Below are positions 1 through 64,000 of a stretch of 64,000 nt of DNA, piece after piece. Under the pieces are notes generated by a model. The model did not search any database. It had not been told where the DNA came from and worked only from the letters and a program-made list of their open reading frames with translations. The DNA is from Sutcliffiella horikoshii DSM 8719. GTDB taxonomy: Bacteria; Bacillota; Bacilli; Bacillales; Bacillaceae_I. The position numbers and the translations under genes were made by a program. The first letter of the stretch is position 1, and each line of letters begins with the position of its first letter. The stretch lies in the NCBI GenBank assembly GCA_001648575.1, contig LQXN01000064.1, positions 62,001 through 126,000 on the forward strand, written 5' to 3'.

Positions 1-696
1 CAGGTTGACGGCTGCCAAGTTACAGACAGAGAATGGAGCGAGGGGTTGTTCCCCACATGGGTTGGTTGCTACAACCTTTTGTCCGTATGCTTTTGCATTT
101 GTCATATCGTTGGCATTGTCGATAAAGAAGATTCCCGGCTCAGCTGAGTAAGTTGCACAAATATTGACCAGATTCCAAAGTTCTTTTGCCTTAATCTTTC
201 TGTATACTCTCACCTTGTGACCGAGTTTCTCCCACTCTCGTACGTCTCCAACTTCTGACCATTGTTCATTATAGATAGCCATTTCGTCTTTATCGTATGC
301 TTCCACATCTGGAAAACGAAGATCAAAGTCAGAGTCGTTCTCAACAGCTTCCATAAATTCTTTGGTAAGAGTAATGGAAATGTTGGCACCTGTCAGGAAC
401 TCAGAGTTATGAACCGTGTAAGTTCCGCCTACTTTTAACTTCTGCTCCGCATCCTTGATGATGGCTTCTGTAAATCCGCCGTATCCTGGGATGTGTTTGA
501 AGTTTGTAACAGATTGGTACATCGTGATTTCTTGGTCTGTTAGCGGAGTGAACTTCAGCTTATCCTCTGCCGCTTTTTTGATACTTTCGTCATTTGTATT
601 TTCAATCAGGTAACGTAGAATTCTAGGGTTTTGCATTTTGGAGATGATGAATTCTACGATATCCGGGTGCCAGTCTGCTAGCATGATCATTTGAGC
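1..696 (-). CDS. nrdJ: Class II ribonucleotide reductase NrdJ, exon 2 (partial, runs off the window)
   Basis: This is the downstream exon of adenosylcobalamin-dependent ribonucleotide reductase, which makes deoxyribonucleotides for DNA synthesis in the cytoplasm. The open frame starts with Ala-Gln-Met-Ile-Met right after the intron and continues to the window edge for 232 codons. It contains the RNR finger-loop region, with the run NPCGEQPLAPFSVCNLAAVN near the end. Joined to exon 1 it gives 498 contiguous codons of the N-terminal and central catalytic barrel; the C-terminal part lies outside. The codon phase is kept exactly across the intron (phase 0, between codons 266 and 267). Family identity is clear; the class II assignment rests on overall similarity to NrdJ and the absence of a neighbouring small subunit. 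Confidence 0.9.
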
Positions 697-1936
697 CATT
701 TCGTTACGCCGATTCGCTTAATCGACTCTCTATGTCACCATAGAGTTCAGACCATATCTTACACTTTTTAAAGTGTCCTCGCACTTCGAATTCGCTTGAA
801 TCCTACTCTACTCACTTCTGCCATACTTCGGCATGTTTTCGATGGTCGTTGAACCTTCACCATTTGACAGGCGCTTGGCTGCTGATTATCTTTAACCGCT
901 TGTTGTTTTTAAGCATTCACGCTCACCGTTTCCAGTCACGTTGTAGCCAACAAGTCATTAATGACGCAATGTACTTTATTAAAGTTATTAAGAATGTCAT
1001 CTTCCCAGAATCTCACAATCCTATAACCGTTTTTGATGGCAATATTATTTTTGTTTTTGTCTATTTTAATTCTTCGAAGTTGCCATTCTTCAGGTTTAGG
1101 ATAAAACTTTGGGTTAGCATGCCAATAGTCTCCATCACATTCAATGATTAATCCATAGTCTTTTAAAAGAAAATCAAATTGTCTTTTTTCTAGAATAAAG
1201 GAGTATTGATAGTCAATATGTTGGTCCTGTAGAAACTTCTCCATTATTTTTTCTATTTTTGTCTTTTTAAAGACCTGATCTTCCATTTGTCTTAATGTAG
1301 CAGCCCTAATCTTTTCAATAGTTTCTCTACTATAAACACCTGTTTTACCACTGTTCCATGAAGGAGTATTATTCTGTCTTCTGGTGGCAGATGTTTTTTT
1401 GATTATTGAATTAAAATGTTCATTTTTTATATCAATTGGCATTTTCTTATGCCACTCTGCAACCTTTTGGGATTTGAGTGTTTTAGCACACTTCTTACTG
1501 CATGTCTTAGTCTGCCTATTGGAAGCTTCAAATTTGCTTGAACATACTAAGCACTCAAGTGGTTTTCCTTTTGTAGAACAACTTCTACTACAATGTAACT
1601 TTGGGATTCCTCTTCTCAACCCAACTTTGTTATTACAGAGTTCATATGAACAAATTAGTTCCTTTTCTTTATAGTAGAACTCGATTAGGTAACTCTCTAG
1701 ATTTAGACTATGATTTTTTAAAAGGTGTGATGTAAATCGGCCTTGCTTATTATGGGAAAATGAATATCCACATATTTTACATTCTTGGTTAGATTTTTTG
1801 CGTCATACGGTTTCTTCATGGCTAATCTCCTTTAAAATTATCAGATAATCAGGATGTATTTCACCATAAAAGCCCGTTAAAAGACTTTCCAGCAATTCAC
1901 GAGGTTTGTTTAGAGACGAGGCACTTAAGCTGATTT
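697..1936 (-). other. Group I self-splicing intron interrupting nrdJ
   Basis: The intron interrupts the conserved GGSRRG/AQM stretch of NrdJ. Removing 697-1936 restores an uninterrupted reading frame. The 5' exon ends in U and the intron ends in G, as group I splicing requires. An internal guide sequence at 1914-1922 (gcctcgtct on the minus strand) pairs with the last nine exon bases (agacgtggt), giving the U-G wobble at the splice site and one U-U mismatch: a good P1 helix. Core elements are recognisable. An R-like segment (gttcaacgaccatc) lies near 840-856 and an S-like segment (agatatggtctgaac) near 745-759; their GACCAT/ATGGTC strands would form P7. A segment with cagcagccaagc near 870-885 is Q-like. 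The intron carries an endonuclease reading frame between P1 and the 3' core. The subgroup was not assigned. Confidence 0.92.
936..1819 (-). pseudogene. Intron-encoded EDxHD (Vsr-like) homing endonuclease, frameshifted near its start
   Basis: The product would nick or cut intronless nrdJ alleles and so drive intron homing. The C-terminal half has the Vsr-related EDxHD pattern: a Glu in KIMEKFL, Asp in QFDFLL, then IIECDGDYWH and Asp in RIKIDKNK, followed by GYRIVRFWEDDI. Upstream are Cys-pair motifs (CKICGYSF with distal His, CSYELCNN, CSRSCSTK, CLVCSSKF) that look like small zinc-binding modules. An ATG at 1817-1819 has an excellent ribosome site (aaaggaga), but its frame is lost at a run of six A at 1795-1800. 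One extra A would join it to the long frame and give about 295 residues. As read, the intact frame has only internal TTG-type starts (for example 1619). It may be truly broken, rescued by slippage, or a sequencing indel. Confidence 0.75.
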
Positions 1937-2734
1937 ACCACGTCTTGATCCACCTTGTTCCACAAGATGCGTCAATTTTGCAATGTCATCCAACCAGGAG
2001 ACACTACCGGAGGATTTACCGTTAACCCCTCTTGCAAGCGCATTTCGTGGGCGAAGCGTTGATCCGTTTGTACCAACTCCGCCTCCGCGGCTCATGATTT
2101 CCATTACTTGTTTACGGTGTTCCGAAATTCCTTCACGGGAATCTTGTACGAACGGCATCACGTAACAGTTGAAGTAAGTTACATCTGTGTCTGCCCCAGC
2201 TCCGTATAACACTCGTCCAGCCGGTACAAAGTTCATGTTAACCAATTCATGATAGAACTTTTCAAACCATTCCTGGCGCTTCTCTTCGGTCGTTTCTACT
2301 GCTGCCAAGCCTTTTGCGTTACGTTTGGCAATTTGCTCGTAGAAGACTTCTAGAGGCTTCTCAATGACATCCAGGGATCGGACGACAACGCCCGTTTCGG
2401 CTTCACCTTGCTTTGTGAGAACTCCACGATATTCTTCTTCAATCAGGACAGAAGCTTTTTTAGTAGACCAGTCTATGTCTTGTATGTAACCAAGACCTCT
2501 AGCAGGGAATTTAGGATCTTCTTTAATTGTTAGTACAACGAAATCTCCTGCTGTAAGCGTTACTTTCTCGGTATCTTTGAATGCGTAACGATCAAGCATT
2601 ACCAGGCGGGAAACACCTTTATGTGTGGTGGTCATATCCTCTGTGATGGGGTGTACTTGAGGAAACAGGCTGATGTCCTTGTTCAAGCGTTCAATATTGA
2701 TTTTCAATTTGTTTTCATTAATAGCAATCGTCAT
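1937..2734 (-). CDS. nrdJ: Class II ribonucleotide reductase NrdJ, exon 1
   Basis: This is the N-terminal 266 codons of B12-dependent ribonucleotide reductase. Visible features are the PAGRVLYGAG motif around residue 170, YFNCYVMPF around residue 190 (containing an expected active-site cysteine), a glycine-rich stretch MSRGGGVGTNGSTLRPRN, and the terminal LTHLVEQGGSRRG, where the intron begins. The ATG at 2734 is preceded by agaggag at a normal distance. If the intron is not spliced, translation stops four codons into it after Lys-Ser-Ala, giving a 269-residue non-functional fragment. The upstream region holds paired NrdR-box-like sites, consistent with control by the ribonucleotide reductase repressor NrdR. 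Confidence 0.92.
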
Positions 2735-2834
2735 TATTACAACTCCTCTAAATCTCGTGATGAACTTTATAAAAGTGCATCATGAATTTAATTACACATA
2801 ACTTACCATACATATACCCATTTAGACAAGCATA

Positions 2835-2881
2835 ACACCCATATATAGTATGTATTTATTTTTCGACACTACTATATATTG
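2835..2881 (-). promoter_or_regulatory. Proximal pair of NrdR-box-like sites upstream of nrdJ
   Basis: Two AT-rich palindromic sites lie about 105-145 bp upstream of the nrdJ start: cccatatatagtat (core ATAGTA at 2845-2850) and cactactatatattg (core ATATTG at 2876-2881). The equivalent bases are exactly 31 bp apart, three helical turns, which is the usual geometry of NrdR box pairs (consensus near acaCwATATAwwGtgt). The motif and spacing are seen directly. NrdR binding is inferred. Confidence 0.6.
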
Positions 2882-3094
2882 ATTTTCTGCAAAAAGAATC
2901 TAAATTTGTCAAATTATAAAACCGTCAAATTAAGGAGGGATTTCAAGAAAAACGAAGATTACATTCTATTTTCAAGGCAGAATGACTTTTTTTGTCGCTT
3001 GCGCATTTTTACGAAATATAGCGAGCCTTCTATATCAACGTTTTGAGAAAATCCTTCCAATTTGGCGAAAAATATTTTTTATATTCTTCCGCTT

Positions 3095-3144
3095 ACTATT
3101 ACATATATAGTAGACCCTTTTCACTACCCCACTACATATAGTGC
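3095..3144 (-). promoter_or_regulatory. Distal pair of NrdR-box-like sites between lipM and nrdJ
   Basis: A second pair lies just past lipM: tattacatatatagtag (core ATAGTA at 3107-3112) and the near-perfect palindrome cactacatatagtg at 3130-3143 (core ATAGTG at 3138-3143). Equivalent bases are again exactly 31 bp apart. The pair is about 365 bp upstream of nrdJ. The stretch between the two pairs (about 2885-3094) shows no gene and no B12 riboswitch that I can recognise, so a long nrdJ leader or looping between the pairs is possible. Confidence 0.6.
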
Positions 3145-3150
3145 AAAACA

Positions 3151-3186
3151 AAAAGATAACGAGAAATGGAATCCTCGTTATCTTTT
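3151..3186 (-). terminator. Rho-independent terminator of lipM
   Basis: A 13-bp perfect inverted repeat (aaaagataacgag / ctcgttatctttt) with a 10-nt loop overlaps the lipM stop codon. On the minus strand it runs into a T-rich tail. It separates lipM from nrdJ. Confidence 0.8.
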
Positions 3187-4014
3187 ATAATTCCACTCGT
3201 CTGTGGAATATTTCTTTTCCATGATTGCATGGACTTCGGTTAATTCTGCTTCTGTCAGCTCATGGGGTTCAAGCGTGATGTTCAAGCCTTTTTCAAATCC
3301 CATATAGAAAGCTTTTTTGGCTTCTTCCATGGTAACCGGCGTTTCCCGAAGTGCATTGATTGCCACCGCTTTATTTTTAAAGTTCTTCTGCATCCGTTCC
3401 TTCACCCGTTCACTTGGGTAATTGAACAGACTGAAAAGTAGGTCTTCATCAATATCGAGCAGAATGGAACCGTGCTGCAAGATGACACCCTTTTGACGGG
3501 TTTGCGCACTGCCTGCAACCTTTCTCCCCTCGACCACAAGTTCATACCAGGATGGTGCATCAAAACAAACGGAAGAGCGCGGGTTCTTTAACCCTTGCTT
3601 CTCCTCTTCTGTTCTTGGAATCGCAAAGTAAGCATCAAGTCCCAGCGCCTTGAATCCTTCCAATATGCCTTCAGAAATCACTCGATATGCCTCCGTGACC
3701 GTCTGCGGCATTTCCGGATGTTCTTCAGAGACAATGACACTATAAGTCAATTCCTTGTCATGGAGGACGCCTCGTCCACCAGTTGGTCTCCTGACAAATC
3801 CCAGACCTAACTCCCTAACGCGTTCCATGTTGATTTCTTTTTCCACTTTTTGAAAATAGCCAACAGATAACGTAGGAGGGTTCCACCCGTAAAAACGAAT
3901 AGTTGGTGGAATCTTACCTTCACTGTGCCATTCTAATAGCGCTTCATCAAGCGCCATATTGAATGCAGGAGATTGATCCTTAGAATCAATGAACCTCCAG
4001 ATTTCTTTGGTCAT
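3178..4014 (-). CDS. lipM: Octanoyl-[GcvH]:protein octanoyltransferase LipM
   Basis: LipM transfers octanoyl groups from acyl carrier protein to the H protein GcvH, the first step of lipoate assembly in Bacillus. The 278-residue product has the BPL/LplA/LipB fold, with the [12 protein letters not shown] motif around residues 75-86. The catalytic Cys150 lies in [12 protein letters not shown], the same number as in B. subtilis LipM. A conserved Lys follows in [13 protein letters not shown]. The ATG at 4014 was chosen over an in-frame start 21 codons upstream because it has a tgaggt ribosome site and gives the canonical N-terminus [10 protein letters not shown]. It is divergent from yqhL and lies close to the glycine cleavage operon, whose H protein needs this modification. 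Confidence 0.93.
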
Positions 4015-4119
4015 ATTATGTACCTCATTTACTTCTATATGATAGATTAGTCTACCAAAACTACCTTTTGATTTCAAAGTTAAAGCTTGGCAGTTTTTTA
4101 ATGCAAATAATAGAAAAGG

Positions 4120-4148
4120 ATGACATTTCTCTTAAGCTTTAATATAAT
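4120..4148 (+). promoter_or_regulatory. SigmaA-type promoter of yqhL
   Basis: ATGACA (4120-4125) and TATAAT (4143-4148) are separated by 17 bp. The -10 lies 39 bp upstream of the yqhL TTG start. The match to the housekeeping consensus is good (five of six plus six of six). Confidence 0.65.
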
Positions 4149-4186
4149 ATACTTTGGTAGAAAAAGAAAAAGAGGGGTTGTCTAGT

Positions 4187-4567
4187 TTGGCTTTATACGT
4201 AACATTAGGAATCTTGGCAGCATTTATCGTCTATTCAGTGATCATGTTTATCTACCAACGTAAAATTCTAACAACCTTAACGGAAGAAGAATTTCGCGCT
4301 GGTTATCGTAAAGCGCAGCTGATTGATGTCCGTGAACCGAAAGAATACGACGGCGGGCACATCCTTGGCGCAAGAAACATTCCTTTGTCTCAAATGAAAA
4401 TGAGAATAAAAGAAGTACGTCAAGACCAACCAGTCTACATTTACTGCCAAAACACCATGCGCAGTGGTCGTGCAGCTCAAATGTTAAAGCGTAAAGGCTA
4501 CACGCAGCTTTACCAACTTAAGGGCGGATTCAAGCGCTGGGGCGGTAAAATCAGAACGAAAAACTAA
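4187..4567 (+). CDS. yqhL: Membrane-anchored rhodanese-like protein YqhL
   Basis: This is a single-domain rhodanese (sulfurtransferase fold) fused to an N-terminal membrane segment (residues 3-23), so the domain probably faces the cytoplasm. The active-site loop YCQNTMRSGRAA carries the expected Cys87, and LIDVREPKEYDGGHI is the typical rhodanese N-terminal motif. Sulfur donor and acceptor are unknown. The TTG start at 4187 follows agagggg and gives 126 residues, the length I recall for B. subtilis YqhL; the open frame extends further upstream without a ribosome site. It is single-gene and ends at a strong terminator shared with the convergent DinB gene. Confidence 0.85.
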   Translation: MALYVTLGILAAFIVYSVIMFIYQRKILTTLTEEEFRAGYRKAQLIDVREPKEYDGGHILGARNIPLSQMKMRIKEVRQDQPVYIYCQNTMRSGRAAQMLKRKGYTQLYQLKGGFKRWGGKIRTKN

Positions 4568-4632
4568 TTGAAGCTTTTTGTACAAGCGGCAAAAACGCAC
4601 AACAGCAAGAAATACGAAAATAGCCAATAAAT

Positions 4633-4674
4633 AAGAGCACTCTGCATATTAATGTGTAACTGCGGAGTGCTCTT
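4633..4674. terminator. Bidirectional terminator between yqhL and the dinB-family gene
   Basis: A 14-bp stem (aagagcactctgca / tgcggagtgctctt, one mismatch) with a 14-nt loop sits between two convergent genes. T-rich flanks on both strands suit termination in both directions. Confidence 0.8.
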
Positions 4675-4679
4675 TTGTA

Positions 4680-5174
4680 TTACTGGACGGTATGATTTAA
4701 TGTTTCGTTAATCTGAGCGATATGACGACGTTCATGGAATCCGATCAATTGTACCCATTGTTGTGAGGATAGGTCGCCGATCCAACGATGATTGAAGCCA
4801 TATTTATGTAGCGCTATATCGTCCACTTCCTGGATGAACATGTTCAGATTAGCCCTCGATTGCTCCAACAGGTCAACCAGTTCTGCTTTTGTGTATGGGT
4901 GTTCAGATGGTGTAATATCTTCTGGAGCTTCCACTTTATATGTTCTGTTGGCCAACATTTTTTCAAGTGGCAAATCTTTTTCTTCTACTTCGTTTTTCAC
5001 TTCGATCGCTTTTCTTAATCCATTCGTTATTTTGTTTTCAATCAAGTATAGATGCTCCACATTTTGAGAGACGGTCCAGAGGCTGTCGTGCTTTTGGTGC
5101 AGTTGTTCTTCTGAGACCCCTTTTATTAATTCCAGCAATTCTTCTCTTGCTTTATAGGTTTGCTCATAGTACAT
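4680..5174 (-). CDS. DinB/YfiT-fold metal-dependent protein
   Basis: The 164-residue protein belongs to the DinB four-helix-bundle superfamily, which includes bacillithiol-S-transferases and thiol-dependent enzymes of Firmicutes. The metal triad is visible: His41 in QNVEHL and His147 and His151 in HERRHIAQI. No membrane segment or signal peptide is present. The ATG at 5174 has a gggagg ribosome site. The specific substrate cannot be told from sequence; bacillithiol-linked detoxification is a family-level guess. It stands alone between a bidirectional terminator and a repeat-bearing intergenic region. Confidence 0.8.
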   Translation of the reverse strand: MYYEQTYKAREELLELIKGVSEEQLHQKHDSLWTVSQNVEHLYLIENKITNGLRKAIEVKNEVEEKDLPLEKMLANRTYKVEAPEDITPSEHPYTKAELVDLLEQSRANLNMFIQEVDDIALHKYGFNHRWIGDLSSQQWVQLIGFHERRHIAQINETLNHTVQ

Positions 5175-5296
5175 TTGCTTTCCCTCCCTATGTTTCTAGT
5201 TTTATCTTAAGGCTTTTTGTGGAATTTGAGAAGTGATATGTGGTGATGGAGACTGCACCTACGCAAAAGGGACTGATTCACACCAAAGCGGACGTG

Positions 5297-5436
5297 CATT
5301 ATCAGGGGGAAATTCATTTTATCCTGAATTTTTGAGATTTATCCTGAATTTTTAGAATTTATCATGAATTTTTGCGATTTATCCTGAATTTCTGAGATTT
5401 ATCCTGAAAAATCGAATTTTATCAGGAAATCGACCC
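5297..5436. repeat. Seven tandem 20-bp units
   Basis: Seven consecutive 20-bp units begin at 5297, with consensus near ATTTATCCTGAATTTTTGAG. Each keeps a TTATC(C/A)(T/G)GAA-type core in exact 20-bp register; the first and last two units are the most divergent. The array fills most of the gap between the DinB gene and the gcvPB terminator. No open frame, promoter or obvious hairpin accounts for it. Confidence 0.85.
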
Positions 5437-5510
5437 GCTTCATCAAAATTCGACACCCTCTAATTCACCAGCTAGCCAGTAACCCTAACCACTATTATTA
5501 TTCCACCAAC

Positions 5511-5539
5511 AAAAAAGAGAACAGGTCGCCCTGTCCTCT
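5511..5539 (-). terminator. Terminator of the gcvT-gcvPA-gcvPB operon
   Basis: On the minus strand a 10-bp stem (agaggacagg / cctgttctct) with a GCGA tetraloop is followed by a run of T, 19 bp past the gcvPB stop. Confidence 0.85.
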
Positions 5540-5557
5540 CTCCACACAAAGTCCTCT

Positions 5558-7024
5558 TTACGCTTCCTTCTTAAAACGCAAGACCGGCTTACGCGCTGCC
5601 AGCGTTTCATCCAATCTCTTAATCACGGTTGTATGAGGAGCTTCTTGCACCACTTCCGGATTTTCTTCCGCTTCGCGGGCAATCTGGATCATCGCTTCGA
5701 TGAAGGAATCCAATGTTTCTTTTGATTCCGTTTCTGTCGGCTCGATCATGATGCACTCTTCCACATTCAATGGGAAGTAGATGGTTGGCGGGTGATAGCC
5801 GAAATCAAGCAGGCGTTTGGCAATGTCCAAAGTACGCACACCTAGCTTCTTCTGACGCTTACCGCTCAATACGAATTCATGTTTACAATGTCTGTCAAAC
5901 GGCAGATCATAATGCTCTGCCAGACGGCGCATCATGTAGTTCGCGTTCAATACGGCATATTCCGTTACTGCTTTCAAGCCATCCGGACCCATGGAACGGA
6001 TATACGTGTAAGCACGAACATTGATGCCGAAGTTACCGTAGAACGGCTTCACGCGGCCGATAGATTGTGGACGGTCGTAATCGAATCCGAACGTGCCGTC
6101 TTCTTTTTTCACCACAAGTGGTTTTGGCAAATAAGGAATCAGATCGGATTTTACACCAACTGGTCCAGATCCCGGGCCACCGCCGCCATGAGGGCCTGTG
6201 AATGTCTTGTGCAAGTTTAAGTGAACCACATCAAAGCCCATGTCCCCAGGTCGCGCTTTGCTTAGTACTGCATTCAGGTTTGCACCGTCATAGTAAAGCT
6301 TTCCGCCTGCATCGTGAACAATGCGTGCCATTTCTAAAATATTCTCTTCAAAAAGGCCAAGTGTGTTCGGGTTGGTCAACATCAAAGCAGCCGTGTCTTC
6401 CCCTACCACTCTGCGAAGGTCTTCCAAATCCACCAATCCGTTTTCGTCGGATTTAACCGTGATTGTTTCAAGCCCAGCCACTGTTGCAGATGCCGGGTTT
6501 GTTCCGTGCGCGGAGTCAGGGACGATTACCTTTGTACGGTTTAGGTCATTGTTTGCTTCATGGAAGGCGCGGATCATCATGAGACCCGTCCACTCACCAT
6601 GAGCTCCAGCTGCTGGTTGTAGGGTCACTTCGTCCATCCCTGTGATTTCGATCAGGTGTTCTTGAAGGTCGTGCATCAATTCCAACGCACCTTGCACAGT
6701 GGACTCATCTTGTAACGGATGAATATGTGCGAATCCAAGGAAGCGTGCCACGTTTTCATTGATTTTCGGGTTGTATTTCATCGTGCAAGAACCTAGCGGG
6801 TAGAAGCCAGAGTCCACACCATGGTTACGATTGCTTAATGCTGTATAGTGGCGCATAATATCAAGTTCGGAAACTTCCGGTAGTTCCGGTGCTTCCTCGC
6901 GGATATATTCGCTTGGGAAAAGTTCAGCTAAATCTACTTCTGGTACATCGTTTTCAGGCAGGCTGTATCCGATACGACCTTCTCTGGACATTTCAAAAAT
7001 GAGTGGTTGATTTTGCTTTTTCAT
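5558..7024 (-). CDS. gcvPB: Glycine dehydrogenase (decarboxylating) subunit 2
   Basis: This is the C-terminal half of the split P-protein of the glycine cleavage system. With GcvPA it uses PLP to decarboxylate glycine and loads the aminomethyl group onto lipoyl-GcvH. The PLP lysine is Lys273 in HLNLHKTF, followed by a glycine-rich loop ([14 protein letters not shown]). Other P-protein signatures are [13 protein letters not shown] and PAAGAHGEW. Length is 488 residues, normal for the family. The ATG overlaps the gcvPA stop codon as ATGA, implying translational coupling. It is the last gene of the riboswitch-controlled operon. Confidence 0.96.
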
Positions 7025-8367
7025 TGTTGATGAGCCCCCATTTCTCTCGCTAGTGTGTCGATTTCCTCTTTAGTACGCAGTTCCGTTACCGCAAGCAACA
7101 TATGGTTTTCTAGTTCAGGATAGTACGTTCCTAAGTCATAGCCACCAATCAATCCTTTTTCGAGGAGTTTGCGATTGACTTCTTTGATCGGAGTGGACAA
7201 CTTCACCACAAACTCGTTGAAGAACGGACCGCTGAATGTTACTTCAAGCCCTGCCGCTTCCAATGAACGCTTGGCGTATTGTGCTTTTTGAATGTTTTGT
7301 ACAGCCATTTCTTTGACACCTTTTTTTCCTAGTGCAGTCATGGCAACAGAGGCAGCAAGTGCATTCAATGCCTGATTGGAACAAATATTAGAAGTAGCTT
7401 TGTCACGACGGATATGTTGTTCACGTGCTTGAAGAGTCAGAACGAATCCGCGTTGGCCTTCCTCATCCACCGTTTGTCCCACTAATCTACCAGGTACTTT
7501 ACGCATCAATTTCGTTGTGACAGCAAAGTAACCACAGTGTGGTCCGCCAAATTGTGTAGGGATACCGAACGGTTGTGCATCCCCTGTTACGATATCAGCG
7601 CCAAATTTCCCCGGAGGAGTCAAAGCACCTAGCGCCAGTGGATTAGATGAAACGACGAACATTCCTTTATCTGTATGTGCAAGCTTTTCAATCTCTTGAA
7701 GCGGTTCGATTTGACCGAAGAAATTCGGATATTGAACCATGACTGCCGCAACGTCTGAAGACATCATTTCTTCAAGTGCCGCTACATCTGTCACTCCATC
7801 CTTCGTTGGAATTTCTACCACTTCCACATATTGACCTTTTGCGTACGATGTAACCACCGCTTTTGCTTCAGGATGTACAGCACCAGAGATCAGCACTTTC
7901 TTCTTTTTTGTATGACCGCATGCAAGCATCGCAGCTTCGGCGAAGGAAGTTGGGCCATCATACATGGAGGAGTTCGCAACATCCATTCCAGTCAATTCGC
8001 AGATCATCGTCTGGAATTCAAAGATTGCCTGTAGCTCCCCTTGGGAAATTTCGGGCTGGTAAGGAGTATAGGCTGTGTAAAATTCAGAACGGGAAATGAC
8101 GTGATCTACGATGACAGGCATGTAGTGGTCATAAACGCCCGCTCCCAAGAAAGAGGCATGCTTTCTAAGATCTTTGTTTTTCGCTGCCAAGTCACTAAGT
8201 TCGCGCATCAATTCTGATTCAGATTTTGCTTTTTTGATTTTTAGTTCTCCGTCATAGCGGACGCTTTCCGGGATGTCTGAAAAAAGTTCTTCTATATTTT
8301 CTACACCGATTACTTGCAGCATTTCCTGGATGTCTTGGTCTGTCATCGGTAAATAACGATGTTTCAT
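7021..8367 (-). CDS. gcvPA: Glycine dehydrogenase (decarboxylating) subunit 1
   Basis: This is the N-terminal half of the split glycine decarboxylase P-protein, which forms a heterotetramer with GcvPB. The start at 8367 is fixed by a ggagagggg ribosome site and yields [12 protein letters not shown] with 448 residues, the length I recall for B. subtilis GcvPA; an upstream in-frame ATG lacks such a site. Typical motifs are [41 protein letters not shown] and the Ser/Thr-rich [14 protein letters not shown]. It lies 194 bp downstream of gcvT, a gap that holds a diverged palindromic element, and overlaps gcvPB by four bases. Confidence 0.96.
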
Positions 8368-8434
8368 GTGAGTTCCCCTCTCCGGTTCGTATTGGGTATG
8401 ATTTTTATGGCTGTTAAAAAGTAAGGTAAACATG

Positions 8435-8555
8435 GCTGTTGCCCTGATAAAAGGCTCCGTTTATCCAAAGGGCGACCTTGAAGATCCTTGGCAAAGATAG
8501 ATTGTCTTTAGCCACCTGCTTTGGTCTACGCCTTTTGATCCAAGCAACAGCTAGA
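8435..8555. repeat. Diverged palindromic repeat element in the gcvT-gcvPA gap
   Basis: The segment begins with gctgttg and ends with caacagctaga, the ends shown by the GC-rich elements near 37.4 kb and 53.6 kb. It shares internal landmarks with them in the same order (gggcgaccttga, then ggtctacgccttttg). The interior is otherwise different, less GC-rich and with its own complementary blocks (aaaggctccgtttatcc, aaagggcgaccttgaagat). It looks like an old or divergent copy lying within an operon. Confidence 0.6.
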
Positions 8556-8561
8556 TACCTG

Positions 8562-9665
8562 TTAGTTTTTCGGTCGTTGGTAGAAAGGTGTTTTGACCAC
8601 TTTCGCTTTCAGGCGTTTTTTTCGTACCTGTACTTCTACTTCTGTATCAAGCTCTGTGTAATCTTTTTCCAATAAAGCCAAGCCCACGTTTTTCTTCAGA
8701 GTTGGAGGCTGTGTGCCAGTTGTCACCTCTCCAATTTTTTCATCGCCGACAAAAACTTCATAGCCATGACGAGGAATCCCTTTGTCTATCATTTCAATTC
8801 CCACTATACGGCGAGGGGCCCCGTTTTCTCGTTGTTCTTTTAAGACTTCTTTCCCAAAGAAATCTTCTTCTTTATTCGTTTTCACAGTAAAGCCAATCCC
8901 TGCTTCGATCGGAGTGATATCCTTTGAAAGCTCCTGGCCATATAGAGCAAGGTTTGCTTCAAAACGCAGAGTATCTCTAGATCCTAATCCGCAAGGGACA
9001 AGTCCATCATCTTTCCCTGCCTCTAGCAACATATCCCAAAGCTGTACCGCATCCTCTTGCTGACAATAGATTTCAAAACCGTCTTCCCCTGTATAGCCGG
9101 TTCTGGAGACAAGTGCGATGACGCCATTGATATCTACCTTTTCATTAAATTTAAAAAATTTAATTGCTGAAAGATCTGTGTTTGTAAGCTTTTGAAGTAT
9201 TTTCTCTGCTAGGGGACCCTGGATTGCAAGTTGGGCGATGCTTTCTGATATATTGGTTACTTCGACTTCTTCCGTTGCATGGCTTTTTAACCAATCAAAA
9301 TCTTTTTCGATATTGGACGCATTTACGACAAGCAAGTAATCTTCATCCGCTTTTTTGTATACGATAAGGTCATCCACTGTTCCTCCGTCCGGATAGCACA
9401 TCGCTGTATACTGCGCGCCGCCGTCCTTCAGCTTGGAAACATCGTTTGTCATCATTTTTTGTAGGTAAGCTAGACTGTCTTTTCCTTTCACTTCGATTTC
9501 CCCCATGTGGGAAACATCAAATAAACCTGCTTTGGTACGAACTGCTTCATGTTCATCTTTGATACTTGAGAATTGAACCGGCAGATCCCATCCACCAAAA
9601 TCGATTGTTTTGGCACCATGTTTTTTGTACGCTTCATATAATGGTGTTTTCATAAGTTCAGTCAT
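8562..9665 (-). CDS. gcvT: Aminomethyltransferase (glycine cleavage T protein)
   Basis: GcvT moves the one-carbon unit from aminomethyl-lipoyl-GcvH to tetrahydrofolate, releasing ammonia. The 367-residue product has the N-terminal motif [21 protein letters not shown] and [15 protein letters not shown], and the folate-binding region [22 protein letters not shown]. It continues with [18 protein letters not shown] and the C-terminal GCV_T domain. The ATG at 9665 was chosen because aaaggaggag precedes it; the open frame extends 18 codons upstream without support. It is the first gene of the operon, about 55 bp after the riboswitch terminator, so glycine induces it. Confidence 0.96.
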
Positions 9666-9719
9666 TACTTTTCTCCTCCTTTTACTAACAAAAAGAATTT
9701 CAACCTTTTTACTCCTCAA

Positions 9720-9766
9720 AAAAAGGACAGAGAAGCTCCTTTTTCCAAAAAAGAGTTCTCTGTCCC
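9720..9766 (-). terminator. Expression-platform terminator of the gcvT riboswitch
   Basis: The stem ggacagagaa / ttctctgtcc is followed by seven T on the minus strand, directly after the second glycine aptamer. Its 5' arm overlaps the closing helix of aptamer 2 (gggacagaga), the arrangement needed for glycine to prevent terminator formation and switch gcvT on. Confidence 0.85.
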
Positions 9767-9950
9767 TTGCACCTGAAAGTTTACCTTATGTAGAAGGCTT
9801 TCCCCTTTGGTGGTTTGTCCATGAAAACATGGATAAACACTCTCCAGAGTCGCGTCCAACAAGAGTCTTTTTGCCTGAGAGATTCACATGCAGTCTGCTT
9901 GCTCCTTCGGCGCTGCCGCATCATAGTGGACAGTCTCTCCCCTTGTTCTC
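9761..9950 (-). ncRNA. Tandem glycine riboswitch upstream of gcvT
   Basis: Two glycine aptamers lie in series on the minus strand. Aptamer 1 (about 9855-9950) has ggggagag, the gcgccgaaggagcaa loop and gaatctctcaggcaaaaagac. Aptamer 2 (about 9761-9855) has ctctggagagtg, accaccaaaggggaaagcc and aactttcaggtgcaaggga. These are the conserved glycine-binding landmarks. The usual outcome in Bacillus is a genetic ON switch: glycine disrupts the downstream terminator and the cleavage operon is expressed. Boundaries are approximate. Between this element and yqhH only a cre-like site was noted. Confidence 0.93.
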
Positions 9951-10162
9951 ATTCGCACTATAATATTTTTTTTCAAACATGGTCATACTAGATAAGAAGC
10001 TACAACATTCATGTTAATTTTGGTAGGTAACATCGTCTTTCAAAGCTCACTATTATCCTACCATTAGACAAAGGATTCTGGCAATACAAAAACACTGATC
10101 ATTATTATTTTTATATAGCTAAATGTTCGCCTTTAAACTATTGATTTATCAATATTTGCTAA

Positions 10163-10176
10163 TGTAAACGCTATCC
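10163..10176 (+). promoter_or_regulatory. Candidate catabolite-responsive element (cre) upstream of yqhH
   Basis: TGTAAACGCTATCC matches the cre consensus TGWAARCGYTWNCW at 13 of 14 positions. It lies 48 bp upstream of the yqhH start and about 15 bp before a TATAAA-like -10 at 10191-10196, where CcpA binding could affect yqhH transcription. It is a single-site match without other support. Confidence 0.4.
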
Positions 10177-10223
10177 TTTTGCAACATACTATAAAATGGA
10201 TAATTCAGAAAGGATGCACATCA

Positions 10224-11921
10224 ATGAATGTAGAGATAATTTTTGATAAGGATTGGCAGGAAGAACTGCTGAAACGAATGACGGATGATGGACCGTGGGC
10301 AAATTTCGAGTTATTCAAACTGGCATTGGAAGTAGAAAACCATCTTAGCATCCCTGAGTTTGAAGGACTGCTCGCTCCTTCCCATCTACCACAGCTGACA
10401 CCTCTTCCACATCAATTAGAGGTTGCCAGAAATGTGGTGGAAGAAATGAACGGCAAAGCAATATTAGCGGATGAAGTGGGCCTTGGCAAAACGATCGAAG
10501 CAGGACTTATTCTCAAAGAATATATGATTCGTGGACTTGTAAAGAAAGTATTGATTCTAGTCCCAGCTTCCCTTGTATCCCAATGGGCCATCGAGTTGAA
10601 TCAGAAGTTTTACATTCCTGCAATCGGACAGAAGAAAAGTTATGTATGGGAGCAGTGTGATGTGGTGGTTTCTTCCATCGACACAGCTAAAAGAAGTCCT
10701 CACCGCGAGATTATCAATAGCCTTGAATATGACATGGTGATCATTGATGAAGCTCATAAACTGAAAAACAATAAAACAAAAAACTATGAATTTGTGCAGA
10801 ATCTGAAGAAGAAATTTTGCTTACTATTAACCGCCACCCCCATTCAAAATAAGGTGGAAGAAATTTTTAACCTTGTATCCCTCCTTAAACCTGGTCACTT
10901 GGGAAGTGAGAGCAATTTTTCCGAGGTGTTCCGGGCAAAAGATCGAAAGTTTGACAACGATGAGTATTTAAAAGAGTTGGTCAACAAGGTGATGATCCGC
11001 AACAGGCGTGGGGACACAGGAATCGATTGGCCTAAGCGAAATGTGGAGTCTTGTATCATAGAGTTCACAAAAGAGGAACAAGACCTATATGACGCAATCA
11101 ATCAGTTGAAGAGCGATCCATATGTTCCGATTACAAGTCAATTTTCCATTATGACATTGCAGCGGGAAGCATGCAGCAGCCGTGAAGCCGTTTACTACAC
11201 AGTCAAGAACATGATTGAAAGGAAGCAGCAGGAGAATCCGCATTATCAGCCTTCACAGGGGCTTTTAAATATTTTTGCAAAGATTGATCTGGTCGGCAGG
11301 AATTCAAAAGCGGAGAAAGTGCTGGAACTGATCCGTAAAGTGAAAGACAAAGTAATCATTTTTACTGAATACCGGGCAACACAGATGTACCTCCAATGGT
11401 TCTTAAAACAAAATGGCATTACCTCGGTTCCATTCCGCGGTGGATTCAAGCGCGGGAAGAAGGATTGGATGAGAGAATTGTTCAAAAATCACGTTCAGGT
11501 CTTGATTGCGACAGAGGCCGGGGGCGAAGGAATCAATCTCCAGTTCTGTAACCATATCATCAATTATGATTTACCTTGGAATCCTATGAGACTGGAGCAG
11601 CGAATCGGACGTATTCACAGGCTGGGGCAGGAACGGGATGTTCATATCTATAATTTTGCAACAAGCAATACGGTGGAGGAGCATATATTAAAGCTGCTTT
11701 ATGAAAAGATAAACCTGTTTGAGCGGGTCATCGGAGAGCTTGATGATATCTTGACGAAAATGGAGATCAAGAATTTGGAGGATCATATCCAGGATATCAT
11801 GCTTCACTCCAAGTCCGAGGGCGAAATGAAAATAAAAATGGAAAACCTCTCATCAATCATTGAATTTGCAGATCAGATGAAAAAGGAGGAAGGACCACAT
11901 GCAGCAGCGGGAAATTCATAG
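10224..11921 (+). CDS. yqhH: SNF2-family DNA/RNA helicase YqhH
   Basis: This is a 565-residue DEAD/DEAH superfamily 2 ATPase of the SNF2/RapA type, expected to remodel nucleic acid-protein complexes. The N-terminal RecA-like domain has Walker A ADEVGLGKTIEAG, DEAH box IIDEAHKLKN and motif III LLLTATPIQNKVEEI. The C-terminal domain has IIFTEYRATQMYLQW, TEAGGEGINLQFCNHIINYD and the arginine-finger motif RIGRIHRLGQ. The ATG at 10224 follows aaaggatg; the frame is open 15 codons further up without a ribosome site. It overlaps yqhG by 23 bp, indicating coupled translation. Precise role is unknown. Confidence 0.88.
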   Translation: MNVEIIFDKDWQEELLKRMTDDGPWANFELFKLALEVENHLSIPEFEGLLAPSHLPQLTPLPHQLEVARNVVEEMNGKAILADEVGLGKTIEAGLILKEYMIRGLVKKVLILVPASLVSQWAIELNQKFYIPAIGQKKSYVWEQCDVVVSSIDTAKRSPHREIINSLEYDMVIIDEAHKLKNNKTKNYEFVQNLKKKFCLLLTATPIQNKVEEIFNLVSLLKPGHLGSESNFSEVFRAKDRKFDNDEYLKELVNKVMIRNRRGDTGIDWPKRNVESCIIEFTKEEQDLYDAINQLKSDPYVPITSQFSIMTLQREACSSREAVYYTVKNMIERKQQENPHYQPSQGLLNIFAKIDLVGRNSKAEKVLELIRKVKDKVIIFTEYRATQMYLQWFLKQNGITSVPFRGGFKRGKKDWMRELFKNHVQVLIATEAGGEGINLQFCNHIINYDLPWNPMRLEQRIGRIHRLGQERDVHIYNFATSNTVEEHILKLLYEKINLFERVIGELDDILTKMEIKNLEDHIQDIMLHSKSEGEMKIKMENLSSIIEFADQMKKEEGPHAAAGNS

Positions 11922-12717
11922 ATTTTTGGAGCGATACTTTACAGCAAACAGCTGTGAAATCGTCGAGAATACCAATAGTCACCTTGCCGTCCAGTTGACC
12001 ATTGATATGGACAAGGAACTGATGAACCGTCCTTTCTATTGGCACTATCTTGAGAAAACTGGCGGCGAGCCTAACCCGATGAAGATGACCTTGATAACTG
12101 ACAGCAACCTGGCACCTGAAGATCTTAAAGGGGATAACGTTCATTTCGGCTCTCCCAGGATGCACCAAATTTTCGAATCCACGAAGAGCCTTGCAGGATA
12201 TATTCGCTTGTATGAAAATGTTCAGTCACATAATGGTGTGGGTCATCTTCCCCTTCATCCATGGCTGAACGTGAATATGAAAGTAAGCTATCAATGCGAT
12301 CGCAAGAAGGATGTCATCATGTCACTTGGGATTCACCTGATTACAGGTATGATTCTCGAACGATTCCAGGATGAGGTGGGCAGGATGAATTTGACTCCCA
12401 AGATTCCAGATTTCTGCTTTACCATGACCCCTATCATCATGCCGGCAAGCGGGCTTTCGAGACTTGAGCATTATGTAAATGGATTTATCGCAAGCCAAGA
12501 TCATCAATGGGCCGAGGAAGCAAGGAAACGTTGGGAAAAAGACCTCCAGCTTTTACAGCATTTTTACGAGGATGACGACGAAAAACCTGAGGCATACGAA
12601 ACGGAGAAAAAGGCTCTGCAGGAGCAGTATGAGCCGAAAATTCATGTAACGATTATTAATGGAGGACTTTTCTATCTCAGTCCTTCCTTTATAAACAACA
12701 TACCCAATGGGCGATAG
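11899..12717 (+). CDS. yqhG: YqhG family protein of unknown function
   Basis: This 272-residue soluble protein matches the Bacillus YqhG family, usually found directly after the YqhH helicase. Recognisable stretches are RPFYWHYLEKTGGEPNPMKMTLITD and HFGSPRMHQIFES near the N-terminus, and a charged segment with DDDEKPEAYETEKKALQEQYEPKIHV near the C-terminus. No catalytic motif, signal peptide or membrane segment is visible. The ATG at 11899 has aaggagga just upstream inside yqhH. The overlap suggests a functional pair with YqhH. The stop codon lies inside the downstream terminator hairpin. Confidence 0.82.
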   Translation: MQQREIHRFLERYFTANSCEIVENTNSHLAVQLTIDMDKELMNRPFYWHYLEKTGGEPNPMKMTLITDSNLAPEDLKGDNVHFGSPRMHQIFESTKSLAGYIRLYENVQSHNGVGHLPLHPWLNVNMKVSYQCDRKKDVIMSLGIHLITGMILERFQDEVGRMNLTPKIPDFCFTMTPIIMPASGLSRLEHYVNGFIASQDHQWAEEARKRWEKDLQLLQHFYEDDDEKPEAYETEKKALQEQYEPKIHVTIINGGLFYLSPSFINNIPNGR

Positions 12718-12735
12718 CCACCCCATTGGGTATGT
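12698..12735 (+). terminator. Terminator of yqhH-yqhG
   Basis: A 14-bp perfect stem (acatacccaatggg / cccattgggtatgt) overlaps the last codons of yqhG and the 3' end of the convergent DUF5658 remnant. It could act on both strands. Confidence 0.8.
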
Positions 12736-13037
12736 TTAACTTATATAAAAGATAATCCAATATACATGCAGGAGGGAGACCAAGCCGTATCCACACACAG
12801 CTGTCGCACTCACCACTTTTATGGTAACGGATTTTAACGTCAAATTCTTTCTAATAAAAAATAATAACAGTATTGAAACTCTAGCTTAAAGAAAAGGAAC
12901 AAGAATGGACTTTCTTCATATAGAGCTTTCATCAAAGGGTTCACTTCTTCAATCATACGAAATTGAAGGCCATAAAAGGTCGCAGCTCCATCAAAAATAT
13001 TTAACAGCAGCAATGCGATTAACAGTTTTCTGACCAT
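12736..13037 (-). pseudogene. DUF5658-like membrane protein, frameshifted
   Basis: The ATG at 13037 has aaggggg upstream and opens with a hydrophobic segment followed by FDGAATFYGL and EEVNPLMKALYEESPFLFLFF, the signature of the small DUF5658 membrane family. The frame then ends early after 65 codons. Adding one base near 12884-12889 (for example one A in tttaagct) would continue it as KARVSILLLFFIRKN and then VCGYGLVSLLHVYW, ending at 12736. That tail supplies the expected second and third membrane helices, giving about 100 residues. So this is a normal family member broken by a one-base loss, or a sequencing error. Function is unknown. Confidence 0.65.
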
Positions 13038-13225
13038 GGTGGTTGTGCCCCCTTATCCGTTCTCTTATAAGAACTATTATACCCTTTTTAGTTCTATTAA
13101 AACAATTAGTTTGTTCTCATTTGAGGACGAAGTGAGAGCAAGAAACTAATTCTTATTACTTGTTGTTGTGAGAGGAGTGATTGTGTGAAGAGGTTATTTT
13201 ATGTTCGCTATAGTAGTATTGCTTT

Positions 13226-13690
13226 TATGACACGCGTTTTCACTCCCGCTCTCGAAGTTTGCGTTTCATTCAGCATTTATGACACGCGTTTTCACGTGCG
13301 CTCTCGAAGTTTGCGTTTCATTAAGTCTCTATGACACGCGTTTTCCCTTATGCTCTTTAAGTTTGCGTTTCATTCACCTCCTATGACACGTCGTTTTCCC
13401 TTACGCTCTCGAAGTTCGCGTTCCATTCAGCCTCTATGACACGCGTTTTCACTCCCGCTCTCGAAGTTTGCGTTTCATTCACCTCCTATGACACGCGTTT
13501 TCACTCCCACTCTCGAAGTTCGCGTTTCATTCCCCCCTCATTGACACGCGTTTTCACTACCGCTCTCGAAGTTCGCGTTCCATTCACCTCCTATGACACG
13601 CGTTTTCACTACCGCTCTCGAAGTTTGCGTTTCATTCCCCCTCTTTGACACGCGTTTTTACTCACGCTCTCGAAGTTTGCGTTCCATTCA
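13226..13690. repeat. Array of nine 52-bp tandem units (array 1)
   Basis: Nine direct repeats start near 13226, 13278, 13330, 13382, 13435, 13487, 13539, 13592 and 13644, a period of 52-53 bp. The consensus begins TATGACACGCG, passes through tcactcccgctctcgaag and ends with GTTTGCGTTTCATTCA. Across each unit junction, GCGTTTCAT and ATGACACGC are inverted complements with one mismatch, so each junction can form a hairpin with a 9-10 nt loop. Units differ by scattered substitutions, so the array is not recent. Open frames crossing it are repetitive and unsupported. The flanking 13038-13225 holds nothing recognisable. Confidence 0.9.
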
Positions 13691-13726
13691 CTCTTATTGC
13701 CAGATGAAGTAGGTATGAGTTGAACG

Positions 13727-13770
13727 AAAAAGAGGAAGCTCATGTCTTTTAAAACAGAGCTTCCTCTTTT
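13727..13770. terminator. Strong hairpin terminator after array 1
   Basis: A 15-bp perfect stem (aaaaagaggaagctc type arms, aaaagaggaagctc / gagcttcctctttt) encloses a 15-nt loop and is flanked by A- and T-rich runs. It could end minus-strand transcription from the zinc-ribbon gene. Confidence 0.7.
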
Positions 13771-13789
13771 CTAATTTGTTTTTTTCATA

Positions 13790-13906
13790 AACTTTGTTGC
13801 TTTCTCGTATTTTCAATCAACTTGTTCTATTACTTACTGTTGTTCAAAAAAATTCAATGAAAAGTCAACTTGCCGACTTTTCACCTGTAAATAGCAACAA
13901 AAGCCT
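13790..13906 (+). repeat. Interspersed ~190-bp element, copy A (shortened)
   Basis: The segment shares ordered blocks with two other places in the window (20.4 kb and 47.0 kb): aactttgttgct at the left, a tcgtattttc block, ctattacttact, then gaaaagtc..cttgccgacttttca and agcaacaa at the right. The ends ttgttgct/agcaacaa are inverted complements. This copy lacks part of the middle. Confidence 0.75.
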
Positions 13907-13909
13907 CTT

Positions 13910-14158
13910 CTAGTTAAACCACTTCTGATGCATGTTCTCTAAGAATTCCTTCGTAATCGGAAATCCGGCACTCTCCCCAATGACAGAGTCAATCCCACAG
14001 TGTGGACATAATGCTGTATGGCCATGATCAATCCACTCTGATATCAATGAAGGGTTGAATATTTCCAGACAGAAAAAACACCCGCATATCGTGTCATTTT
14101 CTAATTCATCTCGATGTTTACTGCTGTACTTGTGGGCTTTTGCTAAATTCTCTTCCAT
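13910..14158 (-). CDS. Small zinc-ribbon-like cytoplasmic protein
   Basis: The 82-residue product has two cysteine pairs, CGCFFC and CPHCG, separated by about 28 residues, which would form a zinc ribbon. There is no membrane segment. A C-terminal region PITKEFLENMHQKWF resembles short proteins annotated in Bacillus only as cytoplasmic proteins; I do not know a function. The ATG at 14158 (MEENLAKAHKYS) was preferred because aaggaga lies seven bases upstream. An ATG six codons earlier has no such site. It stands alone between the repeat region and the AraC gene. Confidence 0.7.
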   Translation of the reverse strand: MEENLAKAHKYSSKHRDELENDTICGCFFCLEIFNPSLISEWIDHGHTALCPHCGIDSVIGESAGFPITKEFLENMHQKWFN

Positions 14159-14192
14159 AAAAATCTCCTTCTTCACCTATTACATTGTATAC

Positions 14193-15059
14193 CTATTTTA
14201 TCGGTATCCAGATCTCGGAATAAAGGTCTGGACTTGATGGGTCTTCGTCTGTGTATAGCTCAAAATCTGGAGCTCCAGAATGCTCATAGCTACTGGATGG
14301 GAACCACTCTGAGAAGATGCGCTTCCAGGTATCTTGCATGGCATGAGGCATCGGGCCATGGACTTCGAACACAACCCATTTGGATGCAGGGATTTCCAAC
14401 CGCTCCAACTCTTCAGGGATGTCACCCTCCATGGCCGCGGCCACCCAGTAGTCCATCACTTGCTCCGTCTTCATTTCTTCCGTTGTCCCTTCACATACAC
14501 CGAGAACTCCTTTAATCGGACCATTATTCAGCTGGAATAACTTATCCGAAAAGCCTTCTTGGTTCACTTCCTGCCAAAATTTTGGAATCTCCATAGTTTG
14601 TTCATCATTTGCACAAGAGAATCTTCTCTTTTTTCCTGCAACTATAAATGCCTCTTTGTTCACTACACTGTACTTCATCGGTTCTGCCCCTTCCAATGTC
14701 ACCTGTATGACCAGGCGGTTATAAGTTTGCAGCTTCCCTTCATGCCTCCGCACCTCGGTTGGAGAAGTGCCATGTTGCCTGCGGAATGCCTTCGTGAAAG
14801 CCTCGGGAGTGTCATAGCCATATTTTAATGCGATGTTGATGATTTTATTTTCCGTGGTAAGTAATTCTTGAGCAGCAAGTGTCAACCTTCTCCTTCTCAA
14901 ATACTCTGCAACAGAAGTGTCTGTCAACAACCCGAAAGTCCGTTGAAAATGAAAAGAAGAAACATTTGCCTGCCGGGCAATATCCCCTACAGAAATATCC
15001 TCCAATAAATTCTCTTCCATAAACTCAATTGCTCGTTGTATCGATTCCACCAACGCCAT
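14193..15059 (-). CDS. AraC-family regulator with GyrI-like effector domain
   Basis: The 288-residue protein starts with an AraC/XylS DNA-binding domain. Its two helix-turn-helices are ISVGDIARQANVSSFHFQRTFG and IINIALKYGYDTPEAFTKAFRRQHGTSPTEVRR. A GyrI/Rob-like small-molecule domain follows from about residue 120, ending in ...YTDEDPSSPDLYSEIWIPIK. This architecture is typical of regulators that sense drugs or other small hydrophobic compounds. No adjacent efflux gene is present, so the target is unknown. It could be a solitary stress or multidrug regulator. Confidence 0.85.
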   Translation of the reverse strand: MALVESIQRAIEFMEENLLEDISVGDIARQANVSSFHFQRTFGLLTDTSVAEYLRRRRLTLAAQELLTTENKIINIALKYGYDTPEAFTKAFRRQHGTSPTEVRRHEGKLQTYNRLVIQVTLEGAEPMKYSVVNKEAFIVAGKKRRFSCANDEQTMEIPKFWQEVNQEGFSDKLFQLNNGPIKGVLGVCEGTTEEMKTEQVMDYWVAAAMEGDIPEELERLEIPASKWVVFEVHGPMPHAMQDTWKRIFSEWFPSSSYEHSGAPDFELYTDEDPSSPDLYSEIWIPIK

Positions 15060-15162
15060 ATCGCCATCACTCCTTATCTCTATCCTATCAACGGAAACGA
15101 GTGGTTTCCTGTTCGTTTGTGCTTAATTTTGGCAGGGTCAGGTGAAGCGAAGGTCCAAAATA

Positions 15163-15597
15163 TTAGATCATCGTCTTCTTTCTCAATCGATCCGCTTCTC
15201 TAATATTGTCATGAAAGTATGATTCTGTCTTTGGGTGTCCCAATACTTCATCGGTCGTCATCCAATGAACAGCCTCCACCTCATCCGGACTTTTAGGGAA
15301 TGGCTCTCCACCCTTCCATTCACAAAGGAAGACAATGTCCACAACATCTCTGCCATCCGCCAAAACAAAAGAGGTATTGCGCACATACGTCATTTTTTCT
15401 TGAACAGTGATGCCCACTTCCTCCAGTAATTCTCTTCTCAATGTACGTTCCAAAATATCAGCGGAAGCGCCTTCGTGATCAACCGTTCCTCCGACAAAGG
15501 AAAGCATCCCTGCTGCATGCTCCTCTTTATGGCTCCGCTCGATCACAAGCCACTTCTCCCCTCTATGAACAGCACCTTCCACATTTATTAAAAACAT
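15163..15597 (-). CDS. NUDIX hydrolase
   Basis: This 144-residue single-domain NUDIX protein probably hydrolyses a nucleoside diphosphate derivative. The catalytic helix RELLEEVGI is intact and preceded by FVGGTVDHEG. The spacing between the GG and the REL part is about four residues longer than the usual GX5EX7REUXEEXGU box because of the insert ASADILERT, a variant seen in some Bacillus NUDIX proteins. The substrate is unpredictable. It sits 11 bp downstream of a methyltransferase gene on the same strand, with the GNAT gene before that, so the three may be co-transcribed. Confidence 0.82.
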   Translation of the reverse strand: MFLINVEGAVHRGEKWLVIERSHKEEHAAGMLSFVGGTVDHEGASADILERTLRRELLEEVGITVQEKMTYVRNTSFVLADGRDVVDIVFLCEWKGGEPFPKSPDEVEAVHWMTTDEVLGHPKTESYFHDNIREADRLRKKTMI

Positions 15598-15608
15598 CTT
15601 TATCCCCC

Positions 15609-16361
15609 TTATTTCCTTGCTTTAATGATCAAGGTCGATGGAAATTTGCGGGTTTTATAAAGGGAGTAATAACGGTCGGATACCGGCGCGTGCTCCTCTT
15701 CAAACCGTATTCCCACTTCACTTTCCACTACCTTTTCTATGGTGAAACCCGCTTGAATCAGTTCGTTTATGTAGGTAGCGAGTTTTCTGGTGTGGATCGT
15801 CATCGGTGCATCTTCCCCTTTGAATTTTTCAAAGGTCTGCAATCCTTCTTCTTGATAGGAGCCTTCTATTGTCATGACACCACCCTCACTTTTTATATGT
15901 GCATATAATGGATGATCCCAGCTGAAAAGGAAGCTTCCACCCTTTTTCAAATAAGAATGGATTAAAGATAAAGTTGTTTTTAAATCTGTCGTCCAGCCGA
16001 GTGCATAGATGGAATACACACAATCAAAATACTCCTTAGGAAGATCTATATCCTGCTCCATCGGTGCGCAAAATAAACGAGGTTCTAATTTTTGAAGTGT
16101 TTTTTCAGCAATTGATTTCTGCTCAGAGGATAGGTCCACTCCCCATAATTCGCTTGCACCTTTCTCCTCCGCCATGTATTTCAAAGAATGGCCACTCCCA
16201 TAACCGATATCCAATACCTTTTTGTTTTTCAAATCATCCAAAAGCTTCAATTCATCTTCTGTCTGGGCGTATGGACCGTAGCTTGGAAGGGCATCCACCC
16301 CGCTAAAATAATGTGCGACCTTGTTCCAGCTTTTGCGGTTGCTATCTAATAGTTGATTCAT
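15609..16361 (-). CDS. Class I SAM-dependent methyltransferase
   Basis: The 250-residue protein has a Rossmann-type SAM-binding domain: motif I VLDIGYGSGHSLKYMAE around residue 50, an acidic residue after it in LWGVDLS, and a later FDCVYSIYALGW region. The first glycine-rich residue pattern is GYGSG rather than GCGxG. Substrate is unknown; it resembles small-molecule methyltransferases of the UbiE/COQ5 type. It is six bases downstream of the GNAT gene. Confidence 0.85.
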   Translation of the reverse strand: MNQLLDSNRKSWNKVAHYFSGVDALPSYGPYAQTEDELKLLDDLKNKKVLDIGYGSGHSLKYMAEEKGASELWGVDLSSEQKSIAEKTLQKLEPRLFCAPMEQDIDLPKEYFDCVYSIYALGWTTDLKTTLSLIHSYLKKGGSFLFSWDHPLYAHIKSEGGVMTIEGSYQEEGLQTFEKFKGEDAPMTIHTRKLATYINELIQAGFTIEKVVESEVGIRFEEEHAPVSDRYYSLYKTRKFPSTLIIKARK

Positions 16362-16367
16362 TTTGAA

Positions 16368-17276
16368 TTACCCCTCTATATCTTTAATAAATGCGACCAA
16401 CCTGCTTGCTTCCGTGAATCCCATCCCGATGTGAAAGTCATAGCTTACATGGTTGTCCAAATGAATGTCCGATCCTATCTGTTTGCATCCCTTCTTCCTA
16501 AGCCACTGTTCCCCTACTTCTACTAGCTTTGCGGAATACCCTTTTCTTCTGTGTGATGGCTTAACATATACCCCTTCAATGTATCCAGTGGGAGAGGATT
16601 CAGACCCTTCCACATAATCCACCCTGATGGAGAGGTGGATGAAAGAAACAAATTCAGAACCTAGTCGGTAGAATAATATTTTGTCCCTTTTTGAAGCCAT
16701 GATATCCCGGAACGATTCATATAGTTCCTCCGCCTTGCTTTTTGGCCAGAGGTCTAACGCCATGTCGGTGTAATGCCCGATATCTTCACTTGATGCTTCT
16801 ACTACATCAGAACCACCTTTATCTCCTTCTATTTTTAGTTTCAACTTTGCCAGCTGCTCTCCCCATGAAGCCATCCCCGTTTCTATAAATCCGGCATTCT
16901 CATATAACTTTTTGGCAAGCTGGTTGTCCGGCTCATAACCGATCATGACTAGAGGGACGGAGGTGAAATTTTCACGTTTAATGTCCTCGAGCACTTCATC
17001 CAGCGCTGCTTTCCCAAGTCCTTTACCTTGGGATTTTTCATCTATCATCAGACGATAGATCCAGTAATTCCCGTCATCCGGATCAATCCCGTACATCGCA
17101 AAACCAACCATATCCTCGTCTGCATAAACCCCCATCGCCTTGAAATCCGGTAAGAACTGTACTTGTGCAATGGAATAGAGGTTGGATGCCACAAAGTTTT
17201 TTTGACTCTCTGAAACTTGTAATTGTATTGCTTTTTCCCAATTTTCTGCTGTTATTTGCCTTAATGTAATTTTCAT
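16368..17276 (-). CDS. Protein with two GNAT acetyltransferase domains
   Basis: The 302-residue product contains two GNAT folds. The N-terminal domain (about 1-150) has the acetyl-CoA loop EKSQGKGLGKAALDEVLEDI; the C-terminal domain (about 160-300) has KPSHRRKGYSAKLVEVGEQWL followed by GCKQIGSDIHLDN. The first half resembles spermine/spermidine N-acetyltransferases (DDGNYWIYRLMID), the second aminoglycoside-type acetyltransferases. The fusion may be bifunctional, or only one half may be active; the substrate is not evident. It starts a possible three-gene run with the methyltransferase and NUDIX genes. Confidence 0.82.
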   Translation of the reverse strand: MKITLRQITAENWEKAIQLQVSESQKNFVASNLYSIAQVQFLPDFKAMGVYADEDMVGFAMYGIDPDDGNYWIYRLMIDEKSQGKGLGKAALDEVLEDIKRENFTSVPLVMIGYEPDNQLAKKLYENAGFIETGMASWGEQLAKLKLKIEGDKGGSDVVEASSEDIGHYTDMALDLWPKSKAEELYESFRDIMASKRDKILFYRLGSEFVSFIHLSIRVDYVEGSESSPTGYIEGVYVKPSHRRKGYSAKLVEVGEQWLRKKGCKQIGSDIHLDNHVSYDFHIGMGFTEASRLVAFIKDIEG

Positions 17277-17365
17277 GATTTTGTCCCTCTTCTATTTTTC
17301 AATTCTTTTCATAAAAATAAAATAGTGTGTATTTCCCCCATTATTTCTAATGGAAGGTGATCGAG

Positions 17366-18550
17366 ATGACTGAAGATAAAATAGACAAACGTATCCCCCA
17401 GCCCATCAGAAGAGATGGTGCTGGAGCATTGGACCTTGGACCAAGGAATATACTGAGAGATATTCAAAATCCTGATCTAATCGTGCCACCGAAAACCGAT
17501 GCGGGTATCGTTCCAAATCTGCGCTTTTCCTTTTCAGATACTTCCATGATTTTAAAACATGGCGGATGGTCCAGGGAGATAACAGTCAGAGAGCTTCCCA
17601 TCGCCACCACTTTGGCTGGTGTAAACATGAGTCTTACCTCCGGTGGTGTCAGGGAACTCCATTGGCATAAAGAGGCCGAATGGTCTTATATGATTCTCGG
17701 CAGGGCTCGGATCACTGCTGTAGATCAGAACGGAAAGAATTTCATTGCTGATGTTGGCCCTGGCGACCTCTGGTATTTCCCACCGGGAATCCCGCATTCC
17801 ATACAAGGGTTGGAGCATTGTGAATTCTTGCTGGTTTTTGACTCTGGCGACTTTTCCGACTTAAGCACACTTTCGATTTCCGACTGGTTTGCCCATACCC
17901 CAAAGGAAGTGTTGTCTGCCAACTTCGGAGTTCCTGAGAGTACATTTGATGATCGGCCAAAAGGGCAGGTTTATATCTATCAAAGCGAGGTGCCTGGTTC
18001 TCTTGAAACACAGGCAGTCCAATCACCAAACGGAAAGGTTCCGCTTCCATTCAAATATGAAATGCTAAAACAACCCCCGCTTGAATTTTCAGGAGGTTCC
18101 GTTCGCATTGTCGATTCAACCGTGTTTAAAATATCCAAAACCGTCGCTGCCGCCCTCGTCGAACTGAAACCTGGCGGCATGCGGGAACTTCATTGGCACC
18201 CGAACAATGATGAGTGGCAATATTACCTTACAGGAAAAGCTCGCATGACCGTTTTTCTTGGGAACGGTACAGCCCGAACCTTTGATTACATGGCAGGTGA
18301 CGTCGGTTATGTCCCATTTGCAACTGGACATTACATTCAAAACACAGGCGATGATACGGTCTGGTTCCTCGAAATGTTCAAAAGTGACCGGTTTGAAGAC
18401 GTATCTCTTGCCCAGTGGATGGCACTTACACCTAGACAGCTGGTGGACAGCAATGTCAATCTCAGTTCTTCATTTACTAAGAACATACGAAAGGAAAAAG
18501 AACCTGTTGTAAAGTTCCCGCCTTATACGTATAAGCCGAAAAATAATTAA
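17366..18550 (+). CDS. oxdC: Oxalate decarboxylase-family bicupin
   Basis: The 394-residue protein has two cupin domains, each with a Mn site. Site 1 is [11 protein letters not shown] with distal His in PPGIPHS; site 2 is [12 protein letters not shown] with distal His in FATGHYIQN and a Glu in VWFLEMF. These match Bacillus OxdC, which converts oxalate to formate and CO2, usually under acid stress. The active-site lid differs: it reads [11 protein letters not shown] where OxdC has SENST, so the catalytic Glu of the lid is replaced by Asp and the Asn by Leu. Activity may be altered. The ATG at 17366 follows ggaaggtg; a GTG nine bases earlier is less likely. It is single-gene. Confidence 0.88.
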
Positions 18551-18568
18551 AGGACTATGTGCGCCCTG

Positions 18569-19012
18569 TTAATGCAAACGGGGCTCTTTCTTACTTGTAT
18601 ACCTTAAGGATAAGGCAATAAAAAGAACAAAGGCCGTAATCCCAAGCAAAATATATGGCAAAATATCCATCCAATGAAAAGGCGTTTCATTGAGGTACAC
18701 CGCTTTCAGCCAGATGCCTTCTTGCTCTTCGACTGCAATTGCATTACCAGAGTCCATTCCCTTAATAGCGTAATACTTCGTGCCCTTTTCATAATAATTG
18801 GACGCGTCCCCATAATAGGAACCAGTCCTATCATCAGCCATCCGTTTAACCCCACCGATTTTCTCACCTATATCGGAAGCATCCACCAATTCCTCTGTTA
18901 CTTCATACACTCCACCTTCCCATGCAACAAACTTATATGCCCAATCTAGCGCCTGAGCATTTAATGAAAAAAATGTGAAGCAAATTACAAACAATACCAG
19001 GCCCCTTTTCAT
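18569..19012 (-). CDS. Secreted/membrane protein of unknown function in a sigma-factor operon
   Basis: The 147-residue product has a signal peptide (residues 1-22, ending near NAQALD) and a C-terminal membrane helix (about 115-135) followed by a short basic tail. Most of the chain, including AYKFVAWEGGVYEVTEELVD and EKIGGVKRMADDRTGSYYGDASNYY, would face outside. I do not recognise the family. It lies 30 bp after the pseudo-signal peptidase gene on the same strand, so it is probably the third gene of the sigma-factor operon and a candidate sensor or effector of that system. Confidence 0.7.
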   Translation of the reverse strand: MKRGLVLFVICFTFFSLNAQALDWAYKFVAWEGGVYEVTEELVDASDIGEKIGGVKRMADDRTGSYYGDASNYYEKGTKYYAIKGMDSGNAIAVEEQEGIWLKAVYLNETPFHWMDILPYILLGITAFVLFIALSLRYTSKKEPRLH

Positions 19013-19042
19013 CCTTCTATCCCCCGTCTATAATCTCTCCTA

Positions 19043-19798
19043 TTACTTCCACTTCCGGTAGCCTAAAACCTTCCCGTTTATATTTTCAATCGGCACCGCT
19101 CCGAAATCCCTGCTATCAAAGCTTCTCCACCAGGCGTCCCCCAAAAGAAAAACATGATCCGCAGGGATGATGTACTCTTTAGTATCATATTCTTTTGCAT
19201 CCTCAAACAAAGGACGATTATAAACATTATCCCGCCCTCTTCCATAAAATGCATCCAGCTTTTTGTTATCTATATAAACCTGTGCGTCTTTCAAGTAAAT
19301 CGTTTCTCCTGGCAGCCCCACAATTCTTGAAATACTTTTTGGTTCATTGTTCATAGTTGGATTGGTTCTTAGTTTTTCAGGATACGTGAAATACACAACT
19401 TCTCCGCGGGTAATTTCATTCAGTTCATAATAATTCGGATCGATCACAAGCTGATCTTTATAGAAATGGTGATCTCCCCTATCCATGGCATCACTAATCC
19501 ATTCATATAACATCATGTCATCCTCATACACAACTCTTTCAATATCTGGGGAAGTCAGTGGGTCGGTGATGACAGAAGAGGCGGGTTCAAAAGGATTTCC
19601 AACAATAAGTGCGACGATCAATAAGGAAGCGCAAAGCGACATAACTATACCAAAAGAAAAAATGACCGGTACCCGTTTTGAGGTTTCTTGTTTTATATTT
19701 TGGTATACCGCAAGTTTACGACTTTCGGAAAATGATGCATGTTCAAACACAGTTTGATCCATTTTTTCCCGAAGATATTTTAACTCTTGATCAATCAT
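19043..19798 (-). CDS. Membrane protein with degenerate signal-peptidase I (S26) domain; candidate anti-sigma factor
   Basis: The 251-residue protein has a 40-residue charged cytoplasmic N-terminus, a membrane helix (about 45-67) and an outer domain with clear S26 boxes: TRGEVVYFTYP, RIVGLPGETIYLKD and LLGDAWWRSFDSRDFGAV. The expected catalytic Ser is missing: the box normally reading GDSM reads SDAM. The general-base Lys, which should precede the Arg of RIVGLPGE, is Ser. So the fold seems kept and the protease lost. The gene overlaps the upstream ECF sigma gene by eight bases. Position and topology fit an anti-sigma factor; this role is inferred. Confidence 0.75.
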   Translation of the reverse strand: MIDQELKYLREKMDQTVFEHASFSESRKLAVYQNIKQETSKRVPVIFSFGIVMSLCASLLIVALIVGNPFEPASSVITDPLTSPDIERVVYEDDMMLYEWISDAMDRGDHHFYKDQLVIDPNYYELNEITRGEVVYFTYPEKLRTNPTMNNEPKSISRIVGLPGETIYLKDAQVYIDNKKLDAFYGRGRDNVYNRPLFEDAKEYDTKEYIIPADHVFLLGDAWWRSFDSRDFGAVPIENINGKVLGYRKWK

Positions 19799-20354
19799 TT
19801 CCTTTACCCCCTTCCATATAACGCATCCTCAATAACTCTTTTCCTCTTGATAGTCTAGTCTTGACGGTACTGAGGTTGAGTTGGAGAAAACTACTGATGT
19901 CCTTCATACTGAGTTCCTCATAATAAAAGAGGAACACGACTTCTCTATATTTTAAGGGCAGGGCCAACACATGATCAGCCAAATCATTTTGTTGCTCTTT
20001 TTCTAGTAGCGCATGCTCAGGAGTGATTTTTGGATCCGCAATCACACTTCCGAACATTTCAGAGAGTTGTACTCTTCTGTAGTTCCAGCTCTTTAAGTAA
20101 TCCTTGCAATTATTGATCGCTATCCTATACAGATATGTCTTTACACTGGACTCACCGCGAAAGCTGTCGAGATTTTTGAAATATGATACAAATACCTCCT
20201 GGGAAATATCTTCAGCTACATTAAAATCCTTCACATAGGAATATGCCAGTTTAACGATACTGCTCCCGTACTGGTTCATTACACTTTCCAGGTGTCTTTC
20301 TTTATGGTTGAATACATGCATTGTTTCTTCCAAGGCTGACTTCACCCCTCCCAT
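19791..20354 (-). CDS. ECF-type sigma factor
   Basis: The 187-residue protein has sigma region 2 (SIVKLAYSYVKDFNVAEDISQEVFVSYFKNLDSFRG, then VKTYLYRIAINNCKDYLKSW) and region 4 (LALPLKYREVVFLFYYEELSMKDISSFLQLNLSTVKTRLSRGKELL). It directs RNA polymerase to extracytoplasmic-stress promoters. The start is uncertain: the ATG at 20354 has no ribosome site, while a TTG at 20333 lies 13 bases after gggagggg and an ATG at 20321 after ggaag. The gene overlaps the downstream membrane gene, as sigma/anti-sigma pairs usually do. The subgroup was not assigned and the inducing signal is unknown. Confidence 0.88.
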   Translation of the reverse strand: MGGVKSALEETMHVFNHKERHLESVMNQYGSSIVKLAYSYVKDFNVAEDISQEVFVSYFKNLDSFRGESSVKTYLYRIAINNCKDYLKSWNYRRVQLSEMFGSVIADPKITPEHALLEKEQQNDLADHVLALPLKYREVVFLFYYEELSMKDISSFLQLNLSTVKTRLSRGKELLRMRYMEGGKGND

Positions 20355-20428
20355 TCTTTTTATCTATAGCGTTAGACGACGATACACTTTAGAAAGTTTG
20401 GAAAATCTTTCATTTTATTTTATCAAAA

Positions 20429-20612
20429 TGGTGTTTCGTAAACTTTGTTGCTGTTACGAATACTCCAACTAGCCGTAATATTACTTGCTGTCGTGCTCTT
20501 TTCTTGGTTGAAACTAATAGACTGCTTGCTAATTTAAATGTTACTAAGCTGTCAAAGGCCAATTTCCGACTTTTCACTAGTGATTAGTAACATTCTTTGA
20601 GAAAAGGGCCTA
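20429..20612 (+). repeat. Interspersed ~190-bp element, copy B
   Basis: The blocks run in the same order as in copies A and C: tttcgtaaactttgttgct, gtaatattacttgctgtcgtgctctttt, gccaatttccgacttttca, agtaac, and tctttgagaaaagggcct at the right end. The left ttgttgct and right end are roughly inverted. It fills the gap between the sigma-factor operon and the aminopeptidase terminator; nothing else was seen in that gap. Confidence 0.75.
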
Positions 20613-20623
20613 CCAAAAGAAAA

Positions 20624-20660
20624 AGCAGGAGAACTTCTTTAATAAAGAAATTCTCCTGCA
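20624..20660 (-). terminator. Terminator of the M29 aminopeptidase gene
   Basis: On the minus strand, gcaggagaatttcttt pairs with aaagaagttctcctgc (one mismatch) and is followed by tttttc, just past the stop codon. Confidence 0.8.
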
Positions 20661-20666
20661 ATATAT

Positions 20667-21893
20667 TTAGATGGACCATTCGCCATCAGTCATTATTGTT
20701 TCTTTTATACCTTCTTCCGTTTCTCCCTCAATGCTCAGCTTATCTGAACCAATCATGAAGTCAACGTGAATCATGCTAGTGTTGATCCCTTTAGCTTCCA
20801 ACTCTTCTTTGCTCATCTTCGCTCCGCCTTCGATATTGATGGGATAAGCAGAACCCAGCGCCAAGTGGCAGGAAGCATTTTCATCAAACAGTGTATTATA
20901 GAAAATCACTTCTTGCTTGGATACTGGTGAACTGTGTGGGACAAGCGCCACCTCACCTAGATGCAGTGCTCCTTCATCGGTTTCCAGAAGTTTTTTCAAC
21001 ACTTCATACCCTTGCTCCGCAGAAAACTCCACCATTTTACCGTTTTTGAATGTAAGGCTAAAGTTGTCAACCAGGTTTCCATTTAAATTTAAAGGTTTTG
21101 TAGAAGCTACAACTCCATTTACTCCCGTTTTAACAGGCGCTGTAAATACTTCCTCTGTTGGAAGGTTGGGAACAAAATAAGTCCCCTCATCATTATTCAT
21201 TCCACCGCCAAGCCAAACCTGTTCTTCTGGAAGCTCGATGGTCAGGTCCGTTCCTGGTGCTTTGTAATGGAGCTTTTTGTATTTTTTCGTATTTAGCACC
21301 TTGAGCTTTTCTTGTAAGGTTTTAATATGCTTATTCCATGCTTCCACAGGGTCGTTTTCATTAACACGTGTAACTTGGAAAATGTTTTCCCACAAGCTTG
21401 CAACCTGTTCTTCAGGAGACTTTCCAGGATAAAGCTTGGCTGCCCACTCTTGTGATGGCACGGAAACAATTGCCCAGCTGACCTTGGCGGTTTGAATGTA
21501 TTTCCGGTAGTTTTGCATTGCTCTCGCTTGAGCTTTGTTGGAAATGGATACCCGCTCAGGATCAACGTCTTTAAGAAGATCTGGATTAGAAGCAACAATT
21601 GACATAAATGCCGCACCTTCTTCTGCCATTTCCTCCAACCCTTTTACTTTCCACTCCCGGACAGTTTGAAGGGAGTCTGTCGAAGCGGTTTCATATGTAA
21701 TCTTGGTTAGTTGTTCGTCGTTCCATTCCGTGTGAACATATTTGGCGCCGAGCTTGTAAGCTATTCTTGCAACCTCTCTGACAAAGGGCGCTGCCGATAT
21801 AGGTGCATTGATGACTAGCGGCTGATTTTCTTGAAGGTTTATTCCCACTTTCAGCGCTAGTTCTGCGTATTTGGTCATTTTTTCATGTAGCAC
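20667..21893 (-). CDS. ampS: M29-family metal-dependent aminopeptidase (AmpS/thermophilic type)
   Basis: The 408-residue cytoplasmic exopeptidase removes N-terminal residues from peptides. M29 features include LVINAPISAAPFVREVARIAYKLGAKYVH near the N-terminus, LPEEQVWLGGGMNNDEGTYFVPNLPTEEVF in the centre, and the metal-binding C-terminus with LGEVALVPHSSPV, LALGSAYP and IHVDFMIGS. The GTG start at 21893 follows aaaggagg by eight bases and gives the expected length; the open frame extends 25 codons upstream without support. It is a single gene, bounded upstream by the second 52-bp array. Confidence 0.85.
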   Translation of the reverse strand: MLHEKMTKYAELALKVGINLQENQPLVINAPISAAPFVREVARIAYKLGAKYVHTEWNDEQLTKITYETASTDSLQTVREWKVKGLEEMAEEGAAFMSIVASNPDLLKDVDPERVSISNKAQARAMQNYRKYIQTAKVSWAIVSVPSQEWAAKLYPGKSPEEQVASLWENIFQVTRVNENDPVEAWNKHIKTLQEKLKVLNTKKYKKLHYKAPGTDLTIELPEEQVWLGGGMNNDEGTYFVPNLPTEEVFTAPVKTGVNGVVASTKPLNLNGNLVDNFSLTFKNGKMVEFSAEQGYEVLKKLLETDEGALHLGEVALVPHSSPVSKQEVIFYNTLFDENASCHLALGSAYPINIEGGAKMSKEELEAKGINTSMIHVDFMIGSDKLSIEGETEEGIKETIMTDGEWSI

Positions 21894-22016
21894 TATGTAT
21901 TTCCTCCTTTTGGTCGATGAGAATATTGTATCATAGGTTGCTAGAAAAGAAGATAAGGTTGGTTGCATTGATAAGTGGGGATTGTATGCAGGAGAATTAG
22001 AGTGTAATTGGAGCTG

Positions 22017-22648
22017 TATGACACATTAAATTTTGTTTCATTTGAATTTTCGCCGCGGCTCATTTGGGTTGTATGACACGCAAAATCATGTTTCCTTTGA
22101 AGGTTCGTGTCTCATTCGTGCTGTATGACACGCATAGTTATGTTTCCTTTAAGATTTTCGCGTATCATTCGTGCTGTATGGCACACAAAGTCATCTCTCA
22201 TTTGAATGTTCGTGTCTCATTCGTGCTGTATGACACGCAAAATTATGTTCCCTTTGAATGTTCGTGTCTCATTCGTGCTGTATGGCACGCAAAGTCATGT
22301 TTCCTTTGAAGGGTTCGCGTTTCATTCGTGCTGTATGGCACGCAAAATCATGCCTCCTTTGAATGTTCGCGTTTCATTCGTGCTGTATGACACGCAAAGT
22401 CATGTCTCCTTTGAATGTTCGCGTTTCATTCGTGCTCTATGACACGCCAAATCATGCCTCCTTTGAATGTTCGCGTATCATTGGTGCTCTATGACACGCA
22501 AAATCATGCCTCCTTTGAATGTTCACGCCTCATTCCTACTGTATGACACGCAAAATCATGCCTCCTTTGAATGTTCACGCCTCATTCCTACCAATTGACA
22601 CGCAAAATCAATACTTCATCAGAATTTTAGCATCGCGTTTCATTCGTG
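22017..22648. repeat. Array of about twelve 52-bp tandem units (array 2)
   Basis: Units begin near 22017, 22072, 22124, 22177, 22229, 22281, 22334, 22386, 22438, 22490, 22542 and 22594. The first interval is 55 bp and the rest 52-53. The consensus begins TATGACACGCAAAATCATG, passes through cctcctttgaa and ends TGTTCGCGTTTCATTCGTGCTG. The opening and closing modules match those of array 1, while the middle 20-odd bases differ. Junction hairpins (GCGTTTCAT or GCGTGTCTCAT with ATGACACGC) are again possible. Open frames through it are repetitive (SHSCCMTRKIMFP) and have no ribosome site. The left flank 21894-22016 shows nothing else beyond the ampS ribosome site. Confidence 0.9.
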
Positions 22649-22721
22649 TTAATAATATGAATTCCAAGTGGACAACTTTAACCTTAATAAGGTAACCCCA
22701 CCATCGGCATCAGTACTCAAT

Positions 22722-22759
22722 AAAAAAGACCAACTCTCCCTAATTCAGGAAAGTTGGCC
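22722..22759 (-). terminator. Terminator of ptsHI
   Basis: On the minus strand ggccaact pairs with agttggtc (one G-T pair), with partial pairing inside, followed by six T. It lies 15 bp after the ptsI stop. Confidence 0.75.
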
Positions 22760-22773
22760 CCTCACTCTATCAA

Positions 22774-24492
22774 TTACACATTGAACTTCTCTTTCACAAA
22801 TTCCACAACTTCTTCTGCTGTGCTCATGCCAAGGATCTCTTCACGGTAGGAAGCAGCTTCCTCTTTAGAGATATTACGCAATTGGCTTCTTGCAGGAAGG
22901 ATGGATGTCGCGCTCATGCTGAACTCGTCAAGTCCTAGTCCTAGAAGGATCGGGATTGCGATTGGATCGCCAGCCATTTCTCCACACATGCCGGCCCATT
23001 TGCCGTTTTTGTGTGCAGCTTGAATGACATTATCCACTAAACGCAGGATGGCCGGGTTGTATGGTTGATACAAGTAGGAAACTTGCTCGTTCATACGGTC
23101 GGCAGCCATTGTGTATTGGATCAAGTCGTTCGTTCCGATGCTGAAGAAGTCTACTTCTTTCGCGAAAATATCAGCCAAGACCGCTGTTGATGGAATTTCC
23201 ACCATGATGCCGATCTCGATATTCTCGTTAACAGTTGTACCATTCTTCACAAGCTCTTCTTTTTCTTCTAAAAGAATTGCTTTTGCTTGGCGGAATTCGT
23301 CCAATGTCGCAATCATCGGGAACATGATTTTCAGGTTTCCGTAAGAGCTGGCACGCAATAATGCGCGAAGCTGTGTACGGAAAATATCCTGTTCCTCCAG
23401 GCAAAGGCGAATTGCACGGAAGCCTAGGAATGGGTTCATTTCTTTTGGAAGGTTCAAGTAAGGAAGTTCCTTATCTCCACCGATGTCCAATGTACGGACA
23501 ACAACCGGTTTGCCTTCCATGCTTTCAAGAACCTCTTTATAGGCTTTGTACTGCTCGTCCTCTGTTGGAAGTTCGGTTCTGCCCATGTATAAGAATTCTG
23601 TACGGTAAAGACCGACGCCTTCTCCGCCATTGGTAAGAACACCTTTCACATCTTTAGGAGTACCGATGTTTGCAGCAAGTTCGACTTCTTGTCCGTCAGA
23701 GGAAAGACTCTTCTCATTGACAAGCTTAGCCCACTCTTTTTTCTGTGCTTCATGCTTTTCTTGTTTTTCTGTGTAAGTAGCAATTTCTTCTTCCGTCGGA
23801 TCGACGATTACCATACCGTCCAAACCATCAATAATGACCATTGTGTCATTTTGGATGGTTTCCATGACGTTCTTTGTTCCGACTACTGCCGGAATTTCCA
23901 TGGAACGCGCCATGATGGCAGAGTGGGATGTACGTCCACCGATGTCAGTCGTAAATGCTTTTACATATTGTCGATTAAGCTGAGCAGTGTCAGAAGGAGT
24001 TAAATCTTCTGCAATGATGACAACTTCTTCTGAAATAAGCGCCGGATTGGAAACCGTCACACCTAAAAGGTGAGCAAGAACACGTTTTGTCACGTCGCGG
24101 ATATCCGCTGCACGCTCTTTCATGTACTCGTTGTCCATTTGTTCAAACATATTGATGAACATGCCTGCTGTTTCATCCAAAGCATATTCAGCATTTACAC
24201 TGTCGCTTTTGATTTTATCTTTAATTGGATTCAAAAGTTCCGGATCACTTAAAACAAGAAGGTGGGCAGAGAAGATTTCAGCCTTGTCCGCTCCAAGCTC
24301 CTTGTGGGCGTGCTCCTTGATCTTTTCCAATTCAGTTTTAGAGATTTCTACTGCTTTTTCAAATCTTTCCACTTCCGCTTGGGCATTGTCGATCGTCTTT
24401 TTTTCCACGGAAAGTTCCGGGTTCTCCAGACGATATGCTTTCGCAATGGCAATCCCGCTGGAAGCAGGTATTCCCTGGATTGTGTTTGACAT
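22774..24492 (-). CDS. ptsI: Phosphoenolpyruvate-protein phosphotransferase (PTS enzyme I)
   Basis: Enzyme I autophosphorylates with PEP and passes the phosphate to HPr, starting all PTS sugar uptake. The 572-residue length is standard. The phosphorylated His lies in [17 protein letters not shown]; the PEP-binding domain shows [24 protein letters not shown] and the signature [19 protein letters not shown]. The C-terminal active-site Cys is in [10 protein letters not shown]. Its ATG overlaps the ptsH stop codon (TAATG). The pair is preceded by a GlcT-type antiterminator but no ptsG. Confidence 0.97.
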
Positions 24493-24758
24493 TATTCCCC
24501 TAACCCTTCTGATTTCAAAGTTTCTTCAATTGCAGAAATAGCCTCGCTCTCATCAGAACCTTCTGCAACGATCTTGATTTCCGCGCCTTGAGGAATTCCT
24601 AAGGACATTACACCCATGATGGATTTCAGGTTTACAGATTTGCCGTTGTACTCAAGGTTAACGTCCGCATCGAACTTTCCTGCCGTTTGTACCAATTGTG
24701 TTGCCGGACGTGCGTGAATTCCTGAATCTGCTGTTACTTTGAATGTTTTTTCTGCCAT
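24492..24758 (-). CDS. ptsH: Phosphocarrier protein HPr
   Basis: HPr carries phosphate from enzyme I to sugar-specific EIIA proteins and, when phosphorylated on Ser46, acts with CcpA in carbon catabolite repression. The 88-residue protein has His15 in [11 protein letters not shown] and Ser46 in [12 protein letters not shown], with correct numbering when the start is the ATG at 24758. That ATG follows aaaggag; three extra codons upstream are unsupported. It is translationally coupled to ptsI. Confidence 0.97.
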
Positions 24759-24963
24759 TGTAATCAAACTCCTTTGGGATATGTTTTTTTATTTTTAATA
24801 GTACTTAATGTACATGGTTTTTTTCACCGTTTCAACCAAATGGTCACAGGAGTAAAAAAACCTGCTCAGAAACCGTTCAACTGTTAAGAACCTTGTTTCC
24901 CTTTATTTCTATACCCTGTAGCTTTCACCACTAATCGCAGTGGATATGTAGGTATGAATATAG

Positions 24964-25064
24964 AAAAAGGCATGAGAAAGGGGTTTATATCTATAAAAGG
25001 GTACACTTGTCCCTTAGTATTGATCAAAACCTCTTCACTCATGCCTGATCGTATCAGTAACACG
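24964..25064 (-). promoter_or_regulatory. GlcT-type ribonucleic antiterminator (RAT) and terminator in the ptsH leader
   Basis: On the minus strand the leader contains gtgttactgatacgatcag directly followed by gcatgag (25038-25064). This is very close to the GlcT RAT sequence I remember from the B. subtilis ptsG leader. The ggcatgag arm (25038-25045) pairs with ctcatgcc at 24969-24976, followed by five T. That forms a terminator overlapping the RAT, with partial inner pairing (gaagagg with cccctttc). The layout implies that active GlcT allows ptsHI transcription when glucose is present. The hairpin lies about 205 bp upstream of ptsH. The rest of the 24759-25174 gap shows nothing else certain. 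Confidence 0.8.
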
Positions 25065-25174
25065 TAAAGTTCTTATCTATGTTGAAAGCATTTGCATGAA
25101 CAAATAGTTGAACGCTTCCTAACTGTCCGATGAGATTGTAGCATAAAAAACAAAAGCTTGGCAATACTTTTGAC

Positions 25175-25363
25175 TCATACACCGCTCTTTTTCTTTTTAA
25201 AGAGCATCATGATTGCATAAGGGATCACCCCGAAGAGCTGAAACGCGATTGGAGAACGCTCTTGTTTTTTAATTTGTCTTTGCTCACGCTTTACTTCTTT
25301 TGGCTGGTCCATATAAGTTACAAGCTGCTGGGTCACATATTTTACATAATCATTTGTTTTCAA
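25175..25363 (-). CDS. yqzE: YqzE family protein
   Basis: This 62-residue protein matches YqzE, a short Bacillus family usually linked to the comG operon, with the conserved start MKTNDYVKYVTQQLVTYMDQP. The middle is strongly basic and the end is hydrophobic (FQLFGVIPYAIMMLF) followed by lysines, suggesting weak membrane association. The TTG start at 25363 follows ggtggtga. Function is unknown. Here it is separated from comGG by the shikimate kinase and YuzF-like genes. Confidence 0.8.
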   Translation of the reverse strand: MKTNDYVKYVTQQLVTYMDQPKEVKREQRQIKKQERSPIAFQLFGVIPYAIMMLFKKKKSGV

Positions 25364-25394
25364 TTTAAGTCACCACCAAAAAGATTCTTTATCT

Positions 25395-25910
25395 TTAGTG
25401 TGGACTGTTATTACATGTTTTAATCGCGTTATAAACGGATTCTGCCGCATCTTCCAAGGTCAGTCCGGTTGTATTCACCGAGATGTGTGCTTGATCATAT
25501 AGTGGTAAACGTGTTTTGAAAAGTTCTATGACCTCTTCTTTCTTTTTCTGTTTTACAAGCGGTCTGGTTGTATCATTTTCTAAACGATCCCAAATGATTT
25601 CCGGGTCTGCATTTAAAAAAATCATAAAGCCGTTTTCTTTCATCCATTCAATGTTTGCCTGGTCTTTAACTATTCCTCCGCCAGTAGTAACAATGGCATC
25701 ATGGACTGGGAGGTCTTTCAGTACCTTCTTCTCCAAAGCACGAAAATGCCCCTCACCATATTCTTGGAAGATTTCCGTTATTTCCATATTCATGTTGTTT
25801 TCAATTACAGTATCTGTATCGAAGACTGGGATATTTAGTTTAGTTGCCAACACTTGTCCAATTGTAGTTTTTCCAGCTCCCATAAACCCTATAAGATAGA
25901 TGCTCTTCAT
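25395..25910 (-). CDS. aroK: Shikimate kinase
   Basis: The enzyme phosphorylates shikimate at O3 in the pathway to chorismate and the aromatic amino acids. The 171-residue sequence has Walker A GFMGAGKTT, the shikimate-binding DTDTVIE (DxD), the Arg in EGHFRALE, TGGGIV, and the lid segment with DTTRPLV. Length is normal for the family. The ATG at 25910 gives the canonical MKSIYLIGFMGAGKTT. It lies 31 bp upstream of yqzE on the same strand. Confidence 0.95.
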   Translation of the reverse strand: MKSIYLIGFMGAGKTTIGQVLATKLNIPVFDTDTVIENNMNMEITEIFQEYGEGHFRALEKKVLKDLPVHDAIVTTGGGIVKDQANIEWMKENGFMIFLNADPEIIWDRLENDTTRPLVKQKKKEEVIELFKTRLPLYDQAHISVNTTGLTLEDAAESVYNAIKTCNNSPH

Positions 25911-25968
25911 AATCGCTGCCTCTCTTTCATTTGGGATGCATTTTAATTATAAAGGAAATACCGACCAC

Positions 25969-26002
25969 TAAAAAGTGCCTCCTTGTAGAGGAGACACTTT
26001 TA
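25969..26002 (-). terminator. Terminator of the YuzF-like gene
   Basis: On the minus strand aaaagtgtctcctc pairs with gaggcacttttt (imperfect by a small offset) around a short loop, 12 bp after the stop codon. Confidence 0.7.
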
Positions 26003-26013
26003 TACATTTCTGA

Positions 26014-26241
26014 TCAGTTATCAGGCATGACCCAGATGATCTCGACAGTTCGTATAAAGAAATTCGAATCGCCAGCAACAAGAACGACATGGTCAGGCTT
26101 CACATCGTTAAGATTACCTCTTATTGATCCTCTTGTAGTCTCAATAACCACTTCGGTTCCGACGATACTTCTTAAAGTATGGTATACATACGGTTCTATC
26201 ACCATATATTGAAAGGGCATCCCATTGTCCGCTTGATTCAT
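26014..26241 (-). CDS. YuzF/DUF2642 family protein
   Basis: The 75-residue protein contains an Sm/Hfq-like small beta-barrel core typical of DUF2642: YHTLRSIVGTEVVIETTRGSIRGNLNDVKPDHVVLVAGDSNFFIRTVEIIWVMP. Related DUF2642 proteins occur in spore-formers, some associated with the coat, but this one has no such evidence. The ATG has ggaggtaatt upstream. It is single-gene, ending at its own terminator, just downstream of comGG. Confidence 0.75.
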   Translation of the reverse strand: MNQADNGMPFQYMVIEPYVYHTLRSIVGTEVVIETTRGSIRGNLNDVKPDHVVLVAGDSNFFIRTVEIIWVMPDN

Positions 26242-26316
26242 TAGGCAATTACCTCCTTTGTTACACGGTACATATATATGTTTGGGACAATGGAGTGGTG
26301 AGCGGAGCAGGGTGAT

Positions 26317-26733
26317 TTAATACGTCTCATACCAGCCGATCACCTTTTCCCCCTCCATATCGTATAGGATGGTTGCTTTGTACTCCCTCCCCATCTTTGT
26401 GGTACAGATGATGATGACCTCCTTCTCTATCCCAAGGTCTTTCACTGTGACCGTGGCACTGCCTCTTGAAAACGTAATAAGGGTGCTGATGTCATGCTGA
26501 TCCCCTTCAAGTTGTTCCTCGATTATATCCCACGTATATTTCATCATGATTTCCAATTCAAATTGTTGATCGGACTCGTGGTAAAACATTCTTTCGAGTC
26601 GGTAGTTTTCCACTTGGTGAAGCAAGAAAGAGGAGAAGATTACACTCATGATGAGTGTGACCGGAAAGATATATCCATTTTCCTGTCTATTCAGGATTCC
26701 AGCTTGTACGGATTGCCCCCACTTTGAATTCAT
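26317..26733 (-). CDS. comGG: Competence pseudopilin-like protein ComGG
   Basis: This is the last gene of the comG operon, which builds the pseudopilus that brings DNA to the cell wall during transformation. The 138-residue protein has a short N-terminus, a hydrophobic helix (about 20-40: GYIFPVTLIMSVIFSSFLLHQ) and a divergent C-terminal domain, as expected for ComGG. It lacks a clear prepilin peptidase site. The start overlaps comGF by 47 bp. Assignment rests on order and topology more than sequence. Confidence 0.82.
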   Translation of the reverse strand: MNSKWGQSVQAGILNRQENGYIFPVTLIMSVIFSSFLLHQVENYRLERMFYHESDQQFELEIMMKYTWDIIEEQLEGDQHDISTLITFSRGSATVTVKDLGIEKEVIIICTTKMGREYKATILYDMEGEKVIGWYETY

Positions 26734-27133
26734 GGATCATTTCGTCCCTCCCCGTCACTGTGAATATGACTCCATTCCTTACTTCTTCAAAGGAAATGCC
26801 TACTACACCGTGAAGGAGTAATTCATGTCCGGTACCGTTTACTCTCCGTCTGATATTTTTCTGATAAAATTCATATGTCACCCTTTGATTTGATTGATTT
26901 ATGATGATCATCACCTTACCATCCACCGATACCCTTTTTGCATTCCGAACTTCCTTTGAAGCCTGCTGGATAAAGACCTCAAGCTCCAAAGGATGAATGC
27001 CATCCCCCTTTTCTGTCAAAAAAGAAAGGTTTTTTATAAGAAGCGGAAAGAATGCCGTTAGAATAAGGACTACCGAAAAACTAACAAGTACCTCCAATAA
27101 AGTGAACCCCTTATTGTTATGGGAGATGGACAT
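26687..27133 (-). CDS. comGF: Competence pseudopilin-like protein ComGF
   Basis: The 148-residue protein has the prepilin-type N-terminus NNKGFTLLEVLVSFSVVLILTAFF, with cleavage expected after the Gly by ComC. The rest (VFIQQASKEVRNAKRVS and GISFEEVRNGVIFTV) matches the ComGF/PilW type. The ATG at 27133 follows aaaggtg; the open frame extends 16 codons upstream. It overlaps comGE at its start and comGG at its end, so the set is translated together. Confidence 0.88.
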   Translation of the reverse strand: MSISHNNKGFTLLEVLVSFSVVLILTAFFPLLIKNLSFLTEKGDGIHPLELEVFIQQASKEVRNAKRVSVDGKVMIIINQSNQRVTYEFYQKNIRRRVNGTGHELLLHGVVGISFEEVRNGVIFTVTGRDEMIHEFKVGAIRTSWNPE

Positions 27134-27452
27134 AGGCACACCTTTCTTTTTCCAATAACCGATAATCCTTATAGGAAACACAAAGCCTTGCTGGATGGTT
27201 ATCCTCGACCAGTGTAATGGAATAAAGGGTACCGTTTTTATTAACCGTACTTGCCTCGAATAATCTTGTCTCCGTTCGGATATTTTCCAGTTCCAGTGTC
27301 AGGATGAATCTTGCTTGTTGATCAAGGAGGAATCCTTTGCGTTCCTGATTCATTCGAATAAGACCAGGTAGCAGAACCGAGGCAATAACCATCCAGACCA
27401 CTAATGCTCCCAGGACCTCGACAAGGGTGAACCCTTTAGAGTTTTTCCACAT
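27117..27452 (-). CDS. comGE: Competence pseudopilin-like protein ComGE
   Basis: The 111-residue product has the prepilin signal SKGFTLVEVLGALVVWMVIASVLLPGLI directly at the N-terminus, with the cleavage-site Gly and Glu+5. A short C-terminal domain follows with two cysteines (RLCVSYKDY and KERCAYVHLP). Position between comGD and comGF and the overlaps on both sides define it as the minor pseudopilin ComGE. Confidence 0.88.
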   Translation of the reverse strand: MWKNSKGFTLVEVLGALVVWMVIASVLLPGLIRMNQERKGFLLDQQARFILTLELENIRTETRLFEASTVNKNGTLYSITLVEDNHPARLCVSYKDYRLLEKERCAYVHLP

Positions 27453-27894
27453 AGAAACGGCCTTTTCCTAAGGTGAAAACGTATTGGTAGTTCTCCATCC
27501 CCTCCACATAGATCCCGATAGCACCTGCCTTATTGATGCTTCCATTGCCATTGTAAGTCAGCCTCTCCCCCATGGTGCGGGTATCTATTCTTATATCGCG
27601 GTGGTATTCCCTGTATACCAACTCTTGAATCTGGAAGGTTCCCTGCCTGATACGGTAATAGTTTTCCTTTGGGGTGAAAATGATATTGACACTTGTTTTT
27701 GTACTTAATGCATATTGTTGTGCAAACAAAAGATCATTGCTTAATTGCTCACTAAATTGTTCTCCAAGTTTAGTTTTGGTGCTGGCACTTAAATTAAGGA
27801 CAGTCACGGACAGAACAATCGAAATGAGAGAAAGAACAAGCATTGATTCCATCAGGGAAAAACCTTTTGAATCTGAAATGTTATTCCCCCTCAT
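27436..27894 (-). CDS. comGD: Competence pseudopilin-like protein ComGD
   Basis: The 152-residue protein carries the type IV prepilin motif SKGFSLMESMLVLSLISIVLSVTVL and a GspH-like C-terminal domain (SNDLLFAQQYALSTKTSVNIIF, then YNGNGSINKAGAIGIY). It is a minor pseudopilin of the DNA-uptake apparatus. It overlaps comGC by 14 bp and comGE by 17 bp. Confidence 0.9.
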   Translation of the reverse strand: MRGNNISDSKGFSLMESMLVLSLISIVLSVTVLNLSASTKTKLGEQFSEQLSNDLLFAQQYALSTKTSVNIIFTPKENYYRIRQGTFQIQELVYREYHRDIRIDTRTMGERLTYNGNGSINKAGAIGIYVEGMENYQYVFTLGKGRFYVEKL

Positions 27895-28219
27895 CTGCGT
27901 GTGCCTTATTATTTACAATTGTAACGGTACTTCCGTTCGGGCAGTTCAATGTACCGGTCTCTTCATCAAAACGGTCTTCGAGGTAGTCTGGAGAGTTCAA
28001 ATCATTAATGGATTGTGGATGCCCTCCTGTATCCAATTGGTATGCCTGTATCTGGGCATCCACCATGCTTAGCAGGGCCTCGCACCCTTTATCCCCGATC
28101 AGCTTTGAATTCTTGGTCACATTCGGAATCATGATCAATAGCAGCACCGTAATGACCAGCATGACAAGAAGCATTTCGACCAACGTAAATCCACGATTAT
28201 CTTTCCATAGCTTTTTCAT
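27881..28219 (-). CDS. comGC: Major competence pseudopilin ComGC
   Basis: ComGC is the main subunit of the competence pseudopilus. The sequence has the prepilin site NRGFTLVEMLLVMLVITVLLLIMIPNVTKNSKLI, followed by GCEALLSMVDAQIQAYQLDTGGHP, and the second Cys in LNCPNG that pairs with it. I use the ATG at 28219 (MKKLWKDN, 112 residues), six bases from aggagg. The adjacent ATG at 28222 overlaps the comGB stop and is the alternative. Expression of the operon normally depends on ComK, but I found no clear K-box. Confidence 0.93.
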   Translation of the reverse strand: MKKLWKDNRGFTLVEMLLVMLVITVLLLIMIPNVTKNSKLIGDKGCEALLSMVDAQIQAYQLDTGGHPQSINDLNSPDYLEDRFDEETGTLNCPNGSTVTIVNNKAHADEGE

Positions 28220-29259
28220 CATAACCCTCCTAATAGTTGAAACATCGGAATGAAAATACAAAGATATAACACAAAAACAAATGAACCGATTCCCATAAAT
28301 AGAACAGGCTGGATTCTTCCCAACAGTTTCTCGCTTTTTTCCTGCATTTTCACCAACAGGAGCTTACTGTATTGCTCAAGCTCCTGTCCCAACCTTCCGT
28401 TCTTTTGCCCGTGTATAATAACGATATCCAGCCCCTCAACAAATACTTTCTCGCTTTCCACCAACTTCTCCAATTTCTCCCCTTCCACCAAACGGTTTCG
28501 AAATTCTTTTGCTTTCCAATGGAAAAAAGAATGGTAGCGTTGTTGCTCAAACACAGATATTGCCTCATTGATCGTTAAACCACTTAAAAGCAAACTGCTT
28601 AATTGTTGGGTGAAATAATGAGAATAGTGTAGGGAGAGAAAGGTTTTAAAGAGAGGGAACTTCAATAGTAAATCCACCTTTTGAGATGGAAGCAATCTTT
28701 TTTCATAGATTTTATAGGTGGCGTAGAGAGCCAAGAACCCGAGAACACACCCTATAACGACGATAGGAATGTGGACTACCAAAAAGAAAAATACTGATAT
28801 CACCGGACTTAAGGAAATATTCATTTGCGAAAACAGGAGATGAAACTGCGGAAGCAGAATCATCTGAACAAAGATAAGCATAATGATCACCAGAAACAGC
28901 AGCATGACAGGATACCTGAGGATGGTAAAGATCTTATCCCGGTAATACCGCTTCCGTTCAAGTAAAGCTCCTCCTGATCGAAAGGCCTGACCAAGGTTTC
29001 CATGCTTTTGGGAAAAGAATAGCAATGACAAAATATCCTGATTGAAATGAAGTCCTTCTAAAACTTCATGAACACTGTACCCATTTTTCAACTCCTGGAT
29101 GGCATCCATCAACTTTCGTTTTTTATCCGCTTCAAAATGGATGCTCATCAATTCCAATGCTTCCATCAGGGAATACCCATTATGATAGAGATCTCCCATC
29201 CTTTTAAGGAAATCCTCCTGAACTTTTAGCGGCCAGCCCCTTTTACCTTTTCCCATCAT
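28219..29259 (-). CDS. comGB: Competence inner-membrane platform protein ComGB
   Basis: The 346-residue GspF/PilC-type membrane protein is the assembly platform of the competence pseudopilus. Two related halves are visible (LMEALELMSIHFEADKKRKLMDAI and LTINEAISVFEQQRYHSFF), each followed by hydrophobic segments, with a C-terminal helix LFMGIGSFVFVLYLCIFIPMF. The start overlaps comGA by 17 bp. Length and order agree with ComGB of Bacillus. Confidence 0.93.
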   Translation of the reverse strand: MMGKGKRGWPLKVQEDFLKRMGDLYHNGYSLMEALELMSIHFEADKKRKLMDAIQELKNGYSVHEVLEGLHFNQDILSLLFFSQKHGNLGQAFRSGGALLERKRYYRDKIFTILRYPVMLLFLVIIMLIFVQMILLPQFHLLFSQMNISLSPVISVFFFLVVHIPIVVIGCVLGFLALYATYKIYEKRLLPSQKVDLLLKFPLFKTFLSLHYSHYFTQQLSSLLLSGLTINEAISVFEQQRYHSFFHWKAKEFRNRLVEGEKLEKLVESEKVFVEGLDIVIIHGQKNGRLGQELEQYSKLLLVKMQEKSEKLLGRIQPVLFMGIGSFVFVLYLCIFIPMFQLLGGL

Positions 29260-30310
29260 TCACCCATTTTTCGTATTCCCTTTGATGAATGAACCCGAGG
29301 GCAATCCCTTTTTTAATCACTTCCCTCAAAGTGGGATAGCTCAATTCCACCTTCGCTCCCTTACACTCTTCCATCACCATGGCCAGTTCGCGGCCATACA
29401 AAAGTTCATATACACTTGCCAATCGGTGATGCCTGTATTTCCTGCAGAAAGATGTGCATTCCCCTTGGCAAAATCGACATTTCAACTCCACAAGCCTCTG
29501 TGCCGAAATAGCGATTAATGTCTGTTCCAATTCCTGTTGCGTGACTCCAAACTCCAACAGCCGGTGCACCGCCCCTTTGGCATCCCGTGTATGAAGTGTA
29601 CTTAGTACTAAATGACCCGTTAACGATGCCCTTATGGCAATCTTGGCCGTTTCCTCATCCCTGATTTCCCCGACCATGATGATATCTGGATCATGTCTGA
29701 GAATAGCCTTCAACCCTGTAGCATAGGTTATCCCCGCTTTTTCATTCACCTGTACTTGCAGAACATGCTTGCTTCTCCGCTCCACTGGATCCTCAAGTGT
29801 AATGATATTCCGTTGCAACAGCCCCTTAGATTCTTCCAAAATCGAATACAAGGTGGTCGTCTTGCCTGAGCCGGTAGGTCCGGTAAACAGAACAAGGCCG
29901 TGTGAATGCTTCATTAATGAAAATAGTTTTCTTGTAGAGTTCGGGAATAGGGATAAACGGCTCAAAGGGAAATGACTGTCATCATGCGGGAGAATCCTAA
30001 TGACCAGGCTTTCCTGGTTCACTGTAGGCAGGGTCGAGAGTCGCAGGTTGATATGTTTGGAGTCGAGAAAAAGGTGTAATGCGCCATTTTGGGGTTTTCT
30101 TGTTTCACCTATGTCCATTTCTGCTTGAAATTTAAGGTGGGAGAGCATTCGTTCATAGATATCAAGAGGAAGATCTTCTTGGTCATAGAGGTAGTGGTCC
30201 AGGCGGAATAATACTTTTGCGGACACTTCAAGTGGTTTGATGTGAATATCAGATACACGTAACCGAATTGCTTGGCGTACAATTTCTTCACACTTTTTTT
30301 CAATATTCAT
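29243..30310 (-). CDS. comGA: Competence traffic ATPase ComGA
   Basis: This is the PilB/GspE-type ATPase that powers pseudopilus assembly and is required for DNA binding in competence. The 355-residue protein has Walker A GPTGSGKTTTL, the Asp box ITLEDPVE, Walker B RHDPDIIMVGEIRDEETA and the His box GHLVLSTLHT. A cysteine cluster (CRFCQGECTSFC) near residue 280 resembles the zinc site of secretion ATPases. The ATG at 30310 is preceded by gaggtgac. It is the first gene of the operon; the 272-bp gap upstream holds no clear regulator site. Confidence 0.95.
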   Translation of the reverse strand: MNIEKKCEEIVRQAIRLRVSDIHIKPLEVSAKVLFRLDHYLYDQEDLPLDIYERMLSHLKFQAEMDIGETRKPQNGALHLFLDSKHINLRLSTLPTVNQESLVIRILPHDDSHFPLSRLSLFPNSTRKLFSLMKHSHGLVLFTGPTGSGKTTTLYSILEESKGLLQRNIITLEDPVERRSKHVLQVQVNEKAGITYATGLKAILRHDPDIIMVGEIRDEETAKIAIRASLTGHLVLSTLHTRDAKGAVHRLLEFGVTQQELEQTLIAISAQRLVELKCRFCQGECTSFCRKYRHHRLASVYELLYGRELAMVMEECKGAKVELSYPTLREVIKKGIALGFIHQREYEKWVNDGKR

Positions 30311-30582
30311 TTGTCACCTCATTTTGTGTTGGGCTGATTATTAGATGGGAGATGGTGCGCTTGGGTGTGGCGGCCTGATGGAAAGGCTAAAATGTGGGGC
30401 TGAGGACCGTTGCCGGTGGTATTAGGGTACAGGTTGGATAGTACAAATTCGCAGGTTCAAGATAGTAATGTCATGACTGATACTCCTTTCATAGAATTTC
30501 CTGCCTTTATAGTTTTCTACATAGACTGACAGATTCCTTCAAAGATTTATTTTTTTTCAAAAAAATAAAAGGACCCGGCTCT

Positions 30583-31401
30583 TCATTCAGATTTGGGCCC
30601 TTGCATGTATTTTTCCACGATTTTTCCAATCTCCTGGATTGCTTTTTTACCAACGGCATTGTCTGTAAGATCATCTATGAGGACAGCTACCAACACCTTC
30701 TTCTCTCCAAGGGCTACAATTCCGCAATCATGTTCAACACCCGGCAGCTCACCTGTTTTGTTGGCAATTGTCACAGAATCAAGATCCATCAAAAATGGAA
30801 GCTTATCCAAGAGCTGTTGCCCATCAAGAATTTTCAGCATTTGCAGTCTGTTTTCCTCGGTGAATACACCGTTCCAGTTTTCTAAAAGAAGCTTGAGACA
30901 CTTCACTATATCTCGGGCACAGGTTCTGTTCTCCAAGCCTTGCCCGGCTGCTTTAAAGTCCATCATTTTCCGCTCAAGCTTCGTTTTGCTCAACCCGTGC
31001 TTTGTACAGAACTCGTTTACATCATCCATACCCAACATATCAATGACCTTATTGGTCGCAGCGTTATCTGACACAATGATCATCAGTGTCAACAAGTCCA
31101 ATAATGTAAAAATAGTCTCAGCATCCAATTGGGAAATGACCCCTGCCCCACCGACACGACTTTCCGCCTCCACCAAGTGCCTGTCAGTAAGTTTAAGACG
31201 GCCCGCTTCCACCTGTTTAAAAGCTGCCATCAAAATGGGGATTTTTATTAAGCTTGCCGCTTTTTTATGAGTGTCTGCTTCAATTTGATATTGATTTCCC
31301 CCCTCGTCCTCCATCATAAAACTAACGTGCCCTGCAGTGGAATTCACCACTGTCCGGACACGTTCCCTCAGCTCTTGTATGTTGGCGTCAGTTCCCATCA
31401 T
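30583..31401 (-). CDS. Class A beta-lactamase-related serine hydrolase, apparently cytoplasmic
   Basis: The roughly 270-residue protein has all three penicillin-recognising motifs: SLIK (SxxK, about residue 50), SDNAAT (SDN, about 110) and NKTGELPG (KTG, about 215). It has no signal peptide or lipobox, so it should act in the cytoplasm, which is unusual for a beta-lactamase. It overlaps the end of ykfD and is the last gene of the dipeptide/muropeptide operon. A role as peptidase or esterase on recycled cell-wall peptides is therefore more likely than antibiotic resistance, but this is inferred. No clear ribosome site fixes the start; 31398 and 31407 are alternatives. Confidence 0.82.
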   Translation of the reverse strand: MMGTDANIQELRERVRTVVNSTAGHVSFMMEDEGGNQYQIEADTHKKAASLIKIPILMAAFKQVEAGRLKLTDRHLVEAESRVGGAGVISQLDAETIFTLLDLLTLMIIVSDNAATNKVIDMLGMDDVNEFCTKHGLSKTKLERKMMDFKAAGQGLENRTCARDIVKCLKLLLENWNGVFTEENRLQMLKILDGQQLLDKLPFLMDLDSVTIANKTGELPGVEHDCGIVALGEKKVLVAVLIDDLTDNAVGKKAIQEIGKIVEKYMQGPKSE

Positions 31402-32407
31402 GCGCACTTGCGACCATTTCTCTTACTTTATCTTGTCCGACGATCTTTTCATTGTATAAATGGCATGCCACATAATGGCGCTCTTCGACTTCCTGCCATT
31501 CAGGCACAGTAGCACCGCAAGCTTCCATCGCATGCGGACAGCGGGTACGGAAGACGCAACCGCTTGGCGGATTGATCGGGCTTGGTATTTCCCCTTGGAC
31601 AATTTGCCTTTCCCGCCTGTCTTCCACATCTGGATCAGGTATCGGAATCGCTGATAGTAAGGCTTGTGTATAAGGGTGGAGAGGCTTTTTATAAAGCGCC
31701 TTACTTTCGGTCAGTTCCATCATTTTCCCAAGATACATGACCCCTATCCGATCACTTATGTGCTTGACCATGGAAAGATCATGGGCGATAAACAGGTACG
31801 TCAATCCCTTTTCTTTCTGAAGACGTTTCATCAGGTTAACTACTTGAGCCTGGACGGATACATCCAGTGCGGAAATCGGTTCATCCGCGATGATAAAATC
31901 AGGATTCAAGGCAAGTGCTCGGGCAATACCAATTCGCTGTCTTTGCCCCCCGCTGAATTCATGTGGATAACGGTTGGCATGCTCGCGATTCAGCCCTACG
32001 TCTTCCAGCAGTTGATAAACACGTTCTGTCCGCTCTTTACTGTTTTTATAGATTCCATGCACTTCCATGGGCTCGGATATGATTTCTTTTACTGTGGAAC
32101 GAGGGTTAAGGGATGCATATGGATCTTGAAAGATCATTTGCATGTTGCGGTGAAAGGCAAACTTCTCCTTCTCAGTGAGTTTATGTACATCTTTTCCGTT
32201 AAAGTTCACTTCCCCTGCCGTTTTCCCATAGAGTCCGATGATAGTTCTTCCGGTGGTAGATTTTCCGCATCCTGACTCCCCGACAAGCCCGAATGTTTCC
32301 CCTTTATAAATATCAAAAGAGATGTTATCTACTGCTTTTAACGTTTGCTTTCTTCCCATATAAAAGTATTTTTGCAGATTTTTCACTTCCAGTAGTTTTC
32401 TTTGCAT
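31388..32407 (-). CDS. ykfD: Dipeptide/oligopeptide ABC transporter ATPase YkfD (DppF type)
   Basis: The 339-residue ATPase energises peptide uptake together with DppD. Motifs are Walker A GESGCGKST, Q-loop MIFQDPYASLNP, ABC signature FSGGQRQRIGIARAL, Walker B DFIIADEPISALD and the H-loop HDLS. The C-terminal oligopeptide-transporter extension with CVFRTRCPHAMEAC is present and may bind an iron-sulfur cluster. The ATG at 32407 follows gggtgggg just past the ykfC stop; an in-frame GTG 12 bases earlier is less likely. Confidence 0.92.
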   Translation of the reverse strand: MQRKLLEVKNLQKYFYMGRKQTLKAVDNISFDIYKGETFGLVGESGCGKSTTGRTIIGLYGKTAGEVNFNGKDVHKLTEKEKFAFHRNMQMIFQDPYASLNPRSTVKEIISEPMEVHGIYKNSKERTERVYQLLEDVGLNREHANRYPHEFSGGQRQRIGIARALALNPDFIIADEPISALDVSVQAQVVNLMKRLQKEKGLTYLFIAHDLSMVKHISDRIGVMYLGKMMELTESKALYKKPLHPYTQALLSAIPIPDPDVEDRRERQIVQGEIPSPINPPSGCVFRTRCPHAMEACGATVPEWQEVEERHYVACHLYNEKIVGQDKVREMVASAHDGN

Positions 32408-32408
32408 G

Positions 32409-33329
32409 TTATTCCCCACCCTTTTGCCAGTACCTTCTCGCTACACATAATTCTTTTTCATAGATGGTGTTTTCCATCGGGAGGATCTCAATATCCCTGC
32501 CTGTTTTCGGTGAGTGTAACAGTTTTCCTTCTCCATGATAGATCCCTACATGGTGAATCTTGCCCTTGCCTTCTTCATAGGCAAAGAACAATAGATCCCC
32601 GGGTTCCAGAGCGTCCAGCGGAACCTCTTCTCCCTCTTTAGCCTGGTCATGGGCATCACGGGGTATGATGTAACCATTTGCCTTGCACATGGTATAGCTG
32701 AAACCAGAGCAATCCATGCCGTAACCGCTCATGCCTCCCCACAAGTATGAAAGACCAAGGAACTTCTCACCCGTCCGGACGATATCTGTCCCCTTACCTT
32801 TAGGAATGGCATCAAGACTTTCATATACAGAAATATCATCAGCAATAAGGTAACCTATGTTTCCATCTGGAAGTTGAACCATCACCTTCTTTTCTCCTTT
32901 ATCCACTACCGGTAAAATGGTCTGAAAGCTGAGTTCGAGTACAGCTTTTTCTGTTGAATATAGGGAAGCCAGGTTGCTTTTCACCACTGCCACCGGATTA
33001 CCAAGAAGCTTCCAGTCCGCTACTTCGGTTACCTGACATTTAGGCACCCAGCCGGGATATCCCCTGTCATCCTTAGATGAGCCTTGAGTCAAGGCGATAA
33101 TATGGTAATAGTCTTCTTTTTCCTCTAAAACTAGAACTTCCTGACCAAATAAAAGCTGAGATTGGATAAGGTTCGCATTACACAGTTCCAATCTAGTTTC
33201 ATAGTTTAGCGAATCCAGCCAACTTCTGATATCTGTAGGATTCGATATAGCTTTTTCATCCAGCTTCCTTGCTGAATCATAAGAGGTCCATATCGTGGAT
33301 ACCGGTACATTTATGACATATTTACTCAA
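32409..33329 (-). CDS. ykfC: Gamma-D-glutamyl-L-diamino acid endopeptidase YkfC (NlpC/P60)
   Basis: YkfC cuts between D-Glu and meso-diaminopimelate in muropeptides with a free N-terminal L-Ala, releasing L-Ala-D-Glu for recycling. N-terminal SH3b-like domains (about 1-180) are followed by the NlpC/P60 domain, with catalytic Cys in MDCSGF, His in IHHVGIYHGEG and a further polar residue in LLHSPKTG. No signal peptide is present, consistent with intracellular processing. The TTG start at 33329 follows aaaggagg; the open frame continues seven codons upstream. The gene overlaps ykfB by eight bases. Confidence 0.92.
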   Translation of the reverse strand: MSKYVINVPVSTIWTSYDSARKLDEKAISNPTDIRSWLDSLNYETRLELCNANLIQSQLLFGQEVLVLEEKEDYYHIIALTQGSSKDDRGYPGWVPKCQVTEVADWKLLGNPVAVVKSNLASLYSTEKAVLELSFQTILPVVDKGEKKVMVQLPDGNIGYLIADDISVYESLDAIPKGKGTDIVRTGEKFLGLSYLWGGMSGYGMDCSGFSYTMCKANGYIIPRDAHDQAKEGEEVPLDALEPGDLLFFAYEEGKGKIHHVGIYHGEGKLLHSPKTGRDIEILPMENTIYEKELCVARRYWQKGGE

Positions 33330-34422
33330 CGCTGACTCCTCCTTTGACATTTACATCACTGATCCCCAATCCAAAAGCATCCGGGAAAGTGATCATTCGA
33401 CCAGTATAAATGATCCCGCCAGCTACAATATCTTCGGCAAGCATAAGCGGTGCATCAAAATCAAATCGAGTAATATTGCTTTTACTTGCGGCAAAATGGG
33501 CCGCAGCTGTTATGCCGAGCCTCGTTTCTATCATACTTCCAACCATGCACTCGACCCCAAAGGCCTCTGCGATACTATTAATTTTTTCCGCCTGGAAAAT
33601 GCCGCCTGATTTCATCAGTTTGATATTGATCAGGTCTGCACTGCGTGTTTTGAGCACATGAAGGGCCTGTTCCGGCGTAAAGATGCTTTCATCCGCCATG
33701 ATCGGTGTTTCCACTGCATCGGTTACCTGTTTCAAACCCTCCACATCATGCGCGACGACAGGCTGTTCGACAAGCTCGACATTCAAACCCAGATCTTCCA
33801 TTTTGCGAATGCCGCGTATGGCTTCCTTAGCCGTCCAGCCCTGATTGGCATCAAGGCGAATCTCAACCTTCTCACCTACACGGTTTCTGATCTCTCTTAT
33901 TCTAGCAATATCTGTTGCCATATCGCCTTTTCCTACTTTCACCTTGAGAACCCGGAAACCTCTTTCTAGATAAAGCAAGGCGTCCTCCCCCATCTCCTTC
34001 GGGGAATTGACACTGACAGTGAAGTCTGTTTCAAGTTCGCTCTTTGCCCCTCCCAAATACTGATACAAAGGAAGCCTGCTGTGTTGAGCCAAGCAATCAT
34101 AGATGGCCATGTCGACCGCAGCTTTTGCACTTGTATTACGAACAAGTGCTTTATGTAGTTTTTGCAGCAGTGGTTCATAGTTCAGAAGATCCGCGTTTAA
34201 TAGGGTTGGTTTCAATATTTGTTTAATGGCGTATTCTACACTATCAAGGCTGTCCCCTGTGATGACATGTGTAGGTGGTGCCTCCCCCCATCCTACCAGA
34301 CCGGTATCACAGGTTATTTTCACTACCACAGCTTCCGCTACATATACGGTACGCAACGCTGTTTTAAATGGCTTTGACAGAGGTACTGCGGTTCGAAAAG
34401 TTTCGACTTGCTGGATGTTCAT
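33322..34422 (-). CDS. ykfB: L-Ala-D/L-Glu epimerase YkfB
   Basis: This enolase-superfamily enzyme epimerises L-Ala-D-Glu to L-Ala-L-Glu so that ordinary peptidases can use it. The 366 residues match the known YkfB length. Catalytic features are KVKVG (Lys-x-Lys acid/base pair), metal ligands in RLDANQGW, VELVEQPV and MADESIF, and the second Lys in INIKLMKSGG. The ATG at 34422 follows aagggg; the frame is open 35 codons upstream without support. It lies between ykfA and ykfC. Confidence 0.94.
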   Translation of the reverse strand: MNIQQVETFRTAVPLSKPFKTALRTVYVAEAVVVKITCDTGLVGWGEAPPTHVITGDSLDSVEYAIKQILKPTLLNADLLNYEPLLQKLHKALVRNTSAKAAVDMAIYDCLAQHSRLPLYQYLGGAKSELETDFTVSVNSPKEMGEDALLYLERGFRVLKVKVGKGDMATDIARIREIRNRVGEKVEIRLDANQGWTAKEAIRGIRKMEDLGLNVELVEQPVVAHDVEGLKQVTDAVETPIMADESIFTPEQALHVLKTRSADLINIKLMKSGGIFQAEKINSIAEAFGVECMVGSMIETRLGITAAAHFAASKSNITRFDFDAPLMLAEDIVAGGIIYTGRMITFPDAFGLGISDVNVKGGVSVE

Positions 34423-34436
34423 ACTACTTGCCCCTT

Positions 34437-35357
34437 TCAGTCCACTCCTGCTTGGATGGTCAATGTCTTGTTGTAAGTGTTCAATTCCGCTTTTGCACCG
34501 TGCGGGATGGCGATATTCGGAGAGCAATGCCCGAATTGAAAGCCACTCATAGTCGGTTTCCCTGCATCCTTTACATGCTGGGAGATGACCTCCTCAAGTG
34601 TCAAGGATGCTTTCCCCTCATCTGGCACGCAGTTATGGAAATCAGCAATTACAATACCTTCCGCGTCTGCAAACTTGCCGGCCATTTTCAATTGATTCAG
34701 CATCCTGTCAACTTTATATGGCTGTTCATCAATATCTTCAAAAAAGAGGATTTTCCCTTTTGTATCCAGTTCGAATTCAGTTCCAAGCGAACTCACCAAC
34801 AGTGTCAGGTTTCCCCCGACAAGGTCCCCGCTCGCCACTCCTTCATTCATCACTTCTAGAGGAGACAAGACTTGGGTATAAATCAATTCAGTCGGAGCAA
34901 ACAACTGCTGAAAATAAGCCTTTGAAAGAGGATGTATGCCATCAAGCCCTATATCTGAGCTCAGCATTGGCCCGTGGAAGGAAGTTAAACCTGCCTTCTG
35001 ATAAAATGCCTGGTGTAAAAAAGTGATATCACTATATCCCCAAAAAATCTTTGGGTTATTTTTAATAATGTCATAATCTATGCTGGAAGCAATCCTTGCC
35101 GTTCCAAATCCACCGCACGCACAGAAAATGGCTTTTACCTCTTCATCCTGAAACATAGCATGCAGATCCTCAAGTTTTTCTTCGTCCTTGGAGGCAAGGT
35201 AGCCGTATGGAGCATCCAAATATTTGCCCAACTTTACTTTCAAACCCAATTCCTCTTCCAAGAAAGGGAGTGCCCGTTTCAACTTCTCCTGTTTCGGTGG
35301 ACTTGCAGGTGCGATGACACCAACTGTATCTCCTTTTTTTAAACGCAGTGGCTTCAT
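34437..35357 (-). CDS. ykfA: S66-family LD-carboxypeptidase YkfA
   Basis: The protein removes a terminal D-amino acid or otherwise processes murein peptides. The 306-residue sequence has the family start LKKGDTVGVIAPASPP. The nucleophile Ser is in WGYSDITFL, the Glu in FFEDIDEQPYKVDRML, and the His in FQFGHCSPNIAIPHG, forming the Ser-Glu-His triad. The ATG at 35357 has aaggagg 10-11 bases upstream; another ATG at 35378 is possible. It follows the dppE terminator, so its expression may be lower than that of dppE. Confidence 0.92.
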   Translation of the reverse strand: MKPLRLKKGDTVGVIAPASPPKQEKLKRALPFLEEELGLKVKLGKYLDAPYGYLASKDEEKLEDLHAMFQDEEVKAIFCACGGFGTARIASSIDYDIIKNNPKIFWGYSDITFLHQAFYQKAGLTSFHGPMLSSDIGLDGIHPLSKAYFQQLFAPTELIYTQVLSPLEVMNEGVASGDLVGGNLTLLVSSLGTEFELDTKGKILFFEDIDEQPYKVDRMLNQLKMAGKFADAEGIVIADFHNCVPDEGKASLTLEEVISQHVKDAGKPTMSGFQFGHCSPNIAIPHGAKAELNTYNKTLTIQAGVD

Positions 35358-35442
35358 TCTTCGCAACTCCTCCTTCATAATTTCCCTTCAAAATATGTAT
35401 ATGTACGCTCAAGCTTCATCATTATGTATTCTTGATTCATTG

Positions 35443-35466
35443 AAAAGGGTGTTCATTGAACACCCT
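35443..35466 (-). terminator. Hairpin terminator between dppE and ykfA
   Basis: The near-perfect palindrome agggtgttcaatgaacaccct lies 28 bp after the dppE stop and is followed on the minus strand by tttt. Transcription of the ykf genes presumably needs partial read-through. Confidence 0.7.
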
Positions 35467-35493
35467 TCACACTATAGAAAGCTTATTTTTCTT

Positions 35494-37131
35494 TTATTCT
35501 TTGTCCGCCCATTTAAGTTCCATGTAGCCAACGGGATGGCGAACGATTCCTTTTACCTTTTCGTTTTGAAGATATACATGATTATAGAAATACAACGGAA
35601 TGATCGGCATTTCTTCAAATAGTACCTTTTCCGCTTCATACATATGCTCAAATCGTTTTGCTTCATCCGCTTCGTTAAGCGCATTCTGGATCAATTCATC
35701 ATATTTTGCGTTTGTCCACCCCGTACGGTTCATCGAATGACCAGTTTGGAAGTTCTCCAAGAAGTTGATTGGATCTGCATAGTCAGCCAAGAAAGAACTG
35801 CGGGAGAATTGGAATTCAAGGTTTCTTTGCGCATCAAGGAATACATTCCATTCCATGTTTGCAAGTTTCACATCCACTCCCAAGTTGTCCTTGAACATTT
35901 GCTGAAGCGTTTCTGCAATACGCTTATGCTCATCACTTGTATTGTAAGTCAATGTTACTTCCGGTAATGTTTCATACCCTTCTTCTTCCATTCCTTTTTC
36001 AAGTAATGCTTTTGCTTCTTCTGCATCAAATGTTAAAAGATCTCCATTTGTTTCGCGGAAGTCATTTCCTGATGGATCTGTGAATCCTGAAGAAACGAAC
36101 CCTTTGGCTGCCTCCTCGTCTCTTTTGGTAATATAGTCGACAATATCCTGTTGGTTGACAGCCATCGCGAACGCTTTACGGATGTTGGCATTTTGGAAAG
36201 GCTCCTGTTCCACGCCGAAACGGAAGAAGTACGTTCCTGCCTGTTCCCCTACATTCACTTTACCTTCTTGGAATAACTGCTCACTAACATCAGCAGGAAC
36301 TCCTGAAGTATCCAAGTCCCCTGTTTGATACATTTGATATTCTGTATTGGAATCATTCACCATCGCCCAGTGGACTTTATCAAGCTTCACAGCATCAGCA
36401 TCCCAATATTGGTCATTCTTTGCCATCACAAAATGGCTTTCATGCTCCCACTCATCAAGGTTGAAAGGACCATTACCTACAAAAGAATCCGCTTCGGTAA
36501 ACCATTCTGGATTTTCTGCAGCCACTTTCTCATTGATCGGGAAGAAGGCAGGATTGGTGATGACGCTTAGGAAATATGTTTGTGGAGCAATAAGCGTCAC
36601 TTCTAATGTTTTTTCATCCACTGCTGTTACTTTTACATCGTCTGCAGAACCTTCACCGCTGTTATATGCTTCTCCACCCTCGATAAAGTACCCAAGGAAC
36701 GCTGCAGAAGATGCTGTTTCAGGGTTCAAGAGGCGCTTCCATGCGAATTCGAAATCACCGGCGGTCACGTCGTCACCGTTTGACCATTTTGCATTGTCAC
36801 GGATATAGAACGTGTAAGTTTTCCCGTCTTCGGATACATCCCATTTTTCCGCTGTAGCTTCTTGTGGCAGATGCTCATCATTTAAACGGGTGAGGCCTTC
36901 CATCAAGTTGTTCAGGGCATTCCAGGAATAAGAGTCAAATCCGATTGGCGGGTCTAATGATGTCGGTTCAGAACCGTTGTTCAAGCGAAGTACCTTTTCT
37001 CCTGATGCGCTTTCGTTGTTGTTAGAGTTTTCGTTTTCGTTTGTGTCGGTGCCGGCGTTGTTGCTTGCTGTACATGCAGCCAAGACGAACACGAGCATTG
37101 CAGTCATTAGTAATGCTAATAGCTTTTTCAT
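35494..37131 (-). CDS. dppE: Dipeptide/oligopeptide-binding lipoprotein DppE
   Basis: This extracellular solute-binding protein captures peptides for the DppBCD-YkfD transporter. The 545-residue precursor has a lipoprotein signal peptide with lipobox VLAAC near residue 20, an Asn/Ser/Glu-rich linker, and the family-5 SBP signature (SEDGKTYTFYIRDNAKWSNGD around residue 100). The ATG at 37131 follows ggggga; an upstream ATG seven codons earlier is less likely. It is separated from dppD by 636 bp full of repeat elements, unlike the tight spacing elsewhere in the operon. Confidence 0.94.
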   Translation of the reverse strand: MKKLLALLMTAMLVFVLAACTASNNAGTDTNENENSNNNESASGEKVLRLNNGSEPTSLDPPIGFDSYSWNALNNLMEGLTRLNDEHLPQEATAEKWDVSEDGKTYTFYIRDNAKWSNGDDVTAGDFEFAWKRLLNPETASSAAFLGYFIEGGEAYNSGEGSADDVKVTAVDEKTLEVTLIAPQTYFLSVITNPAFFPINEKVAAENPEWFTEADSFVGNGPFNLDEWEHESHFVMAKNDQYWDADAVKLDKVHWAMVNDSNTEYQMYQTGDLDTSGVPADVSEQLFQEGKVNVGEQAGTYFFRFGVEQEPFQNANIRKAFAMAVNQQDIVDYITKRDEEAAKGFVSSGFTDPSGNDFRETNGDLLTFDAEEAKALLEKGMEEEGYETLPEVTLTYNTSDEHKRIAETLQQMFKDNLGVDVKLANMEWNVFLDAQRNLEFQFSRSSFLADYADPINFLENFQTGHSMNRTGWTNAKYDELIQNALNEADEAKRFEHMYEAEKVLFEEMPIIPLYFYNHVYLQNEKVKGIVRHPVGYMELKWADKE

Positions 37132-37164
37132 GTGTGACTCCCCCTTTTTCAATTTTGGTTCTGT

Positions 37165-37745
37165 AAGACGCCGCTGCTGATTTCCACACTGGACTCCGCT
37201 TTACTAGAGATGTTGCTTGAGACCATTCACTTCGTTGGAAACCACTGAAAATGCCATTAACTTAAAATGTAGTTAAGACACCGCTGTTGATTTCCGCAAA
37301 TGGCTTCGCTTTCCTAGGGGCGCTGCTGGAGCCTCCTCGGCTACGCCAAGGCCACTGAAAAAGTACAATATTTTAGTTATCTGTTTCATACCGCTGTTGA
37401 TTTCCGCAAACGGCTTCGCTTTCCGCGGGGCGACCTTGAGCCTCCTCGGGCTGCGCCCTGCGGGGTCTCAAGATTGCCGCTATCCCCCCGCAGGAGTCTT
37501 CGCCTTTTGCTACAATCTACAGCTAGAAATTCAAAATAAGATTAGTTTTTTGGTTTTTCAGTGGCCTCGCTACGCCTGGGGGGTCTCCACCTAGCACTAT
37601 CTCCCTCAGGAGTCTTCGCCTTTTGCTACAATCTACAGCTAGAAATCACTAAGCACATGATATTTCCGTTTTCCAGTGGCCTCCTTCGTTGCGGCTCTCT
37701 GCTTCACTCAAGAGTCTGCTCCATGTGCTTCAATCAACAGCTAGG
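37165..37745. repeat. Cluster of GC-rich palindromic repeats between dppD and dppE
   Basis: The gap holds one full element (about 37388-37530) starting ctgttgatttccgc and ending caatctacagctagaaatt. It contains complementary GC-rich blocks (ggcgaccttgagcctcctcg, ccctgcggggtctcaag, cccccgcaggagtcttcgcc). Partial copies surround it: left halves at about 37165-37250 and 37278-37360, right halves at about 37560-37655 and 37675-37745. Short tails such as ccactgaaaaagtacaatat recur at the joints. The full copy plus flanks is nearly identical to the element near 53.6 kb. No gene is present in the gap. Confidence 0.85.
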
Positions 37746-37767
37746 TAATTCTATTTCACTATAAGTC

Positions 37768-38778
37768 TTACCTTATAGTAGAAATCACTGTCTTTATGGG
37801 CTTCGGCGCTCTTGGGTCCTGAAGCCAGCAGTCTACATGATGTTCCTCAGACAAAGTAGTCTTCATCGGATATACACGCTCGCAAACTTCCATGGCATAT
37901 TCGCATCTTGCTGCGAATGCACAGCCTGTCGGTGGTGAAAATAGGTCAGGCGGTGATCCTATAATAGGTACCAGCTCTTCATCTTCCAAATCGAGACGGG
38001 GAACGGAGTTTAATAGTCCTTTTGTATAGGGATGCTCTCCTCTATAGAAGATTTCTCTCCTATTTCCCGATTCCACGATCTTTCCTGCATACATGACAGC
38101 CACACGGTCAGCCACTTGGGCTACCACTCCCAGGTCGTGTGTGATAATGATGATGGAAACGCCTGTTTTCTTTTGAATATCTTTGAAAAGATTTAATATC
38201 TGAGCCTGGATTGTTACATCCAGCGCTGTCGTTGGTTCATCTGCTATCAATACTTCCGGCTGGCAGACAAGGGCCATCGCAATGACAATACGCTGCCTCA
38301 TTCCTCCACTGAATTGGTGGGGATATTGTTTCAAGCGTTCTGTCGGACTCGGTATCCCGACAAGGTTGAGCATTTCCACTGCTTGTTTTTTCGCTTCCCC
38401 CTTGGATACTTTCTTATGCTGGATGATCCCTTCCATGATCTGATCACCAACGGTCAGCGTAGGATTCAGTGCTGTCATCGGGTCTTGGAATATCATCGAG
38501 ATATCTGCGCCACGAATTTTTCTCATTGCCGGTTCGGACACTTTTGTAAGGTCCTTGCCTTTAAAAAGGACAGAGCCTTGTGTAATGCGGCCGGGCGGTT
38601 CAGGTATCAAACGCATGATACTTTGTGAGGTCACACTTTTCCCGCAGCCAGACTCCCCTACGATTGCCAGGGTTTCTCCTTTATGCAAATCGAAACTCAC
38701 ACCCCGGACTGCTTTCACTTCTCCTCCGTATGTTGTAAAGGAAACATGTAAGTCTTTCACTTGCAGTACTTTTTCCAT
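37768..38778 (-). CDS. dppD: Dipeptide ABC transporter ATPase DppD
   Basis: The 336-residue ATPase has Walker A GESGCGKSV, Q-loop MIFQDPMTALNP, signature FSGGMRQRIVIAMAL, Walker B EVLIADEPTTALD and H-loop ITHDLGVV. The C-terminal oligopeptide-transporter segment has CAFAARCEYAMEVC. It pairs with YkfD to drive peptide uptake. The ATG at 38778 lies after aggaggtga at the end of dppC; a GTG at 38790 that overlaps the dppC stop is the alternative. Confidence 0.94.
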   Translation of the reverse strand: MEKVLQVKDLHVSFTTYGGEVKAVRGVSFDLHKGETLAIVGESGCGKSVTSQSIMRLIPEPPGRITQGSVLFKGKDLTKVSEPAMRKIRGADISMIFQDPMTALNPTLTVGDQIMEGIIQHKKVSKGEAKKQAVEMLNLVGIPSPTERLKQYPHQFSGGMRQRIVIAMALVCQPEVLIADEPTTALDVTIQAQILNLFKDIQKKTGVSIIIITHDLGVVAQVADRVAVMYAGKIVESGNRREIFYRGEHPYTKGLLNSVPRLDLEDEELVPIIGSPPDLFSPPTGCAFAARCEYAMEVCERVYPMKTTLSEEHHVDCWLQDPRAPKPIKTVISTIR

Positions 38779-38786
38779 GGTGTCAC

Positions 38787-39737
38787 TCACCTCCTCAGCT
38801 TTGGATCTAGTGCGTCTTGTAATCCGTCTCCAAGCACGTTAAACGCAAACATGGTCATGGAGATGAAGAATGCCGGGAAGAAAAGTCGCCACCAATGTCC
38901 TGAAATGATCGTCGATAATCCATCATTGGCCATCACACCCCAACTGGCATATGGAGCCTGAACTCCTAGGCCAAGGAAGCTTAAAAATGCTTCCGCAAAT
39001 ATCGCTGCAGGGACTGTCAAAGTCATTTGGACAATGATGGGTCCCATTGTATTTGGTAAAAGATTCTTCCTGATGATCCGCGAGGTCTTCGTCCCAAATG
39101 TTTTGGATGCGAGCACAAACTCATAATTCTTGATTTGCAGCACCTGCCCCCGGACAATCCTTGCCATACCAACCCATCCTGTTACGGTAAGTGCGATAAT
39201 GATGGTCAATAATCCTGGCCCCATTACCACCATTAATAAAATGACGACTAATAGATAAGGAAGGCCATATAATACTTCCACCACCCGCATCATTGCATTG
39301 TCGGTCCTGCCACCTTTGTAGCCGGCAATCCCCCCGTATATCACTCCGATGATAAAGTCGATCAGTGCGGCCATTAAACCGACGAACAAGGAGATTCTTG
39401 CACCATACCAGGTACGTGTGAAAACGTCCCTCCCCAGTTCATCTGTACCGAAAAGGTGGGTGGATGATGGCGCCTGATTCTGATTCGGCAGATTTGTCTG
39501 TGTCACACTATGGGAGGAGAAAACCGGACCAAAAATGGCCATGATGGTCAAGAATATTAAAAAGACCAACCCTGCCATTGCCAGCTTGTTTTTTACAAGC
39601 CTTCTCCAAGCATCCTGCCAATAGGAAAGACTCGGACGGACAACAGCTTCTGCGTTCCCTTTACTTTTATCAACTGGTTCGAACCATTCATCCGGGACGG
39701 TGTTTTGGTTATTATCTTGAAGTTTACGCTGTGCCAT
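38787..39737 (-). CDS. dppC: Dipeptide ABC transporter permease DppC
   Basis: The 316-residue inner-membrane permease has a cytoplasmic N-terminus, a first helix (MAGLVFLIFLTIMAIFGPVF) and the binding-protein-dependent permease domain with several helices. The EAA-type loop ASKTFGTKTSRIIRKNLLPN contacts the ATPase. The segment STHLFGTDELGRDVFTRTWYG is the characteristic periplasm-facing motif of the DppC/OppC group. It begins one base after the dppB stop region. Confidence 0.94.
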   Translation of the reverse strand: MAQRKLQDNNQNTVPDEWFEPVDKSKGNAEAVVRPSLSYWQDAWRRLVKNKLAMAGLVFLIFLTIMAIFGPVFSSHSVTQTNLPNQNQAPSSTHLFGTDELGRDVFTRTWYGARISLFVGLMAALIDFIIGVIYGGIAGYKGGRTDNAMMRVVEVLYGLPYLLVVILLMVVMGPGLLTIIIALTVTGWVGMARIVRGQVLQIKNYEFVLASKTFGTKTSRIIRKNLLPNTMGPIIVQMTLTVPAAIFAEAFLSFLGLGVQAPYASWGVMANDGLSTIISGHWWRLFFPAFFISMTMFAFNVLGDGLQDALDPKLRR

Positions 39738-39738
39738 A

Positions 39739-40671
39739 TTAGTTCCCCTCCTTTTTATGAAGCTTGATACGAGGGTCTAATATCCCGTAAGCTATATCCA
39801 CCAAGAAGAGCATCATGATCAAGAAAGCACTATAAAATACTGTCGTCCCCATAATGACCGGATAGTCTCGGGTATTGATGCTTTCCACGAAGTACTTCCC
39901 CATGCCTGGTATCGCAAATATTTTCTCGATTACAAATGTTCCTGTCAAAATACCGGCCGCAAGAGTACCCAAGATGGTGACGACCGGGAGCAGCGCATTT
40001 CGAAGCGCATGCTTAAATACAATCTTCACAGGGGATAATCCTTTTGCCTTCGCAGTCCGTATGTAATCTTGTGTCAGCACTTCCATCATGCTTGCCCTTG
40101 TTAACCTTGCAATGATTGCCATCGGACCTGTAGCAAGTGCCAATGTCGGCAAAATCATATGCCTCCAGCTCGTCCAAGTGGCAGGCGGGAGCAAGCCCCA
40201 AGTAACGGCAACCTGCTGAATGAGCATGGTGGCAAGGACAAAGTTTGGAATGGATATACCGAAAACGGCAAAGGTCATGGCCATATAATCAATGACGCCG
40301 TTTCGTTTCAAGGCAGCGATCATTCCCAAGAAAATCCCTGAAACAACCGCAATAACCAAGGTGATCATGCCTAATTCGAACGAGATCGGAAATCCCCGCC
40401 CCAACATATCATTCACCGTCTGGGACGGCTGTTTAATCGATGGACCAAAGTCGAAGGTCACTAACGTCTTTAAATACATCACATATTGCACCGGTATCGG
40501 CTTGTCCAAATGATAGTGCGCTTCTAGATTTCGTTGGACCATATCATTTGTAGAGCGCTCTTCATTTAGTGGCGAACCCGGAATGGCATGCATCAAGAAG
40601 AAGGTCAGCGTGATGATGACCCATAAAGTTATGAGCATTGCTAGTAATCGTTTTGCTATAAAAGTTCCCAT
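39739..40671 (-). CDS. dppB: Dipeptide ABC transporter permease DppB
   Basis: The 310-residue permease has the DppB/OppB N-terminal helix (LLAMLITLWVIITLTFFLMHAIPGSPL), four to five further helices and the EAA loop RTAKAKGLSPVKIVFKHALRNALLP. It forms the membrane channel with DppC. The ATG at 40671 lies 54 bp downstream of dppA. Length matches the family. Confidence 0.94.
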   Translation of the reverse strand: MGTFIAKRLLAMLITLWVIITLTFFLMHAIPGSPLNEERSTNDMVQRNLEAHYHLDKPIPVQYVMYLKTLVTFDFGPSIKQPSQTVNDMLGRGFPISFELGMITLVIAVVSGIFLGMIAALKRNGVIDYMAMTFAVFGISIPNFVLATMLIQQVAVTWGLLPPATWTSWRHMILPTLALATGPMAIIARLTRASMMEVLTQDYIRTAKAKGLSPVKIVFKHALRNALLPVVTILGTLAAGILTGTFVIEKIFAIPGMGKYFVESINTRDYPVIMGTTVFYSAFLIMMLFLVDIAYGILDPRIKLHKKEGN

Positions 40672-40725
40672 TCTCCACTCACACTTTCTTCACTATAGGG
40701 TTTTTATGTAATCTACAAAAACTTA

Positions 40726-41550
40726 TCAACAAAATGTTGTCCTCATTGCCAATTCGGTCATCACAAGCATTGCCTGATAAGCTTCTTTAATATCTTTTGC
40801 TTGAAACTTTACGATTGTCGTGCCTGGCTCTATTTCAGTTCCCGGCATAAGGTTTGCCCATTCCGCTTGCCCGTAGTTTGCAAATTCTATCCGAAGTAGC
40901 GGGTTTTTTGGCGGTATCAACGGTTTAATAGTATGTATATCTTCCATTGCCTGCCACGTACGTTCTTTTATAAGCTCCTGAGCCTTAATGGGAGTAAGTG
41001 ATTTAGCTGAAGAACGGGAAGTTGCTTCCTTTACCACTGCACAATGTATTCCAGGGATGAGATTTTCCGCCTCTAATGCCGTTTGGTCATCTCCGGCCAC
41101 CATGATGACCGGGACCCCATAATAGCCAGCTACATAGGCATTAAAACCTAATTCTCCAACTTGGACATCATTTATGTACATATTTCTCACACCAAAAATC
41201 ATGGAGTGGGTCATGACACCTTTGACGGATGCCATGGCATGATAGCCGACAAAGATAGCGGCATCAAAGCTTTCATCCAACCCTTGCACCATGGAGAACG
41301 GTTTCACATCCCCTGTTATCAATTTAGTAGCAGGATGTAATTCTTCAACGAGTATGTTATTCATTTTGGAGTGGCTGTCATTGACTACCACCTCTTTGAA
41401 GCCTTTTTCAAATGCTGCGGCTATGACCGCATTTGCTTCTTGGGTCATTATTTTTCGACCGCGTTCATAGTTATGCAGCCTAGAATCGACATGGGTATAA
41501 TCTACCAGCCCGCTAATTCCTTCCATATCAACCGATATATACAAATTCAC
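40726..41550 (-). CDS. dppA: D-aminopeptidase DppA
   Basis: DppA is a zinc-dependent, self-compartmentalising D-amino-acid-specific aminopeptidase (family M55), thought to use D-Ala peptides from the cell wall. The 274-residue sequence has the metal ligands in SVDMEG (Asp and Glu), VVNDSHSKM and VGYHAM, plus the nucleophile-bearing MTHSM region. The GTG start at 41550 follows aaagggggt. As first gene of the dpp operon it is preceded by a sigmaA promoter overlapped by a CodY box. Confidence 0.94.
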   Translation of the reverse strand: MNLYISVDMEGISGLVDYTHVDSRLHNYERGRKIMTQEANAVIAAAFEKGFKEVVVNDSHSKMNNILVEELHPATKLITGDVKPFSMVQGLDESFDAAIFVGYHAMASVKGVMTHSMIFGVRNMYINDVQVGELGFNAYVAGYYGVPVIMVAGDDQTALEAENLIPGIHCAVVKEATSRSSAKSLTPIKAQELIKERTWQAMEDIHTIKPLIPPKNPLLRIEFANYGQAEWANLMPGTEIEPGTTIVKFQAKDIKEAYQAMLVMTELAMRTTFC

Positions 41551-41573
41551 CCATTTACCCCCTTTGATGTCTC

Positions 41574-41614
41574 AATTTTCTTAATATTATAACAGTATTA
41601 TGTTTATGATTCAA
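41574..41614 (-). promoter_or_regulatory. dppA promoter with overlapping CodY box
   Basis: On the minus strand TTGAAT (41609-41614) and TATAAT (41586-41591) are 17 bp apart. The 15-mer AATTTTCTTAATATT at 41574-41588 differs from the CodY consensus AATTTTCWGAAAATT at two positions and overlaps the -10 and likely start site. This fits nutrient repression of the dpp operon by CodY, which is established for B. subtilis dpp. The rest of the 41551-41866 gap holds the terminator of the next gene and nothing else evident. Confidence 0.7.
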
Positions 41615-41803
41615 TCAAACTAGGAAAATATGGGTCTAATTATTCAGAATTTTTGAACATAATAATTAGAACCTAATAAAATAGGGCTTGTATACATAAC
41701 TATAACTTTCTACATGCAAGCATCTTGAAAGTTATTACCGAACTTCTTTTTGTAAAATATATTCTAATAAAACTTTTTAGTATAATTTGGAATTTTGTTT
41801 CAT

Positions 41804-41845
41804 AAAAAAGATCCAGACCGGAGTATTACTACTGGTCTGGATCTT
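41804..41845 (-). terminator. Terminator of the DJ-1/PfpI gene
   Basis: A stem aagatccagacc / ggtctggatctt is followed by T-rich sequence on the minus strand, 22 bp after the stop codon. Confidence 0.8.
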
Positions 41846-41866
41846 CATTGTATTTATCTTCGATTT

Positions 41867-42382
41867 TTATTTTAAAAGCTTCAATGACTCTCTGATGAAG
41901 GCGGGGATATCATCCGGCGTTCTACTTGAAACCAGTTGATCGTGACATACCACTACTTCTTTGTCATGGAAGGTAGCTCCTGCATTTTGCAAATCAACTT
42001 TGATGGATGTAAATCCAGTGATATCTCTTCCTTTCAGAGCTTCAGCCGTAATAAGCAATTGTGGGCCATGACAGATGGCGAACACCGGCTTTTTGTCATC
42101 CATGAAAGCTTTAGTGAAAGAAACAAAACGGTCATCAGCCCGGAGGATGTCAGGTGAAAATCCACCAGGTAGCAACAGGGCGTCAAAATCTTCTGGACTA
42201 ACGTCATCAATTCCCGCGTCAGTCGTTACTTCGACTCCATCAGTTTTTCCTTTGACGGTCTCTCCCTTCGACTTCTCAATGACCGTAAGCTTGTGTCCGG
42301 CCTCTTCATAGGCTTTGGCAGGCTCCGTGTACTCTGAGTCTTCAAATTCATTGGTTAGTAATACAGCGATTTTTTTACTCAT
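41867..42382 (-). CDS. DJ-1/PfpI family protein (YfkM/general stress protein 18 type)
   Basis: The 171-residue cytoplasmic protein has the DJ-1/PfpI fold with the nucleophile-elbow Cys in FAICHGPQLL, the partner Glu in TNEFEDSEY and DALLLPGGFSPDILR. Close relatives in Bacillus are general-stress proteins, and some PfpI members deglycate proteins or act as proteases or chaperones. A stress role is likely but not shown here. The ATG has aaaggaga upstream. It is a single gene with its own terminator. Confidence 0.87.
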   Translation of the reverse strand: MSKKIAVLLTNEFEDSEYTEPAKAYEEAGHKLTVIEKSKGETVKGKTDGVEVTTDAGIDDVSPEDFDALLLPGGFSPDILRADDRFVSFTKAFMDDKKPVFAICHGPQLLITAEALKGRDITGFTSIKVDLQNAGATFHDKEVVVCHDQLVSSRTPDDIPAFIRESLKLLK

Positions 42383-42515
42383 AATAAAACGTCTCCTTTA
42401 TAGTTAAGTTGGATGGCCCGATGTGTTTAAGCAAAATCATATTTAACCATGCATCAGGGCAATTTTGGTACATATGTGTTTAAGTACCCCCCACTCTTCA
42501 AACTAAAACGTTCCA

Positions 42516-43808
42516 TTACTCATTCGGCATGAATTGTTGAAAGATGGTATTCTTTTGGATGGGATACACTTCCTTCCCCATTACATCATTAATGATGGCC
42601 TGGTTTCGCATCACAGCAAGTCCTAAATTTGTGGCAGCCGTACCATGGGAATGTTCCAGATTGGTGGAAACATACATATGATTCCGTCTTTCTTCCTTCC
42701 AGACCAACCTAAACTTTTCATCCACTTTATATTCTTTTTCGCTTTCCCAGATAATGTCATCCCTATCAGACCAAATCCATTCCGGAACGTGAGGCTTGTA
42801 GCCGGTGGCAAGTACCACTTTTTCAGCTTGTACCGTAAATTCCTCTTCCTTCTCCCACTGCATGCAGGAGACATTTAAAAGGTCTTCTTCCTCTTTTATT
42901 GCATTCACTTCCGTCAAAGGCTGTATGGTGATTTTTTTGTCCCTGCCTTCCACGGATCGATTATAAAGAAGATCATAGATTTTCATCAATGTTTCCTTAT
43001 CAATCCCATTACGCACAGAAACCAACCTTTCCAAGGCTTCTTTTCGTTTTTCATAAGAAAGTCCATGAAAATAGTGAACATAATCTGGTGAGAAAACCTC
43101 CTGTCCGAGTTTCGCGCTTTCTAATTGGGAAAAAACTGAAGAACGAGTGTACCATGTCAGCGAATAGTTATGATGCTTCTGATCCTCAAGCAATTCATAG
43201 AACACCTCTGCGGCACTCTGGCCGGAGCCTACCACAATGATGGAAGAAGAAGCTTTAATATCTTTGGCAGCATGCAGAAAGCCACTTGTATGCACGACAT
43301 GTTCACTGGTATTTATGCTGTCTGGTATGAAGGGCACACTCCCCGTCCCCACAACAATATGCTTCGCTAAATACGTACTAACTTTATCTGTCATAATATC
43401 TTTCACCTTCACTTCATAGGCAGTGCCATTAAAGGAAACAGTAGTGACCTCGGATTGAAATCGGCAATTTGAAAGGTTCTCTGAGACCCACTTTGCATAA
43501 AGATTATATTCTCGTCGCGGAATGTCAAATCTCCGATAAAAGAAAAATGGAAAGAGCCTGTTATGCTTATGTATATAATTCAGAAAACTGTACTTGTTTG
43601 TAGGGTCTGCAAATGTTACCAGGTCCGCTAGGAATGGAACCTGCAGATCGGATTGTTCAATCAGCATACCTGGATGCCAATTAAAGCCTTTTTCTTTATC
43701 AATAAAAAGGGATGTTAAGTTCGGCAGATCCTCTGTTAATGCGGCCAATCCCAAATTAAAAGGACCAATTCCTATTCCAATAAGGTCAAAGATTTTATTT
43801 GTCATCAA
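42516..43808 (-). CDS. Lysine/ornithine N-monooxygenase-family flavoprotein (IucD/SidA type)
   Basis: The 430-residue FAD/NADPH enzyme belongs to the microbial N-hydroxylating monooxygenases that make hydroxamate groups for siderophores. Motifs are FAD-binding GIGIGPFNLGLAAL, NADPH-binding VVGSGQSAAEVFYELL, and the C-terminal ATGYKPH. An LVTFADPTNKYSFLNYI segment is also typical. No siderophore synthetase (IucA/IucC), transporter or clear Fur box lies nearby, so its product is unknown. Two adjacent ATGs exist at the start. Confidence 0.87.
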   Translation of the reverse strand: MMTNKIFDLIGIGIGPFNLGLAALTEDLPNLTSLFIDKEKGFNWHPGMLIEQSDLQVPFLADLVTFADPTNKYSFLNYIHKHNRLFPFFFYRRFDIPRREYNLYAKWVSENLSNCRFQSEVTTVSFNGTAYEVKVKDIMTDKVSTYLAKHIVVGTGSVPFIPDSINTSEHVVHTSGFLHAAKDIKASSSIIVVGSGQSAAEVFYELLEDQKHHNYSLTWYTRSSVFSQLESAKLGQEVFSPDYVHYFHGLSYEKRKEALERLVSVRNGIDKETLMKIYDLLYNRSVEGRDKKITIQPLTEVNAIKEEEDLLNVSCMQWEKEEEFTVQAEKVVLATGYKPHVPEWIWSDRDDIIWESEKEYKVDEKFRLVWKEERRNHMYVSTNLEHSHGTAATNLGLAVMRNQAIINDVMGKEVYPIQKNTIFQQFMPNE

Positions 43809-43950
43809 GCTCCCCCATTTTTATATATAATGACTTATTTATTCCCTCTTTTTCGGAAAATTACTTTTTATAACTGGTTAATACAATGAGAGCATGAAAA
43901 TTCTGGGGTTGAAGAAAAACAATGCATATTTTCACATGTGAATAGTAGTC

Positions 43951-43983
43951 AAAAAAAAAGGGACAGAGAGTAAGTCTCTGTCC
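43951..43983 (-). terminator. Terminator of the histidine kinase gene
   Basis: On the minus strand ggacagaga / tctctgtcc with a short loop is followed by cc and nine T, about 100 bp after the kinase stop. Confidence 0.85.
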
Positions 43984-44084
43984 AAAAATCCCGTGTACGA
44001 AAGGAGAAGGAAGCTGCACACGATATATATTATGCAACATTCTATGAACTGCTTGGTCATCTATCTTCTATCAAACGCACATTT

Positions 44085-45353
44085 TTATTGTGAAGGTAAG
44101 ATTACAGTTGCAGTTGTACCGTTTCCTTCCTCGCTTTCAATCTTTAGATGGCCTCTATGTTCTTGGATAATCTTTTTGGTAATCGTCAATCCAAGTCCCA
44201 TTCCTTTTTCCTTAGATGTGAAGAACGGGTCCCCCAGCTTTTCAAGGTTGCTAGGACTTATACCATTTCCGTGATCTTTAACTTCAATGATTACACCTTC
44301 GGCAGGGTCTTGATTCCCCGTAACTTCAATCTTCCCGCCTGCTGGCATAGCCTCCATTGAATTCTTGATAAGGTTTATGAATACTTGCTTTAGATTGTTC
44401 TTGTCTCCCCTTATCATCATTTTCATGTCCATGCCCTTTGTTTCAATCCTGATATCATTCTTTTTTGCTTCGTTACTTACCAGGTTTATAACATATTGAA
44501 TGATTTCTTTAATTGGTAAGATTGTGTGCTCCTTGGTTTGCGGCTTTGATAACACCAGGAGCTCTGAAACAATATCATTGATTCTATCAATTTCTGAAAG
44601 TACCATATCGACATGTAGTCTGTTGGCTTTACCTGATTTTTGAATCAGTTGGATAAAGCCTTTTATGGATGTCAGAGGATTTTTAATCTCATGGGCAATT
44701 CCTGCAGAAAGCTCCCCAACCACTGATAGTTTTTCTTTGGTTACCAATAGCTGCTCCGTCTTTTTGAGAGAGGAAATATCCCTTCCGATCGTAACAAGGG
44801 CTTTCCTTCTTCCATCCGGATGAAATAAGGGTACTTTTATCACATCGAATGTTTTCCATTCGCCATCTGCCAAACAAAATGACTCTTCTTCACGAGATGG
44901 GCGACCTTCTTCCCATGTCATCCTATCCGTTACTGTACAATAAGCAAAAGCTTCCTTGAAATGTGGAGAATACTCCCCAAGCTCAATGTCTGTTTTCCCT
45001 TTATAATCCACGTCTTCCAAGTCGTAAAGTGCAAGGCCATACTCATTTGTTTGAAGCCATCTGCCCTTACCATCCTTGAAACACACAAAATCAGGCATGT
45101 TATTAATCAACGTGGAAAGCTCTTGTTCCTTTTGTTCTAGTTCTTTTAATGCTTCGTGTTTTTTTAACATCATATACAACAAAATTGTTGTAATGAGGAT
45201 AAACAGCCAGCCCTTAAGTAAATTAATATATTCTGCTATTACGAAATAATTATTTTGTTTTAGGACATATATCCAATAATCTGATAGGCCAATCCATACA
45301 ATGCCAAAGAATAGATAGATTAAAGGTATATACTTTAGCCATTTCCTTTTCAT
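44085..45353 (-). CDS. PAS-domain sensor histidine kinase (KinE-like sporulation kinase type)
   Basis: The 422-residue kinase has two N-terminal membrane helices (IPLIYLFFGIVWIGLSDYW and WLFILITTILLYMML), a PAS domain (about residues 75-200, LSTLINNMPDFVCFKDGKG) and a HisKA/HATPase core. The phosphorylated His is in GIAHEIKNPLTSIKGFIQLI, the N box is NLIKNSMEAMPAGGKI, and glycine boxes are DHGNGIS and GMGLGLTITKKII. No response regulator is adjacent. This orphan layout is typical of the kinases that feed the Spo0A phosphorelay. The ATG at 45353 follows gaggt. Confidence 0.87.
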   Translation of the reverse strand: MKRKWLKYIPLIYLFFGIVWIGLSDYWIYVLKQNNYFVIAEYINLLKGWLFILITTILLYMMLKKHEALKELEQKEQELSTLINNMPDFVCFKDGKGRWLQTNEYGLALYDLEDVDYKGKTDIELGEYSPHFKEAFAYCTVTDRMTWEEGRPSREEESFCLADGEWKTFDVIKVPLFHPDGRRKALVTIGRDISSLKKTEQLLVTKEKLSVVGELSAGIAHEIKNPLTSIKGFIQLIQKSGKANRLHVDMVLSEIDRINDIVSELLVLSKPQTKEHTILPIKEIIQYVINLVSNEAKKNDIRIETKGMDMKMMIRGDKNNLKQVFINLIKNSMEAMPAGGKIEVTGNQDPAEGVIIEVKDHGNGISPSNLEKLGDPFFTSKEKGMGLGLTITKKIIQEHRGHLKIESEEGNGTTATVILPSQ

Positions 45354-45583
45354 AAAATACCTCATGCATCTATAGTAATTGATTTTCAAAGTGAAAATTA
45401 ATCTTTCAAATGGTTGTTTCCCTTATTATATCTTTTTATTCAAAATATAGATAGAAAGTCCCACTTGGGAAAGTCATCTCGCATATTGTCGAATTAGACT
45501 GTTTTTTCATTATACACTTTCCTGGACCGCAATTTCTACATACTTTTTCAGTATAGCGCTTTCTTCCTACTAAAAAGATATAT

Positions 45584-45608
45584 GTTTATGCGGTATACAA
45601 AAGGGTAT
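45584..45608 (+). promoter_or_regulatory. SigmaB-type general stress promoter
   Basis: GTTTAT (45584-45589) and GGGTAT (45603-45608) are separated by 13 bp, close to the Bacillus sigmaB consensus GTTTaa-N12-15-GGGTAt. It lies 36 bp upstream of the small membrane protein start. Confidence 0.65.
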
Positions 45609-45644
45609 TTAGTCAGTAAATAAAGATTCCCAGGAGGGATAAAG

Positions 45645-45797
45645 ATGGAAGATAAAGATGTAAGGGTTGACAAACGGGAAACAAAAGAAGATAGGGGAAT
45701 GGTTGCATCTACGTTCATTAAATACACGGCATATCTGATCATATTTTTCGGTATTATATGGTTTATCATCAGCTATCTACTTCCAATGATTCAATAA
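45645..45797 (+). CDS. Small membrane protein of unknown function, probably sigmaB-dependent
   Basis: This 50-residue product is too short for most gene finders but well supported. A perfect caggagggat ribosome site precedes the ATG, a sigmaB-type promoter lies upstream, and a strong terminator follows. The N-terminal half is highly charged (DVRVDKRETKEDRG) and the C-terminal half is one membrane helix (TAYLIIFFGIIWFIISYLLP). The overlapping reading frame on the other strand lacks such signals. I do not recognise a named family. Confidence 0.75.
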   Translation: MEDKDVRVDKRETKEDRGMVASTFIKYTAYLIIFFGIIWFIISYLLPMIQ

Positions 45798-45813
45798 TAA
45801 AATGGACTCATAT

Positions 45814-45857
45814 AAAAAAGCAGGGCAGTGTCACTCAGACGCTTTCCCTGCTTTTTT
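45814..45857. terminator. Bidirectional terminator
   Basis: A 12-bp stem (aaaaaagcaggg / ccctgctttttt) with T-runs on both strands lies between the small membrane gene and the convergent TolB-like gene. Confidence 0.85.
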
Positions 45858-45931
45858 GCTTTGAAGGATTTGTTCCTGATTTACGAAATCACCTTCTTTG
45901 AAAATCTTATGTACATTGCCACAACTTCTTT

Positions 45932-46987
45932 TTATAGAATTGTTCCCGAGAACTGAGGCATTTGCAAGGTAATGGACTGGATCTGTTCCCCGTCGATATC
46001 TACAGCCCACAATTTATAGTTTGGTTTCCCCCTCAGCCAGCTCTGATCTTGAATGAATAGGACCCGTTCTTTATCACGGAAAAATACGGGCTCAGTAATT
46101 AATGTACGAAAACTTGTTACCGGTTTTACTTCATCCCCTTCATTATCCATCGTATACATTTCATAGATGAATTGAGATTTTTTCCTAGGGTTTTCACTTG
46201 CTGCCGAGAAGGCAATGATATCACCTTCAGGAGAGAGTTTTGCACTATATATGATATTTGTCTCAAAATTAAACTCAGGGTTTACATATTCTTTCTCCTT
46301 GGTATTTGTGTCCATCATGACATATGAAGAATTTAGACCTTCTCCTTCATCCTTCACCCATTCCACAAATCCAAGTTTTCCTCCATCTTCCGTCAAAGAA
46401 AGACTTCTTTTCTTAAGGCTCTCATCATGAGTAAGCCTCTCTTTATTCTCCCCTGTTGCAGAGATGGAATATAAATCAATGTTTGTCGGCCCCTCTTCCA
46501 ATTCACTTCCTTCTTGATAATCTTGTGCGACCAAATAATAAATTGAATTGTCATCTTCGGAAAAAACTGCATCTGTAATAAGTTCTTCATCTTTCGATAG
46601 TTTAATTAAATTACTCCCATCACTGCTCATGATATACAAAGACTGTTTTAAGTTTCCCTCTCCTTTTTCTTGAGAAAGAAAAAGGAGCTTATCACCATTT
46701 GAAGAATACCTTGGATGCACATGACTTTCAGCCTGTCGTGGGTAGGTTAATTGATTTACTTCACTGCCATCCACATTGGCCTTATATAGAGCCCCATCCC
46801 CGCTTTGGTAGAACGGAAAAACAATAGATTTGTCATCTGGCGATAAAGTGACCGTCTCTCCCAAGCCATTATCAATAGGCAGCCAAGCGCGTGTAAAGCG
46901 TTCTGAAAAGAAATATAAGAGTACGGAAATGATGATTACAAATCCGATGAGAGCTATCGTAAACAATTTTAATGTCTGTTTTTTCAT
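45932..46987 (-). CDS. Membrane-anchored TolB-like beta-propeller protein
   Basis: The 351-residue protein has an N-terminal membrane anchor (about 8-28) and an outer domain of WD40/TolB-like repeats. Examples are VTLSPDDKSIVFPF, YKANVDGSEVNQLTYP, HPRYSSNGDKLLFLS, YIMSSDGSNLIKLSK, YSISATGENKERLTHD and AKLSPEGDIIAFSA. Such proteins usually scaffold interactions at the cell surface; no enzyme motif is seen. No partner gene is adjacent. It is flanked upstream by a copy of the ~190-bp repeat element. Confidence 0.8.
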   Translation of the reverse strand: MKKQTLKLFTIALIGFVIIISVLLYFFSERFTRAWLPIDNGLGETVTLSPDDKSIVFPFYQSGDGALYKANVDGSEVNQLTYPRQAESHVHPRYSSNGDKLLFLSQEKGEGNLKQSLYIMSSDGSNLIKLSKDEELITDAVFSEDDNSIYYLVAQDYQEGSELEEGPTNIDLYSISATGENKERLTHDESLKKRSLSLTEDGGKLGFVEWVKDEGEGLNSSYVMMDTNTKEKEYVNPEFNFETNIIYSAKLSPEGDIIAFSAASENPRKKSQFIYEMYTMDNEGDEVKPVTSFRTLITEPVFFRDKERVLFIQDQSWLRGKPNYKLWAVDIDGEQIQSITLQMPQFSGTIL

Positions 46988-47008
46988 TTTAATCGGCCTC
47001 TCTTTTTT

Positions 47009-47198
47009 AAAAGCTGTTTTCGTATATTTTGTTGCTTTTCGTATTTTCCAATCAGCCCGTTATATTACTTACTATCGTGCTCTTTTCCCTGTTATGATTT
47101 GAATACTTCTTGCAAATTCAAGACCCTGTAAGCAATGAAAAGTCCAATTGCCGACTTTTCATCCATAAGTAGCAACAATCTTTGAGAAAAGAGCCTTT
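47009..47198 (+). repeat. Interspersed ~190-bp element, copy C (best preserved)
   Basis: Ordered blocks match copies A and B: aaaagctgttttcgta, ttttgttgctttt, gttatattacttactatcgtgctctttt, gcaatgaaaagtccaattgccgacttttca and agcaacaatctttgagaaaagagcctttt. The left ttttgttgct and right agcaacaa, and the outer aaaagctg.. / ..gagcctttt, form an imperfect terminal inverted repeat. It occupies the gap between the TolB-like gene and murG. Confidence 0.8.
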
Positions 47199-47300
47199 TT
47201 AAAAAGTGAATATTGGTATGATGCTAGTTTAACCTGAATGGCAAATTTTACTTACAGTATTTACTTATCCCTTATTAAATTCTTTCATAAATGAGAAAAC

Positions 47301-47337
47301 AAAAAAAGCAACCAAATACTCAGATTAGGTTGCTTTT
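47301..47337 (-). terminator. Terminator of murG
   Basis: On the minus strand aaaagcaacc pairs with ggttgctttt and is followed by a T-run, immediately after the stop codon. Confidence 0.85.
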
Positions 47338-47343
47338 TGCTTA

Positions 47344-48414
47344 TTATTTTGCTGTCTTCACGATTTCTTGCAGGATGATGTCGAGCGTATTTGGTGCACT
47401 ATCTTCAGCCATTTTTCTTTGCAGGGGTTCTTTATCGGTTTTTAGGGCCTCCAAATGATTACGGAGGGTTTCACTTGTTAAATCTTCCTCAAATAAAACC
47501 TTTGCAAATCCTTTTTTCTCGAAGGATTGTGCATTTAAAATTTGATCCCCTCTGCTCGCATTCCGGGAAAGAGGAATCAACAGCATTGGTTTGCGCAAAG
47601 CAAGAAATTCAAAAATTGAATTTGCCCCTGCCCGTGAGATGATAAATTCAGATGCAGCCAATACATCAGGAAGCTCCTGATTGATATATTCAAATTGTTT
47701 ATAACCTTTGACTCCTTGTAAGGACTGGTCCACATTTCCTTTTCCGCAAATATGAACAATCTGGAATTGAGCTGTGAGTTCATTCAAGATTTGACGTAAG
47801 GTTTCATTGATTTTTTTTGCCCCAAGGCTTCCACCCATAATCGTAAGAATAGGTTTTTTCTCGTGAAAACCGAGCAACGCCCTGCCTTCTTGTGATTTTC
47901 CCTTAAACAGTTCTTCACGGATAGGAGAGCCTGTGAATAGAACTTTGTCTTTTGGAAAGTGTTTCAATGTCTCATCAAATGTGACAAAGACTTTCGTTGC
48001 AAACTTTGTTGCAATTTTATTGGCAAGTCCAGGGGTGATATCCGATTCATGAATGATCACCGGTATTTTCAGCATTTTGGCAGCCATCACAACAGGGACT
48101 GTCACAAATCCGCCTTTAGAGAAAACAACACTCGGCTTTTCTTTCCTTAAAATGAACAACGCCTCCATTGCCCCCTTAATAATACGGAGGGGATCAGAGA
48201 AGTTCTTCCAGTCAAAATATCTACGCAGCTTTCCACTCGAAATGCCATGGAAAGGTATTTTCTCATTGCCTATAATTTCTTCTTCTATTCCATTTCTAGA
48301 CCCGATATATGTAATGTCCCAGCCCGAAGCTTTTAACTTGTTTATAATCGCGATATTTGGTGTGACGTGTCCTGCAGACCCTCCACCTGTGAATACTATC
48401 TTTTTATTTTTCAT
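47344..48414 (-). CDS. murG: UDP-GlcNAc:undecaprenyl-PP-MurNAc-pentapeptide GlcNAc transferase MurG
   Basis: MurG converts lipid I to lipid II on the inner face of the membrane, the last cytoplasmic step of peptidoglycan synthesis. The 356-residue GT-B enzyme has the glycine-rich GGGSAGHVTPNIAI, the lipid-binding FSKGGFVTVPVVMAA, the second-domain TIMGGSLGAKKINE and the UDP-GlcNAc site SRAGANSIFEFLALRKPMLLIP. The ATG at 48414 follows aaggatg. It is outside any division/cell-wall cluster; its sequence resembles the standalone MurG of the B. cereus group rather than that of a dcw operon. It could be the only murG or a second copy. Confidence 0.9.
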   Translation of the reverse strand: MKNKKIVFTGGGSAGHVTPNIAIINKLKASGWDITYIGSRNGIEEEIIGNEKIPFHGISSGKLRRYFDWKNFSDPLRIIKGAMEALFILRKEKPSVVFSKGGFVTVPVVMAAKMLKIPVIIHESDITPGLANKIATKFATKVFVTFDETLKHFPKDKVLFTGSPIREELFKGKSQEGRALLGFHEKKPILTIMGGSLGAKKINETLRQILNELTAQFQIVHICGKGNVDQSLQGVKGYKQFEYINQELPDVLAASEFIISRAGANSIFEFLALRKPMLLIPLSRNASRGDQILNAQSFEKKGFAKVLFEEDLTSETLRNHLEALKTDKEPLQRKMAEDSAPNTLDIILQEIVKTAK

Positions 48415-48539
48415 ATTATCAACATCCTTCATGTCATACTCTACCCTATATTATTATCGAAATAAAGTGGAAAGGCAAAGCATTTCATAAAACCGTAAGC
48501 TGTGAATCTCTTTTTTGATTCTCCAGCCTACGCTTTGGA

Positions 48540-48704
48540 TTATTTAATCCCCCTTGATGGCAATGACTGTTTAGATAATTGATAAGGGAGTTGTTGCAGC
48601 GACCTTGTCACATTTTCTAACTTTTGTTCAATCCGATGCAGCAAGTAGAACGTTACGACAATAGGGAATCCCACTTCGCTTACCCATGTCCACCACTGGT
48701 CCAT
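48540..48704 (-). CDS. YvrJ family small membrane protein
   Basis: The 54-residue product reads MDQWWTWVSEVGFPIVVTFY with continuing LLHRIEQKLENVTRSL, the hallmark of the YvrJ family: a membrane-dipping N-terminus and an amphipathic tail. An aggaggaa ribosome site precedes the ATG. It is the last of a three-gene set (DUF1659, DUF2922, YvrJ) often found together in Bacillus. Function is unknown. Confidence 0.8.
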   Translation of the reverse strand: MDQWWTWVSEVGFPIVVTFYLLHRIEQKLENVTRSLQQLPYQLSKQSLPSRGIK

Positions 48705-48732
48705 ATACAATTCCTCCTTCCTCGTAATATAA

Positions 48733-48757
48733 GAAAGGCCTACCTTAAAGTAGACCT
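48733..48757 (-). terminator. Hairpin between DUF2922 and YvrJ genes
   Basis: aaggtctac pairs with gtaggcctt (one mismatch) around a six-base loop, with tctt following on the minus strand. It may attenuate transcription into the yvrJ-like gene. Confidence 0.5.
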
Positions 48758-48769
48758 TCCATGTTTGGG

Positions 48770-48985
48770 TTATGCTATCTCAAATTCCGTTACATTACGT
48801 TCAATGATTCTAGCACCATTTTTTTCGATAATGTTCCCACCCTTTGATGTAAAAACATTCGCATCGATAAGTGTGTCCATCGCTTGCTCAATTTCTTCAG
48901 CCGTCAAATCCGCTTTCGGATCGTCTACTGAAATTTTCACAGTTGAACCTTCCTCATTCAAGAAAAGCAATTCCAATGTAAACAT
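48770..48985 (-). CDS. DUF2922 family protein
   Basis: The 71-residue protein starts MFTLELLFLNEEGSTVKISVDDPKADLTAEEIEQAMDTLI and continues to KNGARIIERNVTEFEI, matching DUF2922. The ATG at 48985 follows gggggaac; seven upstream codons are unsupported. It is a small soluble alpha/beta protein of unknown function, between DUF1659 and YvrJ genes on the same strand. Confidence 0.82.
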   Translation of the reverse strand: MFTLELLFLNEEGSTVKISVDDPKADLTAEEIEQAMDTLIDANVFTSKGGNIIEKNGARIIERNVTEFEIA

Positions 48986-49029
48986 GTGCAGGTTCCCCCT
49001 TTCCATTTATTGAATACTGTTAGATCTGT

Positions 49030-49245
49030 TTACCCCAAGAAGTGTAACTCACTGCGTCTAACATTTGAAACAGGAGTAGTCTGCAATTCGGAAATCGCTC
49101 CCGCCGCTTGTAAAAGTGCTGTTACCTCAGCATCCACCTTTACGTTGTTGTAGTTTTTAGTACGGTACATCAAGTTTCCTTTGTCATCCTCTCCCAGTTC
49201 ATACATAAGTCGAAGTTGGACATTTTCCACTGCGTAATCTGCCAT
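49030..49245 (-). CDS. DUF1659 family protein
   Basis: The 71-residue protein (MADYAVENVQLRLMYELGED, then YRTKNYNNVKVDAEVTALLQAAGAI) fits DUF1659, a short family usually encoded next to DUF2922 and YvrJ proteins. The ATG at 49245 follows gggggtgag. It is first of the three-gene set. Function is unknown. Confidence 0.82.
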   Translation of the reverse strand: MADYAVENVQLRLMYELGEDDKGNLMYRTKNYNNVKVDAEVTALLQAAGAISELQTTPVSNVRRSELHFLG

Positions 49246-49302
49246 GCTCTCACCCCCTTTCACCTTTTATATAAAGAAAAAAAGGCGAAAAGTAGTGAAA
49301 TA

Positions 49303-49343
49303 AAAAAACATTCCGGACTATTTTTTAGTCAACGGAATGTTTT
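49303..49343 (-). terminator. Terminator of mgsR
   Basis: On the minus strand aaaacattccg / cggaatgttttttt with internal gact/agtc pairing lies just after the mgsR stop and ends in seven T. Confidence 0.85.
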
Positions 49344-49350
49344 GACAATA

Positions 49351-49740
49351 TTATGAAACGGATCTCTTTAAATCCAATTTTGCTTTCTGTCTGTTGAGCT
49401 TCTGCAAAGAAGATTCGTTATAGCCTACAATCAGTTTATTACCATTTGTAATTATTGGTCTTCTTAACAGCTTAGGCTCTTCAATAATCAGCTTGATCAG
49501 TTCGGATACGGTTAATTCGTTTACGTCAATTCCAAGATCCTTGAATGTTTGGCTTCTTGTGGCCAAGATTTCATCCATCCCCTCTGTAGTCAAGGATAGA
49601 ATCTTCATCATTTCAGTATGACTAGGCGTCTCTCTGAAAATGTGTTTTTCTTGAAAATTAATATTATTGCTTTTTAACCACTTTTTCGTTTTTCTGCAGG
49701 ATGTACAACTTGGATAACTGTAAAAAATGATTTCATTCAT
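49351..49740 (-). CDS. mgsR: Spx/ArsC-family regulator MgsR (YqgZ)
   Basis: The 129-residue protein has the ArsC/Spx thioredoxin-like fold with the redox CxxC in YSYPSCTSCRKTKKWL and the family region LLRRPIITNGNKLIVGYNE. MgsR binds RNA polymerase and controls a subset of the sigmaB general stress regulon in B. subtilis. Its sequence is closer to MgsR than to Spx. It is a single gene with its own promoter and terminator. Note the nearby sigmaB-type promoter at 45.6 kb. Confidence 0.88.
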   Translation of the reverse strand: MNEIIFYSYPSCTSCRKTKKWLKSNNINFQEKHIFRETPSHTEMMKILSLTTEGMDEILATRSQTFKDLGIDVNELTVSELIKLIIEEPKLLRRPIITNGNKLIVGYNESSLQKLNRQKAKLDLKRSVS

Positions 49741-49805
49741 TTTGCTTACCTCCCCGTATTATGATCTTTTTAATAAGTTTTATGTTAATTTCATTGTATA
49801 CTATT

Positions 49806-49834
49806 TGTATAACTTTTGTACAGTTAAATGACAA
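49806..49834 (-). promoter_or_regulatory. SigmaA-type promoter of mgsR
   Basis: On the minus strand TTGTCA (49829-49834) and TATACA (49806-49811) are 17 bp apart, with the -10 about 65 bp upstream of the mgsR ATG. Confidence 0.55.
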
Positions 49835-50010
49835 TTATTTTTTGAACAAAAAACGACAACTTCTTATTTCATTCACGAAATGGAGGACGAATGTTTAACT
49901 TTGCATTATAATGGAAATAAGTATGATAGAAAAATAGCTGTATAAATTAGCTATTGCAAGAGAAAAATGTACTTATCATGCAATCGTCACAATCTAGAAA
50001 CAAACGCTTA

Positions 50011-50040
50011 TTTACAAGTAAAGTATCGGTACATTATAAT
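50011..50040 (+). promoter_or_regulatory. SigmaA-type promoter of the DUF2626 gene
   Basis: TTTACA (50011-50016) and TATAAT (50035-50040) are 18 bp apart, 46 bp upstream of the DUF2626 ATG. Between this and the divergent mgsR promoter nothing else was recognised. Confidence 0.55.
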
Positions 50041-50086
50041 AGGTAAGTGACAAGCATAAGGATTAGTGCGTAAGGAGGGGATACAT

Positions 50087-50332
50087 ATGGATCGTATGTA
50101 CCGTGTAATGGGTTTCTGGACAGGGATCTTTGCAGTTATGTTCTATCTTGGCCACATGACTCAAACGTCTTTACTTTTCTTCGGACAAACGGTATTCTTC
50201 ATTTTATTAAGTTATCTTAAGCTATCTGAACGTATGTACATCTATATTTTCGGAGCATATTTAACAATTTTCTTTGTTGCCTTCTCGTATTGGACAACAT
50301 TTATGATGGTGCCTGGCTCTGGTGGTCATTAA
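50087..50332 (+). CDS. yqgY: DUF2626 membrane protein (YqgY type)
   Basis: The 81-residue protein is almost entirely hydrophobic with three predicted membrane helices (about 8-25, 30-47 and 52-73), opening MDRMYRVMGFWTGIFAVMFY as in YqgY. The ATG at 50087 has a strong aaggagggg ribosome site. Function is unknown. It ends at a bidirectional terminator shared with the convergent methyltransferase gene. Confidence 0.85.
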   Translation: MDRMYRVMGFWTGIFAVMFYLGHMTQTSLLFFGQTVFFILLSYLKLSERMYIYIFGAYLTIFFVAFSYWTTFMMVPGSGGH

Positions 50333-50344
50333 ACATACGTAGCT

Positions 50345-51508
50345 TCACAATAAAAAGCGATGACAGTTGTCATCGCTTTTTATTGTTGAGTCATTTTTTT
50401 TGGTCTTTAGTAATTCGCTCCACACATCCGTTTGTTTTTCATGGACCATAATATGAAAGGAGTTGCTCCAGCTACCATCCATAATAAGGGTTCTTATCGC
50501 TCTGTTTTGCTTGCTTTTTTCTGAAAAAGGATTGGAATCCTGATTTTCCTGCAGGAAATCAAGTATCCCCCCTGCCACAAGAAAATCCCCTTGCCTCTGT
50601 GTACAGATATGATGTAGGTGCTGAGCTATGAATACCTTTTCCAGTGCGTCCAAATGGATATGTGTTGTTAAATCCATATCATAAGGATGGGAAAGCGGAT
50701 CTGTGACCATGGAATGTTCGAAATAACCCCTCAGGCTTCCCCTATGATGTTCTTCAAGAAGCAACTCCGAGAATCTATAGCCATAATCGACCGTTATGAT
50801 TGCCCCTTTTTCCAGCTTATTTGCTAACTTTTTGGCAAACGATAGCATCATAAGCGGGATTTCCAGACGCTGACCTTCTTTGAGTGTGAATTCATGTAAA
50901 GTCAGATAATCGTTTATTGCCTGGTTCCTTAACGGTCCCCTCGCTTCAACCAACAAGTCATCCTGATTCAATGTCACAAATACTTCCTGTACTTTCCCAT
51001 TTAAACATTCCACCACATGAACAGGCAGGGCGTCAAAAAATTCATTAGAAAAAATGACACCAGAAAGCTTATTTGCCGGCACCTCATCAATGGAACGGCA
51101 ATATGTAACATGTGCCGTGTTCGGAATCGCTTCTTTCTGTAATAAAAGGTGATACGGGCTTGTTTCGACTATAAAATATTCGAACTTGGTATAAAGGGAA
51201 GGATCCATCCTCTCGACCTCTTGCAGGAAATGAGCAGCGAACCTACCGTTTCCTCCGCCCATTTCAATCATTACAGGTGAAAGATTTGCTTGCTTGATGT
51301 ATTGAACTATAAGCTTGGCAAAAATTTTCCCATAAATATTATGGACATTGCTTGAGGTAATGAAATCCCCTTTTGTCCCTACTTTCTCGTTGTTCTTCAT
51401 ATAGTATCCATGTATAGGATGATAGAGGACTTCCTCCAAGTATTTCGCGTAATCCAGCTTCATGTTTGGGGCAGCTTCGATCTTTTCTTTAAGTTGCCTT
51501 GGTATCAT
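50345..51508 (-). CDS. MidA/NDUFAF7-family SAM-dependent methyltransferase
   Basis: The roughly 385-residue protein is a class I methyltransferase of the MidA family, whose mitochondrial member methylates an arginine of complex I; the bacterial target is unknown. Motif I is VMIEMGGGNGRFAAHFLQE, then YFIVETSPYHLLLQ and GVIFSNEFFDALPVHVVE, with GAIITVDYGYR further on. The reading frame as given runs through the terminator hairpin and stops at 50345. Removing one A from the run of eight at 50394-50401 would stop it at 50380, just before the hairpin. It is two bases downstream of yqgX. Confidence 0.85.
   Translation of the reverse strand: MIPRQLKEKIEAAPNMKLDYAKYLEEVLYHPIHGYYMKNNEKVGTKGDFITSSNVHNIYGKIFAKLIVQYIKQANLSPVMIEMGGGNGRFAAHFLQEVERMDPSLYTKFEYFIVETSPYHLLLQKEAIPNTAHVTYCRSIDEVPANKLSGVIFSNEFFDALPVHVVECLNGKVQEVFVTLNQDDLLVEARGPLRNQAINDYLTLHEFTLKEGQRLEIPLMMLSFAKKLANKLEKGAIITVDYGYRFSELLLEEHHRGSLRGYFEHSMVTDPLSHPYDMDLTTHIHLDALEKVFIAQHLHHICTQRQGDFLVAGGILDFLQENQDSNPFSEKSKQNRAIRTLIMDGSWSNSFHIMVHEKQTDVWSELLKTKKNDSTIKSDDNCHRFLL
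50350..50382. terminator. Bidirectional terminator between DUF2626 and the MidA-type gene
   Basis: A 13-bp perfect inverted repeat (aaaaagcgatgac / gtcatcgcttttt) with a four-base loop has T-runs on both sides. Confidence 0.85.
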
Positions 51509-51509
51509 T

Positions 51510-52142
51510 TTAAAAGCCGTTCAAAAAAGGATTGCTATCCATTTCCCTTTCAATGGTTGTGGTCATCCCGTGACCGGATAGAACGGTCGTCTCCTCTGGT
51601 AGGGTCATCAGCTTGTTGTGTATGCTTTGTATAAGCTGATCGTGGTTCCCTCCAGGAAGATCGGTTCTTCCGATACTTCCTGCAAAAAGTGCATCTCCAG
51701 CAATTACCACCTTGCTTTTCTTATGATAGAAGCTGACACTTCCAGGAGAATGTCCAGGAGTGAAAAGAACCTCAAGCTCGAAATTGGAAAACGTTAATTT
51801 CTCTTCCCCTTGGATAATATGATCTGCGGGGCTTGCCTTGATTGGTCCGAGCTGGAAAAATTGAGAACCGTTCAAACTTGGATCCATCAACCAATTCTTT
51901 TCTTTTTTATGTATATAGACCGGTATGTTCCACTTTGAGCGAACTGAATCCACCGCCCCGATATGATCAAAATGAGCGTGAGTCAAAAGGATAGCAAGTG
52001 GTTTCAAGGATTGTTCTTCTAAATAAGCATTAAAAGCCTCCCCTTCGCTTCCAGGATCAAAAATAATGCACTCGTTTTTATCATTGATGAGTAAGTAAGC
52101 ATTCGTTTGAAGAGGTCCCAGTGGTAATTGAGTCCATTTCAT
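51510..52142 (-). CDS. yqgX: MBL-fold hydrolase YqgX (glyoxalase II-like)
   Basis: The 210-residue metallo-beta-lactamase-fold hydrolase has the di-metal motif LTHAHFDHIG, the later His in FTPGHSPGS, Asp in VIAGDALFAGSIGR and His in VLSGHG. It resembles glyoxalase II and bacillithiol-related thioesterases; the substrate is not certain. It starts MKWTQLPLGPLQTNAYLL. The stop lies one base before the methyltransferase start, so the two are an operon. Confidence 0.9.
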   Translation of the reverse strand: MKWTQLPLGPLQTNAYLLINDKNECIIFDPGSEGEAFNAYLEEQSLKPLAILLTHAHFDHIGAVDSVRSKWNIPVYIHKKEKNWLMDPSLNGSQFFQLGPIKASPADHIIQGEEKLTFSNFELEVLFTPGHSPGSVSFYHKKSKVVIAGDALFAGSIGRTDLPGGNHDQLIQSIHNKLMTLPEETTVLSGHGMTTTIEREMDSNPFLNGF

Positions 52143-52227
52143 TTTTCATTCCACACCTTCCCTTGAAGTATCTATCCATCTATTTTACACTAAGAGGAAG
52201 AAGTTGAGAAACGAAAGGAAACTGCCA

Positions 52228-52713
52228 ATGAAGCGGATGTATGGTTTAGAAATACAATGTGCCGATGACAAACCTCAATACTTTCAAAATCTCCTACTCC
52301 AATTAAAGCAGATATCCAGCATTTTTGATGTAGATGATAATTTACTTATTACTGATACAGCGATGGAAGCCAAGGTTATAAAGAATATGCTTGCTGACCG
52401 ATGCATACTAGAGGAAACCTATACACTCTCTTTATTGGAGAATCCTATTGCAAGTTCCTTGTTCAGCGATTATGGCTTTGTGACGGAAAGGAATAATCAT
52501 TACTTATATCAGGATATGGTCTCCATCTATCAAATTGAAAGCGGTAAAGCTGAAGATATCACCATGTTCATAACACAAATGGATGAATCTATTATTGCTT
52601 TGGAGGAACAATATAAAAAATCGTATATTATCGATAAAGAAAATAAAGAATATGTAGTAAAAGTAGCTCAAGCATATGACATAGAAGTGTCATTTTTTGA
52701 CCTCGACAAATAG
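52228..52713 (+). CDS. Hypothetical protein
   Basis: The 161-residue soluble protein begins MKRMYGLEIQCADDKPQYFQ. It contains a middle segment VIKNMLADRCILEETYTLSLLENPIASSLFSDYGF and an acidic, Glu/Lys-rich C-terminus ending VSFFDLDK. No signal peptide, membrane helix or known motif is visible. The ATG at 52228 follows aaaggaaac; eight upstream codons are unsupported. It is divergent from yqgX and precedes the DUF2759 gene by about 100 bp. I cannot assign a function. Confidence 0.7.
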   Translation: MKRMYGLEIQCADDKPQYFQNLLLQLKQISSIFDVDDNLLITDTAMEAKVIKNMLADRCILEETYTLSLLENPIASSLFSDYGFVTERNNHYLYQDMVSIYQIESGKAEDITMFITQMDESIIALEEQYKKSYIIDKENKEYVVKVAQAYDIEVSFFDLDK

Positions 52714-52815
52714 TGAGAAAACATTTAAAATGTAAGTGGAGTGTAATGAGCAATTACATACTTTATTTTCATGATTTCTTTCAAATAGAAATGATTTCTG
52801 AAAGGGGCGTTAACC

Positions 52816-52989
52816 TTGCCATTAGTTATTATTTTTGGACTTGTAACAATTTTATGTGTACTAGGACTTGTCCGTTCCCTGAAAGAAAAAAACTTCCTTG
52901 GAGTTCTTTTCGCCTTTGGAACAGTTGCAGTGTTTGGTTGGTTTACTGTAATGACTATCATTCAATCCGGATACCCGGTAGCACACTAA
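52816..52989 (+). CDS. yqgW: DUF2759 small membrane protein (YqgW type)
   Basis: The 57-residue protein begins at a TTG preceded by aaaggggcg and has two hydrophobic segments: MPLVIIFGLVTILCVLGLV, then FLGVLFAFGTVAVFGWFTVMTII, ending SGYPVAH. This is the DUF2759/YqgW pattern. Function is unknown. A strong terminator follows 30 bp later. Confidence 0.82.
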   Translation: MPLVIIFGLVTILCVLGLVRSLKEKNFLGVLFAFGTVAVFGWFTVMTIIQSGYPVAH

Positions 52990-53018
52990 TTAGAAAATGG
53001 AGCGCCTGGCGCTTGAAC

Positions 53019-53060
53019 AAAAAAGAGTATTCTTCCCTTTTGAGAAGAATACTCTTTTTT
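53019..53060 (+). terminator. Terminator of the DUF2759 gene
   Basis: A 16-bp perfect inverted repeat (aaaaaagagtattctt / aagaatactctttttt) with a nine-base loop ends in six T. Confidence 0.9.
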
Positions 53061-53267
53061 GTTCATTTTTTCGATCGAGAAATTTAATGCATTATTGGAA
53101 ACCCTTTTTTATGTCTTGGCAGGTTGGTTTCAGGTCATCACGACGGAAGCTAAGAATCATCCCAAATCAATTAAAGATGAATATACTGAAGATATAGTTG
53201 TTCAAGGTTAGCTTGAATGCGGCATGGAGATAATAAAGAAAATGATCTCTTAATTAAGGAGGAAGAT

Positions 53268-53450
53268 ATGAGTGGCAGTAAAAACTTTATGCGGAATTTG
53301 CAGCGGTTCAGGAAGAAAGAAGGTTTTTATCCTTCCCTTTTACAAAAAGTGTACAAAGTGCAATGGACAGGGCAAGATCACGAAAGGTTTCTTTATATAG
53401 ACAAAAGCCAAGCAATAGCTTGCTTGGCTCAGCGTGTAGACAAACCTTAG
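53268..53450 (+). CDS. Short hypothetical protein whose end lies in a hairpin
   Basis: A strong aaggaggaag ribosome site precedes the ATG at 53268. The 60-residue product is basic (MSGSKNFMRNLQRFRKKEGF) and has no recognisable domain. The last 14 or so codons run through a 25-bp palindrome that also marks the left edge of the composite repeat. The natural C-terminus may therefore have been altered by the insertion. I do not recognise the family; it may be a degraded gene. Confidence 0.45.
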   Translation: MSGSKNFMRNLQRFRKKEGFYPSLLQKVYKVQWTGQDHERFLYIDKSQAIACLAQRVDKP

Positions 53451-53894
53451 AATAATAAAATTCCCTAGTTGATCGTAGTGGAAGGAGCGTAGACTCCTGC
53501 GGGAAAAAGGGACAGGTAAGACCCCGCAACGGAGTTGGCCACTGAAAAAGTACAATATTTTAGTTATCAGTTTCATGCCGCTGTTGATTTCCGCAACCGG
53601 CTTCGCTTTCCGCAGGGCGACCTTGAGCCTCCTCGGGCTGCGCCCTGCGGGGTCTCAAGAATGTCGCTATCCCCCCGCAGGAGTCTTCGCCTATTGCTCC
53701 AATCAACAGCTAGAAATTCAATATAAGATTAGTTATTGGGTTTTCCAGTGGCCTTCAACGGAGTGAGGAGGCTTACGGACCGCCCGCTGGAAAGCGAAGC
53801 TCTTGCCACGGAGATCAACTGTTCCAACCAATAACTTTTCTGCTTAATAGTTTGTCAACAGTCTGAGCCAAGCAATAGCTTGCTTGGCTCGATT
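53404..53894. repeat. Composite repeat element bounded by inverted ~45-bp ends
   Basis: The left end agccaagcaatagcttgcttgg-ctcag..tgt.gacaaac (from 53405) reappears in inverted orientation at the right end (53843-53894), with few mismatches. Inside, at 53535-53755, is a copy of the GC-rich palindromic element at 37350-37565, nearly identical over about 210 bp including the tails tgaaaaagtacaatatttta and agattagttattgggttttc. Additional arms (ggagcgtagactcctgcggg at 53483, gaaagcgaagctcttgcc at 53790) complete the structure. It contains no transposase and looks like a non-autonomous MITE-like unit. Confidence 0.75.
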
Positions 53895-53906
53895 TGTTAA
53901 AATATA

Positions 53907-54227
53907 TTAGAGTGAGTTTGATCGTTTGGTCTCCACAGCACGTAACTTGTCATCCATTTGCACACTCTTGTCACGGCGGTCATCTATTCTGATGTTAGTT
54001 GCCACCCGGTGCAACCCTTTTTGGAAAGGTGCTTCATGCATGACCTGGATGACATGCATCAAGGTTGGAAGCTCCCCCTCAATGATCGTGCTCATCGGAG
54101 TTAACTTATAGTTAATTTTCCCTTCCTCTTTAAATCCTTCTAATAAATCCTGGATTTCTGCCACATAATCACTTACACTTGGTCCATTTGTACCGATTGG
54201 GATAACGGTTACATCAACTATCGCCAT
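53907..54227 (-). CDS. yqgV: MTH1187/YqgV family thiamine-binding-type protein
   Basis: The 106-residue protein has the DUF77/MTH1187 ferredoxin-like fold: VDVTVIPIGTNGPSVSDYVAEIQDLL, then LTPMSTIIEGELPTLMHVIQVMHEAPFQKGLHRVATNIRIDDRRDK. Members bind thiamine or its pyrimidine precursor. It lies 15 bp downstream of the propeller lipoprotein gene start region on the same strand (yqgU upstream), as in B. subtilis. Confidence 0.87.
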   Translation of the reverse strand: MAIVDVTVIPIGTNGPSVSDYVAEIQDLLEGFKEEGKINYKLTPMSTIIEGELPTLMHVIQVMHEAPFQKGLHRVATNIRIDDRRDKSVQMDDKLRAVETKRSNSL

Positions 54228-54241
54228 TTACTTGACCTCCT

Positions 54242-55372
54242 CTATAATAACTCCACTAAATCTAGTGTTTCCCCGTTTACTGGTATTAAAATTTGTTCCA
54301 GTTGGTATCCATATAAACATAATAGGCCATTCGGAGAAAACTTTAACGGTTTATTTTCCACATTTTCAAATAATACCTTCTTTGTACCATCTTTCACATC
54401 AACCAGGACAAGTTTAAACTCATCTTGATATGCGTCCACACTGCCTCCGCGGACCGGTTCGAACGAATAAAACCTATCTGTCCCATCTGCGTATGCAAAA
54501 TAGGGAATAAAGTAATTCGAATACATGGTTAATAACGGGGCTTCATAAGAATGAACTTTTTCAAGTTCTGGAAGACGATAAAATGAATACTCTCCCATAT
54601 GCTCATCGTTCATATCCCCCACCGTAATGAGCAAGTCACTATAAGTATGGAACGTTACTACCTGCTCCATAAGCTCGCCGGTTTCGTTCGTAGTCAAGTC
54701 CTGCATGAGCAATGGCGCCTCCAACAATGGCATGTCTCGGCTCCAATTAATATACCCGAGCTTTTCCGCAGATAACCATTGAACGAATGGGTCGTCCACA
54801 TTTTGTTTTATCATATTTTTTGTTTGTATATCAAGTAAAAAGCTGTCATAAGACCAGTCCTCTTTAAAAGAAGAGACTAGCAGCTTCTCACCTGAAAAGG
54901 GGTCCCAAGAAGTGAAAAGGTCAATGGAATCTTTGAAATTCCACTCAGCCATCAATTCTCCTTTTTCTGAAAGTACACGTAAATTCCCGTCAGTATAGGA
55001 AGGTGCAGAGCGTACTAAAAAAAGATTAAAATCTTTATTGGCAGTAACTGAAATAATGTGTTCAGGGGAATCGAAAAACACTTCCGTTTCACTTGTAAGC
55101 AGATTAAAGGATAGTACTTTTGATCCGGTTCCTTCATTTATTATATATAGAATAGTCTCATCGTTGAACCATTCAGCAACGGTACTGAATTGTTCCGCAG
55201 GTATGGAGAGCTTTTCGAAAGATTCATTCTGAAGAATTAAAGGATTGAAAGGTTTTGGTTTCGCATGATTAGATAGTACAGGTGCATTGCTTACTTCCTT
55301 GGGGGTTGGAGGAGATTGACATCCAGACAACAAACAAAGAACTACTATTATGATGTAAATGACTTTCTTCAT
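54242..55372 (-). CDS. yqgU: YqgU-like beta-propeller lipoprotein
   Basis: The 376-residue precursor has a short signal peptide with lipobox LLSGC (Cys18), followed by a domain rich in propeller-like strands. Examples are TVAEWFNDETILYIINEG, ISVTANKDFNLFLVRSA and LKFSPNGLLCLYGYQ. It should be tethered to the outer face of the membrane. No enzyme motif is seen and the partner is unknown. It precedes yqgV, 14 bp apart. Confidence 0.82.
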   Translation of the reverse strand: MKKVIYIIIVVLCLLSGCQSPPTPKEVSNAPVLSNHAKPKPFNPLILQNESFEKLSIPAEQFSTVAEWFNDETILYIINEGTGSKVLSFNLLTSETEVFFDSPEHIISVTANKDFNLFLVRSAPSYTDGNLRVLSEKGELMAEWNFKDSIDLFTSWDPFSGEKLLVSSFKEDWSYDSFLLDIQTKNMIKQNVDDPFVQWLSAEKLGYINWSRDMPLLEAPLLMQDLTTNETGELMEQVVTFHTYSDLLITVGDMNDEHMGEYSFYRLPELEKVHSYEAPLLTMYSNYFIPYFAYADGTDRFYSFEPVRGGSVDAYQDEFKLVLVDVKDGTKKVLFENVENKPLKFSPNGLLCLYGYQLEQILIPVNGETLDLVELL

Positions 55373-55518
55373 TGCACCCCTCCTTTTTGCCTATCTTATT
55401 AACGATTATGAGGCAGGAAAGGTTTCAATACAAGAGAAATATATTGTTATTCCTAGAGTAATAATGACAGATTCCGCACATTTATATATGGAGTCGAAAT
55501 AGCAGAAAGAATATAGGT

Positions 55519-55556
55519 ATGGAGCCCCTGATAGAGTTAATCAGGTGCTCCATTTT
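55519..55556 (+). terminator. Hairpin with plus-strand T-run, of unclear use
   Basis: atggagcccctgat and atcaggtgctccat form a 14-bp stem (one mismatch) followed by tttgttt on the plus strand. The flanking genes are on the minus strand, where no T-run follows, so it may simply be a weak terminator for yqgT. Confidence 0.4.
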
Positions 55557-55636
55557 GTTTAGGTTTCTTAGTATTTATAATCAAACGAATTTCTAAGCAG
55601 TAAATAGTGTTAGTGATGGGCAAAGCTTTGTCCTTT

Positions 55637-56833
55637 TCATATATACAGGGAAGCTAAAAAGATCCCCAATGTTTTCGTGTAGATTGTATCATACTGGGAT
55701 AATGGCAGAGGATTGATGCCCTTTCCCAATTCTAATGTAAATCCAGGCTTTCTGAACTCCTGGATGAACCAATCTTTGAAACCTGCATGGCTATCCACAT
55801 ATTGCACATTCTTATATGAACTGACTCGTTCAAATTCAAGAGCTATTCTTTCACTTTCAGATGGCTCAAGACCTTCATAACCCCAATAAAATTCTTCACC
55901 TTGGGTATGAACTGCAATCACCATGTCAAAGTCCTCTTTTTCGGCAAGGTTTCTCATTGCTTTTGCTTCCGGTTCTGTTAAAGGTGTATCACCAGGATAA
56001 TCCCTTGGAGAAGGTACCTTTTCTTCTTTACGCTCCTTCTCAACCCTCCAATTGGCGGGGAAATGCTTGTTTAGGTCTATACCTCTTATATTTGCTTTCC
56101 ACCCCATGAAATCTGCCCGGTCCTCATTGATTGTTTCTACTATCTGTTTAAACGGCTCTGTATCTGGGGGTCCATTAACTACTAAGTCGACACCATCAGG
56201 GTTTACCATGGGGACGACGGACAACAACGTTTGCTCGTATAAAGGGAGACAAGGGAGGCCTCTGAGTGGCTGCCCATTGGTCACGGCAACTAAATATTCA
56301 TTTAGAAGGTTCATGATCAAAGCACTTGTGATCCATTCGTTGGCATGGAAACTACCGTTCCAATGAACCTTTTTCGTGCCCTTACCAATTTTAAGGTGAT
56401 GAAGAGGTTTGCCCATTACGGATTGTCCAATACAGTTGGATTCCATAAATGGATAAACCTCTTTTAGCCTGTTTAGATCATGAAGAAAGGCGTGATAATC
56501 ATATTTTTTCTTTGGATTTACAATTTTATTACGCACTTTTTCTGGCAGTTGAATTACTTCGCCCGGCCTTAATCGGGATAATTCTTTTCCTTGATTCATG
56601 ATGGTTATGCAGTCCAAGGAAATGCCTTTTTGAAAAAGGATGGAAGAAAGCGTGTCACCTTTCTTTATCTCACATATTGATCTGATATAACCCGGAATTA
56701 GTATCGTTTCACCATTTTTAAGTATATGGTCAGATGAATGCTCCGGATTTGAATCTTCAACTAATTGGAGGGGAACCTTGAATAGTTGACTGAAATACCA
56801 CAATGTATCCCCTTTTCTACTTACTACCTTCAA
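55637..56833 (-). CDS. yqgT: M14 gamma-D-glutamyl-L-diamino acid endopeptidase with LysM domains (YqgT)
   Basis: The 398-residue protein has two LysM peptidoglycan-binding repeats (about 2-47, GDTLWYFSQLFKVPLQLVEDSNP, and 50-95, GDTLSSILFQKGISLDCITIMNQ). A zinc carboxypeptidase M14 domain follows, with ligands in GSFHANEWITSAL and VIAVHTQGEEFYWGYEG and catalytic Glu in FTLELGKGINPLP. It cuts the D-Glu-diaminopimelate bond of the wall peptide. No classic signal peptide precedes the first LysM, as in spore-associated members. Wall or spore-cortex turnover is likely. Confidence 0.9.
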   Translation of the reverse strand: MKVVSRKGDTLWYFSQLFKVPLQLVEDSNPEHSSDHILKNGETILIPGYIRSICEIKKGDTLSSILFQKGISLDCITIMNQGKELSRLRPGEVIQLPEKVRNKIVNPKKKYDYHAFLHDLNRLKEVYPFMESNCIGQSVMGKPLHHLKIGKGTKKVHWNGSFHANEWITSALIMNLLNEYLVAVTNGQPLRGLPCLPLYEQTLLSVVPMVNPDGVDLVVNGPPDTEPFKQIVETINEDRADFMGWKANIRGIDLNKHFPANWRVEKERKEEKVPSPRDYPGDTPLTEPEAKAMRNLAEKEDFDMVIAVHTQGEEFYWGYEGLEPSESERIALEFERVSSYKNVQYVDSHAGFKDWFIQEFRKPGFTLELGKGINPLPLSQYDTIYTKTLGIFLASLYI

Positions 56834-56934
56834 TGTTTAAACACCACCCGATAACACATGTATACCTATAACTTATGGTTGAGAGGATGGATTTAGAACG
56901 CTGAGAAAATTGGGATGTTCATGAATTATCACAT

Positions 56935-56977
56935 AAAAAAACTGCCATGCAGATCGAGAGGATCTACATGGCAGTTT
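56935..56977 (-). terminator. Terminator of the LTA synthase gene
   Basis: On the minus strand aactgccatgtagatc pairs with gatctgcatggcagtt (one mismatch), followed by six T. Confidence 0.85.
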
Positions 56978-56985
56978 AGATATCA

Positions 56986-58890
56986 TTATTCAGCTAGTTT
57001 GCTTTCATCTACTTGAATGGATGTTCCATCATAAAAGCGAAGTAGGTCTCCGTAAATGATTTTATCAGAGTACTGAAGTTCCTTCTTGGCTTTTTCCATA
57101 TATGGCTCACATGCTTCTTGTTCTACTTGTTCTACTTCTTCTTCTGTTTCTTTATCGTAACAAGCATTCTTTGTGTAAACAACCTTATCTGTTACAAAGC
57201 TTCCATCTCGGAATACTACAAAGTCGTTTCGTTCCTCTGAGAATAAATCCTCACCGAATTGGATGTCATTTTTAGTTTCCATTCCAACCAAGTGCTTGAT
57301 GGTAGGTTTAAGGTCAATTTGACCACCAACTGTATCAAATTCCTTTGGATTCTTATCTGTCACGCCAGGAATGTGAACTATCATCGGTACACGTTGAAGC
57401 TGAGCATTCTCAAAAGGAGTTACCTCTTTACCTAAATACTGGCTCATCGCTTCATTATGGTTTTCTGAAATACCATAGTGGTCACCATACATGATGATGA
57501 CGGAATTCTCATATAGCCCAGCAGCTTTCAATTCATCAAAGAAAGTTTTTAAAGATTCATCCATATAGCGAACAGTCGGGAAATAGCGGTTTAATGTTCT
57601 ACTGTTAGAATCAAACTCATCAACGAATCTGTCTTCTTCATCCAACACGAACGGGAAGTGATTAGTCAATGTAATGAACTTAGCATAGAACGGTTGTTGG
57701 AGTTCCTGCATATAAGGAACTGATTGTTGAAGGAATTCCTTATCTTTCAATCCCCAACCGACTGAGTTTTCTTCATTGACATCGTAGCTGGCAATGTCAA
57801 AGAACTTATCATATCCCAATGAATCATACATCACATCACGGTTCCAGAAACTCTTATTGTTTGCATGGAACGTCACCGGAGTATAACCCTTCTCCTTGAT
57901 TGCATTTGGCGTTGCTGTATGATAATCATTTGTTCCGTGGGTGAAGAAAACAGCCCCCCGACCTACAGGATACAAGGAATTATCTAATAAAAATTCAGAG
58001 TCGGACGTCTTGCCTTGCCCAGTTTGATGATAGAAATTATTGAAATAGTAACTTTGATCTTTCAGTTCATTCAAGAACGGAGTGATGGGCTCACCATTGA
58101 TTTCATTGTCAATGACAAAGCTTTGTAAAGACTCCATTTTCACCACAATGATATTCTTGCCTTCTGCAATCCCATAAAGGTCATCATTAGGTGCTTTGTA
58201 GCTTGCATTAATATAATTTTGAATTTCTGCAAGCTCACTTCCATCCGCCATTGCACGTTGTGCTCGAGTCTTCGATTGCAATACCGCATCATATACGTGA
58301 TAGTTGTAAGTCCCTAAGTTTTTAACCAGGATTTCACGGTCAAAAGTACGTGTTAAAAGCTGTGGTCTTTCTGTTTCAGCTAATCCCAAGTTAAACAGGA
58401 AAATACCCACAATGGAAAGGAAGTACATTTTACGCACTTTCGGTCTCCAAGTGGACATACTCACGAACTGAGGTGTCCATTTAGCTAACGCGATCAGGAT
58501 GATTACATCAGTAAACATCAATAAATCTACCGGAGTCATCAGTTCTGTGATGCTTCCGCCGAGGTCGCTCATGTTTCCTGATTGGAACAACAATGGTATC
58601 GTGATGAAATCATTGAAGAAGCGGTAGTATACGGCGTTTGCATAAAGTACGAAAGAAACGATAAAGCTTGTAATGATCAAATATCGTTTCATGCCTTTTT
58701 CCTTAAAGAACAGTGCAAACCCGGCAATTAATAATATAAAACTTAACGGGTTAATAAAAAGGATAAATTCTTGTTTTACGGATTCAATTGTAATGTTAAA
58801 GCTTGTTTTATAAACGATATAGGTTTTCACCCAAAGCAGTACGACTGCAATAAGGATGAAAGGCACTTTTGATTTAAAGGCTTGCTTCAT
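56986..58890 (-). CDS. yqgS: Lipoteichoic acid synthase family protein YqgS (LtaS type)
   Basis: The 634-residue protein has five N-terminal membrane helices (about residues 1-175) and an extracellular sulfatase-like catalytic domain that polymerises glycerolphosphate on a lipid anchor. The nucleophile Thr is in [12 protein letters not shown], metal ligands are in [10 protein letters not shown] and [12 protein letters not shown], and [21 protein letters not shown] and [10 protein letters not shown] are family motifs. A signal-peptidase-like site (AQRAMADG, about residue 218) follows the last helix, as in LtaS, which is cleaved there. It is an LtaS paralogue or the main synthase; the window cannot decide. 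Confidence 0.93.
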
Positions 58891-59175
58891 CTTTTTTAAC
58901 CTCCTTAAAGCGAAAGACAGGGAAGCTCTTTATTTTATTATTGTTAATAATCCTGATTAGATGTATCACTTGCCCAAATTCAGCATGTAAAAATTTCGGC
59001 TACGACATATCTTAAAACTTTTTTTACAAAAAATCAATGGATAATTAATACTGCATTTAAAGAAAAGAAGTAGAATGATAGGGTTGGGCCCGTTTTGCAT
59101 CTATATATAATAGACGATGTACAAGCAAAAAGGTTTCATAAAAAACAGAAGTTCATGTATTCTAAATAGTCAAAC
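58891..59175. other. Intergenic stretch between glcK terminator and yqgS, no gene seen
   Basis: This AT-rich stretch contains the yqgS ribosome site (aaggaggt, about 58900) and some A/T runs. I see no open frame with a ribosome site, no hairpin and no repeat of the families found elsewhere in the window. Confidence 0.6.
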
Positions 59176-59205
59176 AAAAAGGAGCCTTCTTATCAAGAAG
59201 CCTCC
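59176..59205 (-). terminator. Terminator of glcK
   Basis: On the minus strand ggaggcttctt pairs with agaaggctcc around a short loop and is followed by five T, about 70 bp past the stop. Confidence 0.8.
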
Positions 59206-59275
59206 CTTTACGTACTATGCTTGCTTCTTTCTACATTTTTACCCATGTAGCAGCAAGAATAAACCATACACTTTT

Positions 59276-60235
59276 TTACAATTTTGTTTTTGCCAAGTAT
59301 GCAGCGCCAATCACACCTGCATCATTTCCTAAAGTGGCTTCTGCAATTTTCACTCCAACCTTGGTTCTTGGGAAGAGATACTTTACAAAATGTTTACGAA
59401 CTGGGTTCAGTAGCTTTTCCCCGGCTTTTGAAACCCCACCACCTATGACGATTTTCTCAGGATTCATGGCATTAGCCAAATTGGCAAGTGCCAACCCTAA
59501 GAAGGAAGTAACTTTGTTTACTACAAGTAAGGATACTTCTTCTCCAAGGTCAGCTTGCTCGAAAATAACCTTTGCAGTCAAACCTTCCCGTTCGGCAACT
59601 TCTTCTAACTTACTTCCCGGATTCTCCTCCATCGCTTCCTTTGCAAGTCTAACAATACCTGTAGCGGATGCGATCGTTTCCAGACAGCCTGTTTTTCCAC
59701 AGTTACAAGGTGCTCCACCTTCTGCTATTACAGTAATATGTCCGATTTCCCCACCTGCACCATTGATTCCATGTACGATTTCTCCATTAGTGATTATTCC
59801 GCCGCCCACTCCAGTACCGAGGGTCACGCAGATCAAGTCTTTCGATCCTTCTCCCGCACCTTTCCACATCTCTCCAATAGCAGCCAGATTTGCATCATTG
59901 TCCACGACGACAGGCAATCCCGTTTCTATTTCCAAAAGATCCTTAAGGGGATAATTCTCCCATCCGAGATTGACCGCTTCATATATTAAGCCGGTTGCCA
60001 TATTGACCGGACCAGGCGCTCCCATGCCCAGCGCTTTCAACTTTGATTTGGGCTCACCAAGTTCCTCTAGTTTCCTGTCGATAGCTTTGGCAATATCTGT
60101 TGTGATATATTTTCCTTTTTCACTGATGTTTGTGACAATTTCCCATTTATGTGCTATTTCACCGTACTGTGTAATGAACGCCATTTTAATCGTTGTCCCA
60201 CCTAGATCAACACCAACTAACCAATTGTTTTCCAT
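59276..60235 (-). CDS. glcK: Glucokinase (ROK family)
   Basis: The enzyme phosphorylates free cytoplasmic glucose with ATP. The 319-residue protein has the phosphate-binding [14 protein letters not shown], the catalytic Asp in [13 protein letters not shown], the ROK zinc motif [15 protein letters not shown], and the adenosine site [13 protein letters not shown]. The ATG at 60235 has aaggtg at good spacing; the ATG two codons earlier is possible. It follows yqgQ by 17 bp on the same strand, the usual Bacillus arrangement. Confidence 0.94.
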
Positions 60236-60252
60236 CTTCATTCACCTTTTCT

Positions 60253-60444
60253 TTATCGTAATTTAGACAGCTCTTGTCGCAATAACATCATGGCTGATTG
60301 AAAAAGAGGAGGTTCCAAAACACCTGATCGGTAAAGCTCCCTGATCTCATCCTCCATCATTTCTATATCCGCTACTTTGTCACCCGTATAGATGAAAGTT
60401 CCATACTTTCTCAATAGCTGTCTAACATCATACATCGTTTTCAT
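60253..60444 (-). CDS. yqgQ: YqgQ family protein
   Basis: The 63-residue protein matches YqgQ (DUF910): MYDVRQLLRKYGTFIYTGDK, then DIEMMEDEIRELYRSGVLEPPLFQSAMMLLRQEL. It forms a small three-helix bundle thought to bind single-stranded nucleic acid, though its role is unknown. It is directly upstream of glcK and probably co-transcribed. Confidence 0.9.
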   Translation of the reverse strand: MKTMYDVRQLLRKYGTFIYTGDKVADIEMMEDEIRELYRSGVLEPPLFQSAMMLLRQELSKLR

Positions 60445-60585
60445 GACTTCACCTTTTTCTTATTACTATATAAAAGGATATGTACTTCATTTTTAGTATA
60501 AAGGAATCACTTACTACGTCAAGCAAGAAAAATACGAAAGAAAACGGATAGGAATATTCCCATCCGCTTTTCTATGAAATCGTTA

Positions 60586-62049
60586 TCATCTATCTGGGTC
60601 TTCAGGATGCAAGATTGTCGGCCTTCTGTTCTTCAATGGAATTGGAGAACGAATCAATACGTCACGGAATCCTCGGTAATTGAATGGAATGAACGGCCAA
60701 AGGTATGGAACATTGTAAGATTTCATCATCATCAGGAAAAGAATCAACAGAACCATCCCCGCCATGAAGCCGATTACCCCGAACATGAAAGTCAACAGCA
60801 ACATAACAATCCGGAATAACCGGTTGGCCAAGCTAAGTTCATAACTTGGAGTAGCGAAGGTTCCAATGGCGGCAATTGCAAGGTAAAGAATGATTTCCGG
60901 GACAAACAAGCCTACCTTTACAGCGACGTCCCCTATAAGGATCGCTGCCACAAGTCCAAGAGCGGTACCTAAAGAAGTCGGTGTATGGATAGCCGCCATC
61001 CTCAACATATCCATCCCTACCTCAATAATGAGAATTTGGGCAATCAACGGAACCGCACCGACTTCGCTTGGGCCCACGTACGATAATTGATCAGGAAGCA
61101 ATTGAGTATTTGTAGCTAACAGATACCATAGCGGCAGGATGAAGATTGATGCCCATACCGCAAGAAATCTAACCAGTCTTAAGTAGGCACCGACAACAGG
61201 TTTATTTCTGTATTCCTCCGCGTGCTGCAGATGATGCCAGAAAGTTGCCGGAGTAATGATGACGCTTGGTGAATTATCCACAATCACCAAGACATGACCT
61301 TCATATAAATGGGCAGCGGCGGTATCAGGTCGTTCTGTGTACCTCACTGTCGGGTATGGATTCCAATGCCTTCCCCCGACAAACTCCTCGAGCGTCTTTT
61401 CTGCCATTGGCAATCCATCCGTATCAATTTTCTCCAAAGATGATTTAATCTCTTCTACGAGATGTGGATCTGCCAATTCATCTAAATAACATAAACTGAT
61501 ATCTGTCTTTGACCTTCTCCCGACCTGCATGTATTCCATTCTTAACGAGCTGTCCCTCACTCGCCTGCGGATCAAGGCACAGTTGAATATCAATGTCTCG
61601 ACAAACCCGTCCCTAGATCCACGAACGACCCTTTCCATATCCGGCTCTTCCGGACCTCTAACTGGGTATGTTCTCGAATCGATGATGACAGCCTCTTCTA
61701 AACCTTCCACAATCATGACAGTAGGCCCTGCCAGCACCTGATCGACCACTTTTTCTAGATCATCCGTCTTATCGATTTCCACATAAGGTATGTAAGTTTT
61801 TAAGAGCTTATCAAGTGGATGTTCCTCAAGATCCTCCGGTAACAGATCGGAAAGGAATTTCATCAGGAACAGCATGATTTCGTCTTTACCGAAACCATCC
61901 ACCAGGAACATGGCGATTTTTCTTCCTGCATAATGAAGATCCAGGAAGATTAAATCAAAGCTCTTATCCACGGCCATTCTTTCTTTTACATATCCAACAT
62001 CCTGTTCAAAATCTCCTGACATCTTCTTCGTAGGTTTGTGCCAAGTCAA
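60586..62049 (-). CDS. SpoVAF/GerA-family spore germination protein
   Basis: The 487-residue protein belongs to the GerA superfamily and is closest in character to SpoVAF. It has a soluble N-terminal half (about 1-280) with VEGLEEAVIIDSRTYPVRGPEEPDMERVVRGSRDGFVETL, the signature loop RDGF..N.AL.RRR, and five or so C-terminal helices ending in KSYNVPYLWPFIPFNYRGFRDVLIRSP. Such proteins sit in the spore inner membrane and take part in germinant response or dipicolinate release. No spoVA or gerB/C genes are adjacent, so this is an orphan copy. It implies that the host forms spores. Confidence 0.9.
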   Translation of the reverse strand: MTWHKPTKKMSGDFEQDVGYVKERMAVDKSFDLIFLDLHYAGRKIAMFLVDGFGKDEIMLFLMKFLSDLLPEDLEEHPLDKLLKTYIPYVEIDKTDDLEKVVDQVLAGPTVMIVEGLEEAVIIDSRTYPVRGPEEPDMERVVRGSRDGFVETLIFNCALIRRRVRDSSLRMEYMQVGRRSKTDISLCYLDELADPHLVEEIKSSLEKIDTDGLPMAEKTLEEFVGGRHWNPYPTVRYTERPDTAAAHLYEGHVLVIVDNSPSVIITPATFWHHLQHAEEYRNKPVVGAYLRLVRFLAVWASIFILPLWYLLATNTQLLPDQLSYVGPSEVGAVPLIAQILIIEVGMDMLRMAAIHTPTSLGTALGLVAAILIGDVAVKVGLFVPEIILYLAIAAIGTFATPSYELSLANRLFRIVMLLLTFMFGVIGFMAGMVLLILFLMMMKSYNVPYLWPFIPFNYRGFRDVLIRSPIPLKNRRPTILHPEDPDR

Positions 62050-62175
62050 AGTCCCTTCCTCCTAAAATGTGCCCTGTCTGTCATTCAAAACCTTTCATCT
62101 TTTCATTTTTTGCCAATCGCATAAAAATAATTCCATCTATTTAAAATTTAGGTCTAGCGCATACAAAAACAGCCT

Positions 62176-62231
62176 ATAAAAAAGCAGCGATAACGCCCTT
62201 CTTTTAATAGAAGAAGAGGTTGTCGCTGCAA
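62176..62231 (-). terminator. Terminator of gluP
   Basis: On the minus strand gcagcgacaac / gttatcgctgc (one mismatch), with an inner cttct/agaag helix, is followed by six T, 18 bp past the stop. Confidence 0.85.
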
Positions 62232-62248
62232 TGGAATCGGGTAATATT

Positions 62249-63769
62249 TTAGTTATTTTCAAGCAGGTGATTGATCTCCGTTTGTAAATCAAGATAGTTT
62301 TCTCCGGTAGAATCAATCTCTATAGCTTTATTAATAGAAGCGGAGGCTTTTTCGATTTCATCAAGTTCAAGATATACAATGGCCAGATTATAATGAGCTT
62401 CATGGAATTCAGGGGCGATTGCTGTCAGCCTTTCCAATTGGTCCCTTGCTTCTTCCAGCCTGCCTTCCTTTATATTAATAAATGAAAGATAGAAAAGGAC
62501 TTCAGGATATTCATTTTCCCTACCCTCCAACTTAGACAGCAGCTCTTTCGCCTCACCAATGTCTTCCTGTTGCAGCAATGTTTCCGCTTGAGACAGGAGA
62601 AGGTTCGGGTTCTCACTATCATATCCTTGCAGGAGCAAAAAGTAGGTCAGACCTACAGCCGCCCCAAGTCCGAATATCCTAGTGAACAGCTTTTTATGCC
62701 TAGGTAAATGCACGGCAGCGGATGCCAAGAATCCTCCGATCAATCCGCCAATATGGCCGGCATTATCTATTCCCGGAATGGTAAAGCCAATTGCAAGATT
62801 AATCCCGATAAGCACAAGGATGTTCATACCCATCGTCCTGAAAAATAATTTAGGATGGGTGATACCCACTAACAGGAGGGCTCCAAAACATCCAAAAATG
62901 GCACCGGATGCCCCCGCTGATAGAGATGATGTAAAAACAAAACTCGCTAGAGAACCTGCAAATCCAGCAAATAAGTAGATGATCAGGAAACGGGCATTGC
63001 CATAGATCCTCTCAACCGCAGTCCCCAGATAAAATAGGGCCATCGTGTTAAGTAAGAGATGCAATACACCAATATGGAGCACAACCGGTGTGAAAAAGCG
63101 CCACCATTCTCCTTCTAATATTGCGGGATTGTACTTGGCACCGTACTTTACAAGTGTTTCAGGATTTTGACTGCCTCCGTTCGTTTCCAATAGATAAAAC
63201 ATGACAAGATGCAAAAAGATGAAAAGATAAGTGAACAACGGTTTTCCATGCTGGAAGATGGATTGTTCCATTTTCACCCTTTGCGATGATGCATTCAGGA
63301 CTTGTTGCTTAAGGTGTTGCAAACCTTCATCATCCATTATCATGTCCTCATCTATTCGCACTTCATCTCCGGTAAGATTGGATATTTCACCCACAGCCTG
63401 ATGGATATTCCCCTCATGAATCACGACAGTACGAAGCTCAGCCTTATTATTTATGTAAGGTTCATGTACTCTGAACTCCCAATCATCAACAGGCGGATAG
63501 GAAGAAACGTATATATTCAACGCCTGCAAACTGCGCTTTCGCAACTGATTTTTAAAATTCACCACGTGATGGGAGGCGTTTTCTATATCCCGCTGAAGCC
63601 AGCTGCTCCAATCCAGGTCTTGCCTGTGCAACCGGATGATCGGTGCTTTTTTATGGTTCAACCCTTCCAGCCAGACCTCCATATGGTCGGGTGATATATG
63701 TAAAATCCGATATTCTCTTTTCATTACAAAGTATTGTATTAGCTCCCAAAAAACAATATCCTGCTTCAA
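62249..63769 (-). CDS. gluP: Rhomboid-family intramembrane serine protease GluP (YqgP)
   Basis: The 506-residue protein has a cytoplasmic N-terminal domain (about 1-175), a seven-helix rhomboid core and C-terminal TPR repeats (about 395-500, EAHYNLAIVYLELDEIEKASASINKAIEI). The catalytic Ser is in GASGAIFGCFGALL and the His in NAGHIGGLIGGF; HIGVLHLLLNTMALFYLG is the helix-2 motif. In B. subtilis GluP takes part in membrane protein quality control, cleaving the Mg transporter MgtE with FtsH. The TTG start at 63769 follows aggaggtg. Confidence 0.93.
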   Translation of the reverse strand: MKQDIVFWELIQYFVMKREYRILHISPDHMEVWLEGLNHKKAPIIRLHRQDLDWSSWLQRDIENASHHVVNFKNQLRKRSLQALNIYVSSYPPVDDWEFRVHEPYINNKAELRTVVIHEGNIHQAVGEISNLTGDEVRIDEDMIMDDEGLQHLKQQVLNASSQRVKMEQSIFQHGKPLFTYLFIFLHLVMFYLLETNGGSQNPETLVKYGAKYNPAILEGEWWRFFTPVVLHIGVLHLLLNTMALFYLGTAVERIYGNARFLIIYLFAGFAGSLASFVFTSSLSAGASGAIFGCFGALLLVGITHPKLFFRTMGMNILVLIGINLAIGFTIPGIDNAGHIGGLIGGFLASAAVHLPRHKKLFTRIFGLGAAVGLTYFLLLQGYDSENPNLLLSQAETLLQQEDIGEAKELLSKLEGRENEYPEVLFYLSFINIKEGRLEEARDQLERLTAIAPEFHEAHYNLAIVYLELDEIEKASASINKAIEIDSTGENYLDLQTEINHLLENN

Positions 63770-63858
63770 ATCCCCACCTCCTCGTTCCTTTATTTTATAT
63801 GGTAGGTAAGGAAAAGTAAAAATATAACTATAGCCCTATACTCAGAGGTGGTAGTATT

Positions 63859-64000
63859 TTGAAATCAGGATTTGTCTTTGAGACTATTGAACATGAAAAC
63901 GGGAGGCAATTATTGACAACGATTTGGACAGCTCGCTTAATTTTTTCCCTATATCATTTGTGTATTCTATCTGTACTACCTGGTTCTCACTGGCTGAAAG
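63859..64000 (+). CDS. Unidentified protein, 5' part only (runs off the window)
   Basis: A TTG at 63859 follows gaggtgg by seven bases and opens a frame without stops to the window end (47 codons). It reads MKSGFVFETIEHENGRQLLT, then TIWTARLIFSLYHLCILSVL, a charged start followed by a hydrophobic stretch that may be a membrane helix. It is divergent from gluP. I do not recognise it; there is too little to assign a family. Confidence 0.5.
   Translation, partial: MKSGFVFETIEHENGRQLLTTIWTARLIFSLYHLCILSVLPGSHWLK

Follow-up and report, generated by a model that had tools for sequence, protein, structure and literature searches.

A putative ECF sigma/anti-sigma pair with a signal-peptidase-like outer domain lacking catalytic residues in Sutcliffiella horikoshii

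The stretch of Sutcliffiella horikoshii DNA analysed here (64 kb, referred to as the window) carries three open reading frames on the minus strand, encoding an ECF sigma factor, a membrane protein and the product of a third gene, in the places given for them in the preliminary description (Table 1). The sigma factor reading frame contains both Pfam Sigma70 domains (r2 at 4.3e-14 and r4_2 at 2.5e-13) and passes the NCBIfam sigma C model PRK09415 with 208.7 bits against a cut-off of 198. The next gene overlaps it by 8 bases, and its product matches Peptidase_S26 (PF10502) at 7e-24, the match spanning only positions 41-163 of the 168 in the profile. According to hydropathy and charges, which define the topology used here, this protein has a single helix with the N-terminus inside and a domain on the outside, and no signal-peptidase cleavage site has been seen by eye after the helix of the window protein. 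It had been described from the sequence as a one-helix membrane protein with an outer S26 domain whose gene overlaps that of the sigma factor, and this description is borne out. A sigma-adjacent gene, a single helix with an inner N-terminus and an outer domain make up the layout of a membrane anti-sigma factor. A Sutcliffiella horikoshii relative of the protein reaches 75% in the best segment. The third gene begins 30 bases further on and is probably co-transcribed with the pair. A gene for an oxalate decarboxylase-type bicupin (17357-18550) lies convergent to the operon.

Table 1 Features of the sigma/pseudo-S26 locus in window coordinates
Feature	Position	Strand	Basis
ECF promoter-like site CCAAACTTTC-N13-CGTCTA, directly upstream of sigma gene	20373..20401	(-)	Group-A upstream sequences read
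ECF sigma factor, 187 aa, SigC-type	19791..20354	(-)	Pfam Sigma70_r2/r4_2; NCBIfam PRK09415
Pseudo-signal-peptidase membrane protein, 251 aa, putative anti-sigma factor	19043..19798	(-)	PF10502, sigma overlap, family alignments
N-terminal cytoplasmic module, residues 1-42	19673..19798	(-)	PRK09416 match and HMM of LstR-type N-termini
Single transmembrane helix, residues 49-67, Lys/Arg before it	19598..19654	(-)	Hydropathy scan; charges from sequence
Outer pseudo-S26 domain, residues 75-246	19061..19576	(-)	PF10502 match; profile-profile comparison with active-type enzymes; PDB signal peptidases
SDAM motif, residues 102-105	19484..19495	(-)	Met105 invariant in family; box B equivalence uncertain
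Ser157, at general-base Lys position	19328..19330	(-)	Family alignments, profile comparisons
Third gene, 147 aa, hydrophobic N-terminus and C-terminal helix	18569..19012	(-)	Open reading frame; homologue searches

The family of the outer domain was aligned as 37 sequences, the window protein included, some of them closely related to each other. The position of the general-base lysine (157) is occupied by Ser in 20 sequences, Ala in nine, Thr in four, Ile in two and Asn and Gly in one each, with Lys or His in none, and the adjacent Arg158 is invariant. In the window protein box D, R-I-V-G-L-P-G-E, is intact and preceded by Ser157 in place of the lysine of active enzymes, so that the absence of the catalytic lysine, noticed before in this one protein, extends to all the family members aligned. 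Both catalytic residues are present in every row of an alignment of 15 active-type enzymes out of 17 fetched from the same and related genomes; the two that were left out (L003 and L029) both show Lys-Arg. Apart from Arg158, the residues Met105, Arg131, Gly132, Glu165, Leu181, Phe184, Tyr185, Asp221, Gly242 and Gly246 are identical in 37/37 sequences. Since the lysine has been lost throughout while these residues stay invariant, we conclude that the domain is maintained.

Its homology to signal peptidases is apparent from the profiles. All 19 A1 members match PF10502, PDB signal peptidases are matched by the family profile (best 5.5e-12), and a profile-profile comparison of 19 family members with the 15 active-type enzymes gave an E value of 1.3e-23 over residues 124-244. 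This local comparison aligns the two families from residue 124 onward only, and the placement of box B, which carries the nucleophile, is ambiguous in the pseudo-S26 family. One candidate is SDAM at residues 102-105; another comes from a forced global alignment, which has low confidence in this part and sets the active-site Ser-Met opposite Asp94-Met95 and not opposite Ala104-Met105. Residue 104 is Asn in 22 sequences, Ala in six, Ser in six, Thr in one and Gly in one, with one gap, and residue 94 is Asp in 14, Gly in nine, Glu in four and various others in the rest, including one Ser (n = 37 for both). The nucleophilic serine is missing from the window protein at both candidate positions; the loss proposed in the preliminary description thus stands on either placement, but its reading of SDAM as the counterpart of GDSM is not secure. 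Similarly, of the boxes C, D and E that were said to be kept, box E is present in the window protein, but its D-S-R part falls into a gap in 19-20 of the 37 family members. Predicted structures, computed from an alignment of just two sequences (the window protein and its relative in L036), had a mean pLDDT of 44.5 for the whole protein and 48.9 for the outer domain alone.

Among 299 genomes from the order, the family profile found pseudo-S26 domains in 28, at 32 places (E ≤ 1e-20) and in 12 genera; genomic context was available for 31 of them (30 loci and the window), one place having no locus. An ECF sigma gene adjoins 12 of these 31 copies. Paired group A consists of the window and five congeners, group B of one among the 31 copies (five in four genomes when a further search is added), group C of one copy, and group D of four genomes of another genus. 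Its occurrence in further species and in a second genus marks the association as more than chance. The 19 copies with no adjacent sigma gene look like lipoproteins: a lipobox was detected in 16 of them by a crude script and in two more by eye (L179 and L205), and the last one, L191, is a broken frame. A second pseudo-S26 protein of the same genome (L005, 1417-2028 on C53) is lipoprotein-like and has no adjacent sigma gene. In one genome a pseudo-S26 protein is paired with an ECF sigma factor that is distant from the others, and about 3 kb further on lies a second sigma gene, whose membrane partner showed no S26 match (L117, 2760-4105 and 6512-7799). Relatives in virus contigs were not found among 38 pattern matches.

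The sigma tree requires four changes in pairing, three of them forced by well-supported branches. In topology tests, for which both sigma trees were computed with one substitution model and no mixture option, a single sigma clade of groups A and B was rejected (AU p 0.0116), and a single clade of A, B and D was not (p 0.125). The tree of the outer domains (36 rows, 16 of them paired) needs five switches between the paired and unpaired state, four of them forced. Several origins of the pairing are favoured by these trees, if not proven, and the pseudo-S26 domain has probably moved repeatedly between paired and lipoprotein forms.

The N-terminal module links the membrane protein to other partners of SigC-type sigma factors. 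The NCBIfam model PRK09416, which is titled PadR family and which we take to be the model of LstR, matches residues 3-42 of the window protein at 3.2e-6. In the loci with the best SigC-type matches of the order (L037-L066) the gene after sigma encodes a protein of 133-151 residues with an LstR-type N-terminus in 30 cases out of 30, and an HMM built from the first 50 residues of these 30 proteins recognizes residues 5-40 of the window protein with 28.5 bits (1.2e-7). Among the loci L067-L126, selected by hand from SigC-type and pseudo-S26 matches, the HMM detects 33 of 54 sigma partners at E < 0.01, including two LstR-type and seven pseudo-S26 proteins; the threshold was missed by the other 21, among them four of the five group-B pseudo-S26 proteins and the one of group C. 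All matches below 0.01 outside the training loci were to sigma-adjacent proteins (1,779 reading frames, counted with repeats as some loci overlap). LstR-type proteins consist of the N-module followed by a PadR domain (3/3 tested), and PRK09416 covers two such proteins over their full length. Such proteins, with the same N-module as the membrane-bound sigma partners, occur in L037-L066, L106 and L107 (own genome, C3:357500-363500).

The other helix-bearing sigma partners have one helix after the N-terminus, as judged by hydropathy, and then varied outer domains. In ten partners scanned these were LytR_cpsA_psr, MucB_RseB, DUF4030 twice (with DUF4179) and DUF4367 just under the cut-off; one more gave a weak DUF7507 match and four gave nothing. 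An N-module, a helix and a variable outer part look like the layout of an anti-sigma factor with an exchangeable sensor, and the common module of about 40 residues suggests an anti-sigma role for the window protein as well. The class II anti-sigma domain (CnrY type) is a short two-helix sigma-binding segment. The model of the window N-terminus has helices at residues 2-20 and 25-35, at a pLDDT under 50 there, and the module profile gave three weak matches to solved structures, with no anti-sigma chain among them.

The promoter-like site of Table 1 is exact in five of the six group-A loci, directly upstream of sigma, and one base shorter in L112. Among the matches listed the pattern has one exact match in each of four genomes (G015 and G003 are not listed), and no wider regulon was found among those listed for the six genomes; with up to three mismatches the pattern was no commoner than its reversed control in five of six genomes, G006 giving 47 against 44. 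A looser site, AAC-N15..18-CGT, precedes 12 of 16 paired sigma genes versus 36 of 256 other reading frames, near-relatives being counted separately; this crude pattern misses the paired sigma factors of L115, L117, L202 and L203. ECF-like sites were absent from the 200 bases upstream of the 19 sigma-less pseudo-S26 copies and from the 150 bases upstream of 14 third-gene homologues. The operon is likely to be autoregulated by its own ECF sigma factor.

We propose that the locus encodes an autoregulated pair of an ECF sigma factor and an RsiV-like membrane anti-sigma factor, whose sensor is a dead signal peptidase that probably binds peptides, and we give this reading a probability of about 0.65. 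The preliminary description had proposed a dead S26 domain as the sensor half of an anti-sigma factor; the layout, the common N-module, the promoter-like site and the recurrence of the pair all speak for it at the level of sequence. As judged from the common module, the N-terminus would clamp sigma at the membrane. The outer pseudo-enzyme may have kept its peptide-binding cleft and, given its fold and the example of SipA, a dead S26 protein in which the cleft persists without Ser and Lys (PMC4049620), could bind an extracellular peptide. By the same analogy the ligand would be a peptide of some kind, and signal peptides, an antimicrobial peptide or another peptide may serve. Binding would expose the membrane protein to a site-1 protease, and an M50 protease of the RasP type would make the next cut and free the sigma factor; the genome encodes an M50 protease (235.9 bits). 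The freed sigma factor would then transcribe chiefly its own operon, the third gene included. Bacteria sense their surface through anti-sigma factors, many of which respond to signals that are unknown. If the proposal is correct, a dead protease serving as receptor would direct the search for the ligand towards extended peptides, and the common N-module would allow the anti-sigma partners of SigC-type sigma factors to be found by sequence.

The pair might serve as a secretion-stress switch, as suggested in the preliminary description: once signal peptidase is saturated, signal peptides or stalled preproteins would be bound by the dead peptidase. The S26 homology, the lost catalytic residues and the persistent cleft of SipA would all suit such a function, but the family has conserved motifs of its own (SDxMDRG, LDxFYG and D-x-W-x-R) which differ from the active enzymes aligned, so that the specificity may have changed, and no secretion gene is found next to the operon among the neighbouring genes listed. 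We regard this function as unlikely.

Equally doubtful is a switch responding to antimicrobial peptides, in which a lantibiotic-like peptide is recognized by the pseudo-enzyme and the third gene confers protection. It would account for the position of the third gene directly behind the pair and for the similarity to the NisI/SpaI immunity model, seen in 13 of 14 homologues of the third gene at E ≤ 0.1, the best at 8e-6. The window protein itself, however, reaches 16.1 bits where the cut-off is 35, the model gave no match but this weak one when run against the whole genome (13.3 bits, E 0.34), and no NisI/SpaI structure was matched by the third-gene profile, so that the likeness is a lead only. 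Matches to the third-gene family occur in 94 of 299 genomes. Its distribution also speaks against the switch: the pair is missing within the flanks examined at 14 of its 20 best loci, the pairs of groups B, C and D showed no third gene next to them, and in G003 the third gene is interrupted by an in-frame stop next to a pair that is open.

In three congeners (G002, G012 and G008) the third gene is kept and the sigma/pseudo-S26 pair is gone. The third gene adjoins the same aminopeptidase gene in all three, and its other neighbour is the bicupin in G002 and an acetyltransferase in G012 and G008. The intergenic region retains the end of the pseudo-S26 frame, as G-K-V-L-G-Y-R-K-W-K-stop in G002, as the last nine residues in G012 and in decayed form in G008; the upstream half of the promoter-like site is also retained in G002, and in G012 and G008 the similarity stops at about this site. 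Because this scar holds the pseudo-S26 frame end, the pair has been lost and the third gene kept in these three genomes, and the retained end rules out for them that the pair was newly inserted next to the third gene. The sequence upstream of the retained end differs among the three deletion scars (L159, L161 and L165). The suggestion that the third gene completes the system is therefore not supported, and on its sequence record we regard it as an independent, co-located gene family outside the sigma system.

The lipoprotein copies also raise the idea that the membrane protein shares only a transcript with sigma and does something separate, which would agree with the 19 of 31 copies that have no adjacent sigma gene; this is rather improbable, since in the sigma-linked copies the lipobox is replaced by a cytoplasmic N-terminus with a helix, and the group-A N-terminus is the same module that other sigma partners carry. 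An active enzyme that uses different catalytic residues, for which one might cite several invariant polar residues and the Ser found at position 102 in 24 of 37 sequences, is very improbable in view of Tyr, Leu, Thr, Ile or Asn at that position in 12 of 37, no invariant Ser at either box B candidate and no Lys or His at 157.

No described system that pairs a dead S26 sensor with an ECF sigma factor was found in a literature search covering few subscription papers, in agreement with the preliminary description, which knew of none. A near relative of the sigma/anti-sigma pair proposed here is the SigC-LstR-Lmo0421 operon of Listeria, alike in its sigma family (PRK09415) and in the N-module of the second gene, but the second gene product, LstR, has a PadR domain and is described as a repressor (PMC6624303). 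Deletion of lstR raises the operon about 140-fold in a fully SigC-dependent manner, and derepression is just as strong when the DNA-recognition part of LstR carries a triple mutation (PMC6624303). The SigC-dependent rise would fit an anti-sigma role; plain repression is favoured over binding of sigma by the module in Listeria because the recognition mutant equals the deletion. The same search, again with few subscription papers covered, yielded no paper dealing with lmo0422 together with anti-sigma. The common N-module nevertheless raises the question of how LstR works. A broader picture, in which dead signal peptidases are the order's extracellular peptide receptors, as lipoproteins or, several times, as outer halves of anti-sigma factors, and LstR is also a cytosolic anti-sigma factor acting through the common N-module with its PadR part as the sensor, is tentative and on balance unlikely.

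SipA of Streptococcus pyogenes resembles the outer domain in being an S26 fold without Ser and Lys for which partner binding has been proposed, but it is a pilus assembly factor, and no sigma partner is mentioned in the available part of its description (PMC4049620). The pseudo-S26 domain is homologous to type I signal peptidases in boxes C and D, to which group A adds box E; unlike them it has no Lys and, in the window, no Ser, and family-specific motifs have been added. RsiV and RsiP, which act on sigma V and sigma P of Bacillus, have a short cytoplasmic N-terminus, one helix and an outer sensor domain. The window protein shares with them the order of an ECF sigma gene followed by a one-helix protein with these parts, a layout read here from sequence; it differs in its S26-like outer domain, and its proteolysis is putative. 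RsiP and RsiV are reportedly cut by signal peptidase, so that they are substrates of this enzyme, whereas in the window protein the putative sensor is itself a signal-peptidase relative. Dead S26 proteins such as SipA are already known, as are anti-sigma factors of the membrane that carry an outer sensor, such as RsiV and RsiP; the combination of the two did not turn up in the literature searched.
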